Part shown: one piece after another, positions 1 to 64,000 of the stretch
How the letters are laid out: the number at the start of each line of letters is the position of its first letter
How positions within the stretch are numbered: the stretch's first letter is position 1
NCBI GenBank assembly: GCA_025782395.1
Contig: JALGZD010000131.1
Coordinates: forward strand, 1-64,000
Length of the DNA: 64,000 bases
Direction of reading: 5' to 3'
Source of the DNA: a bacterium
Lineage (GTDB): Bacteria > Joyebacterota > Joyebacteria > Joyebacterales > Joyebacteraceae
Notes under the pieces: model-generated
Databases searched by the model: none
What the model saw: only the letters and a program-made list of their open reading frames with translations
What the model was told of the DNA's origin: nothing
Translations under genes and position numbers: made by a program

Positions 1-1
1 C

Positions 2-640
2 GGCTACCTCTGTCTTCAGGTGGACTTCCGCGGCTCCACGGGCTACGGCAAGGAGTTCCTGAACGCAGGGGACAAGGAGTGGGGCGGCAAGATGCAGGAT
101 GACCTCACCGACGCTGTGAACTGGGCGATCGATCAGGGCATGGCCGACCCCGAGCGTGTGGCCATCTACGGGGCATCGTACGGTGGGTATGCTGCGCTTG
201 CAGGCGCTACCTTCACGCCGGATCTCTTCTGCTGCGCTGTCCCGGTGATGGGACCGAGCAATCTGATAACCTTCATCGAGACGATCCCGCCGTACTGGAT
301 CCCGATGATCCAGTCCATGTACAAGCGCGTCGGCAATCCCGAGACCGAGGCCGAGTTCCTGATGTCGCGGTCGCCGCTATTCAACGTCGACCAGATCAAG
401 ATCCCGTTGCTCGTCGCTCAGGGCGCCAACGATCCGAGGGTCAAGCAGGCCGAATCGGAACAGATCGTGCACGCGATGGAGGAGAAGGGACTCGAGGTCA
501 ACTACATCCTGTTTGAGGATGAGGGACACGGTTTCGCGATACCGGCGAACCGGCTCAGGTTCTATGGTGAGACCGAGGCGTTCCTGGCGAAGCACATGGG
601 TGGACGTTCGGAGAGTGCTCTCGAAGATGTGTCGGAGTAG
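2..640 (+). CDS. S9 prolyl-oligopeptidase family peptidase, C-terminal part (5' truncated by window)
   Basis: This is the catalytic alpha/beta-hydrolase domain of an S9-family serine peptidase (acylaminoacyl-peptidase/DPP-IV type), entering the window in frame from base 2. The nucleophile elbow GASYGGY contains the catalytic Ser. The Asp is in QGANDPR and the His is in DEGHGF, so the complete triad is present. The segment [16 protein letters not shown] is the usual start of the hydrolase core in this family. The N-terminal beta-propeller must lie upstream of the window. Proteins of this type cleave short peptides, often after proline or an acylated residue, and may be exported. The gene ends at a TAG 38 bases before the next gene. 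The GTG at base 20 that could be taken as a start is internal to the domain. Confidence 0.9.
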
Positions 641-678
641 GGAAGCGCACGGACATCCGCGCATAGGGACCAGCTGAT

Positions 679-936
679 ATGCATGACCACAAAGAGTGCA
701 CAGAGTGCAGGCAATTCCTCGAGATACTATCCGACTACCACGACGGAGAGCTCGACGAGGAATTGGTCGCCAGGTTCGAACTGCACATGAGCGAGTGTGA
801 ACGCTGCCAGGCGGTCGTGAGGACGTTCCGGCAGACCATCGTCTACTACAGAACGACGCGATGCAAAGCTGTGCCGCGAGACGTGCACAGCGGGCTCATC
901 ACCGCACTCCGAGCGTGCATAGATCCTGACGACTAG
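679..936 (+). CDS. small zf-HC2 (anti-sigma type) zinc-finger protein
   Basis: The product has 85 residues and is soluble. It has a putative zinc-finger of the zf-HC2 type found in anti-sigma factors: HDGELDEE is followed by H-x3-C-x2-C (HMSECERC). Two extra cysteines lie near the N-terminus (CTEC). Unlike most family members there is no membrane segment and no sigma factor gene next to it, so it may be a soluble redox- or zinc-responsive regulator of a sigma factor encoded elsewhere. A hairpin with a T-run follows (1001-1029). It could be co-transcribed with the peptidase upstream. Family assignment is from the motif alone. Confidence 0.7.
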   Translation: MHDHKECTECRQFLEILSDYHDGELDEELVARFELHMSECERCQAVVRTFRQTIVYYRTTRCKAVPRDVHSGLITALRACIDPDD

Positions 937-948
937 GCGTTCCTTCAA

Positions 949-972
949 GCGTCGCCGCAATCGTGGCGACGC
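949..972. other. GC-rich hairpin in intergenic space
   Basis: Perfect 8-bp inverted repeat GCGTCGCC/GGCGACGC with an 8-base loop just after the zf-HC2 gene. No T-run follows, so it is not by itself a terminator; it could be an mRNA 3'-end stabiliser. Confidence 0.4.
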
Positions 973-1000
973 GCTCGGGGTGCAGAGGAACGGCATACCA

Positions 1001-1029
1001 GGCGGGGCTCGATCCGGGCCCCGCCTTTT
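1001..1029 (+). terminator. rho-independent terminator after zf-HC2 gene
   Basis: Stem GGCGGGGC/GCCCCGCC with a 9-base loop, followed directly by TTTTC. It lies between the zf-HC2 gene and the flavoprotein gene. Confidence 0.65.
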
Positions 1030-1127
1030 CATCACCCCGCTTGCGAGGCGCCCCTCAGTGTGCTAACCATACTGAGAGACGAGATGTTCTTTCCCCAACA
1101 CTACGCCACGACAGGAGGATAACACAG

Positions 1128-2501
1128 GTGCCCCCAGCCATGAGAGAAGGAGGACGACTCCTGGTAGTCGGAGGCGACGCCGCCGGTATGAGTGCGGCGA
1201 GCCGGGCGCGGAGACTCAGACCCGATGTGGAGATAGTTGTGCTGGAACGCGGACGGATAGTCTCATACGGCGCCTGTTCGCTTCCTTACTATGTATCCGG
1301 TGTGGTCGAGAAGAGAGACGATCTCATCGCTTACGACGCCGATTTCTTCAGGCGTGAACGGCACATCGATGTCCGTCTCGGATCGAACGCTCGTGTCCTT
1401 GATCCGAGAGCAAGGACCGTTACCTACGACCGTCCGGGTGCCACGGAGACGATCGAGTTCGACGCGCTCGTGATCGGAACGGGAGCGCGGGCGGCGATCC
1501 CGCCGCTATCGGGAATGGAACTCCCCGGTGTCTTCTCGGTGAGGACTGTCCCTGACGGTGACGCCATAAGGCAGTTCATCGAAGAGAAGAACGTCAAGAA
1601 CGCCACTGTTCTGGGAGGCGGCTACATCGGCCTCGAGATGGCAGAGGCGCTTGTCGAGCGAGGCATTACGGTCACGATTCTCGAGCTCCTGCCGAGCGTG
1701 CTTTCCAACTACGACCCGGACATGAGCGAGATCATCAGCCGCGAACTAATGGATCGAGGTGTCACCGTCCGCACCAGGACGAAGGTTGAGGGCTTCGAGA
1801 AGGGCGCGGGCGAAGCTGTCGGGTACGTGGTTGCGGGAGAGCAGCGCCTTCCGTCCGAGATGGTCATCGTGTCTGCCGGGGTCAGACCGAACACGGAACT
1901 CGCCGAAAGCGGAGGTCTCGAACTTGGGAAGAGCGGCGCCATCCAAGTGGATGCACGCCAGGTCACGAGCGAGCCCTCGGTTCTCGCGGCCGGCGACTGC
2001 TCCGAAGCCACGCACATGGTGACGGGGCGGCCGACGTGGGTGCCGCTCGGGACGACGGCCAACAGACAGGGCAAGATAGCCGGAGAGAACGCCGTCGGCG
2101 GCAGCAGGAAATTCGCAGGTGTCGCGGGGACCAACGTCACTAAGATCTTCGGTCTCGAGGCTGCGCAGACCGGCCTCTCAACGAGAGCCGCGGAAAGCGC
2201 TGGGTTTGCCGTCGACTCGGTCAGGATCACGGCTCAGTCACGCTCGCACGCCTATCCAGGCGGGGGTCCGCTCACAGTCAAGATCATCTTTGAGAAGGCA
2301 ACGGGGCGTCTGCTTGGCGCGCAGATCATCGGCGCTGAGGGTGCGGCGAAACGTATCGACACGGTTGCGACGGCCATCTATGGGCGTATGACCGTGTCCG
2401 ACCTGGCGGCGATCGACATGAGCTACGCGCCGCCCTTCTCACCTGTGTGGGACCCGGTGCTCGTGGCGGCGGGGCAGGCTGTGAAGAAGCTCGAGAGCTG
2501 A
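1128..2501 (+). CDS. FAD-dependent pyridine nucleotide-disulfide oxidoreductase, CoA-disulfide reductase/NADH oxidase type
   Basis: Predicted 457-residue flavoprotein. An N-terminal FAD Rossmann motif (VVGGDAAGMSAA) is followed by a single conserved Cys in GACSLPYYVSG, the position that forms the mixed disulfide in CoA-disulfide reductases and persulfide reductases. A second, NAD(P)H-binding Rossmann motif is VLGGGYIGLEMAE, and the ASAGVRPN-like and AAGDC segments (VSAGVRPN, LAAGDCSEA) and a C-terminal dimerisation domain complete the family layout. There is no C-terminal rhodanese domain. I chose the GTG at 1128 because AGGAGG lies nine bases upstream; an ATG four codons later is possible. 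The open frame extends upstream to about 963, but that part overlaps the terminator and has no ribosome site. Likely role: thiol, CoA or persulfide redox balance in the cytoplasm. Confidence 0.88.
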   Translation: MPPAMREGGRLLVVGGDAAGMSAASRARRLRPDVEIVVLERGRIVSYGACSLPYYVSGVVEKRDDLIAYDADFFRRERHIDVRLGSNARVLDPRARTVTYDRPGATETIEFDALVIGTGARAAIPPLSGMELPGVFSVRTVPDGDAIRQFIEEKNVKNATVLGGGYIGLEMAEALVERGITVTILELLPSVLSNYDPDMSEIISRELMDRGVTVRTRTKVEGFEKGAGEAVGYVVAGEQRLPSEMVIVSAGVRPNTELAESGGLELGKSGAIQVDARQVTSEPSVLAAGDCSEATHMVTGRPTWVPLGTTANRQGKIAGENAVGGSRKFAGVAGTNVTKIFGLEAAQTGLSTRAAESAGFAVDSVRITAQSRSHAYPGGGPLTVKIIFEKATGRLLGAQIIGAEGAAKRIDTVATAIYGRMTVSDLAAIDMSYAPPFSPVWDPVLVAAGQAVKKLES

Positions 2502-2587
2502 AGCGTCTCTGGGTCATCACTTGCGGTTGCAGGACAGGAACTTGCAGGTTAGATCATCTTCACCGGCAAAGGCGGAAGACAAGGAAA

Positions 2588-4873
2588 ATGATCATCCGGA
2601 AAACGTGGCTTCCAGCTGTTCTTGCCTGCTGCATTCTTCTTCCGTTGCAGGCGCAGGCGTCGTGGCGCGCGTCTGCGGACTCGCTCTATGCGCTTGCCGG
2701 CCTCCACTACGAGGACGGCGACTACCGAACTGCGTCGCAGATCTTTGGTGATGTCGCGGTGTTGATAGCGAGCCATGAGGCCGGCGGGGATGGCGCGTAC
2801 TTTCGCAGGCTCGCCGCACGGTCGCGATTCATGGCGGGTCGCTCGTACGAAGGCGGGGAGGATTGGGAGAGGGCGCTCGACGCGTACGCGGCCTCGCTGC
2901 CGGAACTCGAAGATATCGGCGATGTGGTGCGGATCAGAATGGCGATCACGGCCAGGGAGGGTGGTGATCGAGAGATCGCAGTGGAGATGCTCCGGGAGGT
3001 GATAGACGACGACCAGGAGACAGCTCTCGATCTTCGGGCCATCGAGGAGCTCGCCGACACATACAGGGGGTCGTCCGACTGGGACATGGCTCTCCAGTGG
3101 TATCGCGTGCTTCTCACCAAATCCGGCAGCTACGATGTGACCGCAAGCGCTCACTACCAGATGGCTCTGACGCTCGAGAAGCGTGGGGACCATGAAGCTG
3201 CGAAGGCCGGCTACGCGGCGGCGGTCAACGACTACCCCAGATCGCGCCACTCCCATGAGGCCATGAAGAGAGGCCGTAGACTGTCGAGGTCGTTCACCGA
3301 CCGCTATCACCAGGGATTGGTCCTCTATAATAGAAAGCTCTACCGTGATGCTGCGGAGTTCTTCAGCTACTACCTCAGGCATAATGACGAGAGGGAGTTC
3401 GCGGCGGAAGCCACCTACTTCCTCGGTCGGAGCTACCAACGAAAGCGAAGCTATGGAACGGCGGCCCACAGGTTCGAGGACGCCGTCGAGTTCGACCGTG
3501 ACGGCGAGTACTACGATCTTGCCTGGCTCAAGCTGGCCTACTGTCGCAGAGCGACAGGCCGCGTCGAAGAGAGCCTCGCGACGTATGACGAGTACATCGA
3601 GCTTCACCCCGACCGACCGGAGGCGGCCGATGCCCAGTGGGAGAAGGCCCGTCTCCTTGAGGACGAGCGGAGGTGGGACGAGGCAGCCGACGAATACCAG
3701 AGGCTTGCCCGACTCTATCCTCGAAGCGAGCACGTAGCCGACGCGAGGTTCAGGGCGGGTCTGTGTCTGTTCAAGCGAGGCCTGTTGGATGAGGCCGAAG
3801 CGGCATTCGCTGACATCTACGCGGGAGGGAACGGCACGACTACGGCGCGCGCCCTCTACTGGATCGGCAAGGTGCGCGAGCGCCTTCTGCGTACGGATGA
3901 GGCGGTGGAGATCTATCAGGAAGCGGCCGAGGCGGATCGCGATTCCTACTACGGGCAAAGGTCACTTGAGCGCCTCGGGGCTCTCGACGCTTTGCGTCGA
4001 TCCTCCCCGGCCACGGTTCCGACTGAGGACACCACGAGAGGTTTTGCGTCGCGTCTCTGGGGACGAGAGGCGGACGAGTTCGGGAGATGGGTCGGGGAGT
4101 GGTCCGGGCGGGCTCTGGCTCCGGTCGAGCGCATGGCTACCAGGCAGCGTCTCATGAATCTACCCGACCTGGTCCGGGCCGACCACATGCTCGCGCTCCA
4201 CATGCGTGCGGAGGCGGAACGTGAGCTCGCTCTCCTTGAGAGGGAGATCAGTACCGATCCGGTCGCCCTTGACATACTCGCGACCTACTGTGAGAGGAGC
4301 AGCCTCAGCAAGCGGGCCATCCGTGTCGCCGAAAGAATCTTTGCGATGTCGCCGGCGGAAAGCCTGAGCGATGCTCCCATCTATCTGCGGAAGAAAATCT
4401 GCCCCAGGCATTTCTCAGAGACCGTGGAGACCGAGTGCGTGGAACAGGATCTCGAGCCACATATCGTGTACTCATTGATGCGTCAAGAGAGCCTGTTCGA
4501 GTCCGACGCGGTCTCCTGGGTTGGAGCGCGGGGGCTCACACAGATTATGCCGCCGACTGGACGCTGGATCGCGCGCCGGGTCGGCCACCGCGGCTTCCGG
4601 CTGTCACACCTGCTCGATCCCGAAACGAACGTCCACTTCGGTGTCTACTATCTAGCGCAGCAGCTTGACGATTTCGACGGGGACCTGTTGCGGGCGCTCG
4701 CCGCGTACAACGGAGGACCGGACAACGTGAAGCGCTGGTGGAAGTACGGTGGTATCTCCGACTCCGATGTCTTTGTAGAAGATATCGGCTTCTCGGAGAC
4801 GTCGGACTACGTGCGCCGAGTCTATCGCTACTACCGGTTCTACGACGAGATCTACGGAGTGGGTGAGGAGTAG
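2588..4873 (+). CDS. TPR-repeat soluble lytic murein transglycosylase (Slt-like)
   Basis: Predicted 761-residue exported protein. After a Sec signal peptide (LACCILLPLQAQA) come about 550 residues of TPR helices with repeated YP-type turns (for example LARLYPRSEHVADA). A C-terminal SLT domain follows. It carries the catalytic Glu in LMRQESLFE, the GARGLTQIMP motif and the AAYNGGP motif, all features of family 1 lytic transglycosylases, which cleave peptidoglycan between MurNAc and GlcNAc. The TPR part resembles the doughnut domain of Slt70, and also BamD/YbgF-type scaffolds. Start ATG at 2588 is placed before the signal peptide with AAGGA just upstream; the longer open frame from 2447 would overlap the previous gene. 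The gene converges on the membrane-protein gene at 4898. Confidence 0.9.
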   Translation: MIIRKTWLPAVLACCILLPLQAQASWRASADSLYALAGLHYEDGDYRTASQIFGDVAVLIASHEAGGDGAYFRRLAARSRFMAGRSYEGGEDWERALDAYAASLPELEDIGDVVRIRMAITAREGGDREIAVEMLREVIDDDQETALDLRAIEELADTYRGSSDWDMALQWYRVLLTKSGSYDVTASAHYQMALTLEKRGDHEAAKAGYAAAVNDYPRSRHSHEAMKRGRRLSRSFTDRYHQGLVLYNRKLYRDAAEFFSYYLRHNDEREFAAEATYFLGRSYQRKRSYGTAAHRFEDAVEFDRDGEYYDLAWLKLAYCRRATGRVEESLATYDEYIELHPDRPEAADAQWEKARLLEDERRWDEAADEYQRLARLYPRSEHVADARFRAGLCLFKRGLLDEAEAAFADIYAGGNGTTTARALYWIGKVRERLLRTDEAVEIYQEAAEADRDSYYGQRSLERLGALDALRRSSPATVPTEDTTRGFASRLWGREADEFGRWVGEWSGRALAPVERMATRQRLMNLPDLVRADHMLALHMRAEAERELALLEREISTDPVALDILATYCERSSLSKRAIRVAERIFAMSPAESLSDAPIYLRKKICPRHFSETVETECVEQDLEPHIVYSLMRQESLFESDAVSWVGARGLTQIMPPTGRWIARRVGHRGFRLSHLLDPETNVHFGVYYLAQQLDDFDGDLLRALAAYNGGPDNVKRWWKYGGISDSDVFVEDIGFSETSDYVRRVYRYYRFYDEIYGVGEE

Positions 4874-4897
4874 TGCGGGGTCGGGCACGTTCCTGTG

Positions 4898-5317
4898 TCA
4901 GAGCTGCGTTACCAGCACGTAGACCCAGTTGGCCACGACCACCGCCGCCACAGTCCACCAGAAAGCCGCACGCTCGGTCCTGCCGGTTGAGATCCTCACC
5001 GCCAAACCGAAGGTGAGATTCAGAAACCAGAACACAGCACCCACCGGGACGACGATGATGAGGAAGAATGCGTCGAACGGGTTTGTGCGGACGGCTTCCC
5101 CGATCCGGCCGTGGAGAAGAGCTCCTGTAGTTCTCGTGAGCCCACAGGTTGGACAAGGAAACCCCGTCACCGCCCTGAACGGGCAGATGACGGGGCCTTC
5201 GTGTGACGCCCCCAGCCAGGCCACAGTCAGTCCAAGCGCGACCAGTATGATCGCTGCAACGACTGCCGCACCGGGGGCGCGATATTCGGATGTTCCCCGA
5301 ACCAGCTCAGCTCTCAA
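4898..5317 (-). CDS. DUF2752 membrane protein
   Basis: About 139 residues with two to three transmembrane helices. The family signature is clear: CPFRAVTGFPCPTCGLTR, then a hydrophilic turn ending in NPF, then more hydrophobic helices. DUF2752 proteins are small inner-membrane proteins of unknown function, often beside DUF4190-type proteins, as here. The start is uncertain: I use a TTG at 5315-5317 with AGGG upstream, just after the stop of the DUF4190 gene. The open frame runs further upstream but without membrane-like or conserved sequence. It is probably co-transcribed with the genes at 5329 and 5740. Confidence 0.75.
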   Translation of the reverse strand: MRAELVRGTSEYRAPGAAVVAAIILVALGLTVAWLGASHEGPVICPFRAVTGFPCPTCGLTRTTGALLHGRIGEAVRTNPFDAFFLIIVVPVGAVFWFLNLTFGLAVRISTGRTERAAFWWTVAAVVVANWVYVLVTQL

Positions 5318-5328
5318 CTGAACGATCC

Positions 5329-5649
5329 CTACATATGAGCAGCTTCCATGAAGCCGGCCGTGCCGATGACGAATACGGCAATGAGCCACCAGAGAATCCC
5401 GACCGCGGCCAGGGCCACTCCGATAATGCCGCATATCATGCCGGCGCGGGTCATGCCCTCACCTTCGGGGTCACGCAGTCCCTGTGCCATCTCCCGGAGA
5501 TCGTTCTTACCCATCACCCAGGCGATGATGCCGGTGATGAAGCACAGAACAATGCCGATGATGCCGAGCGTCAGTACGACACCGCCGCGATGCGGTTTCA
5601 TCTCCTGCGAGATGGTCATCTCTGGCTGGACCTGCGGGGTCTCATCCAT
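5329..5649 (-). CDS. DUF4190-type small membrane protein
   Basis: 106 residues with an acidic N-terminal tail and two hydrophobic hairpins. The pattern LGIIGIVLCFITGIIAWVMG followed by a polar linker (with GMTRAGMICGIIGV) is typical of DUF4190, a two-helix membrane domain whose linker faces the cytoplasm. The start ATG at 5647-5649 has GGAGGG seven bases upstream; a longer frame to 5706 lacks a ribosome site. It ends 11 bases before the likely start of the DUF2752 gene and lies 90 bases downstream of iscU, so the three may form one operon. Function is unknown. Confidence 0.75.
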   Translation of the reverse strand: MDETPQVQPEMTISQEMKPHRGGVVLTLGIIGIVLCFITGIIAWVMGKNDLREMAQGLRDPEGEGMTRAGMICGIIGVALAAVGILWWLIAVFVIGTAGFMEAAHM

Positions 5650-5739
5650 AGCCAATCCCTCCATACGCCGCGCTTCCGAAAATAACCGCCGCTCCGAACG
5701 AGTCACCGGAACAGCCGTGACGCTACCCCCGTTGCCTCC

Positions 5740-6144
5740 CTACGAGCCGGGGTCTCCGCCCGCGCCCGCCTCCTGCTTCTTCAGATAGTCCTTGATGGCC
5801 TTGTGCAATGCATCTGCTGCCAGATTGGAGCAGTGCATCTTCTGGGGTGGGAGGCCGTCCAGGGCGCTCGCGACGCTGCTCCGGGTGATGCTGAGAGCCT
5901 CCTCGAGCGTCATGCCCTTGGCCATCTCCGTCACCATGCTGCTGGTGGCGATTGCGGAGCCGCATCCGAAGGTCTTGAATTTGATGTCCGTGATACGGTT
6001 GTCGTCAACCTTGATCTGGATTTCCATGAGATCCCCGCAGACGGGATTGCCTTCGATGCCTACCCCATCCGGGTTCTCAAGTTCGCCGACATTCCTCGGA
6101 TTCCTGAAGTGATCCAGCACTTTGTCGGTGTAGATCGGTGTCAT
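5740..6144 (-). CDS. iscU: Fe-S cluster assembly scaffold IscU/NifU N-domain
   Basis: 134 residues covering one IscU-fold domain. The three cluster ligands are present: Cys36 in NPVCGD, Cys61 in FGCGSAIATSS and Cys105 in KMHCSNLA, with the usual Asp38 and His104. IscU receives sulfur from a cysteine desulfurase and builds [2Fe-2S] and [4Fe-4S] clusters before transfer. No desulfurase (iscS/nifS) gene is adjacent, unlike the usual order. Start ATG at 6144 has AAAGGAG nine bases upstream. A strong vegetative promoter (6178-6206, minus strand) sits 34 bases ahead. The Gly-rich C-terminal tail is not conserved. Confidence 0.93.
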   Translation of the reverse strand: MTPIYTDKVLDHFRNPRNVGELENPDGVGIEGNPVCGDLMEIQIKVDDNRITDIKFKTFGCGSAIATSSMVTEMAKGMTLEEALSITRSSVASALDGLPPQKMHCSNLAADALHKAIKDYLKKQEAGAGGDPGS

Positions 6145-6177
6145 CTCGCTGAACTCCTTTCCCCATCGTGCACACTG

Positions 6178-6206
6178 ATGATAGCTCTACGGCTCGTGTT
6201 CGTCAA
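6178..6206 (-). promoter_or_regulatory. vegetative promoter for iscU
   Basis: On the minus strand: -35 TTGACG (6206-6201), 17-base spacer, -10 TATCAT (6183-6178). Both boxes match the sigma-70 consensus at five of six positions. Confidence 0.7.
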
Positions 6207-6228
6207 GGCAGGTCGTCTGGTGGCGGCC

Positions 6229-6257
6229 TTGCCGAGTGGGAACGGGGATGCTAAGAT
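6229..6257 (+). promoter_or_regulatory. probable promoter for pseudo-M1 peptidase gene
   Basis: -35 TTGCCG (6229-6234), 17-base spacer, -10 TAAGAT (6252-6257), 47 bases upstream of the start at 6305 and divergent from the iscU promoter. Confidence 0.5.
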
Positions 6258-6304
6258 GGCTGCCGTCGGACGATTCTGTACATATCCTTGGCTGTGGAGG
6301 TCAC

Positions 6305-8629
6305 ATGACAAGATTCCTCCTGCTCGCGATGGTTGCTTTCAGCGTGATCGCTGCCGGCCGGGCATCATCGCAGCTGTCTCAGGCGCTGCCGCTTGGTGCG
6401 ACGGCTCCAGGACCCATGTCCGATCACATCCCGGCAGCTGTGGAGGAGCTCTTTGCTCTTGATGACGGCAGGATAGCCCGGAGCAAGCACCTTCTGGCCG
6501 CACAGGATGTGGAGCGATACGAGATTGACGTCTGTGTAAATCCCGGGCGGGGATGGCTGTCAGGTCAATGCCGCCTCATCGCGCGTGTAGAGAGTCCCAC
6601 CATGGAGCTTGAGCTCAACGAAGCTCTCACGGTTCTCTCTATGCAGACCGCAGGCGGTGATTATCTGGACTTTGATCGCAGAGGACGCGAGCTGGAAGTG
6701 CTCCTGGCACCCGCAGGCGGAACCACAAGACCGCACGGAGATGAATCCGCCGTTGTCGAACTTCTGGTCAGATATGAAGGTCTGGTGCCTCTGGCCAGGG
6801 AGCCGAACGACGATGGCGGAGACCTCGTGATCCTCACCGGCGAGGATGCCTGGTATCCATCCTCGTGGGCCGGTGATGCTGCGCTGTTCCGCGCGACGGT
6901 GAGATATCCGGTCGGTCAGTCATGCCTTTTCACTGGAACGCTTTCAGGCATGGCGTCTTCACCGGCAACTCCTTCGGCCTCGTGCGCCGGTGGGGATGTC
7001 TGGCAGACCGAGATTCCTATCCGTTCCGCTGCCCTTGTCGTCGGTGCGCTTGACAGCTCGTGGGGGCTCGTGGGCAAGCTCTTTCTCGGCTATCACCAGT
7101 TCCGCGAGACCGATGATCCGGACGCGGAGCGCCACACTCAGCTCCTTGCTCCGACGGCTCAGGCCATGAAGGAACCGATCCGCTTCCTTGAAACCTGCTT
7201 CGGTCCGTATCCGTACGATTGGCTGAATGTGCTCACGGTCCCCGTCGGCGCGCTCGGCGTCCCTGCCATCTCGGGCCCGGGTCTGATCATTGTGGAGGAG
7301 GCGACGAGTGGAAACGGTGTGGTGGGGCCTCCGGCACCCGATAAGTACATCCTGGAGCTGGCCCGCTCCTGGTGGGGACACTCGGTCGCTGGAGGTGCAC
7401 TCATCTCGGAAGGGATCGCGGCCCACGCGGAGATCCGGTGGCTGGAGGATGTCCGCGGGGAGGAGGAAGCGACGCTCAGGCGGGCGCTTCGTCACAGGCA
7501 GTTCGCTCGGGTGATTGCGGACTCGTCCGGACGAGCACTTCTGAGTCTCTGCACGGCCCCGGATGCGCACTGCGACCGGGGGATAGCCAGAGGACGCGGA
7601 TCCGCCGTCATGGGCATGCTCGATGAGATGCTGGGTCACGATGCCTATTGTGAAGCGCTCACAACGCTCGCTCAGGACCACGCGGGAGAAATCACCGGCC
7701 TCCGCGATCTGGCCGGAGTTCTCTCCGATGCCTCCGGGAAGGATCTCGACTGGTTCTTCTATGAGTGGATCTACCGAGCTGAGCTTCCGGTGTATGTCCT
7801 TGAGTACGAGATAGTGCCTCACGGCGGAGGTTACCTCGTGCGGGGAACGATCACCCAGTCCGGGGAGTTCTTCAGAACCCCGGTTCCACTGACTCTGGAT
7901 CTCGGCGGCTGGACGTATGACGAGTGGGTGACGATCGAGAGCGCGACACAGTCGTTCGAGTTCGAGGCGGAGCTCGAGCCTGTTCAGATAGGCATCGACG
8001 CGCGAAAGATCATCCCCCGGGTTGATCAGGTCGAGCGTGCGAAGCTGCATTTTGAACAGGGCGCTCGCGCCGCGAACGCCAATCGCTGGAGAGCCGCCGT
8101 CGACGAGTTCGGGGCGGCCGTGTCATTGAATCCCGGCAGAGCCGCATACGAGTATCGCTACGGCGAAGCGCTTGTGCGCTCAGGGAGATTCACCGATGGT
8201 CTCGCGGCGCTTCGAAGCGCGATCGAGCTCAAGCCCGGCAACGCATCATACGTCTTGTGGGTGGCACGGCTCGAGACCGCTGCAGGAGATGACGCAGCCG
8301 CTCTTGAGCACCTCTACCGCTACGTGGAACTCAGACCCCGTGACATCGTGGGACACAGCGATCGCGCAATCGTGTTGCTCAAGCTTGGTCGGACCGAAGA
8401 GGCGGTCCTGAGCCTCGAGACCGCATCGGAGCTCGTTTCCGAAGGCGTCGCATCACGAGGAGCCATGGAGCGCTTTCACATCGCGTCCGGGATGCTTCAT
8501 GCCGCGAACGGTGCGAGCGAGGCGGCTCTCTTGTCGTACCGTGATGCTCTCAATGCCAATCCGGTTTGCGATGAGGCGAGAGGTCTCATCCTCGAGCTTG
8601 AGGCGGTAGAAGAGACGGAGCCTGAGTAG
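6305..8629 (+). CDS. exported M1-like pseudo-peptidase with C-terminal TPR repeats
   Basis: 774 residues with a signal peptide, an M1-type N-terminal beta domain, a gluzincin-like catalytic domain and about 190 residues of TPR helices. The M1 zinc site is degenerate. Where active members have HELAHQWWG, this protein has L350-E-L-A-R354-S-W-W-G, so both zinc histidines are replaced (by Leu and Arg) while the Glu and the WWG remain. SEGIAAHAE (E369) matches the usual NEGFA motif. The protein therefore probably binds rather than cuts peptides. Start ATG at 6305 has GGAGG four bases upstream and begins the signal peptide (MTRFLLLAMVAFSV). I cannot say what it binds; M1 homology rests on the context around the lost HExxH. 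Confidence 0.78.
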   Translation: MTRFLLLAMVAFSVIAAGRASSQLSQALPLGATAPGPMSDHIPAAVEELFALDDGRIARSKHLLAAQDVERYEIDVCVNPGRGWLSGQCRLIARVESPTMELELNEALTVLSMQTAGGDYLDFDRRGRELEVLLAPAGGTTRPHGDESAVVELLVRYEGLVPLAREPNDDGGDLVILTGEDAWYPSSWAGDAALFRATVRYPVGQSCLFTGTLSGMASSPATPSASCAGGDVWQTEIPIRSAALVVGALDSSWGLVGKLFLGYHQFRETDDPDAERHTQLLAPTAQAMKEPIRFLETCFGPYPYDWLNVLTVPVGALGVPAISGPGLIIVEEATSGNGVVGPPAPDKYILELARSWWGHSVAGGALISEGIAAHAEIRWLEDVRGEEEATLRRALRHRQFARVIADSSGRALLSLCTAPDAHCDRGIARGRGSAVMGMLDEMLGHDAYCEALTTLAQDHAGEITGLRDLAGVLSDASGKDLDWFFYEWIYRAELPVYVLEYEIVPHGGGYLVRGTITQSGEFFRTPVPLTLDLGGWTYDEWVTIESATQSFEFEAELEPVQIGIDARKIIPRVDQVERAKLHFEQGARAANANRWRAAVDEFGAAVSLNPGRAAYEYRYGEALVRSGRFTDGLAALRSAIELKPGNASYVLWVARLETAAGDDAAALEHLYRYVELRPRDIVGHSDRAIVLLKLGRTEEAVLSLETASELVSEGVASRGAMERFHIASGMLHAANGASEAALLSYRDALNANPVCDEARGLILELEAVEETEPE

Positions 8630-8661
8630 GAGAGGGATGTGGCAGAGAGGTGGCGGTCGGC

Positions 8662-8691
8662 TTGAAGGAGAGCACGGAGCCGTGATAGCAT
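8662..8691 (+). promoter_or_regulatory. probable trpS promoter
   Basis: -35 TTGAAG (8662-8667), 18-base spacer, -10 TAGCAT (8686-8691). A 7-bp hairpin (CCCGCCG/CGGCGGG, about 8707-8730) lies in the resulting roughly 105-base leader before trpS. I see no T-run after it and no T-box features. Confidence 0.45.
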
Positions 8692-8803
8692 GTAGGAATA
8701 CGACTTCCCGCCGCCTGATGGGCCGGCGGGTTCCTGGAACAGGACATCGTGGCGCAAGGGCGCAGGAGCGACGTGACACTCTTGCCTGCGCCCGGGAGAT
8801 GAG

Positions 8804-9787
8804 ATGAAGAAGCACTTCTTCAGCGGGATACAACCGAGCGGTCGGCTTCACATCGGGAACTACCTTGGTGCGATCAAGCAGTGGATAGATCTTCAGGATG
8901 AGTACGAGCCCGTGTTCGGCATCGTTGACTATCATGCGATAACGGCCCCGTACGATCCCAGCGAAATGCCCACGCGCATCCTGGATGCGGCGGCCGGCTA
9001 TCTTGCGGCGGGGCTTGATCCGGACAAGAGCATTCTCATGATCCAGTCGCGCGTGAGCGAGCACACGGAGCTGGCGTGGATACTCAATTGCCAGACATCA
9101 ATGGGGCGCCTGTCGCGCATTCCGACGTTCAAGGAGAAGGTGAGACAGACTCCCGGAGAGGTCGGCATGGGGCTCTTCGACTACCCGGTGCTGATGGCCG
9201 CCGACATCCTGCTCTACAAATCCCGCATAGTTCCCGTGGGGGAGGACCAGGTTCCGCATCTCGAGTTCACGAGAGAGATCGCAAGGAAGTTCAACGCAAC
9301 GTTCGGCGACACCTTCCCGGAGCCTGCGGAGGTACTGGGTACGGGAGCAAAGGTGATGGGTCTCGACGGCGAGAACAAAATGAGCAAGAGCCTCGACAAT
9401 TGTATCTATCTGGACGATTCCGATGAGGATCTACAGAGGAAAATAGCGACCGCCAAGACTGACCCGGCGCGGAAGCGACGCGACGATCCGGGGAACCCCG
9501 ACGTCTGCAATATCTACGGCTATCACAAGATCTTCTCGACTCCCGAGGAGCTGGAGTACTGTGGGAAAGGATGCAGGAGCGCAGGCATCGGTTGTGTGGA
9601 GTGCAAGAAGATACTGGTCGCCCATCTTGAGGAGACCATCGCTCCACTCAGAGAGAAGCGGAACGAGCTTCTGGCGAAGCCCGATGCCATCACGGAGATA
9701 TTGCTGGCCGGCTCTGACCGCGCGCAGAAGATAGCCAGGGAGACGATGGTGGAGGTCAAGAGCCGCATAGGGCTGACCTTCGGGTAG
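8804..9787 (+). CDS. trpS: tryptophanyl-tRNA synthetase with four-Cys [4Fe-4S] motif
   Basis: 327 residues, the usual bacterial TrpRS length. The class I signatures are present: HIGH-like GRLHIGNYLGA near the N-terminus and KMSKS at residues 192-196. It charges tRNA-Trp with tryptophan in the cytoplasm. Four cysteines in the C-terminal tRNA-binding part, Cys235, Cys257, Cys264 and Cys267, form C-x21-C-x6-C-x2-C. This is nearly the spacing described for the [4Fe-4S]-binding TrpRS of Thermotoga maritima (C-x22-C-x6-C-x2-C). A fifth Cys (253) lies between. Start ATG at 8804 is preceded by a GGGAGATGAG ribosome-site region. Most bacterial TrpRS lack the cluster. Confidence 0.95.
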   Translation: MKKHFFSGIQPSGRLHIGNYLGAIKQWIDLQDEYEPVFGIVDYHAITAPYDPSEMPTRILDAAAGYLAAGLDPDKSILMIQSRVSEHTELAWILNCQTSMGRLSRIPTFKEKVRQTPGEVGMGLFDYPVLMAADILLYKSRIVPVGEDQVPHLEFTREIARKFNATFGDTFPEPAEVLGTGAKVMGLDGENKMSKSLDNCIYLDDSDEDLQRKIATAKTDPARKRRDDPGNPDVCNIYGYHKIFSTPEELEYCGKGCRSAGIGCVECKKILVAHLEETIAPLREKRNELLAKPDAITEILLAGSDRAQKIARETMVEVKSRIGLTFG

Positions 9788-9852
9788 CGGGCACAGGGTG
9801 ATCGTTCCGTGCGAGAAAAGTGACCCGGGCATCGCAATAGGGAGATACAACA

Positions 9853-10506
9853 ATGGCCGAAGAGCGCAACGAGCAATGGGTGCTGTTTGTTCTTGCCGCA
9901 ATTGCCATTGGCTACTTTGTCTACCTCAAGCACGATGTGATAAAGATAGACCGCAAGACAATCAACAAGCTGTCCTCCGCCATTCCGTACGTCGTGGCTC
10001 CGCTGTTCGCAATTCTGAGCGCGACATGGAAGAAGCGCAGGGCCGCGGCAGCGCGGAAACAGTGGAACGAGGGCGCGCTCCGAGAGGGCATCGTTCGCGA
10101 GGAGTCCGGAATCAGCGTTCGCTTCGTGGACGGAAGGAGCAGCCGACCCTTCAGGGCCGACGTCAGACTGACGCGTATGGCGTTCTACGTTTTCGACAGG
10201 TCCGGCAAGCGGAACCCGATGCGATTCCTCATTAATCTCGAATCTGTGAACGAACTCGGCATCTTCGACGCCAGGCTTGACAGGCAAGGCGGAGGTCCAA
10301 TCACCGTGACGGTGCAGATCGTGGGCAGAGTCGAGATGGGGATAGAGCTGACCAGCGTCAATCCAGAGGGGTGGTGGGTGGATATCAGAAGGGCACTCCG
10401 CCTGAGTTCTGATTTGAGAGACAGCACTGGACGGCCTGGGCCGGAACAGCCGGAGCGCGACGGCCACAAGGTCTCCCCGCGGTCTACCGCACTCGGGACG
10501 CCGTAG
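9853..10506 (+). CDS. hypothetical membrane-anchored protein
   Basis: 217 residues. Two hydrophobic segments near the N-terminus (about residues 9-25 and 45-58) flank a short charged loop and are followed by a Lys/Arg-rich stretch, so the larger C-terminal part should be cytoplasmic. That part (about residues 75-190) alternates beta strands (FRADVRLTRMAFYVF, ITVTVQIVGRVEMGIELT) and could be a PH-like or PilZ-like barrel, but I do not recognise a family. The last 30 residues are polar and probably disordered. Start ATG has AGGGAGA nine bases upstream. It lies between trpS and a sugar-phosphate mutase with no clear functional link. Confidence 0.7.
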   Translation: MAEERNEQWVLFVLAAIAIGYFVYLKHDVIKIDRKTINKLSSAIPYVVAPLFAILSATWKKRRAAAARKQWNEGALREGIVREESGISVRFVDGRSSRPFRADVRLTRMAFYVFDRSGKRNPMRFLINLESVNELGIFDARLDRQGGGPITVTVQIVGRVEMGIELTSVNPEGWWVDIRRALRLSSDLRDSTGRPGPEQPERDGHKVSPRSTALGTP

Positions 10507-10566
10507 TTACGGGGAAGCATAACCGCACAACGAGAGATGTTTTCTGCGACCACCGAGAGGAACGAG

Positions 10567-11922
10567 ATGAAGAGCTACATCTTCAGGGAGTACGACATCC
10601 GCGGCGTCGTCGGCACAGATCTTACCGATGAAGTGGTGCGCGATATCGGTCGTGGCTTCGGTACGTATGTGAGGCGGCACGGCGGGAAGACAATCTCTCT
10701 GGGCGGGGACGTCCGGCACTCGACCAGACCGTTCATGGCGCTTGTCACCGAGGGCGCCAATTCGGTAGGAATAGACGTCGTGGACGTCGGTATGGTCCCT
10801 ACGCCGGCTCTCTACTTCACGCTATACGAACTCCCCATCGATGGTTCCATGATGATCACAGGCAGCCACAATCCTCCCGACATGAACGGGTTCAAGATGA
10901 ATCTCGGCAAGGACTCGGTCTTTGGTGAGGAGATCCAGAAGATCCGCAAGATCATCGAGGACGCCGACTACGAGGTGGGAGAGGGAAGCCGTTCGACCGC
11001 GGAGATACTCGACGCATATACGAACGCGGTGCGTCAGCGCATCCACCTCGAACGACCCCTCAAGGTCGTCGCGGACTGCGGAAACGGCTGTGCGAGTCTC
11101 GTCGCCAGGGACCTTTTGACCGGACTCGGATGCGAGGTGATCTCGCTCTTCTGCGAGCCGGACGGAGACTTCCCCGGCCATCATCCCGACCCGACCGTGA
11201 TGGAGTACATCACCGACCTTATCGCCGCAGTCAAGGAGCACGGCGCCGATATCGGCATCGGCTACGACGGTGACGCCGACCGGGTTGGTGTGGTCGACGA
11301 GAACGGCGAGGTTGTCTTCGCCGACAAGATGCTTGCGCTTCTTGCCCGAGAGGTCCTCGCAAAGGGGCCGGCTGAGATCATCTTCGACGTGAAATGCTCG
11401 CAGGCGTTGATTGAGGATATCAAGGCTCACGGTGGGACACCGACGATGTGGAAGACAGGGCATTCGCTTCTCAAGCAGAAGATGCGGGAGACCGGGGCCC
11501 CGATCGGGGGAGAGATGAGTGGACACATGGTCCTGGCCGACGACTTCTACCCGATCGATGACGCCGTCTATGCATCCTGCAGGATCCTCCAGATGCTGTC
11601 ACGGACAGAGGAGACGCTCTCCCGGATGGTGAGCACGATCCCGAAGTACCATGCGACGCCGGAGATACGCGGCGAGACTGTCGATGATGCGACTAAGTTT
11701 GAGATGGTCGGGAAGGCCGTGGAGTTCTTCAGGGCGAACTACGACGTCATAGACGTCGACGGCGTTCGAATTCTCTTCGGAGACGGCTGGGGCCTGGTGA
11801 GGGCGTCCAATACGCAGCCGGTCATTGTGATGCGTTTCGAGGCCAAGACCAAGGAACGCCTCGTTGAAATCCAGGAGATCGTGACCGCTAAGCTCCGTGA
11901 GTATGGGGAGATACGCTACTAG
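10567..11922 (+). CDS. phosphomannomutase/phosphoglucomutase
   Basis: 451 residues of the alpha-D-phosphohexomutase family (AlgC/ManB type), which interconverts mannose- or glucose-1-phosphate and the 6-phosphate for nucleotide-sugar synthesis. The phosphoserine loop TGSHNPP (Ser100), the Mg-binding DGDADR and the sugar-binding GEMSGH are all present, as is the C-terminal phosphate-binding RASNTQP. The N-terminus YIFREYDIRG is the family hallmark. I use the ATG at 10567 right before it, with GAGAGG upstream; an in-frame ATG at 10537 would add ten unconserved residues. Sugar nucleotides from this enzyme would feed the surface polysaccharide genes elsewhere in the window. Confidence 0.95.
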   Translation: MKSYIFREYDIRGVVGTDLTDEVVRDIGRGFGTYVRRHGGKTISLGGDVRHSTRPFMALVTEGANSVGIDVVDVGMVPTPALYFTLYELPIDGSMMITGSHNPPDMNGFKMNLGKDSVFGEEIQKIRKIIEDADYEVGEGSRSTAEILDAYTNAVRQRIHLERPLKVVADCGNGCASLVARDLLTGLGCEVISLFCEPDGDFPGHHPDPTVMEYITDLIAAVKEHGADIGIGYDGDADRVGVVDENGEVVFADKMLALLAREVLAKGPAEIIFDVKCSQALIEDIKAHGGTPTMWKTGHSLLKQKMRETGAPIGGEMSGHMVLADDFYPIDDAVYASCRILQMLSRTEETLSRMVSTIPKYHATPEIRGETVDDATKFEMVGKAVEFFRANYDVIDVDGVRILFGDGWGLVRASNTQPVIVMRFEAKTKERLVEIQEIVTAKLREYGEIRY

Positions 11923-11930
11923 TAGCCGGT

Positions 11931-11960
11931 GTGAATACCCCCTGACTCTCTCCGTCTAAG
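11931..11960 (+). promoter_or_regulatory. ECF-type promoter of the sigma factor gene (autoregulatory)
   Basis: GTGAATACCCC (11931-11941) followed after 11 bases by CGTCTAAG (11953-11960). The same two blocks with the same spacing occur at 13995-14024. GTCTAA resembles ECF -10 boxes and GAATAC sits at -35, with 15 bases between. The -10 box ends two bases before the ATG at 11962, so transcription must start downstream of it. Confidence 0.7.
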
Positions 11961-11976
11961 GATGCTGCGAGGGATC

Positions 11977-12600
11977 ATGCCTGAGCGCGACCCGAAGGAA
12001 CTCGATCTTGAGAAGGTCCGAGCGAGCCAGGCTGGTGATCGCGAGGCGTTCGACTATCTCATAACGAAGCACAAGGATATCGTCTACGCCGTCGCATTCA
12101 GGTTCGCCAGAGATCAGGATCTCGCTCTGGATCTCGCGCAGGACGTTTTCATCAGGGCATTCAAAGGGATCAAGAGCTTCAAGGGACGTTCGAGGTTCTC
12201 AACTTGGCTCTACCGCATCGCGATCAACACCTGTATTGACTACACGAGGAAGCAGTCACGATCCGTTTCCTCACAGGCCGTTCCTGAAGAGGTAGCCGAG
12301 TACGCTGACAGTGAACCGATCGGGGTCAGGCCTCCCGGCGGGCCGGCGAAGGAGGCCCTGACCGCGGAGCTCGGAGAGCAGATCCAGAAGGCGATCGATG
12401 CGCTCCCCGAGTATCATAAGTCGGTCTTCGTTCTGTACGAGATAGAGGGAATGCCTTACAAGGAGATCGCCGACGTCGTGGGGTGCTCGATAGGAACGGT
12501 CATGTCGCGACTGCATTACGCCCGAAAAAAGCTCAGAACGATGCTCGAGCCGTACGTAGAGGCCGGGCTTGAGGTGACAACGGATCCAGGAAACGAGTAG
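11977..12600 (+). CDS. RNA polymerase ECF sigma factor (RpoE-like)
   Basis: 207 residues with sigma region 2 (EAFDYLITKHKDIVYAVAFR, DLAQDVFIRAF, STWLYRIAIN) and region 4 (LPEYHKSVFVLYEIEG, YKEIADVVGCSIGTVMSR) joined by a 40-residue linker. It directs RNA polymerase to envelope-stress-type promoters. An ATG at 11962 is in frame, but the predicted -10 box ends at 11959, so the transcript would begin near or after it. I therefore prefer the ATG at 11977, preceded by GAGGG. The anti-sigma gene follows four bases after the stop, so the pair is co-transcribed. The promoter shared with the gene at 14111 indicates autoregulation and a local regulon. Confidence 0.93.
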   Translation: MPERDPKELDLEKVRASQAGDREAFDYLITKHKDIVYAVAFRFARDQDLALDLAQDVFIRAFKGIKSFKGRSRFSTWLYRIAINTCIDYTRKQSRSVSSQAVPEEVAEYADSEPIGVRPPGGPAKEALTAELGEQIQKAIDALPEYHKSVFVLYEIEGMPYKEIADVVGCSIGTVMSRLHYARKKLRTMLEPYVEAGLEVTTDPGNE

Positions 12601-12603
12601 ACG

Positions 12604-13158
12604 ATGAAGAGAGTATGCCGCATAGAGCGCTACCTGACGGCCTACGCCGATGGCGAGCTTTCCGTGAGGCTTCGCCGGAAGGTCGAGAAGCATCTGGCCT
12701 CTTGCAGAGAGTGCGCGAGGGAGCTTGACTCGATTCGCGGCTTTGATAGAATCCTCAATGAGGTGCCGACGGCGCCCCCGGTCAAAGACGAACAGTGGGC
12801 GCGGTTCGACCGCATCCTCTCCCAGGAGCTCGACAGGGTGGAGAGGAAGGCTTCGCGGCCCGTTCGGCTTCGTGAGGCCAGGCCCGTCTACGGAGATCCA
12901 CGCCGGCGGGCTCTTGCTGCAGCCGGTGTCTGTGCCGTGGCTGTGTTCGCGTTTGTTGCCATTGGTCCATTTGGAATCATGAACGGTCCTGCTGGTTCCA
13001 GTGGCGGCAATTCCTGTATTGTTGAGTCGCTCGAGACGCTGTCGGTCGGCTACACGCCGATGGCTTTCACGTCGAACGACCCTGAGATGACAATCATCTG
13101 GGTGTTCGCCGAAGAAGTGGACGGGAATATCAGAGGAAACGGTCCCGGCGCGATGTAG
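12604..13158 (+). CDS. membrane-anchored zf-HC2 anti-sigma factor
   Basis: 184 residues. The N-terminal zinc-binding domain has ADGELS then H-x3-C-x2-C (HLASCREC), the signature of ZAS anti-sigma factors. One transmembrane helix follows at about residues 100-122 (AAAGVCAVAVFAFVAIGPFG), leaving a 60-residue exported tail. It should hold the ECF factor at 11977 inactive until an envelope signal triggers release, by proteolysis or zinc/redox change. The start lies four bases after the sigma stop. The periplasmic part, which ends in acidic and Gly-rich sequence, has no family that I recognise. Confidence 0.88.
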   Translation: MKRVCRIERYLTAYADGELSVRLRRKVEKHLASCRECARELDSIRGFDRILNEVPTAPPVKDEQWARFDRILSQELDRVERKASRPVRLREARPVYGDPRRRALAAAGVCAVAVFAFVAIGPFGIMNGPAGSSGGNSCIVESLETLSVGYTPMAFTSNDPEMTIIWVFAEEVDGNIRGNGPGAM

Positions 13159-13255
13159 TGAAAGGGCCGTTGATTCCGTCGGGTTGCTGACGCACACGCA
13201 TGCCGAAGGAGATGTGTGAATTGTCACGTTGTGCGTGAATCCAGCGAAGGACACT

Positions 13256-13777
13256 ATGCGCATCGTTGCTAAGACTCTCCTTACAAGTCTGATCGCTATC
13301 TTGGTTTCCTCTTCGCTTTCACTTGCGAAAGACGTGACCGTCGAGGTGACGTCGATCGCGGCCGCAGCGGTTTCCGCCGAGGCTCTCTCCAGATCCGGCG
13401 GCCCCGCCGTGGACTCCGAGATCGAAGCCTTGGCGCCGAAACTGCAATCGCTCTTTGCCTACAACAGCTACTCGTTCCTCGGGCTCGTCAGATCTGAGAC
13501 CGAGTTCGGTGGTTCTGTCAGACTGGAACTCCCCGAGCACTTTGTGCTCGAGGTAAGGCCCGAGCGCTTCGAGAAAGAGGGGATCGGCCGGATCGAGATG
13601 ATGGTTACCCTCTTGAAGGACATCCGAACAGAGGTAGCCGGAGCGGGACGCGGTCAGCCAAGAGAAGAAATCATCCTCAGGACGAAAATACGGCTTGAGA
13701 ACGGCGGCACCGTGCTACTGGGTGGTCCCCCGATCAGTGGTGGAATACTCGTCCTGGCGCTTTCCGCAAGAGGGTAG
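13256..13777 (+). CDS. hypothetical exported protein of the ECF sigma locus
   Basis: 173 residues with a clear signal peptide (MRIVAKTLLTSLIAILVSSSLSLA) and a mature part of alternating strands, such as GGSVRLELPEHFVLEVRPE. The C-terminal half repeats strand-turn-strand patterns (EEIILRTKIRLENGG, TVLLGGPP, GGILVLALSARG), which suggests a small periplasmic beta protein; I know no family for it. Start ATG at 13256 has AAGGA upstream; the open frame extends to 13229 without a ribosome site. It lies 97 bases after the anti-sigma gene in the same orientation, so it may be in the same transcript and be a target or sensor of the stress response. Confidence 0.65.
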   Translation: MRIVAKTLLTSLIAILVSSSLSLAKDVTVEVTSIAAAAVSAEALSRSGGPAVDSEIEALAPKLQSLFAYNSYSFLGLVRSETEFGGSVRLELPEHFVLEVRPERFEKEGIGRIEMMVTLLKDIRTEVAGAGRGQPREEIILRTKIRLENGGTVLLGGPPISGGILVLALSARG

Positions 13778-14110
13778 AGCAGGGTCGCGCGTGGCGTGGC
13801 GGTGTGTGAGGCGCGCGGGCCGAAGAAGGATAGAGCAGGAGCAGTACAGGAGGCTCTGCAGCACGCGATGTGCGCCCGGCCGGACCAGCGATGGTGCGGC
13901 CGGTTCTGTTTGTGGACTATACTACAAGGCCACAAACTGTGCAATGTGCGCGGACAGCGGGGGGCAAGCCCGCGCACGGCCGACTTGCCCGTTCGTGAAT
14001 ACCCCTTTTGGGCTCGCGTCTAAGACTTCAGCAAGGGGAAGACGGGCACGGTCAGCGGGAAGACTCTCAGATCGTGACACACCGTTGAGGACCCCGGGGA
14101 GGTGATTCCG
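13778..14110. other. intergenic region holding an ECF promoter
   Basis: 333 bases without a gene. It contains an inverted repeat (GTGCGCGG ... CCGCGCAC, about 13947-13976) and the ECF-type promoter at 13995-14024, then an untranslated leader of about 80 bases before the DUF4384 gene. I see no ribosome-site-supported small gene. Confidence 0.5.
13995..14024 (+). promoter_or_regulatory. ECF-type promoter of the DUF4384 gene
   Basis: GTGAATACCCC (13995-14005) then, after 11 bases, CGTCTAAG (14017-14024). Both blocks and the spacing are identical to those upstream of the sigma factor gene, while the intervening bases differ. Confidence 0.72.
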
Positions 14111-15628
14111 ATGATGCGAGTGCTGGAGCTTTCGACATTCCGCCGGTTGGTTTACCGGCTTCTGGCCGCCGCACTTCTGGTGACGGTCCTGACTACATTG
14201 CCTGCGCACGCCGAAGTGACTGTCGGAGCGGCAAGACCCTCCAAACCCGCGGATCCACTGAAGGCTGCAATCGTTCCTGGAACAGATGTCGCAGAGCCGC
14301 TGAAGCCCGCTGTCATGCCGGGGACTGGCGTCGCAGAGCCGCCGAAGGCTGGCGTGCTTCCGGGGAGTGAGGCCGCCGAGCCTCAGCAAGTACCCCCATA
14401 TTTCAAGCATCCAGATGTTGAGCACGTATGGGATCCGCCAGGGGCGCCGCACGGGGGCACTGTAATAGAAGGCGCTCAGGGACGCATCGTTGTCGATCCG
14501 AACCCCGACTGGGGCGATTGGCATGACACAGACGACATCTACTATTACTATCAGCCTGGTGGACTTCGCATCGATGTATGGATAGACCGTGGCGAGTGGG
14601 CGACGTATCGGCCGGGGGAGGAAATATGGGTCTACTTCCGGGTCAACCGCCCCTGCTACGTAACGATACTCGACTACACGACTGACGGAAGGGTGGAGGT
14701 TCTCTATCCAAACAGGTGGTCCAGCTCATCTGGAGTCTATCCGGGACGCGTCTACAGAGTTCCGGATGACTGGAGAAGCTCCCTCCGCATCGCTGGGCCG
14801 GGGGGCATGGAGACGCTGGTAGCCTGCGCTCACGAGCTCCCCTGGCCCAGTGGATCACACGGCCCCTGGCTTCCGTCGTATCGTTCATGGGTGTTCCGTG
14901 GCTCGGTCGGCGGCTGGGGCGGACGTGCGGGCGTAGTGATCGAGGGCGGACACGATCGTCCTTCCTTGCACCGTGGGCGCGTTGTTGTCGGTAAGCCCCG
15001 TGGCCGCGTCCTTGCCGGTGTGCCCAGCGGTCGCGTTGTTGCTGGTGGACCTCGCTGGAACTCCTGGCGCGACTGGTGGCCCGTGCACACCGAATGGCAT
15101 AACTACCCGGGTAGATGGGCCTACGACTCCGTCAGCTTCAGGGTGGCATCGGACTGGTGGGACGATGACTACTGGGGAGGCTACTTGTGGGAGCGGGATG
15201 ACTGGGACGACGATGACTGGGACGACGACTGGGACGGGGGTTCGTGGAACGGTCACGGCCAGGGGAAACCGCTTCTGGATGACCACTTCTGCATGAGTCG
15301 TCCGTCTGATGCGTTTCTCCACGAGATACACTGTCGCGGCGAGGCAGCATACGTGTCGATCGACTGTACCGAGAGCAGGCGCGGAGATCCGACGGAGATA
15401 GTCGGGCGACTGAGTTGGAATGACGGTTGGGGCACAGAGACGCTCTTCCGTCTCGATGTCGAAGGCAGGCACGGGGAGATCCCGAGGGAGGGACGGGTGT
15501 TCGTAACTACCGACGGACCACTGCGTGTCGAGATAGAGATAACCGATGTCAGACTGGTCAAGCCCAATCCCTGGAAACCTCATCGCATCAAATCGATCCG
15601 GTTCAGGGTCAGGGCGACCGGCTGCTGA
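14111..15628 (+). CDS. exported DUF4384 protein with two sets of short repeats
   Basis: 505 residues with a signal peptide (cleavage near AHA-E35). Three 14-residue repeats ending AEP follow (residues 50-91: consensus LKxAVxPGTxVAEP). Next comes a DUF4384 domain, around RIDVWIDRGEWATYRPGEEI and VNRPCYVTILDYTTDG, a beta-sandwich found in exported or surface proteins and in some serine/threonine-kinase-linked proteins. A Gly/Arg stretch then holds three 9-residue repeats (GRVVVGKPR, GRVLAGVPS, GRVVAGGPR), followed by an Asp/Trp-rich segment and a C-terminal beta domain. The ATG at 14111 has GGGGAGG eight bases upstream; the GTG at 14102 overlaps that site. The ECF promoter ahead implies induction by the sigma factor at 11977. 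Confidence 0.82.
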   Translation: MMRVLELSTFRRLVYRLLAAALLVTVLTTLPAHAEVTVGAARPSKPADPLKAAIVPGTDVAEPLKPAVMPGTGVAEPPKAGVLPGSEAAEPQQVPPYFKHPDVEHVWDPPGAPHGGTVIEGAQGRIVVDPNPDWGDWHDTDDIYYYYQPGGLRIDVWIDRGEWATYRPGEEIWVYFRVNRPCYVTILDYTTDGRVEVLYPNRWSSSSGVYPGRVYRVPDDWRSSLRIAGPGGMETLVACAHELPWPSGSHGPWLPSYRSWVFRGSVGGWGGRAGVVIEGGHDRPSLHRGRVVVGKPRGRVLAGVPSGRVVAGGPRWNSWRDWWPVHTEWHNYPGRWAYDSVSFRVASDWWDDDYWGGYLWERDDWDDDDWDDDWDGGSWNGHGQGKPLLDDHFCMSRPSDAFLHEIHCRGEAAYVSIDCTESRRGDPTEIVGRLSWNDGWGTETLFRLDVEGRHGEIPREGRVFVTTDGPLRVEIEITDVRLVKPNPWKPHRIKSIRFRVRATGC

Positions 15629-15720
15629 AGAATTGTGCTCGATCGTTCCATGCCGCGCACGGCCGGCTCGGGAATGAAGAGTCGTGTTCGAGAGAGGCTG
15701 GACGAGAGGAGGTCTTGAAG

Positions 15721-16239
15721 ATGAGACCGACAGTGCGCAAACTCTGGTTGCTTGCAGCGGTAGTGATTCTACCGGCGGCTATTTCCGGCTGCATAGTCTG
15801 TCCGTGGTGCTGGGACTACGAGTACTACCCACCGAGGATGGCGCAGATCCACGTTCACGCGCTCGATTACTACACGGGCACGCCGATCAACTGGGCGTCG
15901 GTCGACCTGCGTGAAAGCGAGTGGTGGGATTGGGACTACATAGGAACGTGGCCCGTGAACGGCGCCGGCTACACCTCGGTCTACGGCGGGTATCTCTACA
16001 GGCACGGTCATGGGGGTCCGGAGGACAGAGTCTTCAGAGTCACTGTCTACGCTTCGGGCTACCAGTCGGAGAGCTACACACTGGAGCTTGACTACTACCA
16101 TCCGACGGAGAGTCTCTACTTCTACATCGTTCCGTTCCTCGCCCGTGAGGGTCAAGAGGAATTCGGAGATGAAGAATTTCCGTGCGGCAGGGTGTTTGAG
16201 AGTGAACCGCGGGAAGAAGAGCCACGCCAGGCAGGCTAG
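15721..16239 (+). CDS. lipoprotein of the ECF locus
   Basis: 172 residues. The N-terminus is a lipoprotein signal with lipobox AISGC (Cys at about residue 23), so the protein should be lipidated and anchored to a membrane. The mature part is aromatic-rich (CPWCWDYEYYPP) and has a carboxypeptidase-regulatory-like or transthyretin-like beta sandwich (residues about 40-140; ALDYYTGTPINWASVDL ... YASGYQSESYTLEL). The tail is acidic. Start ATG at 15721 has GAGGAGG eight bases upstream; the longer frame from 15427 overlaps the DUF4384 gene. It is probably co-transcribed with that gene. Its stop shares the tetranucleotide CTAG with the stop of the convergent glycosyltransferase gene. Confidence 0.78.
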   Translation: MRPTVRKLWLLAAVVILPAAISGCIVCPWCWDYEYYPPRMAQIHVHALDYYTGTPINWASVDLRESEWWDWDYIGTWPVNGAGYTSVYGGYLYRHGHGGPEDRVFRVTVYASGYQSESYTLELDYYHPTESLYFYIVPFLAREGQEEFGDEEFPCGRVFESEPREEEPRQAG

Positions 16240-17378
16240 CCCGCGCGCTTGAGGCCGGACAGGACGCGGGTAAACTCCTCCGCCCGCCTATCCCAGCTGT
16301 TCGGAAGCGCAATCTTCTCGCGAATCGATCGGCGGCGTTCATCGTCGCCGATCGCCTTTTCTACTGCGGACGCGAACTCGCCGGGATCAGAAGCGATATA
16401 GACGTCGCCTTCGTGCCGCCGGATCTCGTCGGAGAAGGGGGTCGAGACAACGTTGAGATCCATCGCCGCGTACATGTAGAGCTTGTTCGGGTTGATGGCT
16501 TCCGTCAGCGGTGTCATCACGAACGGCGCGATTCCCACGACGGCGGGTGACATGAGGAACGAGAGCTCTTCGTACGCGACTCTTCCTGTGAAAAGCACGG
16601 AATCCGGGAACGCTCGTTCAAGAGCCGTCTTCTCGGATCTCACCGAGTCGAAGATCCTGCCGACAATAACAAGACCCGTCCGCCTGCGGCGCTCCGTAAG
16701 CACCTCGAGGATGCGTCGCAGGATCCCGACGTCGAGTCTGTCGTCGATCGATCCCACGTAGACCACCAGATCTTCGCAATCGGAGAGCCTGCTCCTGGCT
16801 ATGACCTCTGGAATCGGAGTCTCCCGCTTCCCTTTGAATGTGCCGAGGTCCACACCGTTGCCGATAAGGTGCCCGCGCCCGCATTCGTCTCTCAGATGTT
16901 CCGATGAGGCGATGACCTCGTCCACGGACGATGCCATCATGCGGAACATCTCCTCCGCTTCCTCCCGGCAACACGGATAGAACTGAGGATGGAGATCGTT
17001 GCAGTCGTATACGACCGGAACGCCCATCTTCTGGATGTCGGAGATAAATGGCGCTGCCCATATATAGGAACATACAACGACATCAGGGTTGAACGTCTTC
17101 ACTGCCCGAAGCACTGTGCGACGTCCGACAGCAGTGAGACACCGGGTGAGGAAGCGGATCGGCGGGATGTGGGAATCAGGCTTCGGAAGCGGAATCGAGA
17201 CGTAGCGTACGCGAGCAGGAACTCTCTCTTCTCTCTCTCTGAAACTGTTCTCGTTTGCGCTCGAGTTGATCGGTGAGATGAACATGATTTCCCAGTCGCG
17301 CGGAAAGCACCGGATCATCTGGTGCTTCCGCGACACCTGCGACAGCCACTGGACCTCTGAGATGTAGAGAACCCGCAC
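16236..17378 (-). CDS. glycosyltransferase, GT4-like (GT-B fold)
   Basis: 380 residues. The protein has a GT-B layout. The N-terminal half binds the acceptor (VVYDCNDLHPQFYPC), and the C-terminal half binds the nucleotide sugar with VVYVGSIDDRLD, GLVIVGR and FTGRVAYEELSFLMS, followed by the conserved Glu-rich segment MTPLTEAINPNKLYMYAAM. It lacks a signal peptide and should act at the cytoplasmic face in surface-polysaccharide synthesis. Start GTG at 17378 has AGGAGG five bases upstream; the open frame reaches 17423 but overlaps the promoter region. The gene is monocistronic, and its 3' end overlaps the lipoprotein gene by three bases. Confidence 0.85.
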   Translation of the reverse strand: MRVLYISEVQWLSQVSRKHQMIRCFPRDWEIMFISPINSSANENSFREREERVPARVRYVSIPLPKPDSHIPPIRFLTRCLTAVGRRTVLRAVKTFNPDVVVCSYIWAAPFISDIQKMGVPVVYDCNDLHPQFYPCCREEAEEMFRMMASSVDEVIASSEHLRDECGRGHLIGNGVDLGTFKGKRETPIPEVIARSRLSDCEDLVVYVGSIDDRLDVGILRRILEVLTERRRRTGLVIVGRIFDSVRSEKTALERAFPDSVLFTGRVAYEELSFLMSPAVVGIAPFVMTPLTEAINPNKLYMYAAMDLNVVSTPFSDEIRRHEGDVYIASDPGEFASAVEKAIGDDERRRSIREKIALPNSWDRRAEEFTRVLSGLKRAG

Positions 17379-17410
17379 TCGTCCCTCCTGGGTGAGCCAC
17401 ACGTTGTCAC

Positions 17411-17440
17411 AGTCTAGACGCATCTAACCCCGGCGGTCAA
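17411..17440 (-). promoter_or_regulatory. promoter for glycosyltransferase gene
   Basis: Minus strand: -35 TTGACC (17440-17435), 18-base spacer, -10 TAGACT (17416-17411), 32 bases ahead of the GTG start. Confidence 0.5.
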
Positions 17441-17572
17441 CCGCAAGACACTTCACACTCTCTTCGAACCGCAGTATGATGACGAAGACGTGTGCGACTG
17501 TTGACGCATAACCTCATGCGGGACCGCTCATACGCGACGACGCTCTAGAAGACTGGAAACAAGGAGGAGCCT

Positions 17573-18055
17573 GTGGAGCTCAGGAGCATTCCCATAGAAT
17601 TCCCCGAGGGGTCGAACATCATCCTTGGGCAGAGTCACTTCATCAAGACTGTAGAAGATCTATACGAGATCATGGTGACCTCTTCTCCGGTCGTGAAGTT
17701 CGGCATCGCGTTCGCCGAGGCGTCCGGGCCGTGTCTCATCCGTCACGACGGCAACGACGATCGGCTCGAGAGCGTGGCGGTCGCGATCATGGAGACCATT
17801 GGAGCCGGACATGCGTTCGTGATAGTCATGGAGGAAGCGTTTCCCATCAGTGTTCTCAACGCGGTCAAGGTGTGCCATGAGGTGTGTGGGATCTACTGCG
17901 CGACCGCGAATCCTGTCGAGGTGATCGTAGCTGAAAAGGCCGATGGCAAGGGTATTCTAGGGGTTATCGACGGTTCTGGTCCGAAGGGAGTGGAGGGAGT
18001 CGAGGAGACGGGCAAGCGCAGGGAGTTTCTCAGGATGATAGGTCACAAGCGATAG
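17573..18055 (+). CDS. adenosine-specific kinase family protein (DUF355)
   Basis: 160 residues, full length for the DUF355/adenosine-specific kinase family (PF04008), which is more common in archaea and thermophiles. Characteristic segments are IPIEFPEGSNIILGQSHFIKTVEDLYE, FGIAFAEASGPCLIRHDGND and the end motif GVIDGSGPKGVE. A biochemical role as adenosine kinase has been proposed for an archaeal member, but this is weakly established. GTG start with AAGGAGGAG three bases upstream. A strong terminator follows (18126-18170). Confidence 0.88.
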   Translation: MELRSIPIEFPEGSNIILGQSHFIKTVEDLYEIMVTSSPVVKFGIAFAEASGPCLIRHDGNDDRLESVAVAIMETIGAGHAFVIVMEEAFPISVLNAVKVCHEVCGIYCATANPVEVIVAEKADGKGILGVIDGSGPKGVEGVEETGKRREFLRMIGHKR

Positions 18056-18125
18056 CGCCCACCGCGCCCTTGGCCGCCCGCGCGAGTGTGCACGAACGGA
18101 CAGCACCTCTCTTTTCGAAACGAAA

Positions 18126-18170
18126 GAACGAGGCGGCACGTTCGTGATTCGCCTCGTTCCCTGTTTCTTT
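18126..18170 (+). terminator. rho-independent terminator after DUF355 gene
   Basis: Perfect 10-bp stem GAACGAGGCG/CGCCTCGTTC with a 14-base loop, followed by CCTGTTTCTTT. It may also serve the convergent gene ending at 18196. Confidence 0.75.
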
Positions 18171-18195
18171 GAATTGAGCTTGCGCGCCGCCGCTG

Positions 18196-18534
18196 TCAGG
18201 AGAAGTAGTCTCTGATGAGTTTGCGTGCGTCGCTCTCCATCTCGCGCGGGATCATTACCATCTTCTCCGCCGGGATCGGTTCTTCCGTGAAGAGCTCGTC
18301 GCTCAGGAAACAGGGGATGCCGCCATCCTCGAGCAGCTCGCGCAAGAGGCCGATCCTGTCCTCGTCGTCTGTTGACTCAATAACGATGAGACCGTCCGAC
18401 GGGAGGTTGCTGTCATCCTCTGCCGGCGCTGCGTCGGGTTCCTCGACTTTGTCCATCAGTGGCACATCACAGTTTGGGCAGATCTCGATGCCCGGTTCTT
18501 CGTAGACGGTCTCGCACTCGGGACAGATGCGCAC
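18196..18534 (-). CDS. zinc-ribbon plus DUF2007-type signal-transducing protein
   Basis: 112 residues. The N-terminus is a zinc ribbon with two C-x2-C knuckles (CPEC and CPNC, 17 residues between the first cysteines). An acidic linker leads to a C-terminal DUF2007-like domain (about residues 60-110; LIVIESTDDEDRIGLLRELLEDGGIPCFLSDE), a small ferredoxin-like fold annotated as a putative signal transducer. The GTG at 18534 has GGAGG eight bases upstream; the open frame extends to 18621 without a ribosome site. A divergent promoter region lies upstream. Role unknown. Confidence 0.78.
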   Translation of the reverse strand: MRICPECETVYEEPGIEICPNCDVPLMDKVEEPDAAPAEDDSNLPSDGLIVIESTDDEDRIGLLRELLEDGGIPCFLSDELFTEEPIPAEKMVMIPREMESDARKLIRDYFS

Positions 18535-18587
18535 CCTGAAATCCTCCGCGCTGTAGTTGATGGGTGGCTCGAAGGCGAACGAGTAAG

Positions 18588-18615
18588 ATACTAGCAACAC
18601 GTTCGCCGGAGTCAA
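18588..18615 (-). promoter_or_regulatory. possible promoter for zinc-ribbon/DUF2007 gene
   Basis: Minus strand: -35 TTGACT (18615-18610), 16-base spacer, -10 TAGTAT (18593-18588). Confidence 0.4.
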
Positions 18616-18655
18616 ACACAAAGTTGAACTCTGCTTGTCGCGGGCGAATGCCAGG

Positions 18656-18701
18656 AGTGAGGCGCGGGAATCGGCCGAGAGTGACGCGCGGGAATTGGCA
18701 C
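18656..18701. repeat. imperfect tandem 24-bp repeat
   Basis: Two copies of AGTGAsGCGCGGGAATyGGC (18656-18677 and 18680-18701) lie between the divergent genes at 18534 and 18861. A weaker third similarity lies just upstream. The 326-base gap otherwise holds only the two divergent promoters. Confidence 0.45.
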
Positions 18702-18737
18702 GGAATCCGCGCGAATCGATTCGGCGTCGGGTGCGGG

Positions 18738-18766
18738 TTGACAGCCAATGTCCGGCGAACTAGCAT
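18738..18766 (+). promoter_or_regulatory. promoter for geranylgeranyl reductase family gene
   Basis: -35 TTGACA (18738-18743, perfect), 17-base spacer, -10 TAGCAT (18761-18766), giving a leader of about 88 bases before the gene at 18861. Confidence 0.65.
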
Positions 18767-18860
18767 CAGTACAAGCAGCACCGGACCCTGTCTCAGGCCG
18801 GTTGGCAGGTTCCGATAGACTACAACCCGATAAGCTCCTGCGAGCTGGTACTGGAGTAAC

Positions 18861-20021
18861 ATGAGCGGGCGCTTCGATCTCATAGTGGCGGGTGCGGGGC
18901 CTGCAGGCAGCAGCTGCGCTGAGCGCGCCGCCGAGCTGGGTCTTCGCGTCGCAGTGTTTGAGAAAGAGACATTCCCACGCTCCAAGCCGTGCGCCGGCGG
19001 GCTCACGTCGAGAGCTCTTGGGCTTCTCGGTTCATCCGTCGACAGCGTCATTCACCACAGAATCAGAACCAGTGAGTTGTCGATCGGTCCGCGTGTGACC
19101 GTGACCTGGACCGGGCGCGATACCATTATCGCGACGACCACGCGGAAGGAACTCGATCAGTATCTCGCCGAGCGCGCGATATCCGCAGGCGCGCGGGTGG
19201 AGTTCGGCACTGCAGTTGATTCGGCGATCGATCTCGGCGGACATGTGGAGATTACGGCCGGTTCGCGCGGCCTGAGCGCGACGTATCTTGTCGCCGCAGA
19301 TGGTGTCCGGGGCCGTCTCAGGGGCATGGTGGGCATTCCATCACTGAGGCTTTCGGGGGCGGCGTACGCGCGGGTATTCCCCGACACACCTTCCGCTCTC
19401 GAGCCGTTCCTCGACAGGGTGATCATCGATGTTGGTGTGGGCCGGAGAGGATACGGCTGGATCTTTCCGAAGAAGGACCACCTGAACGTAGGCGTCTGTG
19501 GGGAGGCTCCGCTCAGCTCGGACTACATCCGGGACGTCGATCGGTTCATCGAACAGCGCGGACTCAGTTCATGGATGGTGGAAGGCCACTTCGCGCGGTC
19601 CACGCCGGGGGCTGCTGCTCCTGGGAGTCTCGCGAAGGGGCGGATCCTCGTTGTGGGTGACGCGGCCGGTCTGGCGGATCCGATCACCGGGGAAGGGATC
19701 TCCCACTCGATAGCGACCGGTCGCCTGGCGGCGGAGGCGGTGAGACAGGCGCTGGAGGGTGGGGACGAGGCGTCGACGATCTACCGTGGGCGTGCCGTCG
19801 CGAAGATCCTGCCGGTGATCAACCATTCGAGGCGGTTTGGCGGACTTCTGCATACGCTCGGTCCTGGACCGCTGAGCGCGGGACTGCGGATCCCGGGGAT
19901 GGCAGCGCTGCTGGAGTCGTGGCTGCCGCGTTTGGGCTATGCCTCCGAGGGCGGCAGACTGACGATCGACAGATCGGGCCGCGGGAGGCGCACGGCCCGG
20001 CACGCGAAGAGCCCCACCTGA
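18861..20021 (+). CDS. geranylgeranyl reductase family FAD-dependent oxidoreductase
   Basis: 386 residues. The N-terminal FAD motif is DLIVAGAGPAGSSCAE with the ribose-binding Glu in VAVFEKE. KPCAGGLT, GYGWIFPKKDHLNVGV (the P/G-x-Y-x-W-x-FP motif) and VVGDAAGLADPITGEGI are hallmarks of the GGR family, which saturates prenyl chains of lipids, quinones or chlorophyll. Substrate cannot be told from sequence. Candidates are polyprenyl quinone or a membrane lipid. Start ATG follows CTGGAG. The C-terminal tail is basic, and the terminator stem overlaps the last codons. A distant relative lies at 45143-46564. Confidence 0.88.
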   Translation: MSGRFDLIVAGAGPAGSSCAERAAELGLRVAVFEKETFPRSKPCAGGLTSRALGLLGSSVDSVIHHRIRTSELSIGPRVTVTWTGRDTIIATTTRKELDQYLAERAISAGARVEFGTAVDSAIDLGGHVEITAGSRGLSATYLVAADGVRGRLRGMVGIPSLRLSGAAYARVFPDTPSALEPFLDRVIIDVGVGRRGYGWIFPKKDHLNVGVCGEAPLSSDYIRDVDRFIEQRGLSSWMVEGHFARSTPGAAAPGSLAKGRILVVGDAAGLADPITGEGISHSIATGRLAAEAVRQALEGGDEASTIYRGRAVAKILPVINHSRRFGGLLHTLGPGPLSAGLRIPGMAALLESWLPRLGYASEGGRLTIDRSGRGRRTARHAKSPT

Positions 20022-20037
20022 CAGGGTGGGGCTCTTT
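20008..20037 (+). terminator. rho-independent terminator overlapping the gene end
   Basis: Perfect 11-bp stem AGAGCCCCACC/GGTGGGGCTCT with a six-base loop, then TTTC-like T-rich sequence. The TGA stop lies in the loop. Confidence 0.8.
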
Positions 20038-20120
20038 CGCAGCACAGACTGGTGCTCGACGCGCGATCGGGCGGGGGGACACCACGAAACGCAGGCCGTA
20101 CGCTGGATCTACCTCTGGAT

Positions 20121-20774
20121 CTACCTGTAAAGCGCCTTGATCGCGGACCAGGATCGTCCCTCAACGGGTACCGCGTTGTCGATCCAGATGTACATCCCGA
20201 AGTGCCATGTGTGCAGCGTCTCCGGGCAGTTCACGGTGAACGAGCCGTTGTAACTGCCGGTGCCGGCGTAGCCCTCGTAGATGCCAGTGCCCTGCCGGAT
20301 GATGACGATGCATCCGCTGAAGCTCCCAGCGCAGAACTCATCGTCGTCGAGAACGCCGTCGTTGTCGTCGTCCGTCACGAGCATCTGGATGGTGCAGACG
20401 CCCGTCATCGTACCGCCGAACGTGTCGTCGACGATGTGGAGCGAGTTCTGTTCGGGGAGGCCGTGGTTGACGTCGATGTACCCGATCCAGTAGCCGGGCG
20501 TCCCGGGCGTGTAATTGCCGGCGAAGAACGTGTCCCAGAAGTACTGCGTTCGGGCGGCCGGCATCGAAGTATCCGGCCAGAGGAGATCCGGGACCGTGAT
20601 GGTCCAGGAACCCTCGGTGATGTCGCCACCTGGGTCCATGGCACCCGTGAACGTCGGAGGGCTGTCGTTGATAAAGTCGCCGTAGCCGGTTCCGAAGAAC
20701 CACACGAAGATCTGGTCGGCGGGGGCCGCTGCGGCCACGAGCAGGATCAGTGCGAGCGTAAGTAGCAGACGCAT
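20121..20774 (-). CDS. exported protein with C-terminal SWSAIKALYR tag
   Basis: 217 residues with a signal peptide (MRLLLTLALILLVAAAAPA) and a mature, aromatic- and Gly-rich beta protein with an acidic Ca-site-like run (TDDDNDGVLDDDE). No family is recognised. The last 15 residues, PVEGRSWSAIKALYR, match the ends of two other exported proteins in the window (36451 and 37115: PVEDVSWGAIKALYR, PVENASWGAIKALYR). The codons differ, so the peptide itself is conserved. Start ATG at 20774 follows GAGAGGAGAG; the longer frame to 20897 lacks a signal peptide. The gene converges on the GGR gene. Confidence 0.72.
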   Translation of the reverse strand: MRLLLTLALILLVAAAAPADQIFVWFFGTGYGDFINDSPPTFTGAMDPGGDITEGSWTITVPDLLWPDTSMPAARTQYFWDTFFAGNYTPGTPGYWIGYIDVNHGLPEQNSLHIVDDTFGGTMTGVCTIQMLVTDDDNDGVLDDDEFCAGSFSGCIVIIRQGTGIYEGYAGTGSYNGSFTVNCPETLHTWHFGMYIWIDNAVPVEGRSWSAIKALYR

Positions 20775-20913
20775 CTGCGACTCTCCTCTCTCGCCCGAAG
20801 GGCGCGTGAGGGACCTCTGTCTATGGAACACCATAGCTGACGGGGCTCGCAACCTCAGCAGTGGGGTCAGTATAGCGTACAGCAACTGGCATGTCAAGTG
20901 TTTGCGTGGGGAG

Positions 20914-21034
20914 TGTGTAAGCTAAGCACAAATGTCCTCTTTAACTGCAAAGCGAAAATGTCCTCTCTAGCTGCAAAGCTAGAATGACGTCTCTAACTGC
21001 AAAGCAGGAGTGTCGTCTGCAATTGCGCTGGTAG
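20914..21034 (+). mobile_element. left end of a decayed transposable element with four 26-bp tandem repeats
   Basis: The outer end TGTGTAAGCT (20914-20923) is followed by four successive 26-bp units starting at 20931, 20957, 20983 and 21009, each built on AATGTCCTCTCTAGCTGCAAAGC. The same end occurs inverted at 28654-28702, with the same 17 bases between the end and the first unit. Arrays of such units at element ends usually bind the transposase. A truncated reading frame beginning 27 bases later may be the transposase start. Confidence 0.6.
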
Positions 21035-21060
21035 AATACCCTCCTCACGGAGGGGCACGC

Positions 21061-21201
21061 ATGAGAGGGAAGATCATCTTGAGTCATGAGGAGGCCCACA
21101 GAGCCGTTGTCCTGGATGAGCTTCTTGAGCGTCGCCCTCGCTCCGGCATTGATTCTCTGCGTAAACTGTGGTATCATCGTAAGTTGAAACCGAAGAGATG
21201 A
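21061..21201 (+). pseudogene. possible transposase N-terminal remnant
   Basis: 46 codons starting MRGKIILSHEEAHRAVV and ending after RKLKPKR. The position just inside an element end and the helical N-terminal sequence (S-x-E-E-x-x-R-x-x-V-L-D-E-L-L-E) recall the start of ISNCY-type transposases, but the rest of such a protein is missing. This is a guess from position and pattern. A promoter for the downstream peptidase gene has been read in its 3' half. Confidence 0.35.
21149..21177 (+). promoter_or_regulatory. promoter for M14 carboxypeptidase gene, inside the element remnant
   Basis: -35 TTGATT (21149-21154), 17-base spacer, -10 TATCAT (21172-21177), 61 bases upstream of the start at 21239. 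Confidence 0.6.
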
Positions 21202-21238
21202 TGCATCGGCAGTTTCACCATGAAGGGAGCCGACGAGC

Positions 21239-23875
21239 ATGAGGTGTGTCTCGAAGTCCTTTGTTACAGTTCTGATGGCGGTCGGTCTTCTGCTTGGTCT
21301 TGCGGCGGGAGCTACGGCGACAAGCCCGGATGGACCGTACATTCAGGCCAGAGTTGAGTTCGCGTCCATGGCGGACTGGTATCGGTTTGTGAACATCGAG
21401 GGTATGGACATCATGAAGTCCAAGCCGGGGGTGATGGTCGAGATCGTCACCAACGACGCCCAGATCGAAGAACTCCGTGCGCTCGGCTTCGGCGTGGAGG
21501 TAGAGATCGAGGATATGGCGGCCTTCTATGCTTCCCGTCTGCGCGGTCGCAACTTCGGTGCGTTCCACACCTTCTCCGAAACGATCGATTTCATCGACAA
21601 TCTGACCGCCACATATCCCTCGATCGTTGGGGAGAAGATAAGCATCGGTACGAGCATCGAGGGCCGCGACATCTGGGCGATCAAGATTTCAGACAACCCG
21701 GGCGTGGATGAGACCGAGCCCGAGATTCTCCTCGATGGCCTGCATCACGCGCGCGAGCCCATTTCGGTCGACGTCCTTCTTCACTACATGACCTGGCTGA
21801 CCTCGAACTATGGAACCAATCCGGAGGCTACGTTCCTCGTAGAGAACCGGGAGATCTGGTTCATCCCGGTCGTGAACCCGGACGGGTACTGCTACAACGA
21901 GCTGACGGATCCTGGTGGTGGGGGGATGTGGCGGAAGAACCGACGCGACAACGCAAGTTCGTCCTGCTACGGAGTGGACCCAAACCGTAACTACGACTAC
22001 GAGTGGGGAGGAATCGGAAGCTCCGGTGACCCGTGCAGCGAGACCTATCGTGGCACGGCCCCTCACTCCGAGCCCTGCATCCAGGCGTACACGAACTTCG
22101 TTGCAGAGCGGGAGTTTATCACCAACATCACGTTCCACTCGGTCGCGGGGATGGTTCTGCTGCCGTGGAGCTACACGAATGACCATACGCCCGACGACGC
22201 GATGTTCCGCGTGATTGCTAACAACATGGCGCAGTACAACGGCTACCAGGTGGGGCAGGCAGGCGAGATTCTCTACAACTGCAGCGGGACGACGTGCGAC
22301 TGGGCATACGGTATTGAGGATGTCTGGTCTCTCTGCGTCGAGGTCTCGGGAACAGGATTCTGGCCGGCTGAGAGTGAGATCCCGAGCCTGAATGCCGAGA
22401 ACCTCTGGCCGCAGCAATATATCTGTCGGATTGCGGGGAGCTACCTTGCAGTAGACGGAACCACGTTTTCCGGCGGCAACGGTGACCAGGAACCGGACGC
22501 CGGTGAGACTCTCGATCTCGTCGTTGCGATCGAGAACCAGGGAATCATCGCCGGTGCGGCCGACGTGACGGTAGCTATCACGACGGACGATCCGTACGTC
22601 CAGCTTCATGATGCAAGCACCACACTTGGTGCGATCCCGGCGGGGTCTACGGTGTCCAACTCAGGCGACCCGTTCTCCTTCACCGTTGATCCAGCCACGC
22701 CCGACGGACACGGGCTTGTCCTCACGCTCGAGATAACGGGCGACGGACTCTACATGGAAGAGACGCTCTCCTGGATGGTGGGTGAGCCGACGGTGGTCTT
22801 CTTCGACGACATGGAGAGCGGGACCGGGAACTGGGTTGAGAACGACGGCTACTGGGGGCTTACAGGTACGCAGTCACACTCGCCCTCGACCTCGTACACC
22901 GACAGCCCGAGCGGCGACTACGGTAACTACCGGAACACGTGGATCGAGCTGGCTACCGCGATCGATTTCTCATCGGCGACCGCGGCGGATCTGTCGTTCT
23001 GGCACAGAGTCGATACGGAAGAGGATTACGACTACTGCTACGTTGAGGTCTCGGATGACAACGGCGCGGCGTGGCATCAGATTGGTCCGAAGTACCACGG
23101 GAACAACTATGGATGGGAAGAGGTGGAACTGTCTCTGAACGATTTCGTCGGGACGGCGGATTTCCTGCTGAGGTTCCGGTTCACGTCCGACACGTACGTG
23201 CAGGAGGATGGATGGTACGTTGATGACGTGACGATCAGCGGCCCGCCGACCGGTAACGTGAAGCCGTCCGTTCCTATGCTCTCCGATCCTCCGGACGGCG
23301 GAACCGTGAGCAGTTCAACGCCGGAGCTCACTGTTGCCAACTCATCCGATCCGGACCCCGGAGACGTGCTGACATACGGCTTCCAGGTATACGACGACGC
23401 GCTCTGCACGGGTCTCGTCGCTTCCGTTAGCGGCGTGACCGAGGGTGCCGTCACGACGTCATGGACCGTGACATCGTCATTGGACAACGGCACATACTAC
23501 TGGCGCGCCTATGCCGACGACGGCACCGAGCGCAGCGCGCTCATGGCGACGGCATCGTTCATCGTCGAGGACACCGGGGTTGAGAGCCCGAGCATTGCCG
23601 TACTGGTTCTCCACCCGTGCCGGCCGAATCCCTTCGGCAGGCAGGCGTCACTGTCGTTTGAACTCCCGACTCAGTCGGATGTGGCTTTCGCCATTTACAG
23701 CGTTGACGGTCGTCTGGTGAGGAGGCTCATAGACGCTGAGATGGATCCCGGTACGGTCGATGTGATGTGGGACGGTCGCGACGATCGTGGCCGGCGTGTG
23801 GGAAACGGTCTCTACTTCATGAAACTGGTGGCCGGAGACGATGTCCGCCGCGGCAAGGTTGTCGTCCTTAGATAG
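21239..23875 (+). CDS. exported M14 zinc carboxypeptidase with FlgD-like C-terminal domain
   Basis: 878 residues. A signal peptide and a propeptide-like region precede an M14 domain (about residues 105-400). The zinc ligands are His170 and Glu173 (HxxE in HHAREP) and His300 (FHS). The substrate Arg is in DPNRNY, and the catalytic Glu368 is in CVEVSGTG. Then follow a beta-sandwich (about 400-510), a MAM/jelly-roll-like domain (about 515-680, DDMESGTGNW ... DGWYVDDVTISG), a fibronectin-like domain and a FlgD-like C-terminal domain (RPNPFGRQASLSFELP ... GNGLYFMKLVAG), the type linked to T9SS sorting. It should be exported and remove C-terminal residues from extracellular peptides. Start ATG lies at the signal peptide with GAAGGGAG upstream. 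Confidence 0.92.
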   Translation: MRCVSKSFVTVLMAVGLLLGLAAGATATSPDGPYIQARVEFASMADWYRFVNIEGMDIMKSKPGVMVEIVTNDAQIEELRALGFGVEVEIEDMAAFYASRLRGRNFGAFHTFSETIDFIDNLTATYPSIVGEKISIGTSIEGRDIWAIKISDNPGVDETEPEILLDGLHHAREPISVDVLLHYMTWLTSNYGTNPEATFLVENREIWFIPVVNPDGYCYNELTDPGGGGMWRKNRRDNASSSCYGVDPNRNYDYEWGGIGSSGDPCSETYRGTAPHSEPCIQAYTNFVAEREFITNITFHSVAGMVLLPWSYTNDHTPDDAMFRVIANNMAQYNGYQVGQAGEILYNCSGTTCDWAYGIEDVWSLCVEVSGTGFWPAESEIPSLNAENLWPQQYICRIAGSYLAVDGTTFSGGNGDQEPDAGETLDLVVAIENQGIIAGAADVTVAITTDDPYVQLHDASTTLGAIPAGSTVSNSGDPFSFTVDPATPDGHGLVLTLEITGDGLYMEETLSWMVGEPTVVFFDDMESGTGNWVENDGYWGLTGTQSHSPSTSYTDSPSGDYGNYRNTWIELATAIDFSSATAADLSFWHRVDTEEDYDYCYVEVSDDNGAAWHQIGPKYHGNNYGWEEVELSLNDFVGTADFLLRFRFTSDTYVQEDGWYVDDVTISGPPTGNVKPSVPMLSDPPDGGTVSSSTPELTVANSSDPDPGDVLTYGFQVYDDALCTGLVASVSGVTEGAVTTSWTVTSSLDNGTYYWRAYADDGTERSALMATASFIVEDTGVESPSIAVLVLHPCRPNPFGRQASLSFELPTQSDVAFAIYSVDGRLVRRLIDAEMDPGTVDVMWDGRDDRGRRVGNGLYFMKLVAGDDVRRGKVVVLR

Positions 23876-23903
23876 CGGCAGACAACAACTTACGCATTTT
23901 ATT

Positions 23904-23938
23904 ACCGGCTCTTCCCTAGAGGGGAGAGCCGGTCTTTC
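23904..23938 (+). terminator. rho-independent terminator after M14 gene
   Basis: Stem ACCGGCTCT/AGAGCCGGT (9 bp, 12-base loop) followed by CTTTCT. Confidence 0.75.
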
Positions 23939-24020
23939 TGGAACACCCCTTGCAACGAAATGCACGTGCAGGCCCCTGCGGGGGTTCTTTCAGGCATGTG
24001 CAGACGTGAGGGGGTGTGTA

Positions 24021-26324
24021 ATGAAGAGTGCTAAGATGTTGACCGCCGTCGTTCTTGGGCTCGTGCTCACCTCATGCTCAGGCACGGTCGGTCCCTCCGA
24101 CCCCCAGGACGAGTGGGTCATACCGACCCGTTCCGTGAGCGGAACTGTCGAATTGCCGGAAGGGTCACGACTGGATCTCGCGGATCTGGGTATTCTGTCG
24201 TTCGCCGAGGGCGCGACCGTGTCGGCGGACGGAAGCTTCACCGTTCGCATCCCCGATACCGATGCCCACCAGGTTCTCGTGGTGACGGATTCAGGCGGGA
24301 CGCCGTTCGTGCTTGCCTATGTGGGGCCGACCGATGATGCAATCACTGTCGACGCTTCATCGACCGCGACGGCACTCGCGATGCTCAACCCGTTCACTGT
24401 TCTGTTCTCAGCCGGTGACCGTGCGTCGCTGGCCGGCGCCGTTGTGGAGAAGAGCGACTGGGGTCGCCTTGTCACCTTGATAGAAACCGTTCTTGCGAGC
24501 TCGTCCGGTGGATCACTGACGAGCGAGCTTGTGCCGGAGATTATGCAGGCGGCGTGTGAAGTTGTCGTGGACGCGCTCGATGACGGAACAGTCAATCCGC
24601 TTCCGCTATTGGACCCATGGCTCGAGGACGGGACCGGTGACGGCGTTGCATGGGTGAACCGGGATCCGATCTACTACGCATCGGTTTTCAGGACCGTCGG
24701 GAGCCCGGATTCGCTCCTGGTTCTCGTGGATTCGGCGAGAGAGAAACTGAGAATTTCGACCGGCTGGCCGCCTGTCGTTGATGTTACAAGCGTGACGCGA
24801 AGCTATCCTGATCTGGGCGACGGTACATACGACGTCACGCTCATCTGGGCGACTTTCAGATCCTTCGATTCACAGACAGCGGATGGTCTGGCGACAAGGA
24901 TGAATACGTGCCGGGCGATTGCGGAGATGGTCGCAGTGGGTTCAGGCGTGGCAGTCGACCACGGGCCGGCGGACCTCAATCTCTCCGGGTGGGACAACAG
25001 ACTGGGAGCCTGCGCGGCCGCGCACGATACGTACGGCTTCATAGGAACGCTTCTTGAGAATATTTCCCAGGAGAGCGATGCGGTCGCATCCTGGTTCTGG
25101 GAGGGCGCCAACGCTGATTGCGCCGAGTATGTTGAGGTCATCAGTCGGCTCATCGCCGGCATGTCGTTCTCAACAGAGGTTATCGCGGCAGGCGAATCGC
25201 GCGTGCCGCTCTTCTCTCAGATGGTAGCGCAGTCTCCCCAAGAGCAGCAGCGGATCACCCAGCTCGATGGCGTGATGAGCCACGTAGATTCACACTCTCC
25301 CCCCACGGCCGTCTTCGTGGTGAGCCCACTGTTCGCTACGGCCGGATCCACCTTCTCGTTCAGTGCCGTGGCCTCAACCGATCCTGACGATGCGACCATC
25401 GATCTTCGGGTCCGCTGGGACTGGGACAACGACGGCGAGTGGGACACCGACTGGGACACTCAGAAGGTGATGCAGCACGTCTTCGAAGAGGCAGGCGCTC
25501 AGGATGTGGCGATGCAGGTGAAGGATCCCCTCAATCTCAATGATACTGTTGTGCACACGGTCAATGTCGGGGGGAGCCAGGAGAACGCGGTTCACATCAT
25601 CATTTTCAGGGATGCGGTCCCTTGGGGTTCTGAAGTGCCGGCGGTGCTCGATCAGATGCTTGAGATCATGGAGTTCACCGAGGGCGTGGGTGCGAATGAA
25701 TACGAAGTCCTTGGGTCTTCCGAGATGGCAACTGTCACGCTCACGCCGGGAGAGGATCTCGTCATCATCCAGAATGATCAGCCGCAGACGTTCTATGATG
25801 AGTATGCCGACAACCAGGTCCGCTTCCTTCAGTTCGTGTCGGGCGGCGGCACCATCTTCTGGGAGGCGTGCGATCTCGGATGGAACGGCGGGTCCATCAC
25901 GGATGCGGGAATCGTCCTGCCCGGCGCCATAGAACTCGCGGAGTATGAGACCTGGTACAACTACGTCAGTCTTCCTGGTGCCCCGATCGTTGAGGGGCTT
26001 CCGGATGAGCTCTATGGGCAGTACGCAAGTCATGAGGGCATCAGTAATCTCCCCGACGGCGCGACGGTGTATACGGTCGACGACGCGGGGCATCCGACGT
26101 TGGTAGAGTACGACTACAGAGGTGGATGGGTCATAGTCACTACCCAGCCTCTGGAGCACAGCTTCTACAACAACTGGACGAGCGGTCATGTGATGCCGCG
26201 CGTTATCAGCTACGTGCTTGGGGTTCCCCTCGTTCACGATTTCGGCGACATCATCAAGCCTGAGTTGAGGGGGAGGCCCAGAGATGGTGGCGGGGTCAAG
26301 GGTCTGACCAGCGGGAAGCACTAG
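24021..26324 (+). CDS. lipoprotein with PKD-like domain and ThuA/GATase-like C-terminal domain
   Basis: 767 residues. The lipobox LTSC (Cys at about residue 19) predicts lipidation. The middle part is a helical region without a known family. A PKD-like domain follows at about residues 425-520 (STDPDDATIDLRVRWDWDNDGEW). The C-terminal 240 residues resemble a Rossmann-like ThuA/glutamine-amidotransferase fold (LVIIQNDQPQTFYDEY, LQFVSGGGTIFWE), without an obvious catalytic Cys. No FlgD tail is present, which agrees with lipid anchoring instead. Start ATG at 24021 follows GAGGGGG; the frame from 23841 overlaps the terminator. The function is unknown; an extracellular binding role is likely. Confidence 0.78.
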   Translation: MKSAKMLTAVVLGLVLTSCSGTVGPSDPQDEWVIPTRSVSGTVELPEGSRLDLADLGILSFAEGATVSADGSFTVRIPDTDAHQVLVVTDSGGTPFVLAYVGPTDDAITVDASSTATALAMLNPFTVLFSAGDRASLAGAVVEKSDWGRLVTLIETVLASSSGGSLTSELVPEIMQAACEVVVDALDDGTVNPLPLLDPWLEDGTGDGVAWVNRDPIYYASVFRTVGSPDSLLVLVDSAREKLRISTGWPPVVDVTSVTRSYPDLGDGTYDVTLIWATFRSFDSQTADGLATRMNTCRAIAEMVAVGSGVAVDHGPADLNLSGWDNRLGACAAAHDTYGFIGTLLENISQESDAVASWFWEGANADCAEYVEVISRLIAGMSFSTEVIAAGESRVPLFSQMVAQSPQEQQRITQLDGVMSHVDSHSPPTAVFVVSPLFATAGSTFSFSAVASTDPDDATIDLRVRWDWDNDGEWDTDWDTQKVMQHVFEEAGAQDVAMQVKDPLNLNDTVVHTVNVGGSQENAVHIIIFRDAVPWGSEVPAVLDQMLEIMEFTEGVGANEYEVLGSSEMATVTLTPGEDLVIIQNDQPQTFYDEYADNQVRFLQFVSGGGTIFWEACDLGWNGGSITDAGIVLPGAIELAEYETWYNYVSLPGAPIVEGLPDELYGQYASHEGISNLPDGATVYTVDDAGHPTLVEYDYRGGWVIVTTQPLEHSFYNNWTSGHVMPRVISYVLGVPLVHDFGDIIKPELRGRPRDGGGVKGLTSGKH

Positions 26325-26683
26325 CCTGGACGGCGATTCCTCTCCTTTGGCTCGCCGCGCTGCGACCCCTGGCGGGCCCACCCCGCCCATTCGGACGGTC
26401 GATATCAGGGGCTTCCCCCTGGACAGTGACCGTCGTTCACTTCGGATTAGAACGTACTTGCCCTCGAGAGCGTTCTCATCTATCCTGTTGTTGAAGGGCA
26501 TTCACACAGATCGGGTGGAGATCTGCGCACCGGCAGGCGGCCACTGGGGCGTGCGCGACAGACGCGGTGGCTCCGGATCTACCGGTCGGGGAAAGCATGT
26601 CTTCGCGAAAAGTGAACCGGGAATCAGTCAGTTCTCGACTGAGGCACCGACAGATCGTATCGAAGGTGAGCGGAGGTCAAGTC
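26325..26683. other. intergenic region upstream of tetR-type gene
   Basis: 359 bases. A possible promoter (26458-26486) is the only signal I see. The open frame running through it to the TetR gene has no ribosome site or conserved sequence. Confidence 0.4.
26458..26486 (+). promoter_or_regulatory. possible promoter for TetR-family gene
   Basis: -35 TTGCCC (26458-26463), 17-base spacer, -10 TATCCT (26481-26486). The leader would be about 190 bases. Confidence 0.4.
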
Positions 26684-27286
26684 ATGGCAAGGAAGCGGGT
26701 CGGAAACAAGAGGGAACGGATCATCAATGCCGCCGCCAAGTTCTTTGGCGAAAAGGGTTACCACGGAACAACGACATCCGAGATCGCAGATGCGGCGGGC
26801 GTCGCTGCAGGGACCATCTACATCTACTTCAAAAGCAAGGAGATGCTGATCGTGGCGGTCTTCGAGGAGTTCCTGGGTTTTCATATGGAACGCCTCAAGC
26901 AGGGAGTCGAGGCCGTTAGCGGGTCAGAGGCCAAGATGCGCCGCCTGCTCACGCTCGGGCTGGAGCTGATGGAGAGCAACCCGTCCAGCGCGAGGATATT
27001 CCTCTCGCAGCTCAGGCAGAGCCCAGAGATGATTAAGACCGTCGCGAAGAGGAGCAGCCGGGCGTACAAGGAGATCATCGAAGGTGTGGTCGAGGACGGG
27101 ATCTCGGCGGGGGATTTTCGGGAGTCCGACCCGGTCGCCACAGCGGTCATGGTATTCGGGGCTTATCAGAACATGGTACTCGAGTGGGTGGCCGCCGACT
27201 GCTCGTATCCGCTCAGCGCGAAAGCATCCGAGCTGTCGGAGTTCATCCTTATAGGTGTGGCGTGCAAGGAGACTGCAGAGAGCTAG
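26684..27286 (+). CDS. TetR/AcrR family transcriptional regulator
   Basis: 200 residues. The N-terminal helix-turn-helix is typical (ERIINAAAKFFGEKGYHGTTTSEIADAAGV, with the recognition helix AGTIYIYFKSKEML). The C-terminal ligand-binding part is all-helical, without a specific subfamily signature; the layout resembles FadR/YsiA-type fatty-acid regulators. Start ATG at 26684 has GGAGG seven bases upstream. The target is unknown: the neighbours are a lipoprotein gene and a convergent M50 protease gene. A strong terminator follows. Confidence 0.9.
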   Translation: MARKRVGNKRERIINAAAKFFGEKGYHGTTTSEIADAAGVAAGTIYIYFKSKEMLIVAVFEEFLGFHMERLKQGVEAVSGSEAKMRRLLTLGLELMESNPSSARIFLSQLRQSPEMIKTVAKRSSRAYKEIIEGVVEDGISAGDFRESDPVATAVMVFGAYQNMVLEWVAADCSYPLSAKASELSEFILIGVACKETAES

Positions 27287-27336
27287 GGATGGGGCAGTAG
27301 GGAAGAGAGCCATGGCAGACAGCAGCCTGCAGAATC

Positions 27337-27376
27337 GAGAGGGCGCGACCGCGATGGTTGCGCCCTCTCTCTCTTT
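27337..27376 (+). terminator. terminator after TetR gene
   Basis: Perfect 10-bp stem GAGAGGGCGC/GCGCCCTCTC with a 13-base loop, then TCTCTTT. It lies between convergent genes. Confidence 0.78.
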
Positions 27377-27405
27377 CGGTGGAAAGCCGGGTGGCCCGTG
27401 CCACA

Positions 27406-28575
27406 CTATCTTCCCGGGTTGGCTCTCACCTGCAGGCTGTTCATGATGTCTCCTCGCGTCACGATGCCTACCAGCTCTCCGTCCTGAACCACCAGCAGTC
27501 TTCCGGGTGCGCCGCCCGACATTCTGCTGACTGCGCGAGCGATCGTGTCACTTGGAGAAAGAATGCTCTCAGGCGTGAGCTGTGTCGCTATCTCTTTGAC
27601 CGTCGTGCTCATCCAGGCATCCCTGTCGACACGCGTCACATCCTTGATGCTGACAAGTCCCACCAGTCTTCCCATGCTTACCACCGGGTAGCAGATGAAG
27701 TGATGGTGAAGGAAATAGCGCTCGATGAGGTCTGTGAGCGTCACGTCGTCCGAAACAGTGACGACATCACGCGTCATAACGTCACGAACTCTGAGGTCGC
27801 GCACGGTCTGGCTGGTGATTGCCTGACGGTAGCTCGCATCGGCGGCCTGCCTGAGGAACATCGCGATCATGATGAGCCATAGTCCGTTGATGATCTGACG
27901 GGCGGCAAGGATGAGCACGAGTCCAACTGCAATCATGACCGCCGCGAGCGCTTTGCCCGCCATGCTTGCCACGTAGGTCGCACGACGCATGCTCCCGGTA
28001 GCGCGCCAGACGATGGCGCGGAGGATGCGTCCGCCATCGAGCGGGAGTCCGGGCAGGAGATTGAATAGGAGCAGGAACGTGTTGGCGATGGCGAGGTACA
28101 AAAACGAGCACTGCGCAGCAGGCCGTCCGGTCCTGATGCCAAGGAGGAGAACGATACTCCAGAATATCGCCGCGAGAAAGGCACTCATGATCGGTCCCGC
28201 AAGTGCAATCCTGAGTTCCGTCATAGGCTCCGACGGTTCCCTGCTTATCTCGGCAATGCCTCCGAAGAGGAAGAGGGTGATCCTTTTGACCGGGATGCCG
28301 TGGAGAACGGAGACAACACTGTGGGAAAGCTCATGCGCGAGGACGGAAGCGAAGAAGAAAAAGGCCGTGATGAGACCGAGCGAGACGTACTGGATAGTAG
28401 TGCGGCTCGGGAGGACGCTCGGGAACCAGCCCAGGCTCAGGCTGCCCGCGATCAGGGCCACTATCAGAAACCAGCTGTAGTCGGCAACCACACGGATTCC
28501 CATCACTGAAAAAAGGGAAATTCCGCGGTTCCGCCAGAAGCCGGCGACTGCCGGCCCACCGTTCAATGGTCTCAT
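27406..28575 (-). CDS. site-2-type M50 intramembrane metalloprotease with two CBS domains
   Basis: 389 residues. Five to six transmembrane helices contain the zinc motif HELSH (His81, Glu82, His85) and the second conserved segment NLLPGLPLDGGR with the third ligand Asp. Two CBS domains follow (DVMTRDVVTVSDD ..., and the final VVQDGELVGIVTRGDIM), as in SpoIVFB-type and related class-3 M50 proteases, where CBS domains sense adenine nucleotides. Such enzymes cleave membrane-embedded substrates such as anti-sigma factors. The ATG at 28575 is seven bases after a good -10 box, so the mRNA is probably leaderless; starts further upstream fall inside the promoter. Confidence 0.9.
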   Translation of the reverse strand: MRPLNGGPAVAGFWRNRGISLFSVMGIRVVADYSWFLIVALIAGSLSLGWFPSVLPSRTTIQYVSLGLITAFFFFASVLAHELSHSVVSVLHGIPVKRITLFLFGGIAEISREPSEPMTELRIALAGPIMSAFLAAIFWSIVLLLGIRTGRPAAQCSFLYLAIANTFLLLFNLLPGLPLDGGRILRAIVWRATGSMRRATYVASMAGKALAAVMIAVGLVLILAARQIINGLWLIMIAMFLRQAADASYRQAITSQTVRDLRVRDVMTRDVVTVSDDVTLTDLIERYFLHHHFICYPVVSMGRLVGLVSIKDVTRVDRDAWMSTTVKEIATQLTPESILSPSDTIARAVSRMSGGAPGRLLVVQDGELVGIVTRGDIMNSLQVRANPGR

Positions 28576-28582
28576 GATCCCC

Positions 28583-28611
28583 ATTATGGGGCCGGGATCG
28601 TCGAGGGTCAA
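28583..28611 (-). promoter_or_regulatory. vegetative promoter of the M50 gene
   Basis: Minus strand: -35 TTGACC (28611-28606), 17-base spacer, -10 CATAAT (28588-28583). Each box matches consensus at five of six positions. The start codon begins eight bases after the -10. Confidence 0.7.
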
Positions 28612-28653
28612 GCAGGGCCAGTGATTACTGGAGAAACGACGGCAGCCGGAGAG

Positions 28654-28702
28654 GACATTCTAGCTTTGCAGCTAGAGAGGACATTTACGCCTAGCTTACA
28701 CA
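28654..28702 (-). mobile_element. inverted partial end of the same transposable element
   Basis: Read on the minus strand from 28702: TGTGTAAGCT, then one full 26-bp unit (AATGTCCTCTCTAGCTGCAAAG...) and the start of a second unit that degenerates. It matches 20914-20982 in inverted orientation. Confidence 0.6.
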
Positions 28703-28718
28703 GGCGCGGCGCGAGTTC

Positions 28719-28747
28719 TTGCCTCACCGCCTATGTTGTGATAGAAT
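28719..28747 (+). promoter_or_regulatory. promoter for the MXAN_6640-like metalloprotease gene
   Basis: -35 TTGCCT (28719-28724), 17-base spacer, -10 TAGAAT (28742-28747), 61 bases upstream of the start and immediately outside the element end. Confidence 0.55.
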
Positions 28748-28808
28748 AGAAACTTGGCGAGACACATGCATTGAACCCGGGTGAGCACCCCCAAACGGAG
28801 GGAGAACT

Positions 28809-30599
28809 ATGCGCAGGCTGACTGCAGTGTTGGCGCTGGCAATCCTGGTCATCTTCGCCGCAGCAAGCTTCGCCAAGCTCGATGTGGAGCAGGTGACGAC
28901 AGGCAAGGTGATCGAGGACGCTTTCGAGCGCGGTGTGATCGATCGTGGCGAGATGTACCTTCTGAAAGCCTACTCTGTCTACGAGCCGGAACTCGTTCCC
29001 GACGAGTACGTCGGCGGCGTGATAGAGAAGTGTGGTCTGCCCACGATCGAGGAGCTGGAGAGCGTTCTCTCCACGCTGCCGGAAGCGGTCGCTGAGGAGA
29101 TCCGGGGGCTGAGAACGAGGCCGACGTGCATGACGTATGTCGAGACCACGCACTTCCGTATCCACTACGATACATCGGGAACGCACAAGATCTACGGCTG
29201 GCCGGACACGACCTTCCGTGACGACATCATGACAGCCGCAGAGTACTCGTGGACTCAGGAGGTCGACGTTGCCGGCTTCCGTCCACCTCCGCCAGACGGC
29301 AGCGATCCCGACGGTGGTGGTGGCAACGATCTCTACGACATCTACGTCCAGGATCTTGGCACGGGTCTTTTTGGCTACTGCCAGGCAACCTACTACCAGC
29401 CGGGCGGTCCGGCGAACGATGCCTCAAGCTTTGTCGTCATCAACCACGATTTCAGCGGATTCGGGCACACGCAGACAGAGTGCATCCAGATCACGGTGGC
29501 TCACGAGTTCTGCCACGGGTTGCAGGCGGCGCACGATGTCAACGAGCCTACTTGGTACAAGGAGTGCACATCGATGTGGGCTGAGGACTATGTGTACGAT
29601 GACGTCAACGACTACAGGGGCTACATAAACTACTACTTCAACAGCCCGTATCAGTCGCTCGACTACAATCCTTCGGGTGGCATGCGCTGGTACGGAACAA
29701 GCGTTTGGAATTTCTTCCTCTGCGAGCACGTCGACCCGGATGTCGTCGTCGAGAACTGGTGGGAGATGGAGACGTCGGGCGAGTACAACGCTATGAACAA
29801 CGTGCTCATGGCGCGTGGGACAACCCTCGAGGACCAATTCCACGAGTTCGCTATCTGGAATTTCTTCACGAACGCGCGGTATGACGGCGGTCACTACGAA
29901 GAGGGGCAGTTCTTCCCGCTCAACGCGACCTCCAGGACGTTCAGCATGTACCCGATCACGGACGTCGGTCCTTACACGGCAATGCGCCCGGACGCCATGG
30001 CGTATAATCTCATCAGGTTCAACAACCCGGCTAACGGCTGGACCGGTCTCCACCTCTCGTTCAACGGTCCGTCGCTTGCCATGCTCGACTACTGGGCCGA
30101 CATCTGCACGCGGGACGACATCATCGGCGTCGGCGGAACGCACCATCTCGGCGAGATCAGCCTGAACCCGTGGGGTAACGGTGATACTACGATCGCGGGC
30201 TGGGACACGCTCGACTATGTCATGATGATCGTTGTCAATGGCAGCACGAACTACGATGACATGAATTACCTCTTCAGCGCCGAGCAGGTGGACACGGGTG
30301 TCGATGACATCGACGCTCATGTCTTTGCACTAAGGCCCGCGAGTCCGAACCCATTCGCTGCCGGGACGTCGATCTCCTACTCGATCCAGAACGGTGGCGG
30401 AGCCGTTGAGATGACCATCTACGATATCAACGGTCGCGAAGTGAGAACGCTCGTGAACGAACAGATGTCAGCGGGCGACAAGCTGGCCTACTGGGACGGC
30501 ATGGACAGCAACGGGGAGAGGGTCGCGTCCGGCGTCTACTTTGCCAGACTGAATGTCGATGGCCTCACTGCCTTCGGCAAGCTCGTCGTACTGAAGTAG
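28809..30599 (+). CDS. exported MXAN_6640-like zinc metalloprotease with FlgD-like C-terminal domain
   Basis: 596 residues. A signal peptide (ending AASFA) and a helical propeptide of about 90 residues precede a metzincin/M6-like domain with HEFCH (His232, Glu233, His236) and YKECTSMWAEDY, whose Glu is likely the third ligand. The layout matches the MXAN_6640 family of putative metalloproteases in Myxococcus and candidate phyla. The C-terminus is a FlgD-like sorting domain (ASPNPFAAGTSISYSI, DINGREVRTLV, ASGVYFARLNVDG). Start ATG has GGAGGGAG upstream. It should be secreted and act on extracellular protein. The gene lies just outside the inverted element end. Confidence 0.87.
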   Translation: MRRLTAVLALAILVIFAAASFAKLDVEQVTTGKVIEDAFERGVIDRGEMYLLKAYSVYEPELVPDEYVGGVIEKCGLPTIEELESVLSTLPEAVAEEIRGLRTRPTCMTYVETTHFRIHYDTSGTHKIYGWPDTTFRDDIMTAAEYSWTQEVDVAGFRPPPPDGSDPDGGGGNDLYDIYVQDLGTGLFGYCQATYYQPGGPANDASSFVVINHDFSGFGHTQTECIQITVAHEFCHGLQAAHDVNEPTWYKECTSMWAEDYVYDDVNDYRGYINYYFNSPYQSLDYNPSGGMRWYGTSVWNFFLCEHVDPDVVVENWWEMETSGEYNAMNNVLMARGTTLEDQFHEFAIWNFFTNARYDGGHYEEGQFFPLNATSRTFSMYPITDVGPYTAMRPDAMAYNLIRFNNPANGWTGLHLSFNGPSLAMLDYWADICTRDDIIGVGGTHHLGEISLNPWGNGDTTIAGWDTLDYVMMIVVNGSTNYDDMNYLFSAEQVDTGVDDIDAHVFALRPASPNPFAAGTSISYSIQNGGGAVEMTIYDINGREVRTLVNEQMSAGDKLAYWDGMDSNGERVASGVYFARLNVDGLTAFGKLVVLK

Positions 30600-30654
30600 C
30601 TGATTCTGCAGGTCTTCCAGAGGAGACACGGTGTCTCCCCGGATCGAGAAAGAA

Positions 30655-30688
30655 GGGGGGTGGCGCACCTGCGCTGCCCCTCTTTTCT
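30655..30688 (+). terminator. terminator after metalloprotease gene
   Basis: GGGG-TG-GCGC/GCGC-TG-CCCC stem with a four-base loop, then TCTTTTCT. A smaller hairpin (GGAGAC/GTCTCC) lies at 30622-30638. Confidence 0.6.
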
Positions 30689-30735
30689 ATTCCTGGCGGC
30701 GATCTGTGCTATGCTCCCCTTGAGGAGGTGTGAAG

Positions 30736-31218
30736 TTGAGCCAAAGGCTGAGGAACGAGATAGAGTGGGTCCGGCGGGTGCGGTCGGGATTCCGATACGT
30801 GGCGACGGTTCACAGCCAGGTCGGGACACTGGTCTACAAGGCCCTGAAGATCCGGGACAGCTACTCCTCGCGTTCGCTCAGGCTGCGTCACTGGGATACG
30901 ACCGGCGGGCAGGTTACTCTGACCGACGACGAGTACAAGGCCGTCATCCCGGTCTACGACTTCGGTTTCATTCACAATCTCTACCACATGACCGGCACGG
31001 ATCCGGAGACCGTCGTGCTGGCGGCCTGGCACCTCGTGGCGCACGAGTGGGGTCACTACTATCTCGCGAAGGCGGAGAAGCGGAACCAGGAGCGCGATGC
31101 CGATGCCTTTGCCGAGCGGGTGATGATACGAGTGGGTTTTGACGAAGACGAGGCCGGGACGGCTGAGGAGCACTACTGGACTGTTTTCAATGCCGACAAG
31201 AAGGTGAGAGCAGCGTAG
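30736..31218 (+). CDS. small HExxH metallopeptidase-like protein
   Basis: 160 residues with no signal peptide or membrane segment. HEWGH (His103, Glu104, His107) is followed by E119-R-D-A-D-A-F-A, the H-E-x-x-H ... E-x-x-A-D-x-F-A pattern seen in ImmA/IrrE-like and related gluzincin peptidases. The N-terminal 70 residues are not assignable. Family members often cleave a regulator in the cytoplasm, but no HTH partner gene is adjacent. A TTG at 30736 is placed with AGGAGG seven bases upstream; a GTG two codons earlier lies too close to that site. Confidence 0.62.
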   Translation: MSQRLRNEIEWVRRVRSGFRYVATVHSQVGTLVYKALKIRDSYSSRSLRLRHWDTTGGQVTLTDDEYKAVIPVYDFGFIHNLYHMTGTDPETVVLAAWHLVAHEWGHYYLAKAEKRNQERDADAFAERVMIRVGFDEDEAGTAEEHYWTVFNADKKVRAA

Positions 31219-31254
31219 CGGACAGACCTTCGGCACGGAGCGACCACGTCGGCG

Positions 31255-33069
31255 TCAGCGGTCGAGGAGGAGTTCGGAGGAAACAACCAGCACCCTCCCG
31301 CAGCGGTCGGTTCTCCGGCCACCGTTCTTGTCCACACCGTCGGAACCGGCGCTTCCATCAAGTCTCTCCACCAGCACATCCGGGGCCCCTATGATGAGCG
31401 CTGGGTGCCCGGATCCCGTCAGGTCGGCGGCCAGAAGCGCTCCACCGATCGAGTCGAGTGCAGATGCTCCGACAACGGTCACGTCAGCGTGTTCTGCACT
31501 GCCCGCCTTCGCCGTCATCACCGATCTGAGACTGCCGAAGTAGATGTAGATCTCACCACATCGTTTGCGGTTGGAACCGCGCCCGGCAAGCTGCGCCGCG
31601 ACGATGAGATCCTGTGGGCCGTCTCCGTTCATGTCCGCCATGAACACGGGAAGGCCGAAGAGATTCCATCTGGATCGGGCGACGTATCGCGGCCAGTCAT
31701 CGACCGTCAAGCCGTCCGTTTCCAAGTCCACAAGGTCGATCGCTCCTGTGAGGGTGTCGTCACCCCCGAAGATCAGATACGCCTCACCTGCTGCGGTCTC
31801 TTTGTCGCTCTCTCCCTGAGCGCCGTACGCGGACACGAATACGTCATCGTTGCCATCAAGATCGACGTCTCCGGCAGCGATAGAGCGGCCGAGGAAACCC
31901 CGTGGCACGGCGCCCGTGATGACCACGGTGGCGTGGTCGGGAAGCACGATCTCGGTCGCAGCCGGACCGGTCGTACCCGCGTCTGCAGACTCGGGTGAAT
32001 CGAGCGAGTCCGAAGCAGGAGATTCCATTGAACTGAGCGAGTCCGAAGCCGGGGACTCGGGGGGAGCGAGGAGCTCGGCAGCCTCAACCACATAGAGTTT
32101 GCCGACATCGTAACGGTTCCGGCCTGGTCCATCGGCCAGGTATGCGCCGACAAGGAGTTCCACCACGCCATCGCCGTCGGTGTCAGCAACGGCGAGCCCG
32201 CGGACTCCGTCCTCCGCATTCTCGCCTGTTATCCTCACGCTGGTCAGTGTGTCAATTGAGACCTCGCCAGTCGCTGTGCTGAGCGCTGCGCTGTCGAGCA
32301 CATAGACACGCCCGGAGTCCACCCCGCGAGGTCCGGGAGCTCTGAATGCCGACACGACGAGTTCGTCCCGTCCGTCGCCGTCCAGGTCCGCTGTCAGAAG
32401 CGAGCTTCCGAGACGCCCGCCGCGTGCGGTTCCTCTGATCACAAGACGGGCATCCGTCGGCGAGAGGCGGAGAGCGCTGGAACCATCAGGGATGTCGAAG
32501 AGGTAAAGCGCTCCGTTGAGCACGACGTTTGGAAGGCCATCATCAGGTGCGCCGACCACCAACTCATCAGAACCGTCTCCGTCCCAATCCCCGGCGGCGA
32601 CGGTTGCGCCGAACCGCGAACCGCCTGCCGGGCCGACGATGGTGACCATTGCTGATCCAGGCGTATCGACGAGCTCTGTACCTCCCGCCGGCGGTAGCGT
32701 ATCGACCAGCTCATTGCCGGCAGCAAGATCCACGTATGAGAATATGTAGACGCCGCCTGCGCTGGGGTCGCCGTCGTCGGAGTCGCGTCCTGGTGCACCC
32801 ACAATGATCATCTTGTGTCCGTTGCCGCCCAGATCGCCGCTGGCCAGACTGTAGCCGAACTGCTCACCGGGGATAGTTCCTGACAGTACGGTGATGCCGG
32901 TCTCCGCGAGATCGATGATCCGTTCTGCAAGCGCGTCAGTGGGGGGAGAGACAGCCGAAAGGAGCACCGTGAGCCAGATCCGCCAGTGAACCGGCAATGG
33001 CAGGCATAGGGCTGTTCGACCCTGTGGCGCTCGTCTGTGCATAGGGGAGTATGATCGACCCGGTCTCAT
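31255..33069 (-). CDS. exported FG-GAP repeat (integrin-alpha-like beta-propeller) protein
   Basis: 604 residues. After a long N-terminus with a hydrophobic signal segment (about residues 31-45), about seven FG-GAP repeats form a beta-propeller. Typical elements are FGYSLASGDLGGNG, FGATVAAGDWDGDGSDELVVGAP and LGSSLLTADLDGDGRDELVVSA, with Ca-binding DxDGDG loops. A Ser/Asp-rich insert has two SPASDSL repeats (about residue 340). It ends without a FlgD tail or the LYR tag. Extracellular adhesion or scaffold role is usual for such repeats. The start at 33069 is uncertain; a second ATG ten codons later is possible. Confidence 0.82.
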   Translation of the reverse strand: MRPGRSYSPMHRRAPQGRTALCLPLPVHWRIWLTVLLSAVSPPTDALAERIIDLAETGITVLSGTIPGEQFGYSLASGDLGGNGHKMIIVGAPGRDSDDGDPSAGGVYIFSYVDLAAGNELVDTLPPAGGTELVDTPGSAMVTIVGPAGGSRFGATVAAGDWDGDGSDELVVGAPDDGLPNVVLNGALYLFDIPDGSSALRLSPTDARLVIRGTARGGRLGSSLLTADLDGDGRDELVVSAFRAPGPRGVDSGRVYVLDSAALSTATGEVSIDTLTSVRITGENAEDGVRGLAVADTDGDGVVELLVGAYLADGPGRNRYDVGKLYVVEAAELLAPPESPASDSLSSMESPASDSLDSPESADAGTTGPAATEIVLPDHATVVITGAVPRGFLGRSIAAGDVDLDGNDDVFVSAYGAQGESDKETAAGEAYLIFGGDDTLTGAIDLVDLETDGLTVDDWPRYVARSRWNLFGLPVFMADMNGDGPQDLIVAAQLAGRGSNRKRCGEIYIYFGSLRSVMTAKAGSAEHADVTVVGASALDSIGGALLAADLTGSGHPALIIGAPDVLVERLDGSAGSDGVDKNGGRRTDRCGRVLVVSSELLLDR

Positions 33070-33141
33070 TATGCATCCATCCCGAAGGCGTTCTTGCGCA
33101 CATTCACCAGTCGGAAGCAGCGGGTCGCCTGGAACATCAGT

Positions 33142-33212
33142 GCGAGTATGGTCCCGCTCCCTTTGTCAGACGCGGCAGGCTGCCTGAATCTTCAGCGCGA
33201 GTATGGTCCCGC
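33142..33212. repeat. 16-bp direct repeat, 55-bp period
   Basis: GCGAGTATGGTCCCGC occurs at 33142-33157 and 33197-33212 in the divergent promoter region between the FG-GAP gene and the gene at 33303; both copies are preceded by TCAG. Possible operator pair. Confidence 0.5.
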
Positions 33213-33242
33213 GCACCAGGGCCGTCAAGGAAGGAGCACGGC

Positions 33243-33271
33243 TTGACACGTTCGGGCGCACTGATTAGAGT
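33243..33271 (+). promoter_or_regulatory. promoter for LolA-like gene
   Basis: -35 TTGACA (33243-33248, perfect), 17-base spacer, -10 TAGAGT (33266-33271), 31 bases before the TTG start. Confidence 0.65.
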
Positions 33272-33302
33272 GCCAGGAGTCGCATCTTGATGGAGGTTCC
33301 CG

Positions 33303-34001
33303 TTGTCAGAGCGAGGATGGAAGTGGATCAGTGGAGTGCTTGTCGTCGCCTGTCTCGTGCCGTTGGGTTCCGCCGCGGCGGAGGCTGACTCCCTGCTGCA
33401 GATCGAGGCACTTGTCGAGCGGTACGACGCAGGCATTCTGCGCACGCGCTCACTCATAGAGAGCCTGAATGTGAACCAGGTCATGGTCGAGCCGCAGAAG
33501 AGCGGCGCCGGCAAGCGGGCTACCGCTGTGCTCAAGTATGTGGCAGGGGAGGGCATGACAAGGCAGGAGCTCTCCTCCGAGCTCTCCCATCCGGTCGGCG
33601 AATACACGCTGGAAAGCCTGACGGGACCAGAGCTTGGAGTTGGTGAGTATTCGCTGACGCTCAGTGGTATAGAGGAGATGGAAGAGACTCTGTGCTACCG
33701 CGTCGACGTGGAGGCCATCTCGCGGGACATGCGTCACTTCGACGGGACTATCTGGATATCCGTCGCAGACTGCGGCCCGGTCCGTATAGTCGGTGAAGTG
33801 GCCGATCCTCCCTTTCCAATCACGGAGATCACGCTCGACAAGTCCTTCGCTCCGTGTGGCGATGGGATGCGCTTGCTCACAAGGCACTCGGGAGAGGTTG
33901 AGGCGAACCTGATCCTCGGTCGGAAGCGGGGCCTCAGACACATCTTCTATGAGAATTACTCGATCAGACATAATACTGGGGTTTCCTGTATCTCTGCATG
34001 A
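33303..34001 (+). CDS. exported LolA/outer-membrane-lipoprotein-sorting-like protein
   Basis: 232 residues with a signal peptide (WISGVLVVACLVPLGSAAA). The mature part matches the LolA-like fold: half-barrel strands with GTIWISVADCGPVRIVGEV and a late FYENYSIR strand, as in LolA/DUF4292 outer-membrane lipoprotein-sorting proteins. It would act in the periplasm, shielding lipid moieties, or be a structural relative. TTG start with GGAGG six bases upstream. Two cysteines are present in the C-terminal half. It is monocistronic; a hairpin terminator follows at 34089. Confidence 0.72.
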   Translation: MSERGWKWISGVLVVACLVPLGSAAAEADSLLQIEALVERYDAGILRTRSLIESLNVNQVMVEPQKSGAGKRATAVLKYVAGEGMTRQELSSELSHPVGEYTLESLTGPELGVGEYSLTLSGIEEMEETLCYRVDVEAISRDMRHFDGTIWISVADCGPVRIVGEVADPPFPITEITLDKSFAPCGDGMRLLTRHSGEVEANLILGRKRGLRHIFYENYSIRHNTGVSCISA

Positions 34002-34088
34002 AAGATGTTCAGGAAGGTTGCGGCTGACCATTCTTGGAGGCCTCGCGAGGGGCTGGGAGCTGCTGGAAGGCGATTCCCCATCGTGAAG

Positions 34089-34138
34089 CAGGAGGGATGC
34101 GCGGGGCCCGGAGAGGCTTCCGTCTCCCTCCTGTTCTT
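34089..34138 (+). terminator. rho-independent terminator after LolA-like gene
   Basis: Outer stem CAGGAGGGA/TCCCTCCTG (9 bp) enclosing an inner GGAGA-type stem, followed by TTCTT. Confidence 0.6.
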
Positions 34139-34169
34139 GACTGTCCCCGTTATCAGTGCTTCACTCTAC

Positions 34170-34205
34170 AATGGCTTCATGAATCACAATGGCTTCATGA
34201 ACCAC
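34170..34205. repeat. 18-bp tandem duplication
   Basis: AATGGCTTCATGAAYCAC occurs twice in a row (17 of 18 bases identical) in the region upstream of the gene at 34335. Confidence 0.6.
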
Positions 34206-34334
34206 GCAGCCGTTGCCATGACGGCTCGCAACAAGAGCTTCGCCCTCAGGGTCGTTGCCCCCACCTCCTCCGTTCGCCCGGACGGGGCTTGTCTCTCAGG
34301 ACGGGCGTGACCACTGCGCCATAAGGAGGAAGCC

Positions 34335-36299
34335 ATGTCCAGATTCGAGAATGTCGTTGTTCTGGCCATCGCCGTTGTGGCGGTCTCTTCAGCCGCCGCC
34401 AGTCCGGTAACGCTCATATGGGACTACACAGCCGGCGACCATATTCGCTGCGTCTCGCCGATCGAGGACATGAACGGCGACAACATGCCGGACGTGCTGA
34501 TCGAGATCGACCACACGGGTCTTGCGAGCGGCCATCTCAAGCTTATGAGCGGCAGCGACGGCGCTGAGATCTGGGGCGTCTCCCCGGTCGGAGGCGTGAG
34601 TGGTGGCTGCGGCTACGGCGACATGTGCCTGAACACATCGCCCGACCTGAACGGTGACGGGAAGTTCGAGGCGCTCCTCGGGACCTCCTGGGGTGGTCGA
34701 ACGGCCTACGCCATCCTGGCGGATGAGGATGGCGCCGTGATGTGGGATTTCGACACGTACACCGACGATCCCCCGTCCGGGTGGATCTACTCCATCGACT
34801 GGATCCCGGACGTGACTGGAGACGGGGTTCCGGACATCATCTTCGGCTGCGGCAGTGACAACAACAACGCCTACTGTGTCGACGGAACGGACGGGAGCAT
34901 GATCTGGAAGCTCCAGACTCCCGATGCGGTCTACGCGGTGGCTCGGATCGGTGACGTCAACGGGAACGGGACGACCGATGTACTCGTGGCGACCGGGGAC
35001 ACGTACGGCGAGTACACGTACTGCGTGGATGGTGGAAGCAGTGGTATTGCAGGTTACATATGGCGCTATCACGTGGATGACTCGAGCTACTGTGTCACCG
35101 GCATAGAGGACGTGAATGGCGACCTCATCCCCGATGCCATCATCGGAGTATGGGACTCCGCCAGGAGTGTCATCTGCGCCAGCGGCGCTGATGGCAGCCA
35201 GATATGGACTCATGCAATCGGAACCTACGTGATGCGGGTTGTTCCAATCCAGGACCTTAACGATGATGGGAAGATGGAGGTGCTCGTCGCTTCCTGGGAC
35301 AACGCCATCATCTGTCTCGATGGCCGAACGGGAAACGAGTACTGGAATGTCCCGACCGGGTCCACAAACGGTGGCGACGTATGGACGCTATGGACGCTCG
35401 ACGACGTCGACTACGACGGCTACGATGACGTGATTGCCGGTTCATTCGATCTTAGGGCCTACTGCGTGAGCGGACGAACGGGCACCGTTCTCTGGGACTA
35501 CACTGTAGGAAACCGCGTCTACTCAGTGCGTGGGATTCCCGACGTGAATGGCGACGGAATAGGCGATGCTATCGTTGGGACACAGTACTACGGAGGAACC
35601 GGCGGCAAAGTCTTCTGCCTCGACGCCGATGGAGACGGGACTGTTGTTCCCGAGATCGATGAGTTCGCCTGTCTGATGGATGGTCGCGCCGTCTCGCTCT
35701 CGTGGAGGGCATCGGCGATTGCGATAGAGGGATTCAATGTCTATCGTGCGGAGGTGGAATCATCTGTGCCCGCAGATGAGTTTCGTTCCGCACTGATGGA
35801 GGATGGCATCGAACGCATCCCTGAGATCCTCGCCGCCAGGGCCGGAGGTGATGAACGAGGAGGGTTTTCGCGGCTGAACGGGGTGCTTGTCACCGAACTC
35901 ACATACCGGGATATGATGGTTGTGAACGGCACGCGGTATGCTTACCTCATCGGCGCTGTTCACGCTGATGGCTCAGAGACCCTGGCGGGGCCGATGGAGA
36001 TACTGGTGGACTTCGTAGTACCGAAACTTCTGCTCTCGCCCACGATGCCGAACCCGGCTGTCTCGGGTCTGACTCTTGAGTTCACGGCTCCTGCCGGAGC
36101 GAGTATCGCGGCTCAAGTCTACGACCTCTCCGGGCGGCTCGTGGCTCAGATCCCTGTGTGTGTCGATCTGGAGGGGAGTGGGAAGGTCGCGTGGGACGGC
36201 CGCGCTGACGATGGCACCGATGTGGCTGCCGGTGTCTATATGCTCAGAGTTCAGGCCGGAGGCGAATCGTCGGGCAGGAAGGTCGTGCTCGTGCGCTGA
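34335..36299 (+). CDS. exported beta-propeller (FG-GAP/PQQ-like) protein with FlgD-like C-terminal domain
   Basis: 654 residues. After a signal peptide (ending SSAAASP), about eight repeats of 40-50 residues alternate an FG-GAP-like Ca loop (DVNGDGIGDAIVG, DMNGDNMPDVLIE) with a PQQ/WD-type strand (GTVLWDYTVG). They form a propeller of about 440 residues. A fibronectin-like domain (GFNVYRAEVES) and a FlgD-like tail (PNPAVSGLTLEFT, DLSGRLVAQIP, AAGVYMLRVQAG) follow. The tail predicts T9SS-like export or outer-surface attachment. ATG start with GGAGGAAG upstream. A bidirectional terminator follows. Confidence 0.87.
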   Translation: MSRFENVVVLAIAVVAVSSAAASPVTLIWDYTAGDHIRCVSPIEDMNGDNMPDVLIEIDHTGLASGHLKLMSGSDGAEIWGVSPVGGVSGGCGYGDMCLNTSPDLNGDGKFEALLGTSWGGRTAYAILADEDGAVMWDFDTYTDDPPSGWIYSIDWIPDVTGDGVPDIIFGCGSDNNNAYCVDGTDGSMIWKLQTPDAVYAVARIGDVNGNGTTDVLVATGDTYGEYTYCVDGGSSGIAGYIWRYHVDDSSYCVTGIEDVNGDLIPDAIIGVWDSARSVICASGADGSQIWTHAIGTYVMRVVPIQDLNDDGKMEVLVASWDNAIICLDGRTGNEYWNVPTGSTNGGDVWTLWTLDDVDYDGYDDVIAGSFDLRAYCVSGRTGTVLWDYTVGNRVYSVRGIPDVNGDGIGDAIVGTQYYGGTGGKVFCLDADGDGTVVPEIDEFACLMDGRAVSLSWRASAIAIEGFNVYRAEVESSVPADEFRSALMEDGIERIPEILAARAGGDERGGFSRLNGVLVTELTYRDMMVVNGTRYAYLIGAVHADGSETLAGPMEILVDFVVPKLLLSPTMPNPAVSGLTLEFTAPAGASIAAQVYDLSGRLVAQIPVCVDLEGSGKVAWDGRADDGTDVAAGVYMLRVQAGGESSGRKVVLVR

Positions 36300-36382
36300 T
36301 ACCATGCCGTCGGTGTCCTGCGAGCACAGTCTGACCAAGTGGCGCCGTACCGAGTACGTGCCGCTGTTCCGTGGCAGAAAGA

Positions 36383-36413
36383 GCCGCCCCATCCAGATGG
36401 ATGGGGCGGCCGT
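36383..36413. terminator. bidirectional terminator between convergent genes
   Basis: Perfect 12-bp stem GCCGCCCCATCC/GGATGGGGCGGC with loop AGAT. T-rich sequence flanks on both strands (CGTTT to the right; CTCTTTCT to the left on the minus strand). Confidence 0.8.
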
Positions 36414-36450
36414 TTATGCGTGATCCGGCAGCTCACACCGCTCACCGCGT

Positions 36451-37020
36451 TTATCTGTACAAGGCCTTGATAGCGCCCCAGGAGACATCCTCCACCGGAT
36501 TACCTCCGCAGTCTCCGGCGAGAGGTTGCTTGCCCACACCGCCGTGGGAAAGGACGCAAAAAATCTGCACGCTGTCATCGCAGAACACGATCCAGCCCGG
36601 GAACTCCGGATGATAGGTGATCTCGATATCACCCGGTGTGCCCTGGTAGAAGCAATGCAGCACAGCGATAGCTATCGGTTGCATGTCGGGTGTTATGCAT
36701 TCCGTCGAAGTCAGTGTGATGCCCGTCTCATAGTCACCGACTACCACATAGCCAGGCAGGAGGATCTCGAAACTCGTAGCAGAACTCATCCCCGGCGTTA
36801 CCGCCAGCCCGAAGGATATGGCTGTGAATCCCGGCCCGCCGAGGAATGTCTCGACCATGACATAGGCATCAAAGGGCGTATACGGCTCCGGGTCAATTCG
36901 GTGATCGTACTGGGGCGGATCGAAGTCGATGTAGATGTTGTCCGCAATGATCGGGTTCGCAAGCGCCGTGCCGAAACCCAGCACCGCGACCAGTATCGAA
37001 ACAATCACAGTACGCATCAT
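36451..37020 (-). CDS. exported protein with C-terminal SWGAIKALYR tag
   Basis: 189 residues. A signal peptide (VSILVAVLGFGTALA) precedes a cysteine-containing beta protein of unknown family. It resembles a cohesin-like or choice-of-anchor beta sandwich (VMVETFLGGPGFTAISFGLA ... IEITYHPEFPGWIVFCDD). The end reads CGGNPVEDVSWGAIKALYR. The last 15 residues match those of the next gene (37115) and the one at 20121. Two adjacent ATGs follow AAGGAGG; I use the first (37020). The frame to 37053 lacks a ribosome site. It lies 94 bases after the gene at 37115 in the same orientation, so the two may be co-transcribed. Confidence 0.78.
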   Translation of the reverse strand: MMRTVIVSILVAVLGFGTALANPIIADNIYIDFDPPQYDHRIDPEPYTPFDAYVMVETFLGGPGFTAISFGLAVTPGMSSATSFEILLPGYVVVGDYETGITLTSTECITPDMQPIAIAVLHCFYQGTPGDIEITYHPEFPGWIVFCDDSVQIFCVLSHGGVGKQPLAGDCGGNPVEDVSWGAIKALYR

Positions 37021-37114
37021 TCGCACCTCCTTGTGAGCCTGATCCCAAACCACGCACTATCATTGTACCATAGAATACCCTGATTCTCCAGTCCGCGTTC
37101 GTCGGCCTCACCTG

Positions 37115-38239
37115 TTACCGTGGATTGGCCCGATAGAGGGCCTTTATCGCGCCCCAGGAGGCGTTCTCGACCGGACTGCCGCATGCGTCGCAGCCCATAC
37201 CGTGAGCGCCTATCGATTCCTCCCAGTCATTGATGGCTGGAAGAGCCGGCGAGTCGGCACAAAGAGTGAAATCCAGGGCTCCGGAGTCGCAGAAGAGAGG
37301 AGGCTCCGACAGATTGTCGTAGTGATTGCCGCAGAGCACGTCGACGGGCAGGTTGCCGTAGAAGATACAGTGAGTGATCTCGGGCTCGCTGCTGAGGCAG
37401 TAGACCCCCCTGCCGCGCAGTCCGTAGGCCACGATCGTGTTCGTAATGAGCGGATTGGCGATCTGGCAGTAGATACCGCCTCCGTTGAAGGCATCGCCCC
37501 CATAGATCGTGCAGTAGGTGATCGTGGGATTGCCACCCTGGCAGTGGATGCTCCCCCCGACCATGTCGGCGGAGCAGTTCGAGATCGTGCATCCTGTGAT
37601 CGTTGACTCCGAGTTCGAGCACCAGATGGCGCCGCCGGAGAAGCCCGCTTGGCCTCCTTCAAACATGCAGTCCTCTATGACAGAGTCTGCGAACCCGGCG
37701 CTGATGCCGGCGCCGTAGTCGGCGGTGCAGCCGGTGAACGTGCAGCCAAGAATATGGGCCGATGCCGAGGCTATGGCCACGGCTCCGCCGGTGCTCGCGT
37801 GACTGTTCTCAAAGATGCAGTTTCTGATGGTGATGCCGGAGCCTGCGGCACAGTAGATCGAACCACCGTTTCCGCCCGCGTAGCCGTTTCTGATCGTGAG
37901 GCCTTCGATGATGCTGGTCTGGTTCTCACCCGAGTGGAAGTAAAATGCGCGGTCGTAACCTTCGCAATCGATGATCACATCTCCGGCTCGGGGCATGAAC
38001 GCGGAGATACACAGGTTTCTTCCTGCGAAATCGAGACCACGGTTGTTTTCGCCGGTGTAGATGCCCGGGGCGACCAGAATCGTGTCGGCTTGGCTGACAT
38101 TGGTATCGGCTATGGCCTCGGCGATGGTCAGCCAGTCCCCGTTGCCTTCAAGATCCACCAGGAAAGTGTCTGCTACCGCGGGCAGAGCGATGATCGCGAA
38201 CGCCAGTGTGGCTGCAAGCAGGCAAGCGCTGTTTTTCAT
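37115..38239 (-). CDS. exported right-handed beta-helix protein with SWGAIKALYR tag
   Basis: 374 residues with a signal peptide (LAATLAFAIIALPAVA). It opens with a pectate-lyase-like first turn (GNGDWLTIAEAIADT, ADTILVAPGIYTGENN). Eight or more beta-helix coils follow (GLTIRNGYAGGNGGSIYC, NCIFENSHASTGGAVAI, and so on), as in NosD/DUF1565-type right-handed beta-helices. The end reads CGSPVENASWGAIKALYR followed by ANPR, so the tag is four residues from the true C-terminus here. ATG start with GAGAGGA eight bases upstream. It probably acts on the cell surface, perhaps binding polysaccharide. Confidence 0.83.
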   Translation of the reverse strand: MKNSACLLAATLAFAIIALPAVADTFLVDLEGNGDWLTIAEAIADTNVSQADTILVAPGIYTGENNRGLDFAGRNLCISAFMPRAGDVIIDCEGYDRAFYFHSGENQTSIIEGLTIRNGYAGGNGGSIYCAAGSGITIRNCIFENSHASTGGAVAIASASAHILGCTFTGCTADYGAGISAGFADSVIEDCMFEGGQAGFSGGAIWCSNSESTITGCTISNCSADMVGGSIHCQGGNPTITYCTIYGGDAFNGGGIYCQIANPLITNTIVAYGLRGRGVYCLSSEPEITHCIFYGNLPVDVLCGNHYDNLSEPPLFCDSGALDFTLCADSPALPAINDWEESIGAHGMGCDACGSPVENASWGAIKALYRANPR

Positions 38240-38314
38240 GATATGTCCTCTCTGTTGACCGACATCAGTCTGTCTATGTCTTGGAACGTCAGCTTACGGT
38301 CGAGCGGTGGCGCT

Positions 38315-38375
38315 GTCAACGGGTGTTGCGGTCCCCCTGCGCGCCGTCAACGGGTCTCGCGGCCCCCTGCGCGCT
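38315..38375. repeat. 31-bp imperfect tandem repeat
   Basis: GTCAACGGGTxTyGCGG then CCCCTGCGCGC occurs at 38315-38345 and 38346-38375, upstream of the ABC exporter genes. A -10-like TATGCT (38380-38385) follows the second copy. Confidence 0.5.
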
Positions 38376-38444
38376 GTGCTATGCTGGCGCAACTTGGCGG
38401 ACTCAAGGTCCGCGTTTGCGTATTCAGTCGTGGAGAGGCTTCGC

Positions 38445-40205
38445 GTGGGTAATCTCAGGAGCATTCTCAAGCACTTCGCCCCGTACCGCCGGGCCGTCAT
38501 CATCGGTCTCGCGAGCCTGCTCGTCGTCGACGGTCTCCAGCTTCTTATCCCACGCATCATCAAGCAGGCCGTGGATGGCCTCACGGCGGGCACGGCGACG
38601 GGCGGCGACCTCGCAGGGTACGGCATGATGATAGCGGCGCTCGCGGCCGTGATCGCCGCCTTGCGCTTCGTGTGGCGCTGCCTGATCATCGGTACATCGC
38701 GGCACATTGAGGAAGACATCAGGAACAGGATCTTCGAGCATCTGCTGAGGCTCTCGTCCCGCTATTTCGCCCTCACGAAGACCGGTGACCTGATGGCGCA
38801 CGCTACGAACGATCTGAACGCCGTCCGCATGGCGTGCGGGTTTGGACTGGTGGCTACGACAGACGCCATCATTCTTGGCGTTGCGTCAATCGGGTTCATG
38901 CTTGTTTTGAACGTCAAGCTGACTCTCCTGGCGCTGATTCCGATGCCCATCATCGCCTTCTTCACCCTCAGGGCCGGGAAGCTTCTCCACCAGCGCTTCG
39001 AACGGGTCCAGGAGACGTTTTCCCATCTGATGGAGGGTGTGCGCGAGAGCATCGCGGGCATCCGTGTCGTGAAGGCCTACGTTCAGGAGGACCATCAGCA
39101 GGAACGACTGTCCGATCTCGGGCGACGCTACATTCGCCGGAACGTCGAACTCGTCCGGATCTGGGGCGTGTTCTTCCCGTTCGTGATATTGATGTCGAGC
39201 CTGAGCGTCGTGATCGTCCTCTTCGTCGGTGGGCGGCAGGTGATGCTCGGGACGATCTCGACCGGGGATCTGGTCGCGTTCGTGAGCTATCTCGGCATAC
39301 TGACCTGGCCGATGATGGCCATGGGGTGGGTCGTCAACGTACTGCAGCGCGGTTCGGCCTCGATGGGGAGGATCAACAGGATTCTCGAGTCCGTTCCCGA
39401 GATCGTTGATTCCGAGAGGGCCGTGGACCTGGACGTGGTCCGCGGTGAGGTCGAGTTCAGGGATGTCACGTTTCAGTACGATGACGATGCCGCGCCTGCG
39501 CTCTCGGACGTGAGCTTCGTTGTTCCTGCAGGGAGCAGCCTGGGTGTGCTGGGAAGAACCGGATCCGGAAAGAGTACCATCTGTAATCTTCTCCTGAGGA
39601 TCTTCGAGACCGGGGAGGGGCAAGTGCTCCTGGATGGTCACAATGTCAAGGGGCTCAGCCTTAGAAGCGTGAGGAGAGCGTTTGGGTACGTTCCACAGGA
39701 CACGTTCCTCTTCTCCGACACGGTCGCTGAGAACATCCGGTTCGGATCGCCCGATGCCACCGACGATGACGTACGGCGGGCCGCGGAGGTTGCAAGCATT
39801 CTCGGCGAAATCGAGGAGTTGGCCGATGGCATGGACACGCTTGTGGGGGAGAGGGGCGTTACTCTCTCCGGAGGGCAGAAGCAGCGGATCGCCATTGCCA
39901 GGGCGATCGTCGCGTTGCCATCGGTGATCATCTTGGACGACGCTCTCTCGTCGGTTGATACGGCGACCGAGGAAAAGATCCAGAGGGGTCTCGCGACAGT
40001 GCTCCAGGGAAGGACGAGCATCATCGTGTCCCACAGAATCTCGTCTATCAGCGGCGCCGACGATATCATCGTGTTCGATGGCGGCCGCATCACAGAGCGC
40101 GGCACACACCAGGAGCTGCTGGCCGAAGGCGGCCTGTACGCCGACATCCATCAGAGACAGCTTCTGGAAGAAGAGATGGACGAATCGAATGCCGACCAGG
40201 CGTAG
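38445..40205 (+). CDS. ABC exporter half-transporter, TM287-like (degenerate NBD site)
   Basis: 586 residues. Six transmembrane helices (residues about 15-310) and a C-terminal nucleotide-binding domain are present: Walker A LGRTGSGKST, Q-loop VPQDTF, signature LSGGQKQR, Walker B VIILDD and the H-loop VSHRIS. The residue after Walker B is Asp (ILDDALSS) where catalytic sites have Glu, as in TM287 and other partners of heterodimeric exporters. It should pair with the product of the next gene. GTG at 38445 follows GGAGAGG; the frame to 38307 has no support. The substrate is unknown (drug, lipid or peptide). Confidence 0.9.
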   Translation: MGNLRSILKHFAPYRRAVIIGLASLLVVDGLQLLIPRIIKQAVDGLTAGTATGGDLAGYGMMIAALAAVIAALRFVWRCLIIGTSRHIEEDIRNRIFEHLLRLSSRYFALTKTGDLMAHATNDLNAVRMACGFGLVATTDAIILGVASIGFMLVLNVKLTLLALIPMPIIAFFTLRAGKLLHQRFERVQETFSHLMEGVRESIAGIRVVKAYVQEDHQQERLSDLGRRYIRRNVELVRIWGVFFPFVILMSSLSVVIVLFVGGRQVMLGTISTGDLVAFVSYLGILTWPMMAMGWVVNVLQRGSASMGRINRILESVPEIVDSERAVDLDVVRGEVEFRDVTFQYDDDAAPALSDVSFVVPAGSSLGVLGRTGSGKSTICNLLLRIFETGEGQVLLDGHNVKGLSLRSVRRAFGYVPQDTFLFSDTVAENIRFGSPDATDDDVRRAAEVASILGEIEELADGMDTLVGERGVTLSGGQKQRIAIARAIVALPSVIILDDALSSVDTATEEKIQRGLATVLQGRTSIIVSHRISSISGADDIIVFDGGRITERGTHQELLAEGGLYADIHQRQLLEEEMDESNADQA

Positions 40206-40295
40206 CGGGGAGCAGACGACCGTCGAGTCCAGCGGGACTCGGTCGGATCAGCGCAGCGCGGCGAGCAAGGCGCGTGGGGACACCCGGAGAAGCAG

Positions 40296-42476
40296 ATGAC
40301 GCCCGACTACCACGATGAGACTACCGGCAAACCGTACGATGCGCGGCTGGTGAAGCGGCTCCTCGTCTTCATCCGTCCATACCGGCGCACTGTGGCGGCG
40401 GCTGTGGCCATTCTGATACTCGTGGCCGGCTTCGAGCTGGCGTTTCCCTTTCTCATGCGATCAGCAATAGACGACTACATTGTCGCCACAACGCGGATTC
40501 TGCTCGCAGACGATTCGTCCGCGCCCGTCGAGGGCGCGGTCTCCGCTGTCACGCGGGGAGGTCCCGGGAGCGAGGCTGCCGCCCTCGTGGCGGGCTTCGT
40601 GTCAGAGCATCGGGACGATCTCCTGCCGGTCGACGATTTCGGCTCAAGGTGGGAAGGCACCCGCCCGGCGAAGGCGTATCTCGTCACTACGAAGGATCTC
40701 TCCGGATACGACCCGAGAGAGGTGGCGAGGGCGTCGGAGCTCGGCATCATTCTGGAGGACTCGTACTACTCCGCTGCGCGCGAGAGGACCGAACGTGCGG
40801 GACTTGCGCCGGATGAGTTCGTCGTGGCAGGCGACCGGATAGCACTCCCGGGAGACGTTCTCGCGGCGTTGTCGCCGGAGCAGATCCGCATCCTGCGCGA
40901 GGACGACTTCAGAGGTGTGGGACGGATAACGCTCATCATCCTGGTGATACTCGCCGTCTCCTTCGGATTCACCCTGCTTGAGATCAACATGATGGAGCTC
41001 ACGTCTCAACGGGTGATGTATGACATCCGGATGAAAGTGCTCAAGCACATGATGAAGCTCTCGCTCTCGTTCTTTGACAAGAACCCCGTCGGGAGACTCG
41101 TGACACGCGCTACAAACGACGTTCAGGTTCTCCACGAGATGTTCACGTCCATTGTCACCACGTTGCTCCGGGATCTCTTCGTGCTTGTGGGAGTAGTGAT
41201 CGTTCTTCTCAGGCTCAACTGGAGATTGGCGCTCGTGAGCCTGACGGTACTTCCCTTCATGGCCTGGGCGACCGCGGCCTTCAGCGTCAGGATACGCGAC
41301 GCCTTCCGGGAGGTTCGCGTCAAGGTGGCGAAGATCAACGCCATGCTTCAGGAGAGCATCGGGGGGATGCGTGTCACCCAGATATTCGCCCACGAGGAGG
41401 AGAGTCTCAGGCGATTCTCGGGAATCAACCATGAGAATTTCCTCGCGGCGATGAAGCAGATACGGGCGTTCGCGATGTTCATGCCGCTCATGGATCTGGC
41501 CGGCTCGACGGCCATAGGGTTGGTCATCTGGTACGGAGGCGGGAGCGTCATCAGGAACACGCTATCGCTCGGAACCGTCGTTGCGTTCCTTGCGTACGTG
41601 CAGATGTTCTTTCGTCCCCTGCGAAACCTCGCTCAGCAATACGGTACGATGCAACAGGCCATGGCGTCGTCCGAACGCATCTTCATGCTTCTAGATAACG
41701 ACCAGGTGATCCTCGATCCCGAGAAACCTGTCCGGCCGGACACTATCGAGGGGCGCATCTGCTTCGAGAATGTGAGCTTCTCGTATGTCGAGGGAGAGCA
41801 GGTTCTGAGAGACGTTTCGTTCACCGTCGAACCGGGGGAGACCGTCGCTATCGTAGGCGCCACCGGCGCAGGCAAGACCTCGATCATCAGTCTGATCGAG
41901 AGGTTCTACGATGTTGAGGAGGGGAGGATCAGTCTTGACGGGATCGATCTTCGTCGAATGGATCGGTCGTTCGTGCGCTCGCACATCGGCCTGGTCATGC
42001 AGGACGTCTTTCTCTTCGCGGGCGACATTGGGGGGAACATCCGGCTCGGCAACCAGGCGATCGACGACGATCGTCTGCGGGAGATGGCTCAGTACGTCAA
42101 CGCAGACGCTTTCATTGAGAGACTCCCCGGCGGCTACGATGAGGAAGTTCACGAGAGGGGAGTGACCCTTTCGACAGGGCAGCGCCAGCTCCTTGCGTTC
42201 GCGAGAGCGCTCGCGTTCGATCCTACGATCCTGATTCTCGATGAGGCCACGTCCAACATCGACACGGAGACCGAGCACCTCATACAAGAGGCGCTGGTCA
42301 GACTGATGGAGGGCAGAACATCGATCGTCATCGCGCACCGACTATCTACCATTCAGCACGCCGACAAGATACTGGTCATGCATCACGGCAAGATTCGGGA
42401 GGTCGGTACGCACCACGACCTTCTCTCGCGGAGAGGGTACTACTACCGCCTCTACCAGCTTCAGTATGCGCAGTGA
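40296..42476 (+). CDS. ABC exporter half-transporter, TM288-like, with a large extracytoplasmic insert
   Basis: 726 residues. It is an ABC exporter with Walker A VGATGAGKTS, Q-loop VMQDVF and Walker B LILDEATS with the catalytic Glu, but a non-canonical signature (LSTGQRQL), as in TM288-type subunits. Together with the preceding gene it makes an asymmetric heterodimer with one catalytic site. Between helices 1 and 2 (about residues 60-205) there is an insert of about 140 residues, far longer than the usual short loop, placed outside the membrane. It is rich in charged residues and looks folded. ATG start. It lies 90 bases after its partner. Confidence 0.9.
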   Translation: MTPDYHDETTGKPYDARLVKRLLVFIRPYRRTVAAAVAILILVAGFELAFPFLMRSAIDDYIVATTRILLADDSSAPVEGAVSAVTRGGPGSEAAALVAGFVSEHRDDLLPVDDFGSRWEGTRPAKAYLVTTKDLSGYDPREVARASELGIILEDSYYSAARERTERAGLAPDEFVVAGDRIALPGDVLAALSPEQIRILREDDFRGVGRITLIILVILAVSFGFTLLEINMMELTSQRVMYDIRMKVLKHMMKLSLSFFDKNPVGRLVTRATNDVQVLHEMFTSIVTTLLRDLFVLVGVVIVLLRLNWRLALVSLTVLPFMAWATAAFSVRIRDAFREVRVKVAKINAMLQESIGGMRVTQIFAHEEESLRRFSGINHENFLAAMKQIRAFAMFMPLMDLAGSTAIGLVIWYGGGSVIRNTLSLGTVVAFLAYVQMFFRPLRNLAQQYGTMQQAMASSERIFMLLDNDQVILDPEKPVRPDTIEGRICFENVSFSYVEGEQVLRDVSFTVEPGETVAIVGATGAGKTSIISLIERFYDVEEGRISLDGIDLRRMDRSFVRSHIGLVMQDVFLFAGDIGGNIRLGNQAIDDDRLREMAQYVNADAFIERLPGGYDEEVHERGVTLSTGQRQLLAFARALAFDPTILILDEATSNIDTETEHLIQEALVRLMEGRTSIVIAHRLSTIQHADKILVMHHGKIREVGTHHDLLSRRGYYYRLYQLQYAQ

Positions 42477-42488
42477 GGAGTTGTCGAA

Positions 42489-44174
42489 ATGCCGTACGTC
42501 CTGGTCGGCACCATTGGAGACAAGCCGTTCCGGCACCTGCTGAAGGAAGGTGAGCAGTCCGTAGGCCGCACTGAGGGCGTCGATGTTCGCCTCGAGCACG
42601 ACACTGTCTCGCGCAGTCACGCCCGGATCACGGTCGAAGGTTCCAGGATTGCACTTACCGATCTGGACAGCCGGAACGGCACCAGAGTGGACGGGCGTCC
42701 AGTGAGTGGTACAGTGGAACTCACGCACGGCTGCAGAATAGAGTTCGCCGGTCTGGTCCTGTCGCTGGTGGAAGAGGGACGAGAAGACGAACCGAAGCGC
42801 GAGGACAGAGTGTGTACCGGAGGTGGATCGAGCACGGACGGCAGACACGAGTATCGGCTGGACGATTCATCCATAGAATGCTCATCCATTTCCATCGGCG
42901 ACATGTCGGCGACGGGCGTCCACATCGGGTCGGACACAAGCTACAATCTGTTCCGCGTTCTCGCGGATGCGGGTGAGTTCCTGACTACAGACCACCCGCT
43001 TGAGGAGATCTGTGAGCTGGTGCTGGATCTCGTCGGGCGAATGGTCAGTACGGATCGGACGCTGCTGCTTCTGATCGAGGACGACGGAGCAGAGCCGGTC
43101 GTCACGGCGTCGCGTTTCCGCGACGCCGGCGAGAGCGACGGAATAGTCCTCAGCAAAACGATGCTTCAGAAGGTCCTGAACGACGGCGAGGCGCTCCTGA
43201 CCACGGACGCTCAGCAGGATTCCCGCTTCGGGGGCGCGAACAGCATCGTCCGACAGGCCATCAGGTCTGCAATGGTGGCTCCTCTCTTCGACAACGAGAA
43301 TGTGATCGGAGTGCTCTATGCCGACACGAAAGACCCCGCGTCGCGGTACCGAGAGGACGAGCTCAGAACTTTCACCGCGCTCGCCAACATCATAGCAGTC
43401 AAGATCACACAGACACGACTCGCCGCTTTGGAAGAAGAGAGAAAGCGTCTCGAGCGGGAGCTGTCGACGGCAAGGGACATCATCAGCAACATCCTCCCCT
43501 CGGAGATTGAGTCGGTGCCCGGGTACGAGATGGCCGTCTACCACGAGCCGTGTATGGAGGTCGGCGGCGATCTGTATGACGTCCGGCCGCTCGAGGACGG
43601 GCGATGGGTGGTTCTCCTTGGTGATGTCGCGGGCAAGGGGCTGGGTGCAGCACTCCTGGTCTCCTGCATCGTACCCGTTGCCCAGGTGCTGATGAGTCTC
43701 CCCGGCGACCTTGCGGAGACGGCGGCACTCATCAACAGACAAGTCTGGCAATCGACCGATGCGGTGAAATACGCAACACTGTTCATCGGTGTTCTCGATC
43801 CGTCGACCGGGCGGCTCGACTACGTCAACGCCGGTCACAACCCGCCTTATCTTGCGGCGCCGGACGGGACATTGAGCGAACTTGCTTCCACGGGAATGCC
43901 GGTGGGAATGGTGGAGAGCGTCACGTACGGTGTCGAGTCGGTGATGCTCAACCCGGGTGCAGTGCTCGCGATCTTCAGCGACGGCATCACTGAAGCCGGG
44001 AACGAGAGCGATCAGTTCTATGGGAAGCAGCGCTTGATGGACGTCCTCGTTCGGGAGCATGCGGAAAAGGCCGATGCCATTCTCGAGCGTGTGTGCTCCG
44101 ACGTAACCGCGTTCGCCGGCGAAAGACCGCAGTCGGACGACATAACCCTGCTCATCTTGCGCCGATCGCCATGA
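42489..44174 (+). CDS. FHA-GAF-PP2C (SpoIIE/RsbU-type) phosphatase
   Basis: 561 residues. An N-terminal FHA domain (about 1-95; SVGRTEGVDV, RSHARI, DSRNGTRVDG) should bind phosphothreonine. A GAF domain (about 155-305; SRFGGANSIVRQAIRSAMVAPL) may sense a ligand. A short coiled coil leads to a PP2C-type domain (about 345-561; MEVGGDLYDV, LGDVAGKGLGAAL, IFSDGITEAG) with the metal-binding Asp residues. Such proteins dephosphorylate anti-sigma-factor antagonists in partner-switching, or phosphothreonine proteins. No Ser/Thr kinase or STAS gene is adjacent. It starts 12 bases after the ABC gene with GAGGAG upstream, so it is probably in the same operon. Confidence 0.92.
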   Translation: MPYVLVGTIGDKPFRHLLKEGEQSVGRTEGVDVRLEHDTVSRSHARITVEGSRIALTDLDSRNGTRVDGRPVSGTVELTHGCRIEFAGLVLSLVEEGREDEPKREDRVCTGGGSSTDGRHEYRLDDSSIECSSISIGDMSATGVHIGSDTSYNLFRVLADAGEFLTTDHPLEEICELVLDLVGRMVSTDRTLLLLIEDDGAEPVVTASRFRDAGESDGIVLSKTMLQKVLNDGEALLTTDAQQDSRFGGANSIVRQAIRSAMVAPLFDNENVIGVLYADTKDPASRYREDELRTFTALANIIAVKITQTRLAALEEERKRLERELSTARDIISNILPSEIESVPGYEMAVYHEPCMEVGGDLYDVRPLEDGRWVVLLGDVAGKGLGAALLVSCIVPVAQVLMSLPGDLAETAALINRQVWQSTDAVKYATLFIGVLDPSTGRLDYVNAGHNPPYLAAPDGTLSELASTGMPVGMVESVTYGVESVMLNPGAVLAIFSDGITEAGNESDQFYGKQRLMDVLVREHAEKADAILERVCSDVTAFAGERPQSDDITLLILRRSP

Positions 44175-44213
44175 CCGACGCCACGTGCGTGGCAGGAGCG
44201 CTGGGACCGTGAG

Positions 44214-45146
44214 CTATGTGGGCGGCGGCGTTCCACGATCGCGCAGCGCCCGCAGGTGATGGTGTATCGCCGCTGCGATGATCAGGGATCCCCCCACAAG
44301 ACTAAGCCAGTCCGGCATCTCGCCCCAGAACACAAGACCGATGACAAGAGCGAAGATGACGTGGGCATAATTGTAGATGGACAGCCTCGACGCCGGTGAC
44401 TGGTGATACCCGTACGTCAACGAGAACTGGCCAACGGTTGCGAATACTCCCGCGGCGATGAGGCATCCGAGCTGCTCGACCGTCGGCTGGACGTACCGGG
44501 CCAGCGTCAGTGGCGCGGTCACCGCTACGGCGACGAGTGCAAAGTAGAAGACGATTCTGTACGGTGGTTCCTTGCCTCTGAGGGAACGGACTATCGTGTA
44601 CGCGGCTCCTGAGCAAGCTGCGGAGACGAGCCCGGCGACGGCAGGAACGGCCCGGAAATCGAGTTGCGGTTTGATCACAAAGGCGGCGCCGACGAAGGCG
44701 ATGAACAGCGAGGGAACGATGTAGCGCAGCAATTTCTCCTTCAGGAATACGACCGCGAACACGGTGACGAAGAACGGCGACAGCTTGTTGAGAAGAGTAG
44801 CGTCCGCCAGAGTCAGGTGGTCGATGGCGTAGAAATACAGAATCATCGCGCCGGTTCCGAATGCGCCTCGCACGATGAGAGTGGGAATGTGAGGGTTCGC
44901 TCGAAACGGATTGTCGCGGTGCCGGAACGCTACCGCACCCGTTATCCCGAGTGAAACCAGACTCCTGATCAGCGCCTTCTCGTAGACCGGCAGTGATCCC
45001 GAGAGTTTCACCATCGTGCCGACGAGGGCGAACGAGAGCGCGGAGAGAAGAATGGCGAGCACCGCTCGCGTATGGTTGTCGTGAGTGACGGGATCACGGC
45101 CTCTGTGGAATCGGCGATCCGCGCCGGCTCCGCGCGCGCCCGTCAT
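44214..45146 (-). CDS. EamA/DMT-family transporter
   Basis: 310 residues with ten hydrophobic segments in two halves. Each half has the EamA pattern (LSALSFALVGTMVKLSG ... RSLVSL; second half GLVSAACSGAAYTIV). The family exports amino acids, nucleotide sugars or other metabolites by an unknown mechanism. The start ATG at 45146 overlaps the TGA of the upstream flavoprotein gene as ATGA, which implies translational coupling. The N-terminal 25 residues are polar, so a GTG about 20 codons later remains possible. The product may act on the same metabolite pathway as the flavoprotein. Confidence 0.88.
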   Translation of the reverse strand: MTGARGAGADRRFHRGRDPVTHDNHTRAVLAILLSALSFALVGTMVKLSGSLPVYEKALIRSLVSLGITGAVAFRHRDNPFRANPHIPTLIVRGAFGTGAMILYFYAIDHLTLADATLLNKLSPFFVTVFAVVFLKEKLLRYIVPSLFIAFVGAAFVIKPQLDFRAVPAVAGLVSAACSGAAYTIVRSLRGKEPPYRIVFYFALVAVAVTAPLTLARYVQPTVEQLGCLIAAGVFATVGQFSLTYGYHQSPASRLSIYNYAHVIFALVIGLVFWGEMPDWLSLVGGSLIIAAAIHHHLRALRDRGTPPPT

Positions 45147-46564
45147 CCTCTTCCTCCCTGAACAAGTCTATCGAAAGAGCGAACAGCGAATTCAACCCTT
45201 CCGAACCACGTCCCCAGTCTGTCCGGCGATTCCGGGTAGTTGCGGTAGAGCCTGTGGATGGCCGAGACGTGGTGCCCGGACTCGAACAGGAGCTTCAGAA
45301 GCGCCGGCCTTCTTGCGGCCCTTCCTATTGTTCCGAGTATCTCACGGGCGCGAAGTCCGGGCGAAGAGCTGTAGAGCGACCGGAACGCGCGGCCGGCACT
45401 GGCCATCTCTCCTGCTACGAACGCCATGTCATCGGGTGTGAGGCCGCTCAAGAGGCGACGAATGAGATCCTGCGAAGCGTGTGGCGCGCCGAGCACGCGC
45501 ATCGTCTCGACACCGTACTCCCATAGTCCGGCTGCCGAGCAGTCGCCCCTCCGCACGGCCGCTGCGGCTACCCGCCCGGCGACCGATCCGGCGATGATCG
45601 AGGGTGCGATCCCGCCGCCGTGGAGCGGGTTGGCTTGGCATGCGGCATCGCCTGCGGAGAGAAAGCCGTCGCCGACCAGGCCGGCGAGAGGACGCCTGAG
45701 CGGAATCATCCCGGAGCCGGACGAGAGTGAGCCTGCCCTGTGTCTGTTCTCAACCGCGGTCGTGACGTCTCCTCCGCCAGTCTGAGGAGCGTGGGCAACG
45801 ATGAGATCTGAGCCGTCCAGATATGAGCGCAGGTGCTTCTTGAGGGATCGGTCCTCGGCGGCAAGCGATGCTCCGATGCCTGCGTTCACGAGGCGGCTTC
45901 CCATGGGAAATACCCAGGCGTAGCCATCGCAAGCGCCTTCAGGAGCGATCTGAACGACAGCTCTGTCGGGTCTGTCAAGGTCCTTGGCCAAGGGCAGTAC
46001 CTCGAAGTAGCCGATGCCGATCTCCGAGCGTTTTGGAGCATCCGGGTGTGTAGGGCCGGCGGCCTTTGTCAGAACTGACCGGAAGCCTGTGGCATCCACG
46101 ATGACGAGTCCGGTGGCGTCGGTCTCCGTTCCGTCCGGACGCCGGATGTGCACGGTGCAGTTGTGGCGATCGCTCCAGCCCACGCACGTGTGCCCGGTCA
46201 TGAGCGTAGCCCCGCTCTCCAGAGCATCGGAGAAAAGACGCTGTCCGAGGACCGGACGATTGAGGATAACACCGGGCTCGTCGAGTTCAACCGCCGGTGA
46301 ATCACCGGGGAGCCCAAGCAATCCGGACGTAATCGTGCCGGCGATCTCCGCGCCTGTCAACGGCCCGACGATCTCCGAGACCACCTGTACAGCGTCCGCC
46401 GAGAGGGCGCCTCCGCAAGCCTTGCGTCCGACGTCCTCGGCCGTTCTGCTCTCTATCAGCAGCACGGAGACCCCGGCGCGGGCAGCGACCGTCGCGGCCA
46501 CGCACCCCGCGGTTCCACCGCCGACCACGATCACATCAGCATTACTTGAGTTCTGTCGGACCAT
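45143..46564 (-). CDS. FAD-dependent geranylgeranyl-reductase-like oxidoreductase
   Basis: 473 residues. FAD motif ADVIVVGGGTAGCVAATVA and KACGGALS are as in the GGR family. The YAWVFPMGSRLVNAGIGA segment carries its Y-x-W-x-FP motif, and SAGDAACQANPLHGGGI binds the second FAD phosphate. It has a longer C-terminal helical part than the relative at 18861. It may reduce prenyl side chains of a quinone or lipid, or act as a halogenase/hydroxylase-like monooxygenase. The ATG at 46564 lies ten bases after a -10 box, so the mRNA is nearly leaderless and the open frame upstream is the promoter. The EamA gene is translationally coupled downstream. Confidence 0.85.
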   Translation of the reverse strand: MVRQNSSNADVIVVGGGTAGCVAATVAARAGVSVLLIESRTAEDVGRKACGGALSADAVQVVSEIVGPLTGAEIAGTITSGLLGLPGDSPAVELDEPGVILNRPVLGQRLFSDALESGATLMTGHTCVGWSDRHNCTVHIRRPDGTETDATGLVIVDATGFRSVLTKAAGPTHPDAPKRSEIGIGYFEVLPLAKDLDRPDRAVVQIAPEGACDGYAWVFPMGSRLVNAGIGASLAAEDRSLKKHLRSYLDGSDLIVAHAPQTGGGDVTTAVENRHRAGSLSSGSGMIPLRRPLAGLVGDGFLSAGDAACQANPLHGGGIAPSIIAGSVAGRVAAAAVRRGDCSAAGLWEYGVETMRVLGAPHASQDLIRRLLSGLTPDDMAFVAGEMASAGRAFRSLYSSSPGLRAREILGTIGRAARRPALLKLLFESGHHVSAIHRLYRNYPESPDRLGTWFGRVEFAVRSFDRLVQGGRG

Positions 46565-46574
46565 AGTGGGGAAG

Positions 46575-46603
46575 AGGATACCAGCAGCTGTTATGAGGGT
46601 CAA
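46575..46603 (-). promoter_or_regulatory. promoter for flavoprotein-EamA operon
   Basis: Minus strand: -35 TTGACC (46603-46598), 17-base spacer, -10 TATCCT (46580-46575); the ATG begins 11 bases after the -10. Confidence 0.6.
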
Positions 46604-46661
46604 ATGCGGGAACCTCAGAGGAGTGCGTCGCGTGGGATCTGAGGACGCATGGACTGACCTG

Positions 46662-46690
46662 TTGAAATGCGGTACGAATCGTGCTATCAT
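46662..46690 (+). promoter_or_regulatory. promoter for the C1A peptidase gene
   Basis: -35 TTGAAA (46662-46667), 17-base spacer, -10 TATCAT (46685-46690). The leader is about 100 bases and holds the hairpin at 46722-46748. Confidence 0.65.
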
Positions 46691-46721
46691 ATTGTTTGTC
46701 AAGGATTTAGAGACCGGTTGC

Positions 46722-46748
46722 CCCCCTGCGAGCGGCAGCGGGGTTTCT
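46722..46748 (+). promoter_or_regulatory. attenuator-like hairpin in the C1A gene leader
   Basis: CCCC-CTGC/GCAG-C-GGGG stem (one bulge) followed by TTTCTT, between the promoter and the start codon. It looks like an intrinsic terminator inside the leader; I find no ligand-binding consensus. Confidence 0.35.
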
Positions 46749-46795
46749 TACCCATTTTGTGCTTCCACACGTGCGTCAGCAAGGAGCGGAAACAA

Positions 46796-49700
46796 ATGCA
46801 TTCTGGAATGCGGAGACCTTCACGCTTTCTCGTCGGCCTCTTGCTCGTGTCGGTCGCAGTTCTCGTCATGGCGAGCCTGCCTGCCGTCGCGAGCGTCGAC
46901 CGGGAGGTTTCGATAGAGGAACAGGCAAGGATCGATGAGATCAACGCGCGAATCGCCGAGATGGGATACGACTGGATTGCGGGACCGACCGGCGTGTCGA
47001 ACCTGTCGCCCGAAGAGATGGCCAAAAGGCTCGGTGGCGAGATCCCGGCGGACATCGCTGCGATCTTCGACACGTTGCAGCCACCACCCGAGGTCCGGGG
47101 GATGACATTTCGCAGCAGCTTTGACTGGCGTGACTACGATGGCGTGACCCCGGCCAAGGACCAGGCCGGCTGTGGGTCGTGCTGGGCGTTCGGCGCGTGC
47201 GGCGCCACTGAGGCTCATGTCAGGATCTACGAGGGCGTGCTGCTGGATGTCTCGGAGCAGCAGACGATCGACTGCAATGATCAGGGCGCCGGCTGTGATG
47301 GTGGGTGGGCAGGCGCCGCCTACGCCGTTCATCATAACCCGGGCGCGGTGAGCGAAGACGATATTCCCTATCTGGCTACCGACGGCAACTCCTGTCGCCA
47401 GAAGGCCTACGACAAGATCGCCATCATTGACGGAACCGGCAACGTCTCAAACTCGGTGGCGAGTCTGAAGTATGCCGTCGAGACCTACGGTCCTCTCTCG
47501 GTCGGCATGTGTGTGTACGACGACTTCTACAGCTACACAGGTGGGTGCTACGAGCACGCAGGCACCGACTGGACCAACCACGTAGTACTGATGCTGGGGT
47601 GGGACGACGACATGTGCGGCGGCGAGGGCGCATGGATATGTAAGAACAGCTGGGGCAGTGACTTCGGTGAGGGTGGGTTCTTCTACATCAAGTACGGGAC
47701 ATGCCGCATCGGCTCAGGCGCGATGCGACCCGTGAACGCGCACATCCCGAAGACCATACTCGTTCCCGACCAGTACGCATCGATCCAGACGGCGATCGAT
47801 AATTCCAACAGAGGTGACGTTATCAAGGTCGCCGAAGGCACCTACGCCGAGAACATCGTAATAGGAGACTACAGGTCGCTTATCGGTGGCTACGATGCAA
47901 CTTTCACATACCGGGATCCGGATGCCCATCCCGTGATCATCAACGCCGGAGGATCTGGTCACGGCATCTACGTGGAGAATGAAGAGAAGATCGTCATCGA
48001 CGGAGTCAAGGTGACGAATTCAGGGTCGGGCTACACGGGCATCTACCTCAAGGACGTCGATGCGATCGTCAGGAATGTCGAGGTCTACGGCTGCTGGAAG
48101 GGTCTGGTAGCGACCTACGGAAGCGCGGGCACCGATGGGGATCTCTACATAGAGATGTCGAGCTTCCACGACAACGAGATGACCGGTATTGTCCTCAACG
48201 ATCCTCCAAACACCAACATCAGCCTTGCCTATGTCGCGAGCTACGACAACGCCGGCGCCGGTATCTACTTATACTCGACGGATGCTGAGATCGTGAACTG
48301 CACGCTTGCAGGGAATGGCCTGGAGGGCGGCATAGATCTGCGTGTGTCATCGGGCAACGTCATCAAGAACAATATCATTGCATCGAACACCGGCTATGGG
48401 ATTACGTGCACGAGCGCGACTCCGGACTTGAGCTACAACGATGTCTGGGACAACTCGAGCGGCAACTACAACGGCTGCAGCGCAGGCGTGGGCGACACAT
48501 CCGTCGATCCCGTCTTCTGCGACGCGGCTGCCGGGTTCTACGCGGTGCACGCGACCTCACCGACCGTGACCGGAGGTGAGGGAGGCACAGCGCAGGGCGC
48601 TCTTGGCATCGGTTGCCCGGAGGGTCCGCAGGATCTCCTGCTGGCACAGGACGGTGCTTCGATGCTTCTTTCGTGGAGTCGGCCGCCGTGGCGGCGAGCC
48701 ACGGTCGATTACTACATCGTATACCGTGATACGACGGCGCTTCCAGGCACGCAGATAGCGACCGTTGCTGCGCCGGACACGAGCTTCGTGGATATCACGA
48801 TCCCGGCGTGCGAGCTTAACTACTACCGCGTGTCCGCTGTTGACGACAGCGGTCTTGAGGGCGCGCCGTCCAACAAGGTATTCGGGAGTCTCTGCTACGA
48901 TGCACCTTCAGATCTCGACGTGCAGTTCACGGAGGGTGCGAACGAGATGTCGTGGGGGCCGGCAGAAGGCCCGATCGACTACTATGTCATCAATCGTGGC
49001 AACGTCATCGCTGAGCCGGAATCGCTGGCGTGGGTTTCGGGCGCAGACACCTCTTTTGTGGATATCTGGACGTCCCACTGCCCGAGGGACAATTTCTCAT
49101 ACGAGATCATCCCGGTCTACGATACCGGCTGGCACGGGCAGGCGTCTGACCTGATCTTCGTGGACCCCGCGCCATCTCCGCCGTCAGGCATAGTCGCGGA
49201 GTGGGTCGGAGACGACATCGTGCTCACATGGGATGAGAACTGCGAGAGCGATTTCAGACGATACTGGGTCTACCGCGACAGCATCCCGTTCTCTGATCCC
49301 ATTGACTCGGAGCTGCTCGTCGGGTTCACCGCCGAACTCACGCACACTGACGAGGGCATGCTCCCGCACACCACGTGGTTCTACCGACTGGCGGGGAGCG
49401 ATGCCAGCTCCCAGAAGAGCGTCTATTCCGAGATGCTCTGGCTCGGCACCGGCCAGAAGCTCGAAGTGCCGTCGCCGTACGCCACGATCCAGGCGGCTAT
49501 CGATGCGGCATCGGCCATCGACACCGTCTGGGTGAGCCCTGGAACGTACGATGAGAACATCACTCTCAAGAACGGGGTTCTGGTGATGAGCTCGGACGGC
49601 GCGGCATCGACGACGATACGCTCATCAAGCGGAGCGGTCGTGTCCGAGACCGGTCTCGGTGATCTTACGCTTCTCGATGGCTTCACGGTTGACGGGCAAG

Positions 49701-50452
49701 GGACGGCTGTGAGTGGTCTGGATGCGACATCGGGTACAGTACGCGTTGCCGATTGTGTCTTCCAGAACTGCGACAACGGTGCGAGCTTTGACTTCGGGGC
49801 TCTGTTGACGATGACGGGAAACACGTTCACTCTCTGTTCGAACGGCGTGACAGTTGCTGATTCCGCAGCCCCCTTCTTCTCGGGCTGCACGTTCTCCGAC
49901 AACTCGTTCACCGGCATCTACAACAACGGTGACCCCGGTCCTGAGGTTGGACGCTCACTGGCGGAGGCCAACGACTTTACGAACAACGCGTACTTCCAGG
50001 TGTTCAATCTGAACGCCGCGACCGTGGATGCGGACTACAACTACTGGGGCAATGTGTGCGTGGAGGCGAGCTGGTTCTACGGTCCTGTCGACTACATCCC
50101 ATGGACTGACGCCGCGCACGAGAACACCTACACCGAGTGCCCGAACTCAGTGCCGGATGACGGAGTGCCCGAGAGAGCATTCTCGAGCTACAATTTCCCG
50201 AACCCGTTCAATCCGACTACCGCGATCAGGTACGCGATCCCGGCGCCGGGCGGGCGCGTTGTCCTCTCGATCTACGATCTTTCCGGGCGCAGGGTGAAGA
50301 CACTTGTGAACGCCGATGTTGCGCCGGGCACGTACACGGCGACCTGGCGAGGTCTTGACGACAACGGTCGACAGCTCGGATCCGGCGTCTATTTCTACAA
50401 GCTTGAGGCGCCGGGGTTCAGCGAGCAGAGGAAAATGGTGATGTTGAAATAA
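46796..50452 (+). CDS. exported papain-like (C1A) peptidase with beta-helix domains and FlgD-like tail
   Basis: 1218 residues. A signal peptide and a propeptide-like stretch of about 100 residues precede a papain-family domain (about 105-320). Its catalytic Cys129 is in GCGSCWAF, His262 in TNHVVLMLGW and Asn284 in CKNSWG, with the usual oxyanion Gln just before the Cys. A right-handed beta-helix (about 325-600; DQYASIQTAIDNSNRGDVIKVAEG), two or three fibronectin-like domains (about 600-880), a second beta-helix (about 890-1120) and a FlgD-like domain (FPNPFNPTTAIRYAIP ... GSGVYFYKLEAPG) follow. It should be a secreted, surface-attached cysteine protease with carbohydrate-binding-like solenoids. 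ATG start with AAGGAG upstream. Confidence 0.93.
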   Translation: MHSGMRRPSRFLVGLLLVSVAVLVMASLPAVASVDREVSIEEQARIDEINARIAEMGYDWIAGPTGVSNLSPEEMAKRLGGEIPADIAAIFDTLQPPPEVRGMTFRSSFDWRDYDGVTPAKDQAGCGSCWAFGACGATEAHVRIYEGVLLDVSEQQTIDCNDQGAGCDGGWAGAAYAVHHNPGAVSEDDIPYLATDGNSCRQKAYDKIAIIDGTGNVSNSVASLKYAVETYGPLSVGMCVYDDFYSYTGGCYEHAGTDWTNHVVLMLGWDDDMCGGEGAWICKNSWGSDFGEGGFFYIKYGTCRIGSGAMRPVNAHIPKTILVPDQYASIQTAIDNSNRGDVIKVAEGTYAENIVIGDYRSLIGGYDATFTYRDPDAHPVIINAGGSGHGIYVENEEKIVIDGVKVTNSGSGYTGIYLKDVDAIVRNVEVYGCWKGLVATYGSAGTDGDLYIEMSSFHDNEMTGIVLNDPPNTNISLAYVASYDNAGAGIYLYSTDAEIVNCTLAGNGLEGGIDLRVSSGNVIKNNIIASNTGYGITCTSATPDLSYNDVWDNSSGNYNGCSAGVGDTSVDPVFCDAAAGFYAVHATSPTVTGGEGGTAQGALGIGCPEGPQDLLLAQDGASMLLSWSRPPWRRATVDYYIVYRDTTALPGTQIATVAAPDTSFVDITIPACELNYYRVSAVDDSGLEGAPSNKVFGSLCYDAPSDLDVQFTEGANEMSWGPAEGPIDYYVINRGNVIAEPESLAWVSGADTSFVDIWTSHCPRDNFSYEIIPVYDTGWHGQASDLIFVDPAPSPPSGIVAEWVGDDIVLTWDENCESDFRRYWVYRDSIPFSDPIDSELLVGFTAELTHTDEGMLPHTTWFYRLAGSDASSQKSVYSEMLWLGTGQKLEVPSPYATIQAAIDAASAIDTVWVSPGTYDENITLKNGVLVMSSDGAASTTIRSSSGAVVSETGLGDLTLLDGFTVDGQGTAVSGLDATSGTVRVADCVFQNCDNGASFDFGALLTMTGNTFTLCSNGVTVADSAAPFFSGCTFSDNSFTGIYNNGDPGPEVGRSLAEANDFTNNAYFQVFNLNAATVDADYNYWGNVCVEASWFYGPVDYIPWTDAAHENTYTECPNSVPDDGVPERAFSSYNFPNPFNPTTAIRYAIPAPGGRVVLSIYDLSGRRVKTLVNADVAPGTYTATWRGLDDNGRQLGSGVYFYKLEAPGFSEQRKMVMLK

Positions 50453-50577
50453 GGGCGTATGTCCTCCCACTTTGGGTTGAGGGCAGGCGATGGCGGTTCT
50501 GGAGTGGTTGTCATCGCGCTGTTCGAAGGGCGAAGGAGAAGGAGAACAGGATGGTTCGACGGGAGGTGGAGTTCTGA

Positions 50578-50700
50578 CGCAGGAGGATCGAGAACGGCCA
50601 CTTCGCCTGGGAGCGCGACGAGGCATTCATACGGCGGGAAGAGGCACTGGACGGGATCTACGTGATCCGCACCGCCCGCTCACGTACTTCGCGTGAATAC
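50578..50700 (+). pseudogene. IS1634/IS4-type transposase fragment
   Basis: About 40 codons in one frame read RRIENGHFAWERDEAF and then REEALDGIYVIRT. This is a well-known block of IS1634-family transposases (F-x-W-x-RDE-x-x-x-x-EA-x-LDGIYVIRT) just before the C-terminal part of their DDE core. A TGA stop precedes it in frame, and the similarity ends soon after, so only a short internal scrap remains. I recognise it by motif; no inverted repeats or flanking duplication are visible. Confidence 0.65.
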
Positions 50701-50808
50701 CTGTTTGGCTTTCCCATGATCCCATCCTCTCATGAAATGGAGCCTCCGGGAAACCCGGAACGGTTCAGTTCTTGATGGTCTCGGTTCGGAGCAGCATCTC
50801 CTCCGACG

Positions 50809-50837
50809 TTGCCCGCGGCCGGCCCGCGTGCTACGCT
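50809..50837 (+). promoter_or_regulatory. possible promoter for glycosyltransferase-flippase operon
   Basis: -35 TTGCCC (50809-50814), 17-base spacer, -10 TACGCT (50832-50837), seven bases ahead of the ATG at 50845. Confidence 0.45.
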
Positions 50838-50844
50838 ACGCGCC

Positions 50845-52074
50845 ATGAAGGTTCTTGCCACATACCCGTGGCCCGAGTTCTGGTCGATGGGGGAAGGTCG
50901 CGGCGCGCCGTCGTTCTTCCTGTCGATCACGAGCTTTCCGAAGCATGGGCATGAACTCCACGTCCTGATGCCGGGGCCTCCCGGTAGTCCGCTCGAAGAG
51001 GACTATCACGGGGTCCATCTCCATCGCTTCCACACAACCGTCGACTACATGCCCGAGGTCGGGAGCAGCAAGCTCCTCCAGCACATCAGGCTTTTCACCT
51101 CCTACCGGCACTGGTTCTCCCACGCGACACCGCTCGCGCGCGAGCTCGCGGACAACCTTGAGCCCGACGCCATGTTCGGGATGGGAGCGCTTGGAGCACC
51201 AGTGGCCCGCATCATCGCTGAGGAGCGAGGAGTGCCGAATGTCACCCGCCTCTTCGGGACCTCGATCGGCGAAGTGATAAATCATCCCATCAAGTTCCGG
51301 CTTCGCTACCGTGAGATCCGCGCGTTTCAGACGCCCGCTGACTACATCATTCTTCACAACGACGGCTCAGGCGGTGACGAGATCGCCAGACGGCTTGGCG
51401 TCGACATGGACAGATTCCTCTTCTGGTCGAACGGTCTCGACAGGGCGCCGTACATGAAGAAACCGAACGCCGCCGACGTGCGGCGGCGGGTCGGCGTCTC
51501 CGACTCCGGCCCCGTGGTTCTCACCGTCACGCGCCTGCATCCCGAGAAACATGTTGAGAGACTTCTGAATGCGGCGCCGGGCGTGCTGGCCGAGCGGGGC
51601 GACGTCTCGTTTCTCGTCGTGGGGGACGGGGAGGAGCGCTCCGCCCTTGAGAGGCTGAGCGTGAAGCTGGGGCTCACGCCAAGCGTCGTATTCGCAGGTG
51701 CAATCGACAAGGACGAGCTGCCGAGCATCTATGGTATTGCCGACATCTTCGTCGCCCTCTCGGACAGGACAAACATGGGGAACCCAACAGACGAAGCGAT
51801 GATGTCGGGGCTGGCCGTGGTCGCCCTTGATACCGGAAGCACGGCAGACATCGTGCGCGATGGAGAGAACGGGATCCTGCTGCCGGCCGATGGGCTCCCG
51901 AGACTTCCCGGCGTTCTGCTTGAGCTTCTGGCGGACGATGACGGGCGCCGACGGTTGGGCGAGGCCGCGCGCGTGGATGTGGACAGGTGGTTGCCCACGG
52001 TCGAGGAGCGTCAGGCGATGGAGGTCGAAGCTGTGGAGCGCGCCGTCTCAGAACGCATGGGGGAGAGGTCATGA
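50845..52074 (+). CDS. GT4-family glycosyltransferase
   Basis: 409 residues with a GT-B fold. The N-terminal acceptor domain carries an early Gly/Ala-rich loop (GEGRGAPSFFLS). The C-terminal donor domain has VVLTVTRLHPEKHVERLLNA, FLVVGDGEER, VVFAGAIDKDELPSIYGIADIFVA and the Glu-containing EAMMSGLAVVA. The residue pattern of the donor site is that of GT4. It should add a sugar to a lipid-linked or surface polysaccharide. I use the ATG at 50845 (MKVLATYPWPEF), just after a putative -10. The stop overlaps the start of the flippase gene (ATGA), so the pair is translationally coupled. Confidence 0.9.
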   Translation: MKVLATYPWPEFWSMGEGRGAPSFFLSITSFPKHGHELHVLMPGPPGSPLEEDYHGVHLHRFHTTVDYMPEVGSSKLLQHIRLFTSYRHWFSHATPLARELADNLEPDAMFGMGALGAPVARIIAEERGVPNVTRLFGTSIGEVINHPIKFRLRYREIRAFQTPADYIILHNDGSGGDEIARRLGVDMDRFLFWSNGLDRAPYMKKPNAADVRRRVGVSDSGPVVLTVTRLHPEKHVERLLNAAPGVLAERGDVSFLVVGDGEERSALERLSVKLGLTPSVVFAGAIDKDELPSIYGIADIFVALSDRTNMGNPTDEAMMSGLAVVALDTGSTADIVRDGENGILLPADGLPRLPGVLLELLADDDGRRRLGEAARVDVDRWLPTVEERQAMEVEAVERAVSERMGERS

Positions 52075-53456
52075 GCGCGGACGGTCGGAACGTGGAGAGC
52101 CACGGCCGGATGGTGTTTCGCCACAGCCTGATGACGTTCGGAACGAGGATGAGCATCGTCCTCGTCAATATCCCCACGTCGATTCTCATCGCGCGTCTCC
52201 TGGGCACCGACGGCCAGGGCACATACGCGTCGGCCGTGATATTCCCCACGATGTTCGCGTTCATCGGGCTCCTGGGGATAGATTCGGCGCACACGTACCT
52301 GCTCTCGAGACGGCGCTACCCACTCTCCCAGATCAACAGCCAGAGCCTCATCCTCACGCTCGTCTTCTCCGCCATCATCGCGCCTATCTACCTCGTATTT
52401 CTCAAGTACTACGACGGCGCGTCCGACCCATCACTCCACGCCATTCTTGCGATGGGCGTTTTCCTCATACCGATTCTGCTGGCGAAGTATTTCGCGATCG
52501 CTCTCTTCCTTGGGCTTCAGCGCATCCGCTGGTTCAATGCGGCGAACTTCATCCAGGCAGCCGCGCTCCTCGGCTTCATGTGTGTGAATCTCTTCGTCGT
52601 CAAGGGAGGGGCCATGGGAGCCCTCACCGCCTACATGGGAAGCGAGGTGCTCGTGGTCGCCATAGGGGTAGGGGCGGTGGTGAGAAGTTCGCGGGGAGGG
52701 CATCTTGACGGCGAGGCAGGCAACGGCGAATTGCCTGGAGCGATCCTGTCGATGCCGTCACTCGGCCTCCTCAGGAAGTCGCTCATCTACGGCATCCAGG
52801 GGCATGTCGGCAACATCCTCACGCAGTTCACATATCGTTTCGACATGTTCCTCGTGCTTTCCATGGTCGGCCTCAAGGGCCAGGGGCTCTACTCCATCTC
52901 TGTACTCATGGCCGAGAAGCTGTCGCACATCCCCCAGTCGGTTCAGGTTGTCCTCTTCCCCAAGCTCTCATCGATGGAGGTTGAGGAAGCCAACGAGCTG
53001 ACGCCGCGCGTCATGAGAAGCTCGCTTCTTCTCACTGCCCTGGCGGGCGTGATTCTGTATCTTCTCAGCAGGCCGTTGCTCGTTCTCTTCTACTCGACGG
53101 AGTTCGTCCCCGCTCTGAATGCCTTCAGAATCCTCATCCCCGGCATCGTGACCCTCTCCATCGCCAAGATCCTGTCCAGCGACTTCTCCGGCCGCGACAG
53201 GCGCATCTTCCAGACCATAGCGACCGCGATCGCCTTCGCAGTGAACGTGGTGCTGTGCTTCGTCTGGATTCCGAGATACGGGATTGAAGGGGCGGCGTGG
53301 GCATCGACGGCCGCGTACACGCTACAGAGCGGTATCATGATCGTCTTTTTCAGGAAGCTGTCGGGTCGCGGTGTGTTCGAGAGCCTGGTAGTCAGGGGTG
53401 AGGACTTCGCGCTCTACGGCAGGACGCTCCGGAGACTAGTGACGCGAGGCGATTGA
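52071..53456 (+). CDS. polysaccharide flippase of the MATE/MOP (Wzx-like) superfamily
   Basis: 461 residues with about 12-14 hydrophobic helices and the MOP-superfamily pattern (IARLLGTDGQGTYASAVIFPTM near the N-terminus, FDMFLVLSMVGLKGQGLYSISVLMAEKLSHIPQSVQ in the middle). Such proteins flip undecaprenyl-linked sugar units or related glycolipids across the inner membrane. It starts at the ATGA overlap with the glycosyltransferase gene and has GGGAGAGG upstream. Together they look like a minimal export module for a surface glycan; no polymerase gene lies in this window. Confidence 0.88.
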   Translation: MSADGRNVESHGRMVFRHSLMTFGTRMSIVLVNIPTSILIARLLGTDGQGTYASAVIFPTMFAFIGLLGIDSAHTYLLSRRRYPLSQINSQSLILTLVFSAIIAPIYLVFLKYYDGASDPSLHAILAMGVFLIPILLAKYFAIALFLGLQRIRWFNAANFIQAAALLGFMCVNLFVVKGGAMGALTAYMGSEVLVVAIGVGAVVRSSRGGHLDGEAGNGELPGAILSMPSLGLLRKSLIYGIQGHVGNILTQFTYRFDMFLVLSMVGLKGQGLYSISVLMAEKLSHIPQSVQVVLFPKLSSMEVEEANELTPRVMRSSLLLTALAGVILYLLSRPLLVLFYSTEFVPALNAFRILIPGIVTLSIAKILSSDFSGRDRRIFQTIATAIAFAVNVVLCFVWIPRYGIEGAAWASTAAYTLQSGIMIVFFRKLSGRGVFESLVVRGEDFALYGRTLRRLVTRGD

Positions 53457-53528
53457 CGGTCTGGGAATCGATGGGGCGTGGGGCGACTGACGCTCTTGTG
53501 AATCCCTGCGGTGCCAGACGACTGGTGG

Positions 53529-55454
53529 CTACATCGGAGGCACATCTCCTCCTATTGGCAGTCTCACGGAAAATAGCGTCCCCTCCCCGAGTTTGCTCTC
53601 TACCCATATCTTTCCGTGGTGCCGCTCGATGATTCCGTATGCGATCGCCAGTCCGAGTCCGGTGCCGCGTCCTATCTCCTTTGTCGTGAAGAACGGCTCG
53701 AAGATCTTGTCTATGTTGTCGGGAGAGATGCCTGGCCCGGTATCGCGGATCTCGACCAGGATCGAGCCGTCGTCATCCATGAGCTGCGCCACGATCGTGA
53801 GCGTTCCCCTTCCGTCCATCGCCTGTGCAGCGTTCAGGATGAGGTTCATGAAGACCTCCTGTATCTGCGTGACGTCGAAGTCAAACAGAGGAATGCTGGG
53901 GTCGAAGTCCTTCACGATCTCGATGTTGTGGAAGATGGCCTGATGCTCCAGGAGAGCAATGACCTCGTTGATGACGAGGCTGATATTGGAAACCGTCCGC
54001 TCCGGCTTCGTCTGGCGCGCGAAGTCCAGCAGACCCTTCACGATCTTCTTGCAGCGATCGGCCTCACGACCGATCTTCTCTACGTTCTCCCTGTTTTCCT
54101 CCTTCTGGAGATCCTCGCGGAGCATGTGGCTGTACATGACGATGCCACCCAGAGGGTTGTTGATCTCATGAGCGATTCCGGCCGCGAGTTGTCCGAGCGT
54201 AGCGAGCTTCTTGCTCTCAGTCATCTTGCGTGCGTTCTCCTGTAACTGTGCGTCCCTCTCGGCGATCGACTCGGCCATCGTATTGAAGGCCTCGGCCACC
54301 TCCAGGAATTCATCGGCGGCGTTCGGACCCATGTCCACCCGCGTGTCGAGCTTGCCGTCAGCGATCTCTTGCGATGCCAACCTCAGACTTCTCAGCGGAC
54401 GCAGGATGCCTGTGGCGAGCACGCTGGCGATGATGAGAGCCAGCACCATCCCGCCGATGCTCACTCCGGCGAACGTGAGAACCGTGCGTTCCCTGAGAGC
54501 GTCGAATTTCGCAGCCAGGACTCCGACGTAGATGATTCCGACTCTCTTCCCGTCAAGGTCGCAAATCGGTCCATACCCTGTAATGCACGAGTTGTTCACG
54601 ACGAAGGCCCTGGCGATCCAGCGATCGCCGGCCTCGATCACTGTATCGTAGACCTCGGACGAGACACGCGTCCCGATCGCGCGGTTGCCGTCCTCGTCCA
54701 TGACATTCGTGGCTATGCGCACGTCGTCCTGGAAAATGGTGGCCGTGCCGACATCTTTGCCGCGCCATGTCTCGCCCGCGTGTGCCGTCTCCTTGATGCG
54801 GTCGACCATCTCCTCTTGGCGATTCAGGAGGATGCCCCCGTAGAGAACACCAACGAACCTCCCTTGCGCGAGAATGGGCGCACCTGCGTTGAGGACCATT
54901 CCCTCATCGAGAATCGTCCGCTGTGATGGCCGCGCTCTTTCAGTTTTGCGAAGAGGAATGTGCGCTCTGGCTGCGAGCTCCGGCGATTCCGATGCGAGCC
55001 GGGCGGCGTCCAGAATCGATGTTCCGGAGACGTGGTCGTGGGATGCAAGGACTCTTGCGACTACCTGATCGGCGCTGATGTCGTCGCCCAAGGCGCCGGT
55101 CTTTGTGCCGCGCGCCAGAGCAACTCCGTCGGCATCCGTAACCGTCAGCATGTCGATGTTCCACTCGACCAACCGATTCCTGAGTATCTCGGAGAGGGAT
55201 GCCGGGTTACCGGAGACGGTGTTCCGGATCAGAGAAGTCTCACCGGCCATCAGCTCGACGACCGACTCGAGGTCCCCGATGCGATCGTTGTACACGAGGT
55301 AGGCGGCGGAAAGATCCTGCTCTACGCCGCTCTGAGCCTGCTCGACGAGGCTGTCGCCGAAAAGGCGAGTCCCAACGATCGTGGAAACGATGCCCATCGC
55401 GAGGACGACAATGACGACACTTGCAGCGAGGCGGACCTTGAGGGAAAAGACCAT
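53529..55454 (-). CDS. Cache-HAMP sensor histidine kinase
   Basis: 641 residues. An N-terminal helix and a periplasmic double-Cache domain (about residues 30-325; ending VGIIYVGVLAAKF) precede a second transmembrane helix (about 330-355), a HAMP domain (LRPLRSLRLASQEIADGKLDTRV), HisKA with His429 in IAHEINNPLGG and a HATPase_c domain (N box NLILNAAQAM, G1 DTGPGISPD, F box FEPFFTTKEIG, G2 GTGLGLAIAYGI). It should sense a small extracellular molecule and pass phosphate to a response regulator. The nearest response regulators are the lone receivers at 57908 and 58324. It lies 86 bases downstream of nfnAB in the same orientation. Confidence 0.93.
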   Translation of the reverse strand: MVFSLKVRLAASVVIVVLAMGIVSTIVGTRLFGDSLVEQAQSGVEQDLSAAYLVYNDRIGDLESVVELMAGETSLIRNTVSGNPASLSEILRNRLVEWNIDMLTVTDADGVALARGTKTGALGDDISADQVVARVLASHDHVSGTSILDAARLASESPELAARAHIPLRKTERARPSQRTILDEGMVLNAGAPILAQGRFVGVLYGGILLNRQEEMVDRIKETAHAGETWRGKDVGTATIFQDDVRIATNVMDEDGNRAIGTRVSSEVYDTVIEAGDRWIARAFVVNNSCITGYGPICDLDGKRVGIIYVGVLAAKFDALRERTVLTFAGVSIGGMVLALIIASVLATGILRPLRSLRLASQEIADGKLDTRVDMGPNAADEFLEVAEAFNTMAESIAERDAQLQENARKMTESKKLATLGQLAAGIAHEINNPLGGIVMYSHMLREDLQKEENRENVEKIGREADRCKKIVKGLLDFARQTKPERTVSNISLVINEVIALLEHQAIFHNIEIVKDFDPSIPLFDFDVTQIQEVFMNLILNAAQAMDGRGTLTIVAQLMDDDGSILVEIRDTGPGISPDNIDKIFEPFFTTKEIGRGTGLGLAIAYGIIERHHGKIWVESKLGEGTLFSVRLPIGGDVPPM

Positions 55455-55540
55455 AAGTCAGCTCCGGACCGAGGACGAGCCGAGACGAACACACGTTTAC
55501 GTGCTCGAACAGACCGCGATTCACATGAGCCGGCCGACTA

Positions 55541-57805
55541 CTACTCGCCGGTCTCGAGATACTCCTCGATCGCGCGCGCGGCCAGCTTGCCTGCGCCCAT
55601 GGCGAGGATGACGGTGGCGGCGCCGGTCACGATGTCCCCACCGGCAAACACGCCCCTCTTGCTTGTCTTCCCGGTTTCCGCATCGGCCACGATGTTGCCC
55701 CACTTGTTCAGCTTGAGGTCCGGTGTCGTGTTCGTGAGAAGCGGGTTAGCACCTTGGCCGATAGCGACGATCACGACGTCAACGTCGATCGTGTGCTCCG
55801 AGCCCTCTATGGGAATCGGTCTGCGGCGTCCGGAATCATCGGGTTCACCGAGCTTCATTTCGAGGAGTTCCATCTTCTCGATCCAGCCATCGTTGTTGCC
55901 GATGAGACGTGTCGGATTGCGCAGGTTCTTGAAGATGACGCCTTCTTCGATGGCATTTTCTATCTCTTCATCCCTGGCAGGCATCTCCTTCAGGGATCGT
56001 CGGTAGATGATGTAGACGTTCTCGGACCCAAGCCTTAGCGCGCAGCGCGCCGCGTCCATCGCGACGTTGCCGCCGCCGATGACGGCTACATTCGTCCCGA
56101 CCCTGACCGGGGTATCGTACTCCGGGAAGAGATAGGCCTTCATGAGGTTCGTTCTTGTGAGGAACTCGTTTGCCGAGTAGACGCCGTTCAGGTTCTCACC
56201 AGGTATGTTCATGAAGTAGGGGAGGCCGGCCCCGGTCGCGACGAAGATGGCCTCGTAACCCTGCTCGAGCAGCTCGTCAAGAGTGACCGTCCGTCCGACG
56301 ACACAGCTTACTCTGAAATCGACGCCGAGCTTCATCACATAGTCGCACTCGGTCTGGACGATCGCCTTCGGGAGCCGGAACTCGGGGATGCCGTAGATCA
56401 GGACGCCGCCGGGCTTATGAAGCGCCTCGAAAATGGTGACCTTGTGTCCCCTGAGAGCGAGATCGCCGGCGACGGAGAGGCCTGCGGGCCCGGCACCGAC
56501 AACGGCGATCCTGTGGCCGGTCGATCTGGGTATGGCCGGTGCCCTTATCTCACCCTGCTTGATCTCGTAGTCCGCGGCGAAACGTTCGAGCCTGCCGATC
56601 GCAATCGGCTGGCCTTTGTTCGCAAGAACACAGACGATCTCGCACTGCTCCTCCTGCGGACAGACGCGTCCGCAGATGCCGGGAAGACTGTTCTTCTCCT
56701 TGATCTTGCGGACCGATCCCAGGAAGTCGCCCTGCTGTATGAGCTTGATGAATGCGGGGATGTCGATCTCGACCGGGCATCCGGCGATGCAGGGGGCCTT
56801 CTTGCACTGCAGACACCTCATGGCCTCCTGCTGCGCCATCTTGCGCGTGTAACCGAGGGCCACTTCGTCGAAATTGTTGGCCCGGGCTCTGAAGTCCTGC
56901 TTCGGCATTTCGATGCGTTGCTTGACCTTCTCGAGTTCCTCGGCCGCCGCGGCCAGAAGACACTCGTGATGCCAGAGCGCGCGGTACTCCTCACGCCGGT
57001 ACATCGTCTGCCGGCGAGTGAGTTCCTCGAAATCGACGAGGTGCGCGTCGAACTCGGGGCCATCCACGCAGGCGAACTTGGTCTCATCGCCGACCGTGAC
57101 CCGGCAGCATCCACACATGCCGGTCGCATCGATCATGATCGAATTCAGGCTGGCTATGGTCGGTATCTTCCTCTCTCTCGTCGCATCTGCTACAGCCTTC
57201 ATCATGATCACCGGGCCGATGGTGACGACGCGGTCTATTCTTTCACCTCGGTCGTACAGCTCCTGGAGTGCGTCGGTGACGAACCCCTTCTTCCCGTAGC
57301 TGCCATCGTCCGTTGTGACCAGAAGCTCGTCGGATGTGGCCGCCATCTCATTCTCGAGAATGAGCAGCTCCTTCGATCGGGCGCCGATGATGGAGATCAC
57401 CCTGTTGCCGGCGTTCTTGAGTGCGCAGGCGATAGGATAGACGGGAGCTGCGCCGATGCCGCCGCCGATGCAGACGACCGTGCCGAAATTCCGGATATCG
57501 CTCTTCTCACCAAGCGGACCAACGATGTCCGCAACTCTGTCCGCGAGTCCGAGCTTCGCCATCTTCTTGGTTGATGCGCCGACGATCTGGAATATGAGGG
57601 TGATGAAGCCAGTGTCGGTGTCGAAGTCAGCCACGGTGAGGGGGATGCGTTCCGCGTAATCATCGGCTCTGAAGACGACGAACTGACCCGGCGAGACCGA
57701 CGTGGCGATTTCCGGACAGTAGGCCTTGAAGAGCTTGACGTCCGGTGACAGGTTACGGACTTCGACGATCATGTTTTCGACCAGCGCAGTCTTTTCTACT
57801 GCCAC
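55541..57805 (-). CDS. fused NfnA-NfnB: NADH-dependent reduced ferredoxin:NADP+ oxidoreductase
   Basis: 754 residues. Residues 1-285 are the NfnA/sulfide-dehydrogenase-beta part: FAD-binding barrel, NAD-binding IGGGIGAAPVYPIA and a [2Fe-2S]-type cluster region MCGCCRVTVG...C. Residues 300-754 are NfnB/GltD-like: two [4Fe-4S] motifs (CLQCKKAPCIAGCP, CGRVCPQEEQCE), FAD motif VVGAGPAGLSVAGDL and NADP motif VIGGGNVAMDAA. In two-subunit Nfn this complex bifurcates or confurcates electrons between NADPH, NAD and ferredoxin; here the subunits are one chain. ATG at 57805. It lies 102 bases after the receiver gene at 57908, so it may be co-transcribed with the signalling genes. Confidence 0.9.
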   Translation of the reverse strand: MAVEKTALVENMIVEVRNLSPDVKLFKAYCPEIATSVSPGQFVVFRADDYAERIPLTVADFDTDTGFITLIFQIVGASTKKMAKLGLADRVADIVGPLGEKSDIRNFGTVVCIGGGIGAAPVYPIACALKNAGNRVISIIGARSKELLILENEMAATSDELLVTTDDGSYGKKGFVTDALQELYDRGERIDRVVTIGPVIMMKAVADATRERKIPTIASLNSIMIDATGMCGCCRVTVGDETKFACVDGPEFDAHLVDFEELTRRQTMYRREEYRALWHHECLLAAAAEELEKVKQRIEMPKQDFRARANNFDEVALGYTRKMAQQEAMRCLQCKKAPCIAGCPVEIDIPAFIKLIQQGDFLGSVRKIKEKNSLPGICGRVCPQEEQCEIVCVLANKGQPIAIGRLERFAADYEIKQGEIRAPAIPRSTGHRIAVVGAGPAGLSVAGDLALRGHKVTIFEALHKPGGVLIYGIPEFRLPKAIVQTECDYVMKLGVDFRVSCVVGRTVTLDELLEQGYEAIFVATGAGLPYFMNIPGENLNGVYSANEFLTRTNLMKAYLFPEYDTPVRVGTNVAVIGGGNVAMDAARCALRLGSENVYIIYRRSLKEMPARDEEIENAIEEGVIFKNLRNPTRLIGNNDGWIEKMELLEMKLGEPDDSGRRRPIPIEGSEHTIDVDVVIVAIGQGANPLLTNTTPDLKLNKWGNIVADAETGKTSKRGVFAGGDIVTGAATVILAMGAGKLAARAIEEYLETGE

Positions 57806-57907
57806 GGTATCACCTTTCGTCTCAGGGGTGGCTTGGAACGGAGCCTCTAACGCAGGGGTGGGATCCCGCTCCTCTTGAGGAAGCGTCCTGGAACACCGGG
57901 AATTCCC

Positions 57908-58306
57908 CTATTCCGATCTGCTGATGAGTTCACCGATGCGCGTCACCAGGTCGTCGGCCTCGATCGGCTTGTCGGCGAAGTCGTCGGTGTTCATCCAGTA
58001 ACCGTCTTTCTCCATGGAAAAACGGAAGCCGGTTGCGTCTCCCACGGCTGTCAGCATGAGAATAGGGATGCGCTTGTAGATCGGATGTGTCTTGATCCTC
58101 TTGGCGAGGGTGAAGCCGGAGTCGTGTCTCTCCATCATCAGGTCGAGGATGATGGCGTCGGGCTGACCGTACTCCACCTTGGTGAAACCCTCCTCCGAGT
58201 TGTACGCGACCTCCACCTCGTAGCCGGCCGCCTCCAGCGCGATCGTGTTCATCTTCACGAAGTGAATGTTGTCGTCAATGATGAGGACTTTTTTCTTTTC
58301 GGCCAA
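57908..58306 (-). CDS. single-domain response regulator (receiver only)
   Basis: 132 residues, a CheY-like receiver with acidic pocket D11-D12, phospho-acceptor Asp55 (ILDLMMERHDSG) and conserved Lys in DKPIEA. It contains no output domain. It resembles the next gene (58324) throughout, including the insertion MMExxDSGF and TAxGxxTGxxF, and the two are probably paralogues from a duplication. ATG start with GGAGG-like upstream sequence. Likely partner: the histidine kinase encoded in the same operon. Confidence 0.9.
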   Translation of the reverse strand: MAEKKKVLIIDDNIHFVKMNTIALEAAGYEVEVAYNSEEGFTKVEYGQPDAIILDLMMERHDSGFTLAKRIKTHPIYKRIPILMLTAVGDATGFRFSMEKDGYWMNTDDFADKPIEADDLVTRIGELISRSE

Positions 58307-58323
58307 GGCTGATCCTCCCGTAC

Positions 58324-58710
58324 CTAGGCGAGTATCTCGTTGATCTTCTTCAGCAGTTCCTCAGGACTGGATGCCTTGTCCAGGAAAGCGTCAGCGTGCA
58401 TGAGATCGCGTTCCTCGTCGTTCTTCGGTCTGAAGTCCATCCCGGTCTCTTCCCCGATCGCCGTCATGAGAATGATCGGGAGTTCCGGGTGCTTCTCCTT
58501 GATGGTCTTGCTGACGTTGAAACCGGAGTCGAAATGCTCCATCATCACGTCGAGCACAACGATATCGGGAGATATCCTCTCGAGCGCCTCCAGCCCCTCG
58601 GCCGCGCTGTAGGCTGCCGAGATCTCCATACCTTTGTTCTTCAGGAAGAGGGAGTAAAGTTTCACAAATGCCATGTCGTCGTCGATAATCAGGACGTGTT
58701 TCCCAGCCAC
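58324..58710 (-). CDS. single-domain response regulator (receiver only)
   Basis: 128 residues. Acidic pocket D10-D11 and phospho-acceptor Asp54 in VLDVMMEHFDSG; Lys in DKASSPEE. No output domain. It is a close paralogue of the product of the next gene (57908), 17 bases away, with unusual shared features (MMExxDSGF, TAIGEETGMDF). Start ATG at 58710 follows GGAGGGTC. It belongs to the signalling operon that begins at 60148. Confidence 0.9.
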   Translation of the reverse strand: MAGKHVLIIDDDMAFVKLYSLFLKNKGMEISAAYSAAEGLEALERISPDIVVLDVMMEHFDSGFNVSKTIKEKHPELPIILMTAIGEETGMDFRPKNDEERDLMHADAFLDKASSPEELLKKINEILA

Positions 58711-58719
58711 CGGACCCTC

Positions 58720-59007
58720 CTACTCGTGCTCCATGATCTTCTCGAGTATCTTCCTCAACATGTATTCATTCTCAACAGGCTGGATCGTTGTCGTGACTCG
58801 CTCGCCGTTCCTGTAGTAGTAGTACTGGATCGTGGTCCCACACTTCACATGGCATGTAAAGAGCTGCTTGAACACGGCCTCCGCGTCCGAGAGATCCAGC
58901 GCTCCACCTTCGAAATACGGGCACATCGCATACTCTCCGGGAGATATCATCTTCTGACACTCCGGACAGAAGACCTGCACATGCTTGAACCTTTCGCCTT
59001 CCGTCAT
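58720..59007 (-). CDS. small Cys-rich (zinc/Fe-S-like) protein of the signalling operon
   Basis: 95 residues. CPEC near the N-terminus, then a lone Cys (MCPYF), then CHVKC, form a four- to five-Cys set spaced over 40 residues, suited to bind zinc or an iron-sulfur cluster. The second half is a basic-acidic strand-helix segment (TTIQYYYYRNGERVTTTIQPV). No family is recognised. ATG at 59007 has GAGGAGGAG upstream. It lies between the receiver genes and the REC-kinase gene, so it may be a sensor or adaptor module of this signalling system. Confidence 0.65.
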   Translation of the reverse strand: MTEGERFKHVQVFCPECQKMISPGEYAMCPYFEGGALDLSDAEAVFKQLFTCHVKCGTTIQYYYYRNGERVTTTIQPVENEYMLRKILEKIMEHE

Positions 59008-59023
59008 ATCAGTGTCTCCTCCT

Positions 59024-60148
59024 CTAGTTCTCTTCCTCTCCGGTGTGCAGCTCACACACGAGCGGGAGGAAAACGCTGAACTTGGTTCCCTCGTCGACCT
59101 TGGATTCTACCTCAACCGTACCGTGATGCCCTTCCAGAATCTTCTTGACGATCGAGAGTCCCAGACCGGTTCCGGGAATCGAGGCCATCTTCGAGTTCTT
59201 CACGCGGAAGAAGTCCTCGAAGATGAAAGGGATCTCGTGCTCCGGGATGCCCATTCCGGTGTCGATGATGTCGATTTGAAGCCTGCCGTCCGCGACCTCA
59301 CCTCTCACCGTAACGGTTCCGCCCTTTCTGTTGTACTTGATAGCATTTGACATGATGTTCTTGAGCACGACTTCGAGCGATTCCGCATGCGCGCAGAGGG
59401 GACAGGGCTCACTCGGGCACGCGAGGATGAGCCGGACGTCCTTGCTCTCGGCGTACGACGTGAGGTCCCCGGTGGCTTTCTCGAGGATCGGTCGGGCGTC
59501 CGCGTCTACCATACCCCCGGCGATGTCGCCCGCGTTGATGCGTGCCAGCTTCAGCCAGTCGGCAATCAGCTGCAGAAGACCGGTAAGAGTGCTATGTGCT
59601 CCTTCGAGCATCTCGCTGGCCGTCTCATCCACCTTGCCCATCTTGCCGCCCACGATGAGATCGAGGTACTGCTTGACCAACAGGAGCGGTGAGCGGAGCT
59701 CGTGCGCGACGATCGTGATGAAGTACTGCTGCATCCGCTCCTTCTCTTCGCGGAGCGAGACCGTCTCCGCGAGCAGGCGATGCTGCTCAAGCCCGCGGAC
59801 TACTTTCAGTCGGAGTTCCTCCGGCGTGAACGGTTTTGGAAGGAAATCGAACGCGCCGTGCTTCATTGCGTCGACGGCGGACTCGATCGTCGCGTATCCG
59901 GTGATGACGATACAAACGGTTTGCGGGTGGGTCTTGCGTATTTGAGTGAGCACCTCGAGCCCATCGATGCCGGGCATCATCAGATCGAGGAGAACAAGGT
60001 GCGGCTCTATCTGATGGGCGATATGCAGCCCCTCAATACCATCGGTGGCGGTGTGGCAGTCGTACCCCGCCTTGCTGAGCACCTGCTTGCAGGAGTCCCG
60101 GATCGGCTCCTCATCGTCAACGACGAGGATGGTCTTGGAATCGCTCAT
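59024..60148 (-). CDS. receiver-histidine kinase (REC-HisKA-HATPase)
   Basis: 374 residues. An N-terminal receiver (acidic pocket D11-D12, Asp55 in LDLMMPG, Lys in PKPFTPEE) precedes a coiled coil, HisKA with His149 in VAHELRSPLLL and a HATPase_c domain (NIMSNAIKYN, DTGMGIPEHE, FEDFFRVKNSK, GTGLGLSIVKKI). No sensor domain: it is soluble and likely to be switched through its receiver or by the Cys-rich partner. Start ATG at 60148 has GGGAGGATGC upstream; the frame to 60220 is unsupported. First gene of a four-gene operon, divergent from the hydrogenase genes. Confidence 0.93.
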   Translation of the reverse strand: MSDSKTILVVDDEEPIRDSCKQVLSKAGYDCHTATDGIEGLHIAHQIEPHLVLLDLMMPGIDGLEVLTQIRKTHPQTVCIVITGYATIESAVDAMKHGAFDFLPKPFTPEELRLKVVRGLEQHRLLAETVSLREEKERMQQYFITIVAHELRSPLLLVKQYLDLIVGGKMGKVDETASEMLEGAHSTLTGLLQLIADWLKLARINAGDIAGGMVDADARPILEKATGDLTSYAESKDVRLILACPSEPCPLCAHAESLEVVLKNIMSNAIKYNRKGGTVTVRGEVADGRLQIDIIDTGMGIPEHEIPFIFEDFFRVKNSKMASIPGTGLGLSIVKKILEGHHGTVEVESKVDEGTKFSVFLPLVCELHTGEEEN

Positions 60149-60215
60149 GCATCCTCCCAATGGTCGTTGTCCAGGAGGCAGACAAGGCTGACCTTGAATG
60201 GAAGCCAGATACCGA

Positions 60216-60245
60216 ATCATACACCATTCAGGCCATCTGCTTCAA
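60216..60245 (-). promoter_or_regulatory. promoter of the signalling operon
   Basis: Minus strand: -35 TTGAAG (60245-60240), 18-base spacer, -10 TATGAT (60221-60216), giving a leader of about 60 bases. Confidence 0.55.
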
Positions 60246-60358
60246 GCTGCAAGCGAGCGACGGACCTGACCGGTACTCACCGTCCTCCGGCCCGAGGTTG
60301 GGGGTGGAGCTTCCCCGTTTCCGGTGAGCGCGGTCGCGACTTGTGGAGCCGCTTTGCC

Positions 60359-60388
60359 TTGTTCCGCTGCCCCGCGTGGTGATAAACT
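60359..60388 (+). promoter_or_regulatory. possible promoter of the hydrogenase operon
   Basis: -35 TTGTTC (60359-60364), 18-base spacer, -10 TAAACT (60383-60388), leader about 115 bases. Confidence 0.4.
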
Positions 60389-60511
60389 CAAAGCTCGGTC
60401 TTGATCGGGTGTGTTCCACGCATCGGTATCGGTAGGATTGGGAACCCTCTTGTTCATCAAGAGCAGAGAACCGGCCGTTCACCTTGAACCGGCTGGAGCG
60501 GAGGGCATCAA

Positions 60512-61501
60512 GTGGCAAAGCCGAAGGTAGCTTTCTACTGGAACGCATCGTGCGGTGGCTGCGAGGAGGCCGTGATCGACCTTGCCGAGGATATTCTCAA
60601 GGTTGTCGATGCAGTAGATATCGTTCTCTGGCCCGTTGCCATGGACTTCAAGAAGAAGGACATTCTGGCTCTTGAGGATGGAGAGCTTGCTGTTGCCTTT
60701 CTGAACGGCGCCGTCAGGACGTCGGAGCAGGAAGAGTGGTCCCGGCTTCTCAGAAAGAAGGCCGGACTGATCGTCGCGTTCGGCGCGTGCGCGGGTCTTG
60801 GCGGTATTCCCGGGCTTGCGAACTTCTTCGACCGTGATTCGATCGTTGACTGGGTCTACAGAAAGCAGTGGGGAGTCGATAATCCGGAGGGCACTGAACC
60901 TCAGACTGCGACGAAGGTGCCCGAGGGAGAGCTCGAGCTTCCGACGCTCTACGACACTGTCTACCCGCTGGATCAGATCATCGATGTTGACTACTATCTT
61001 CCGGGATGCGCACCGCCTCCGGACCTCATCATGGACGCCGTGACGGCGATTCTCTCCGGTGACCCACCTCCGAAGGGCTCGGTGCTCGCGCCGTCGAAGT
61101 CGCTCTGTGACGAGTGCGCGAGGAACGACAGCAAGCCGGACAAGATCACGGATCTTAAGCGTCCGCACGAGGTGATCGCCGATCCTGAGAAGTGCTTTCT
61201 CGCGGAAGGCATCATCTGCATGGGTCCGGCGACGCGGGCCGGCTGCGGCGAACGCTGCATCAACGCGAACATGCCGTGCCGCGGCTGCTTCGGACCGACC
61301 GAGGAGGTCGGGGACCAGGGGGCCAAATTCCTTTCAGCACTCGGGTCGATCATAGATACCAAAGATCCTGATGAAATGGAGCGGATAACCGAGTCGCTTC
61401 CCGACCCGGCCGGCCTCTTCTACATGTACAGTCTGGCCGGCTCGCTTCTTAGGAGAAAGAAACTTGACAGCGAGGAGGGATCGCGAGGCTGTGCTGTCTG
61501 A
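60512..61501 (+). CDS. [NiFe] hydrogenase small subunit, group 3-like (MvhG/cytosolic)
   Basis: 329 residues. The N-terminus lacks a Tat signal, so the enzyme is cytoplasmic. Cys14 and Cys17 in CGGCEE are ligands of the proximal [4Fe-4S] cluster; further cysteines lie in AFGACAGLGG, LPGCAPPP and a late Cys-rich block (CDEC, KCFL, CGERC, CRGCFG) that fits medial and distal clusters. The long form and the late cysteines fit group 3 hydrogenases of the F420-non-reducing/sulfhydrogenase type, which couple H2 to ferredoxin, NAD(P) or a disulfide. GTG start with GGAGGG six bases upstream. First gene of the hydrogenase operon. Confidence 0.9.
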   Translation: MAKPKVAFYWNASCGGCEEAVIDLAEDILKVVDAVDIVLWPVAMDFKKKDILALEDGELAVAFLNGAVRTSEQEEWSRLLRKKAGLIVAFGACAGLGGIPGLANFFDRDSIVDWVYRKQWGVDNPEGTEPQTATKVPEGELELPTLYDTVYPLDQIIDVDYYLPGCAPPPDLIMDAVTAILSGDPPPKGSVLAPSKSLCDECARNDSKPDKITDLKRPHEVIADPEKCFLAEGIICMGPATRAGCGERCINANMPCRGCFGPTEEVGDQGAKFLSALGSIIDTKDPDEMERITESLPDPAGLFYMYSLAGSLLRRKKLDSEEGSRGCAV

Positions 61502-61529
61502 ACAGCCCGATACGCAGCACGGGGGCATC

Positions 61530-62824
61530 ATGAAGAGAAGAGTAACGATCGATCCGATCACACGTCTTGAGGGGCACGGGAAGATCGAGATCTTTCTGGA
61601 TGAGAACGGTGACGTCGAGAACGCGTATTTCCAGGTTCCCGAGCTTCGCGGTTTTGAGAAGTTCTCCGAGGGGCGGATGTGTGAGGAGATGCCCCGGATC
61701 ACGCCCAAGATCTGCGGTGTCTGCCCGATGGCCCACCACATGGCGGCCACGAAGACGCTGGACGATCTGTACAAGGTCGAGCCGACATACACCGCCCGCC
61801 TGATCCGTGAACTCACGTACAACGCGTTCATGTTCGAAGATCACGCCCTCCATTTCTACTTCCTGGGCGGCCCCGACTTCGTCGTGGGCCCTGACGCACC
61901 AGCGGCCGAGCGGAATATCCTCGGCGTGATCGCCAAGGTCGGTGTCGAGATCGGCGGCCAGGTGATCGACATCAGGAAACGCGTGAGGAACATCATTGCG
62001 ACCTTGGGGGGTCGCGTGATCCATCCCGTGAGTGGTCTTCCCGGTGGCGTCTCCCGAGGGCTCACGAAAGAGAACTACGATGAATTCGTGAAGACGACGG
62101 CGGACGCGGTAGAGTTTGTGAAGTTCAAGGCCCGGGACTACCTGAAGCACATATCGGAGCGCGTGGAGCCGTGGAGCTACATCAAGTTCCCGTTCCTCAA
62201 GAAGATAGGCTGGAAGGGGTCCGTCGATGGTGCGGACAGTGGCATCTACCGTGTCGCGCCTCTCGCTCGCCTGAATGCGTCGGAACGCATGCGGACTCCG
62301 GAGGCACAGGTGGCTCGCGAGGCCATGTTTGAGACACTGGGTTGGCCCGCACACAACACGCTCGCCTTCCATTGGGCTCGCCTTGTGGAAATCCTCCAGG
62401 CTGCGGAGCGCATGGTCGAGATCATGGCCGATCCGGAGATCATGGGCGACGACCTGAGGAACCTTCCGACGGAGACCCCGACCGAAGGTGTGGGAGTTGT
62501 CGAGGCGCCCCGCGGGACCCTGTTCCACCACTACAAGACCGACGAGCGCGGCGTCATTACACAGGCGAAGCTGACGGTAGCGACGGTTCACAACGCCGCT
62601 CCGATCTGCATGTCTGTGGAGCGCGCTGCCCGCGGTCTCATCAAGGGTGGAGTGGTGAACGACGGACTTCTCAACATGGTGGAGATGGCCTTCAGGGCAT
62701 ACGATCCATGCTTCGCTTCGGTTGCGCGACGCACTCACTTCCGGGCCGGATGCCGCTCGAGGTCCTCGTGAACGACAAGGACGGCAACGTCGTGAAGAGG
62801 CTCTCGCAGTTCATCCGTGAATAG
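61530..62824 (+). CDS. [NiFe] hydrogenase large subunit, frameshifted near its C-terminus
   Basis: Begins MKRRVTIDPITRLEGHGKIE and carries the L1 metal motif CGVCPMAH. It matches group 3 large subunits until the C-terminal Ni ligand site. As read, the frame runs DPCF then into unrelated sequence and stops at 62771. In the +2 frame the expected end FGCATHSLPGRMPLEV continues to a stop at 62824. The two parts meet at CTTCGCTTCG (62711-62720), a 5-bp direct duplication; removing one CTTCG restores DPCFGCATH. I therefore list the full interrupted gene. It may be inactivated, a sequencing error or recoded. ATG at 61530 is 28 bases after the small-subunit stop. Confidence 0.85.
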
Positions 62825-62913
62825 TCGGAGCGCCTGATACACCACACCCGCACTCCGGCGTTGCTCGTGCGCGGCGCCGGGGTGTTTCTCTGATCTCCGA
62901 GGGAACCGGAGCT

Positions 62914-63372
62914 ATGAAGACACTCATACTTGGACTGGGCAGCTCGATTCTCTCCGACGATTCGATCGGGCTCTTCGTGGCGAGGGCTCTGGTCAGTCGT
63001 CTCGGGGACCGAGACGATGTGGACGTGGCGGAGAACGAGGAGGGAGGTTTTTCCCTGCTCGAAGAATCCCTGGGATACGATCGGCTCGTCGTCATAGACT
63101 CGATAATGATCGGGGACAATCTCGGCACGATGACCCGGTTCGAACTCAAGGAGCTCGCGTGGACTATTCATGCATGCTCGCCACACGGCATGAACCTGGC
63201 CACGGTCATGGAGTTCGGGCGCAGACAGGGGCTCGACGTTCCCCAGGAGACGGTCATCTACGCCATCGAGGTGAGGGACGTGCTGACCTTCGGCGAGCGG
63301 CCGTGCCCGGAGCTTGAATTGAAGGTAGATGATTTCGCAGAGACGATAGCGAGCGAGATCTTCCCCGACTAG
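62914..63372 (+). CDS. hydrogenase maturation protease (HyaD/HycI family)
   Basis: 152 residues. The N-terminus (LGLGSSILSDDSIGLFVA) is the start of the M52-like Rossmann fold, with the conserved Asp in SDDSIG, the next conserved Asp in VVIDSI and a His in HGMNLATV. These proteases remove the C-terminal peptide of the large subunit after Ni insertion, by cutting after the DPCxxC-x-x-H motif; the peptide SLPGRMPLEV... would be the cleaved tail. ATG follows GGAACCGGAGCT. Third gene of the hydrogenase operon. Confidence 0.9.
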   Translation: MKTLILGLGSSILSDDSIGLFVARALVSRLGDRDDVDVAENEEGGFSLLEESLGYDRLVVIDSIMIGDNLGTMTRFELKELAWTIHACSPHGMNLATVMEFGRRQGLDVPQETVIYAIEVRDVLTFGERPCPELELKVDDFAETIASEIFPD

Positions 63373-63385
63373 GCGCAGGTCAGCT

Positions 63386-64000
63386 ATGAGCGAAGAACTC
63401 TACAGTCTTCCCCTCTACTACGACATCGCATTCACTTGGGACTTGAGTCCCGAGCTGGACTTCTTCGAGCGGCTCTACGAGAGACACGTGCCGTTCGACG
63501 TTCAGAGAATACTTGAGCCGGCGTGCGGGACCGGTCGCTTCCTGCGGGTGTTCCCGACGCGTGGGTATGTGATTACGGGCTACGACAGAAGCCCCGACAT
63601 GCTGGCGTTCGCCTGCGAGAGAATCGCAGAAGCCGGCCTCGGGGAGATGGCGGAAGCGGTTCGGGGAGAGATGACGGGCGCAAGGTATGATCGCGAGTTC
63701 GATATGGCCTTGAATTCGATCAACAGCCTGGGCTACCTTCTGACCGACGAAGAGATCGTCTCGCACTTCAGGCTGACCGGGGAGGCACTGAGGCGGGGAG
63801 GCATCTACGTCGTCCACATCGCTTGCGCCCTTGACTGTGAGCCGGATCCTGCGGGCGACACGTGGACGATGGAACGCGATGGCATCTCCGTGACGACGAC
63901 GTGGGGTGTCGTGCGCGAGGACAGGGATACGCGCCTGAGCCACCAACTCTGCCGGATGGAGATATGCGACCACGGGCGGGCGGTGACTCTGGTCGAGCCG
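63386..64000 (+). CDS. class I SAM-dependent methyltransferase (3' truncated by window)
   Basis: 205 codons to the window edge without a stop. SAM motif I is ILEPACGTGRFL, the acidic residue of motif II is in YVITGYDRSPDM and motif III-like NSINSLGYLL follows. This is the layout of small-molecule methyltransferases (Methyltransf_11/25). It lies 14 bases after the protease gene, so it may be co-transcribed, but no functional link to hydrogenase is known. ATG at 63386 follows GGTCAGCT without a strong ribosome site. Confidence 0.85.
   Translation, partial: MSEELYSLPLYYDIAFTWDLSPELDFFERLYERHVPFDVQRILEPACGTGRFLRVFPTRGYVITGYDRSPDMLAFACERIAEAGLGEMAEAVRGEMTGARYDREFDMALNSINSLGYLLTDEEIVSHFRLTGEALRRGGIYVVHIACALDCEPDPAGDTWTMERDGISVTTTWGVVREDRDTRLSHQLCRMEICDHGRAVTLVEP

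Follow-up and report, generated by a model that had tools for sequence, protein, structure and literature searches.

A short peptide tag shared by unrelated exported proteins, very probably an address label in place of a larger C-terminal domain

The question raised by this locus is why three exported proteins, two of which are neighbours of different predicted fold, should carry the same short peptide at or near the C-terminus. The window (the whole stretch of DNA analysed, 64,000 nucleotides) is part of contig C217 of a 2.9-Mb genome, and the three proteins bear the sequence PVExxSW[GS]AIKALYR. The features concerned are as follows.

36451..37017, minus strand: 188-amino acid exported protein with a predicted cohesin-type beta sandwich and a C-terminal tag (ORF; signal-peptide-like start; AlphaFold and Foldseek)
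36454..36498, minus strand: tag PVEDVSWGAIKALYR, exact C-terminus of the 36451 protein (profile match, E 6e-12; predicted detached helix, residues 174-187)
37115..38239, minus strand: 374-amino acid exported right-handed beta-helix protein, tag followed by ANPR (ORF; weak NosD/pectate-lyase-like Pfam match; beta-helix model)
37130..37174, minus strand: tag PVENASWGAIKALYR of the 37115 protein, four residues ahead of the stop (profile match, E 1.3e-11; helix at residues 362-370 in the model)
20121..20774, minus strand: 217-amino acid exported protein, tag-ended, with no assigned fold (ORF; signal-peptide-like start)
20124..20168, minus strand: tag PVEGRSWSAIKALYR, exact C-terminus of the 20121 protein (profile match, E 5.7e-10)

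The tag was confirmed from the ORFs on all three proteins, with the codons quoted for it in the initial annotation. That annotation had placed it at the C-terminus behind a Cys-Gly pair; the tag itself was present in each case, but the 37115 protein (ending ..KALYRANPR) extends four residues beyond it, and the 20121 protein, in which the tag reads SWSAIKALYR, lacks the Cys-Gly pair. A degenerate DNA pattern of the tag core matched the window 3 times, compared to 0.01 matches expected in dinucleotide shuffles. The two neighbouring proteins were, as had been stated, predicted to differ in fold (cohesin-type beta sandwich and beta-helix), and the best PDB matches to the 36451 body were cohesins (Foldseek on the AlphaFold model, E 2.7e-5). 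The 36451 family (alignment A3) is predicted to be cohesin-type, yet the genome has one Dockerin_1 match; a cellulosome reading of the fold was dropped on the grounds of this single dockerin, and a dockerin-like sibling at locus L092 was rejected as evidence for a cellulosome, as it is not homologous to its tagged neighbour.

The whole genome was scanned with the degenerate pattern of the tag core, which gave 12 matches as against none with the reversed pattern, and with a profile built from ten tags, for which no stop codon was required; the latter identified approximately 50 places at E <1e-3. When the ORFs were read, the tag was found at the exact C-terminus in approximately 40 cases, within 12 residues of the end in seven more (1-12 extra residues after it being tolerated in some carriers) and internally in two proteins. 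The signal-peptide score was positive in at least 38 of 48 tagged ORFs, several of the remainder being truncated by contig ends, while 15 of 49 ORFs in the window were positive by a similar crude score. Enrichment at the C-termini of exported proteins, on which the original proposal depended, was thus found decisively in this genome and its relatives. Tagged proteins were small (median 319 amino acids); the FlgD-tailed ORFs of the window encode 604-1264 amino acids. A logo of 170 tags read P-V-E-x-x-[ST]-W-[GST]-x-I-K-[AS]-[LM]-Y-R, in which only the positions other than W, K, I, L, Y and R are free observations, because the collecting expression fixed W and K and restricted the other four. 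Profile A2 comprised 38 sequences, one of which (Planctomycetaceae) is probably a chance sequence.

The bodies of 45 tagged proteins fell into 23 clusters without detectable similarity to one another, and included beta-helices (14), cohesin, lamin-tail, FG-GAP, CARDB and choice-of-anchor J types, among others. Synonymous codons differed between copies of the tag and the DNA 3' of the stop codon was unrelated; it is therefore the peptide which is under selection. In the 36451 and 37115 families conservation was 0.87-0.90 in the tag core compared to 0.43-0.50 in the body, and the W, K and Y of the tag were invariant in the 36451 family. These values, the 23 unrelated bodies and the loosely modelled tail (see below) agree with the earlier view that no larger domain is involved. 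The tag is a peptide, neither part of a larger domain nor a DNA element. Accidental translation of a mobile DNA element, or of a repeat that arose by chance, would account for the many copies and for one insertion into an internal loop, but is considered extremely improbable given the varying synonymous codons, a DNA similarity which stops at the stop codon and the conservation of the tag in old protein families whose bodies have diverged. Rickettsia palindromic elements, a translated mobile repeat, lead one to expect similarity of copy and flank at the DNA level, which the tag does not display.

The tail of the tagged proteins searched matched no Pfam or NCBIfam family, in agreement with the initial annotation, which knew of none. 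There was no significant match of the tag profile to the PDB, and the motif was absent from the literature searched, which was mainly open papers, such that an earlier sighting elsewhere is possible. Judged by these sources, the tag is apparently undescribed.

AlphaFold models of the 36451 and 37115 proteins had confident bodies (approximately 90) and loose tails (approximately 50 or lower). In both models a short helix was drawn over the tag, set off from the body by a flexible or disordered linker. Confidence in this helix was low (pLDDT about 50) and its helical moment was modestly above that of shuffles; the tag is likely to form a helix, as far as such models indicate. KALYR was also considered as a type IX terminal strand, with its Lys near the end, but this homology was dropped in view of the helix in the models and of the existence of variants without Leu (IKGRYR, IKADYR and IKSKYR).

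For a tail-swap test, the tag was removed and the bodies were compared by BLAST with untagged ORFs from the stretches in hand. Five homologous pairs were identified in which one member carries the tag and the other a FlgD/Por tail. The clearest is on G000:C2, where two neighbouring genes encode cohesin-domain proteins; one of these bears the tag, and the other a FlgD_ig tail which also weakly matches Por_Secre_tail. FlgD-tailed proteins are also encoded in the window itself, among them the following.

46658..50452, plus strand: exported papain-family/beta-helix protein with a FlgD_ig tail (Pfam PF00112, PF13229, PF13860; tail-swap BLAST)
34335..36299, plus strand: exported protein with a FlgD-type tail (..GRKVVLVR), neighbour of tagged genes (ORF translation; tail type by eye)

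The body of the 46658..50452 protein is in part homologous to a tagged protein of locus L061. The evidence is good both for the presence of the tag on exported proteins and for its substitution for the FlgD/Por tail, and the tag is very probably an address label, borne by dozens of unrelated exported proteins per genome in place of a larger tail domain. Short C-terminal hydrophobic or basic peptides can act as chaperone or protease handles or in self-assembly, and the predicted helix is detached from the body; a purely periplasmic role of this kind, in which the tag would be bound by a chaperone or by a protease of quality control, or would mediate self-assembly, and would take no part in sorting, is nevertheless very unlikely, as the tag replaces the FlgD/Por sorting tail in homologues and is restricted to certain lineages.

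Type IX C-terminal domains (CTDs) of types A and B (Por_Secre_tail and CHU_C) and the FlgD_ig tail resemble the tag in being C-terminal and in being carried by many unrelated Sec-exported proteins. These tails and the tag also both have a conserved Lys close to their end and tolerate extension at the C-terminus (PMC11285876), and in the present data one can take the place of the other on homologous bodies. These CTDs are, however, beta sandwiches of approximately 50-80 residues with motifs B and D, while the tag is a predicted helix of approximately 15 residues without these motifs or a sequence match, and hence lies outside the definition of a type IX CTD (beta sandwich, motifs B, D and E, match to Por_Secre_tail/CHU_C), although tag genomes do encode SprA and PorV/PorU. 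The shortest type IX signals described, the CTDs of Prevotella intermedia, are a shortened signal which, in a published model, uses the PorV shuttle; at 43-55 residues they form three beta strands and contain motifs B, D and E, none of which the tag has (PMC11969387). PEP-CTERM, GlyGly-CTERM and LPXTG tails are likewise short C-terminal signals found on many exported proteins per genome, but in these a signature motif is combined with a transmembrane helix and a basic end, and the tail undergoes cleavage, while WGxIKALYR contains no hydrophobic stretch and the tag can be internal. The encapsulation peptides of microcompartments, also short terminal amphipathic helices behind a flexible linker, target cytosolic cargo, whereas tag carriers begin with signal peptides.

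On the proposed mechanism, a flexible P-V-E linker would lead into an amphipathic helix of two turns, W-G-x-I-K-x-L-Y-R, capped by Ser/Thr, and this helix would dock on a putative receptor beyond the inner membrane. The tag would in this way perform the task of the FlgD/Por domain of approximately 80 residues, namely passage across the outer membrane and/or surface display, and the likeliest route would be a type IX-like machinery with an extra PorV-family outer-membrane protein as shuttle. Receptor, type IX route and cell-surface destination are inferences only. The reading as a whole, a portable targeting peptide of Sec-exported proteins which does the FlgD/Por-tail job on a type IX-like route via a PorV-family shuttle, is tentative and is given slightly less than an even chance. 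Against the type IX route is the fact that its known signals are beta folds, while the tag is a predicted helix of about 15 residues.

Position was informative in one family, four members of which are tag-ended while two tandem paralogues have lost the C-terminal tag.

G000:C13, about 11,200-14,600: tandem internal-tag paralogues (L001 and L002), with C-termini SPYRRF and SPYAKF

In each of the two, a loop of the first jelly-roll has an insert of 32 residues which contains one tag. The pair is 56% identical overall and 9/10 identical in the tag core, and codons match at 54% of identical residues. As two proteins bear the tag internally, a free C-terminus would not be required; it seems from the sequences of this one paralogue pair, in one assembly, that the tag works without it, which would speak against transpeptidation and for docking. 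Of the sorting or anchoring signal first envisaged, what stands is a short, non-hydrophobic peptide on exported proteins; its strictly C-terminal position does not. A terminal tail cleaved by a sortase or protease, also raised at the outset, is not supported, given the two internal tags and the extensions of 1-12 residues, and no dedicated protease which tracks the tag was found in a search for the C25 family. In its most explicit form, a PorU-like (C25) or other protease would cut the PVE linker and join the body to a surface glycan. The disordered linker upstream of the predicted helix would suit such a cut and C25 proteases occur in every tag genome (4-29 copies), but in the two proteins with an internal tag cleavage there would remove most of the protein, no cut-site residue is conserved beyond PVE, and C25 is also present in the tag-less Fulvivirga; cleavage is therefore regarded as improbable.

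A stronger rival, though still unlikely, is that the tag is an anchor and not an export signal, its amphipathic helix holding proteins that are already external on a surface partner (candidates being the outer membrane, a surface layer or a scaffold protein), whatever their route. Retention of the tag in an internal loop, tolerance of short extensions, the amphipathic shape with K and R, and the adhesin-like nature of carrier bodies of the beta-helix, cohesin and choice-of-anchor J types, among others, are all in keeping with this. The tag, however, interchanges with the FlgD/Por tail, which elsewhere is a secretion signal, and the invariance of W, K and Y in the 36451 family is more specific than membrane binding needs.

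With regard to the type IX-like route preferred here, SprA was detected with a full-length model in 19/19 genomes tested; its apparent absence from UBP1 and Coatesbacteria (PF14349) was discarded as an artefact of sensitivity, as the full-length model detects it in both. The PorV family was likewise present in 19/19 genomes, with 7-18 members per tag genome compared to 4 in Fulvivirga. SprA and PorV do not single out the tag, because both occur throughout this part of the tree. PorU-type C25 proteases (gingipain/PorU family) were found in 23/23 genomes and adjoin PorV in many tag genomes; they are expanded in tag genomes, but their distribution does not follow the tag, given their presence in all tag genomes tested and in Fulvivirga. 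In a tree of 41 PorV-family proteins, true PorV grouped with Fulvivirga, and two further groups were common to tag lineages with no sampled Bacteroidota member. These extra paralogue groups are, on this phylogeny, candidate shuttles only, within a machinery which is not exclusive to tag genomes. PorV recognises type A signals, while those of type B are read by PorP/SprF shuttles (PMC12618676), and type IX signals have a near-invariant Lys close to the end (PMC10994853) and tolerate C-terminal extension; a further signal-shuttle pair is therefore plausible. Tag genes were not consistently adjacent to PorV-family genes, and no obvious linkage was seen. Around PorV paralogues at G000:C67:46152-48090 (L294, a tandem pair), L297 and L298, a gene order common to UBP1 and Krumholzibacteriota was observed, in which a large protein, one end of which resembles an outer-membrane barrel, precedes a protein ending IGKFVIIR/IGKFAIIK and then the PorV paralogue; ExbD-like genes (by eye) lie nearby in two of the three loci.

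Tags were found in 20/20 genomes of the phylum of the window's genome (31-91 each) and at least one in 78/80 genomes of the phylum of the Krumholzibacteriota genome G026, while none was found in 148 genomes of the Bacteroidota, the phylum of Fulvivirga. Candidatus Effluviviaceae is the name borne by a genome (locus L068) from the GTDB family to which the window's genome belongs. In a pattern scan of named genomes, the matches listed were mostly to Candidatus Eisenbacteria and MAGs, and also to Krumholzibacteriota, UBP1, Latescibacterota and Coatesbacteria records, many of these genomes having 4-22 tags each by per-genome counts. Pattern matches in Fulvivirga and Kiloniella were rejected as true tags, as they lie in tiny ORFs. 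In the most specific form of the proposal, a new class of targeting signal, a position-independent helical address peptide of approximately 15 residues would bind a dedicated PorV-family shuttle and so bring up to 30-90 proteins per genome, in at least two phyla, through or onto the outer membrane. This form is rated somewhat less likely than the main reading above.

If true, many exported proteins of several uncultured lineages, seep bacteria included, would share an address signal that had escaped description, and the simple motif of the tag lets annotators mark probable surface proteins in tag lineages. Were a type IX route used, the minimum requirement for its signal would be reduced to a short peptide, one compact enough to serve as a handle for displaying proteins at the surface. 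With tail swapping and internal relocation, the targeting hypothesis can be tested directly.

Some minor observations were also made. The same tagged protein end was found on low-coverage or short contigs of a Gemmatimonadaceae MAG (L056) and of another MAG (L096), and the single tag in each is probably contamination. A gene adjoining a tagged Krumholzibacteriota gene (L057:578-1207) ends in STWGAIKSLINE, possibly a decayed or variant tag. In a related genome, the orthologue of the 37115 protein (L099:4860-6053) is divided into two ORFs by an in-frame stop.
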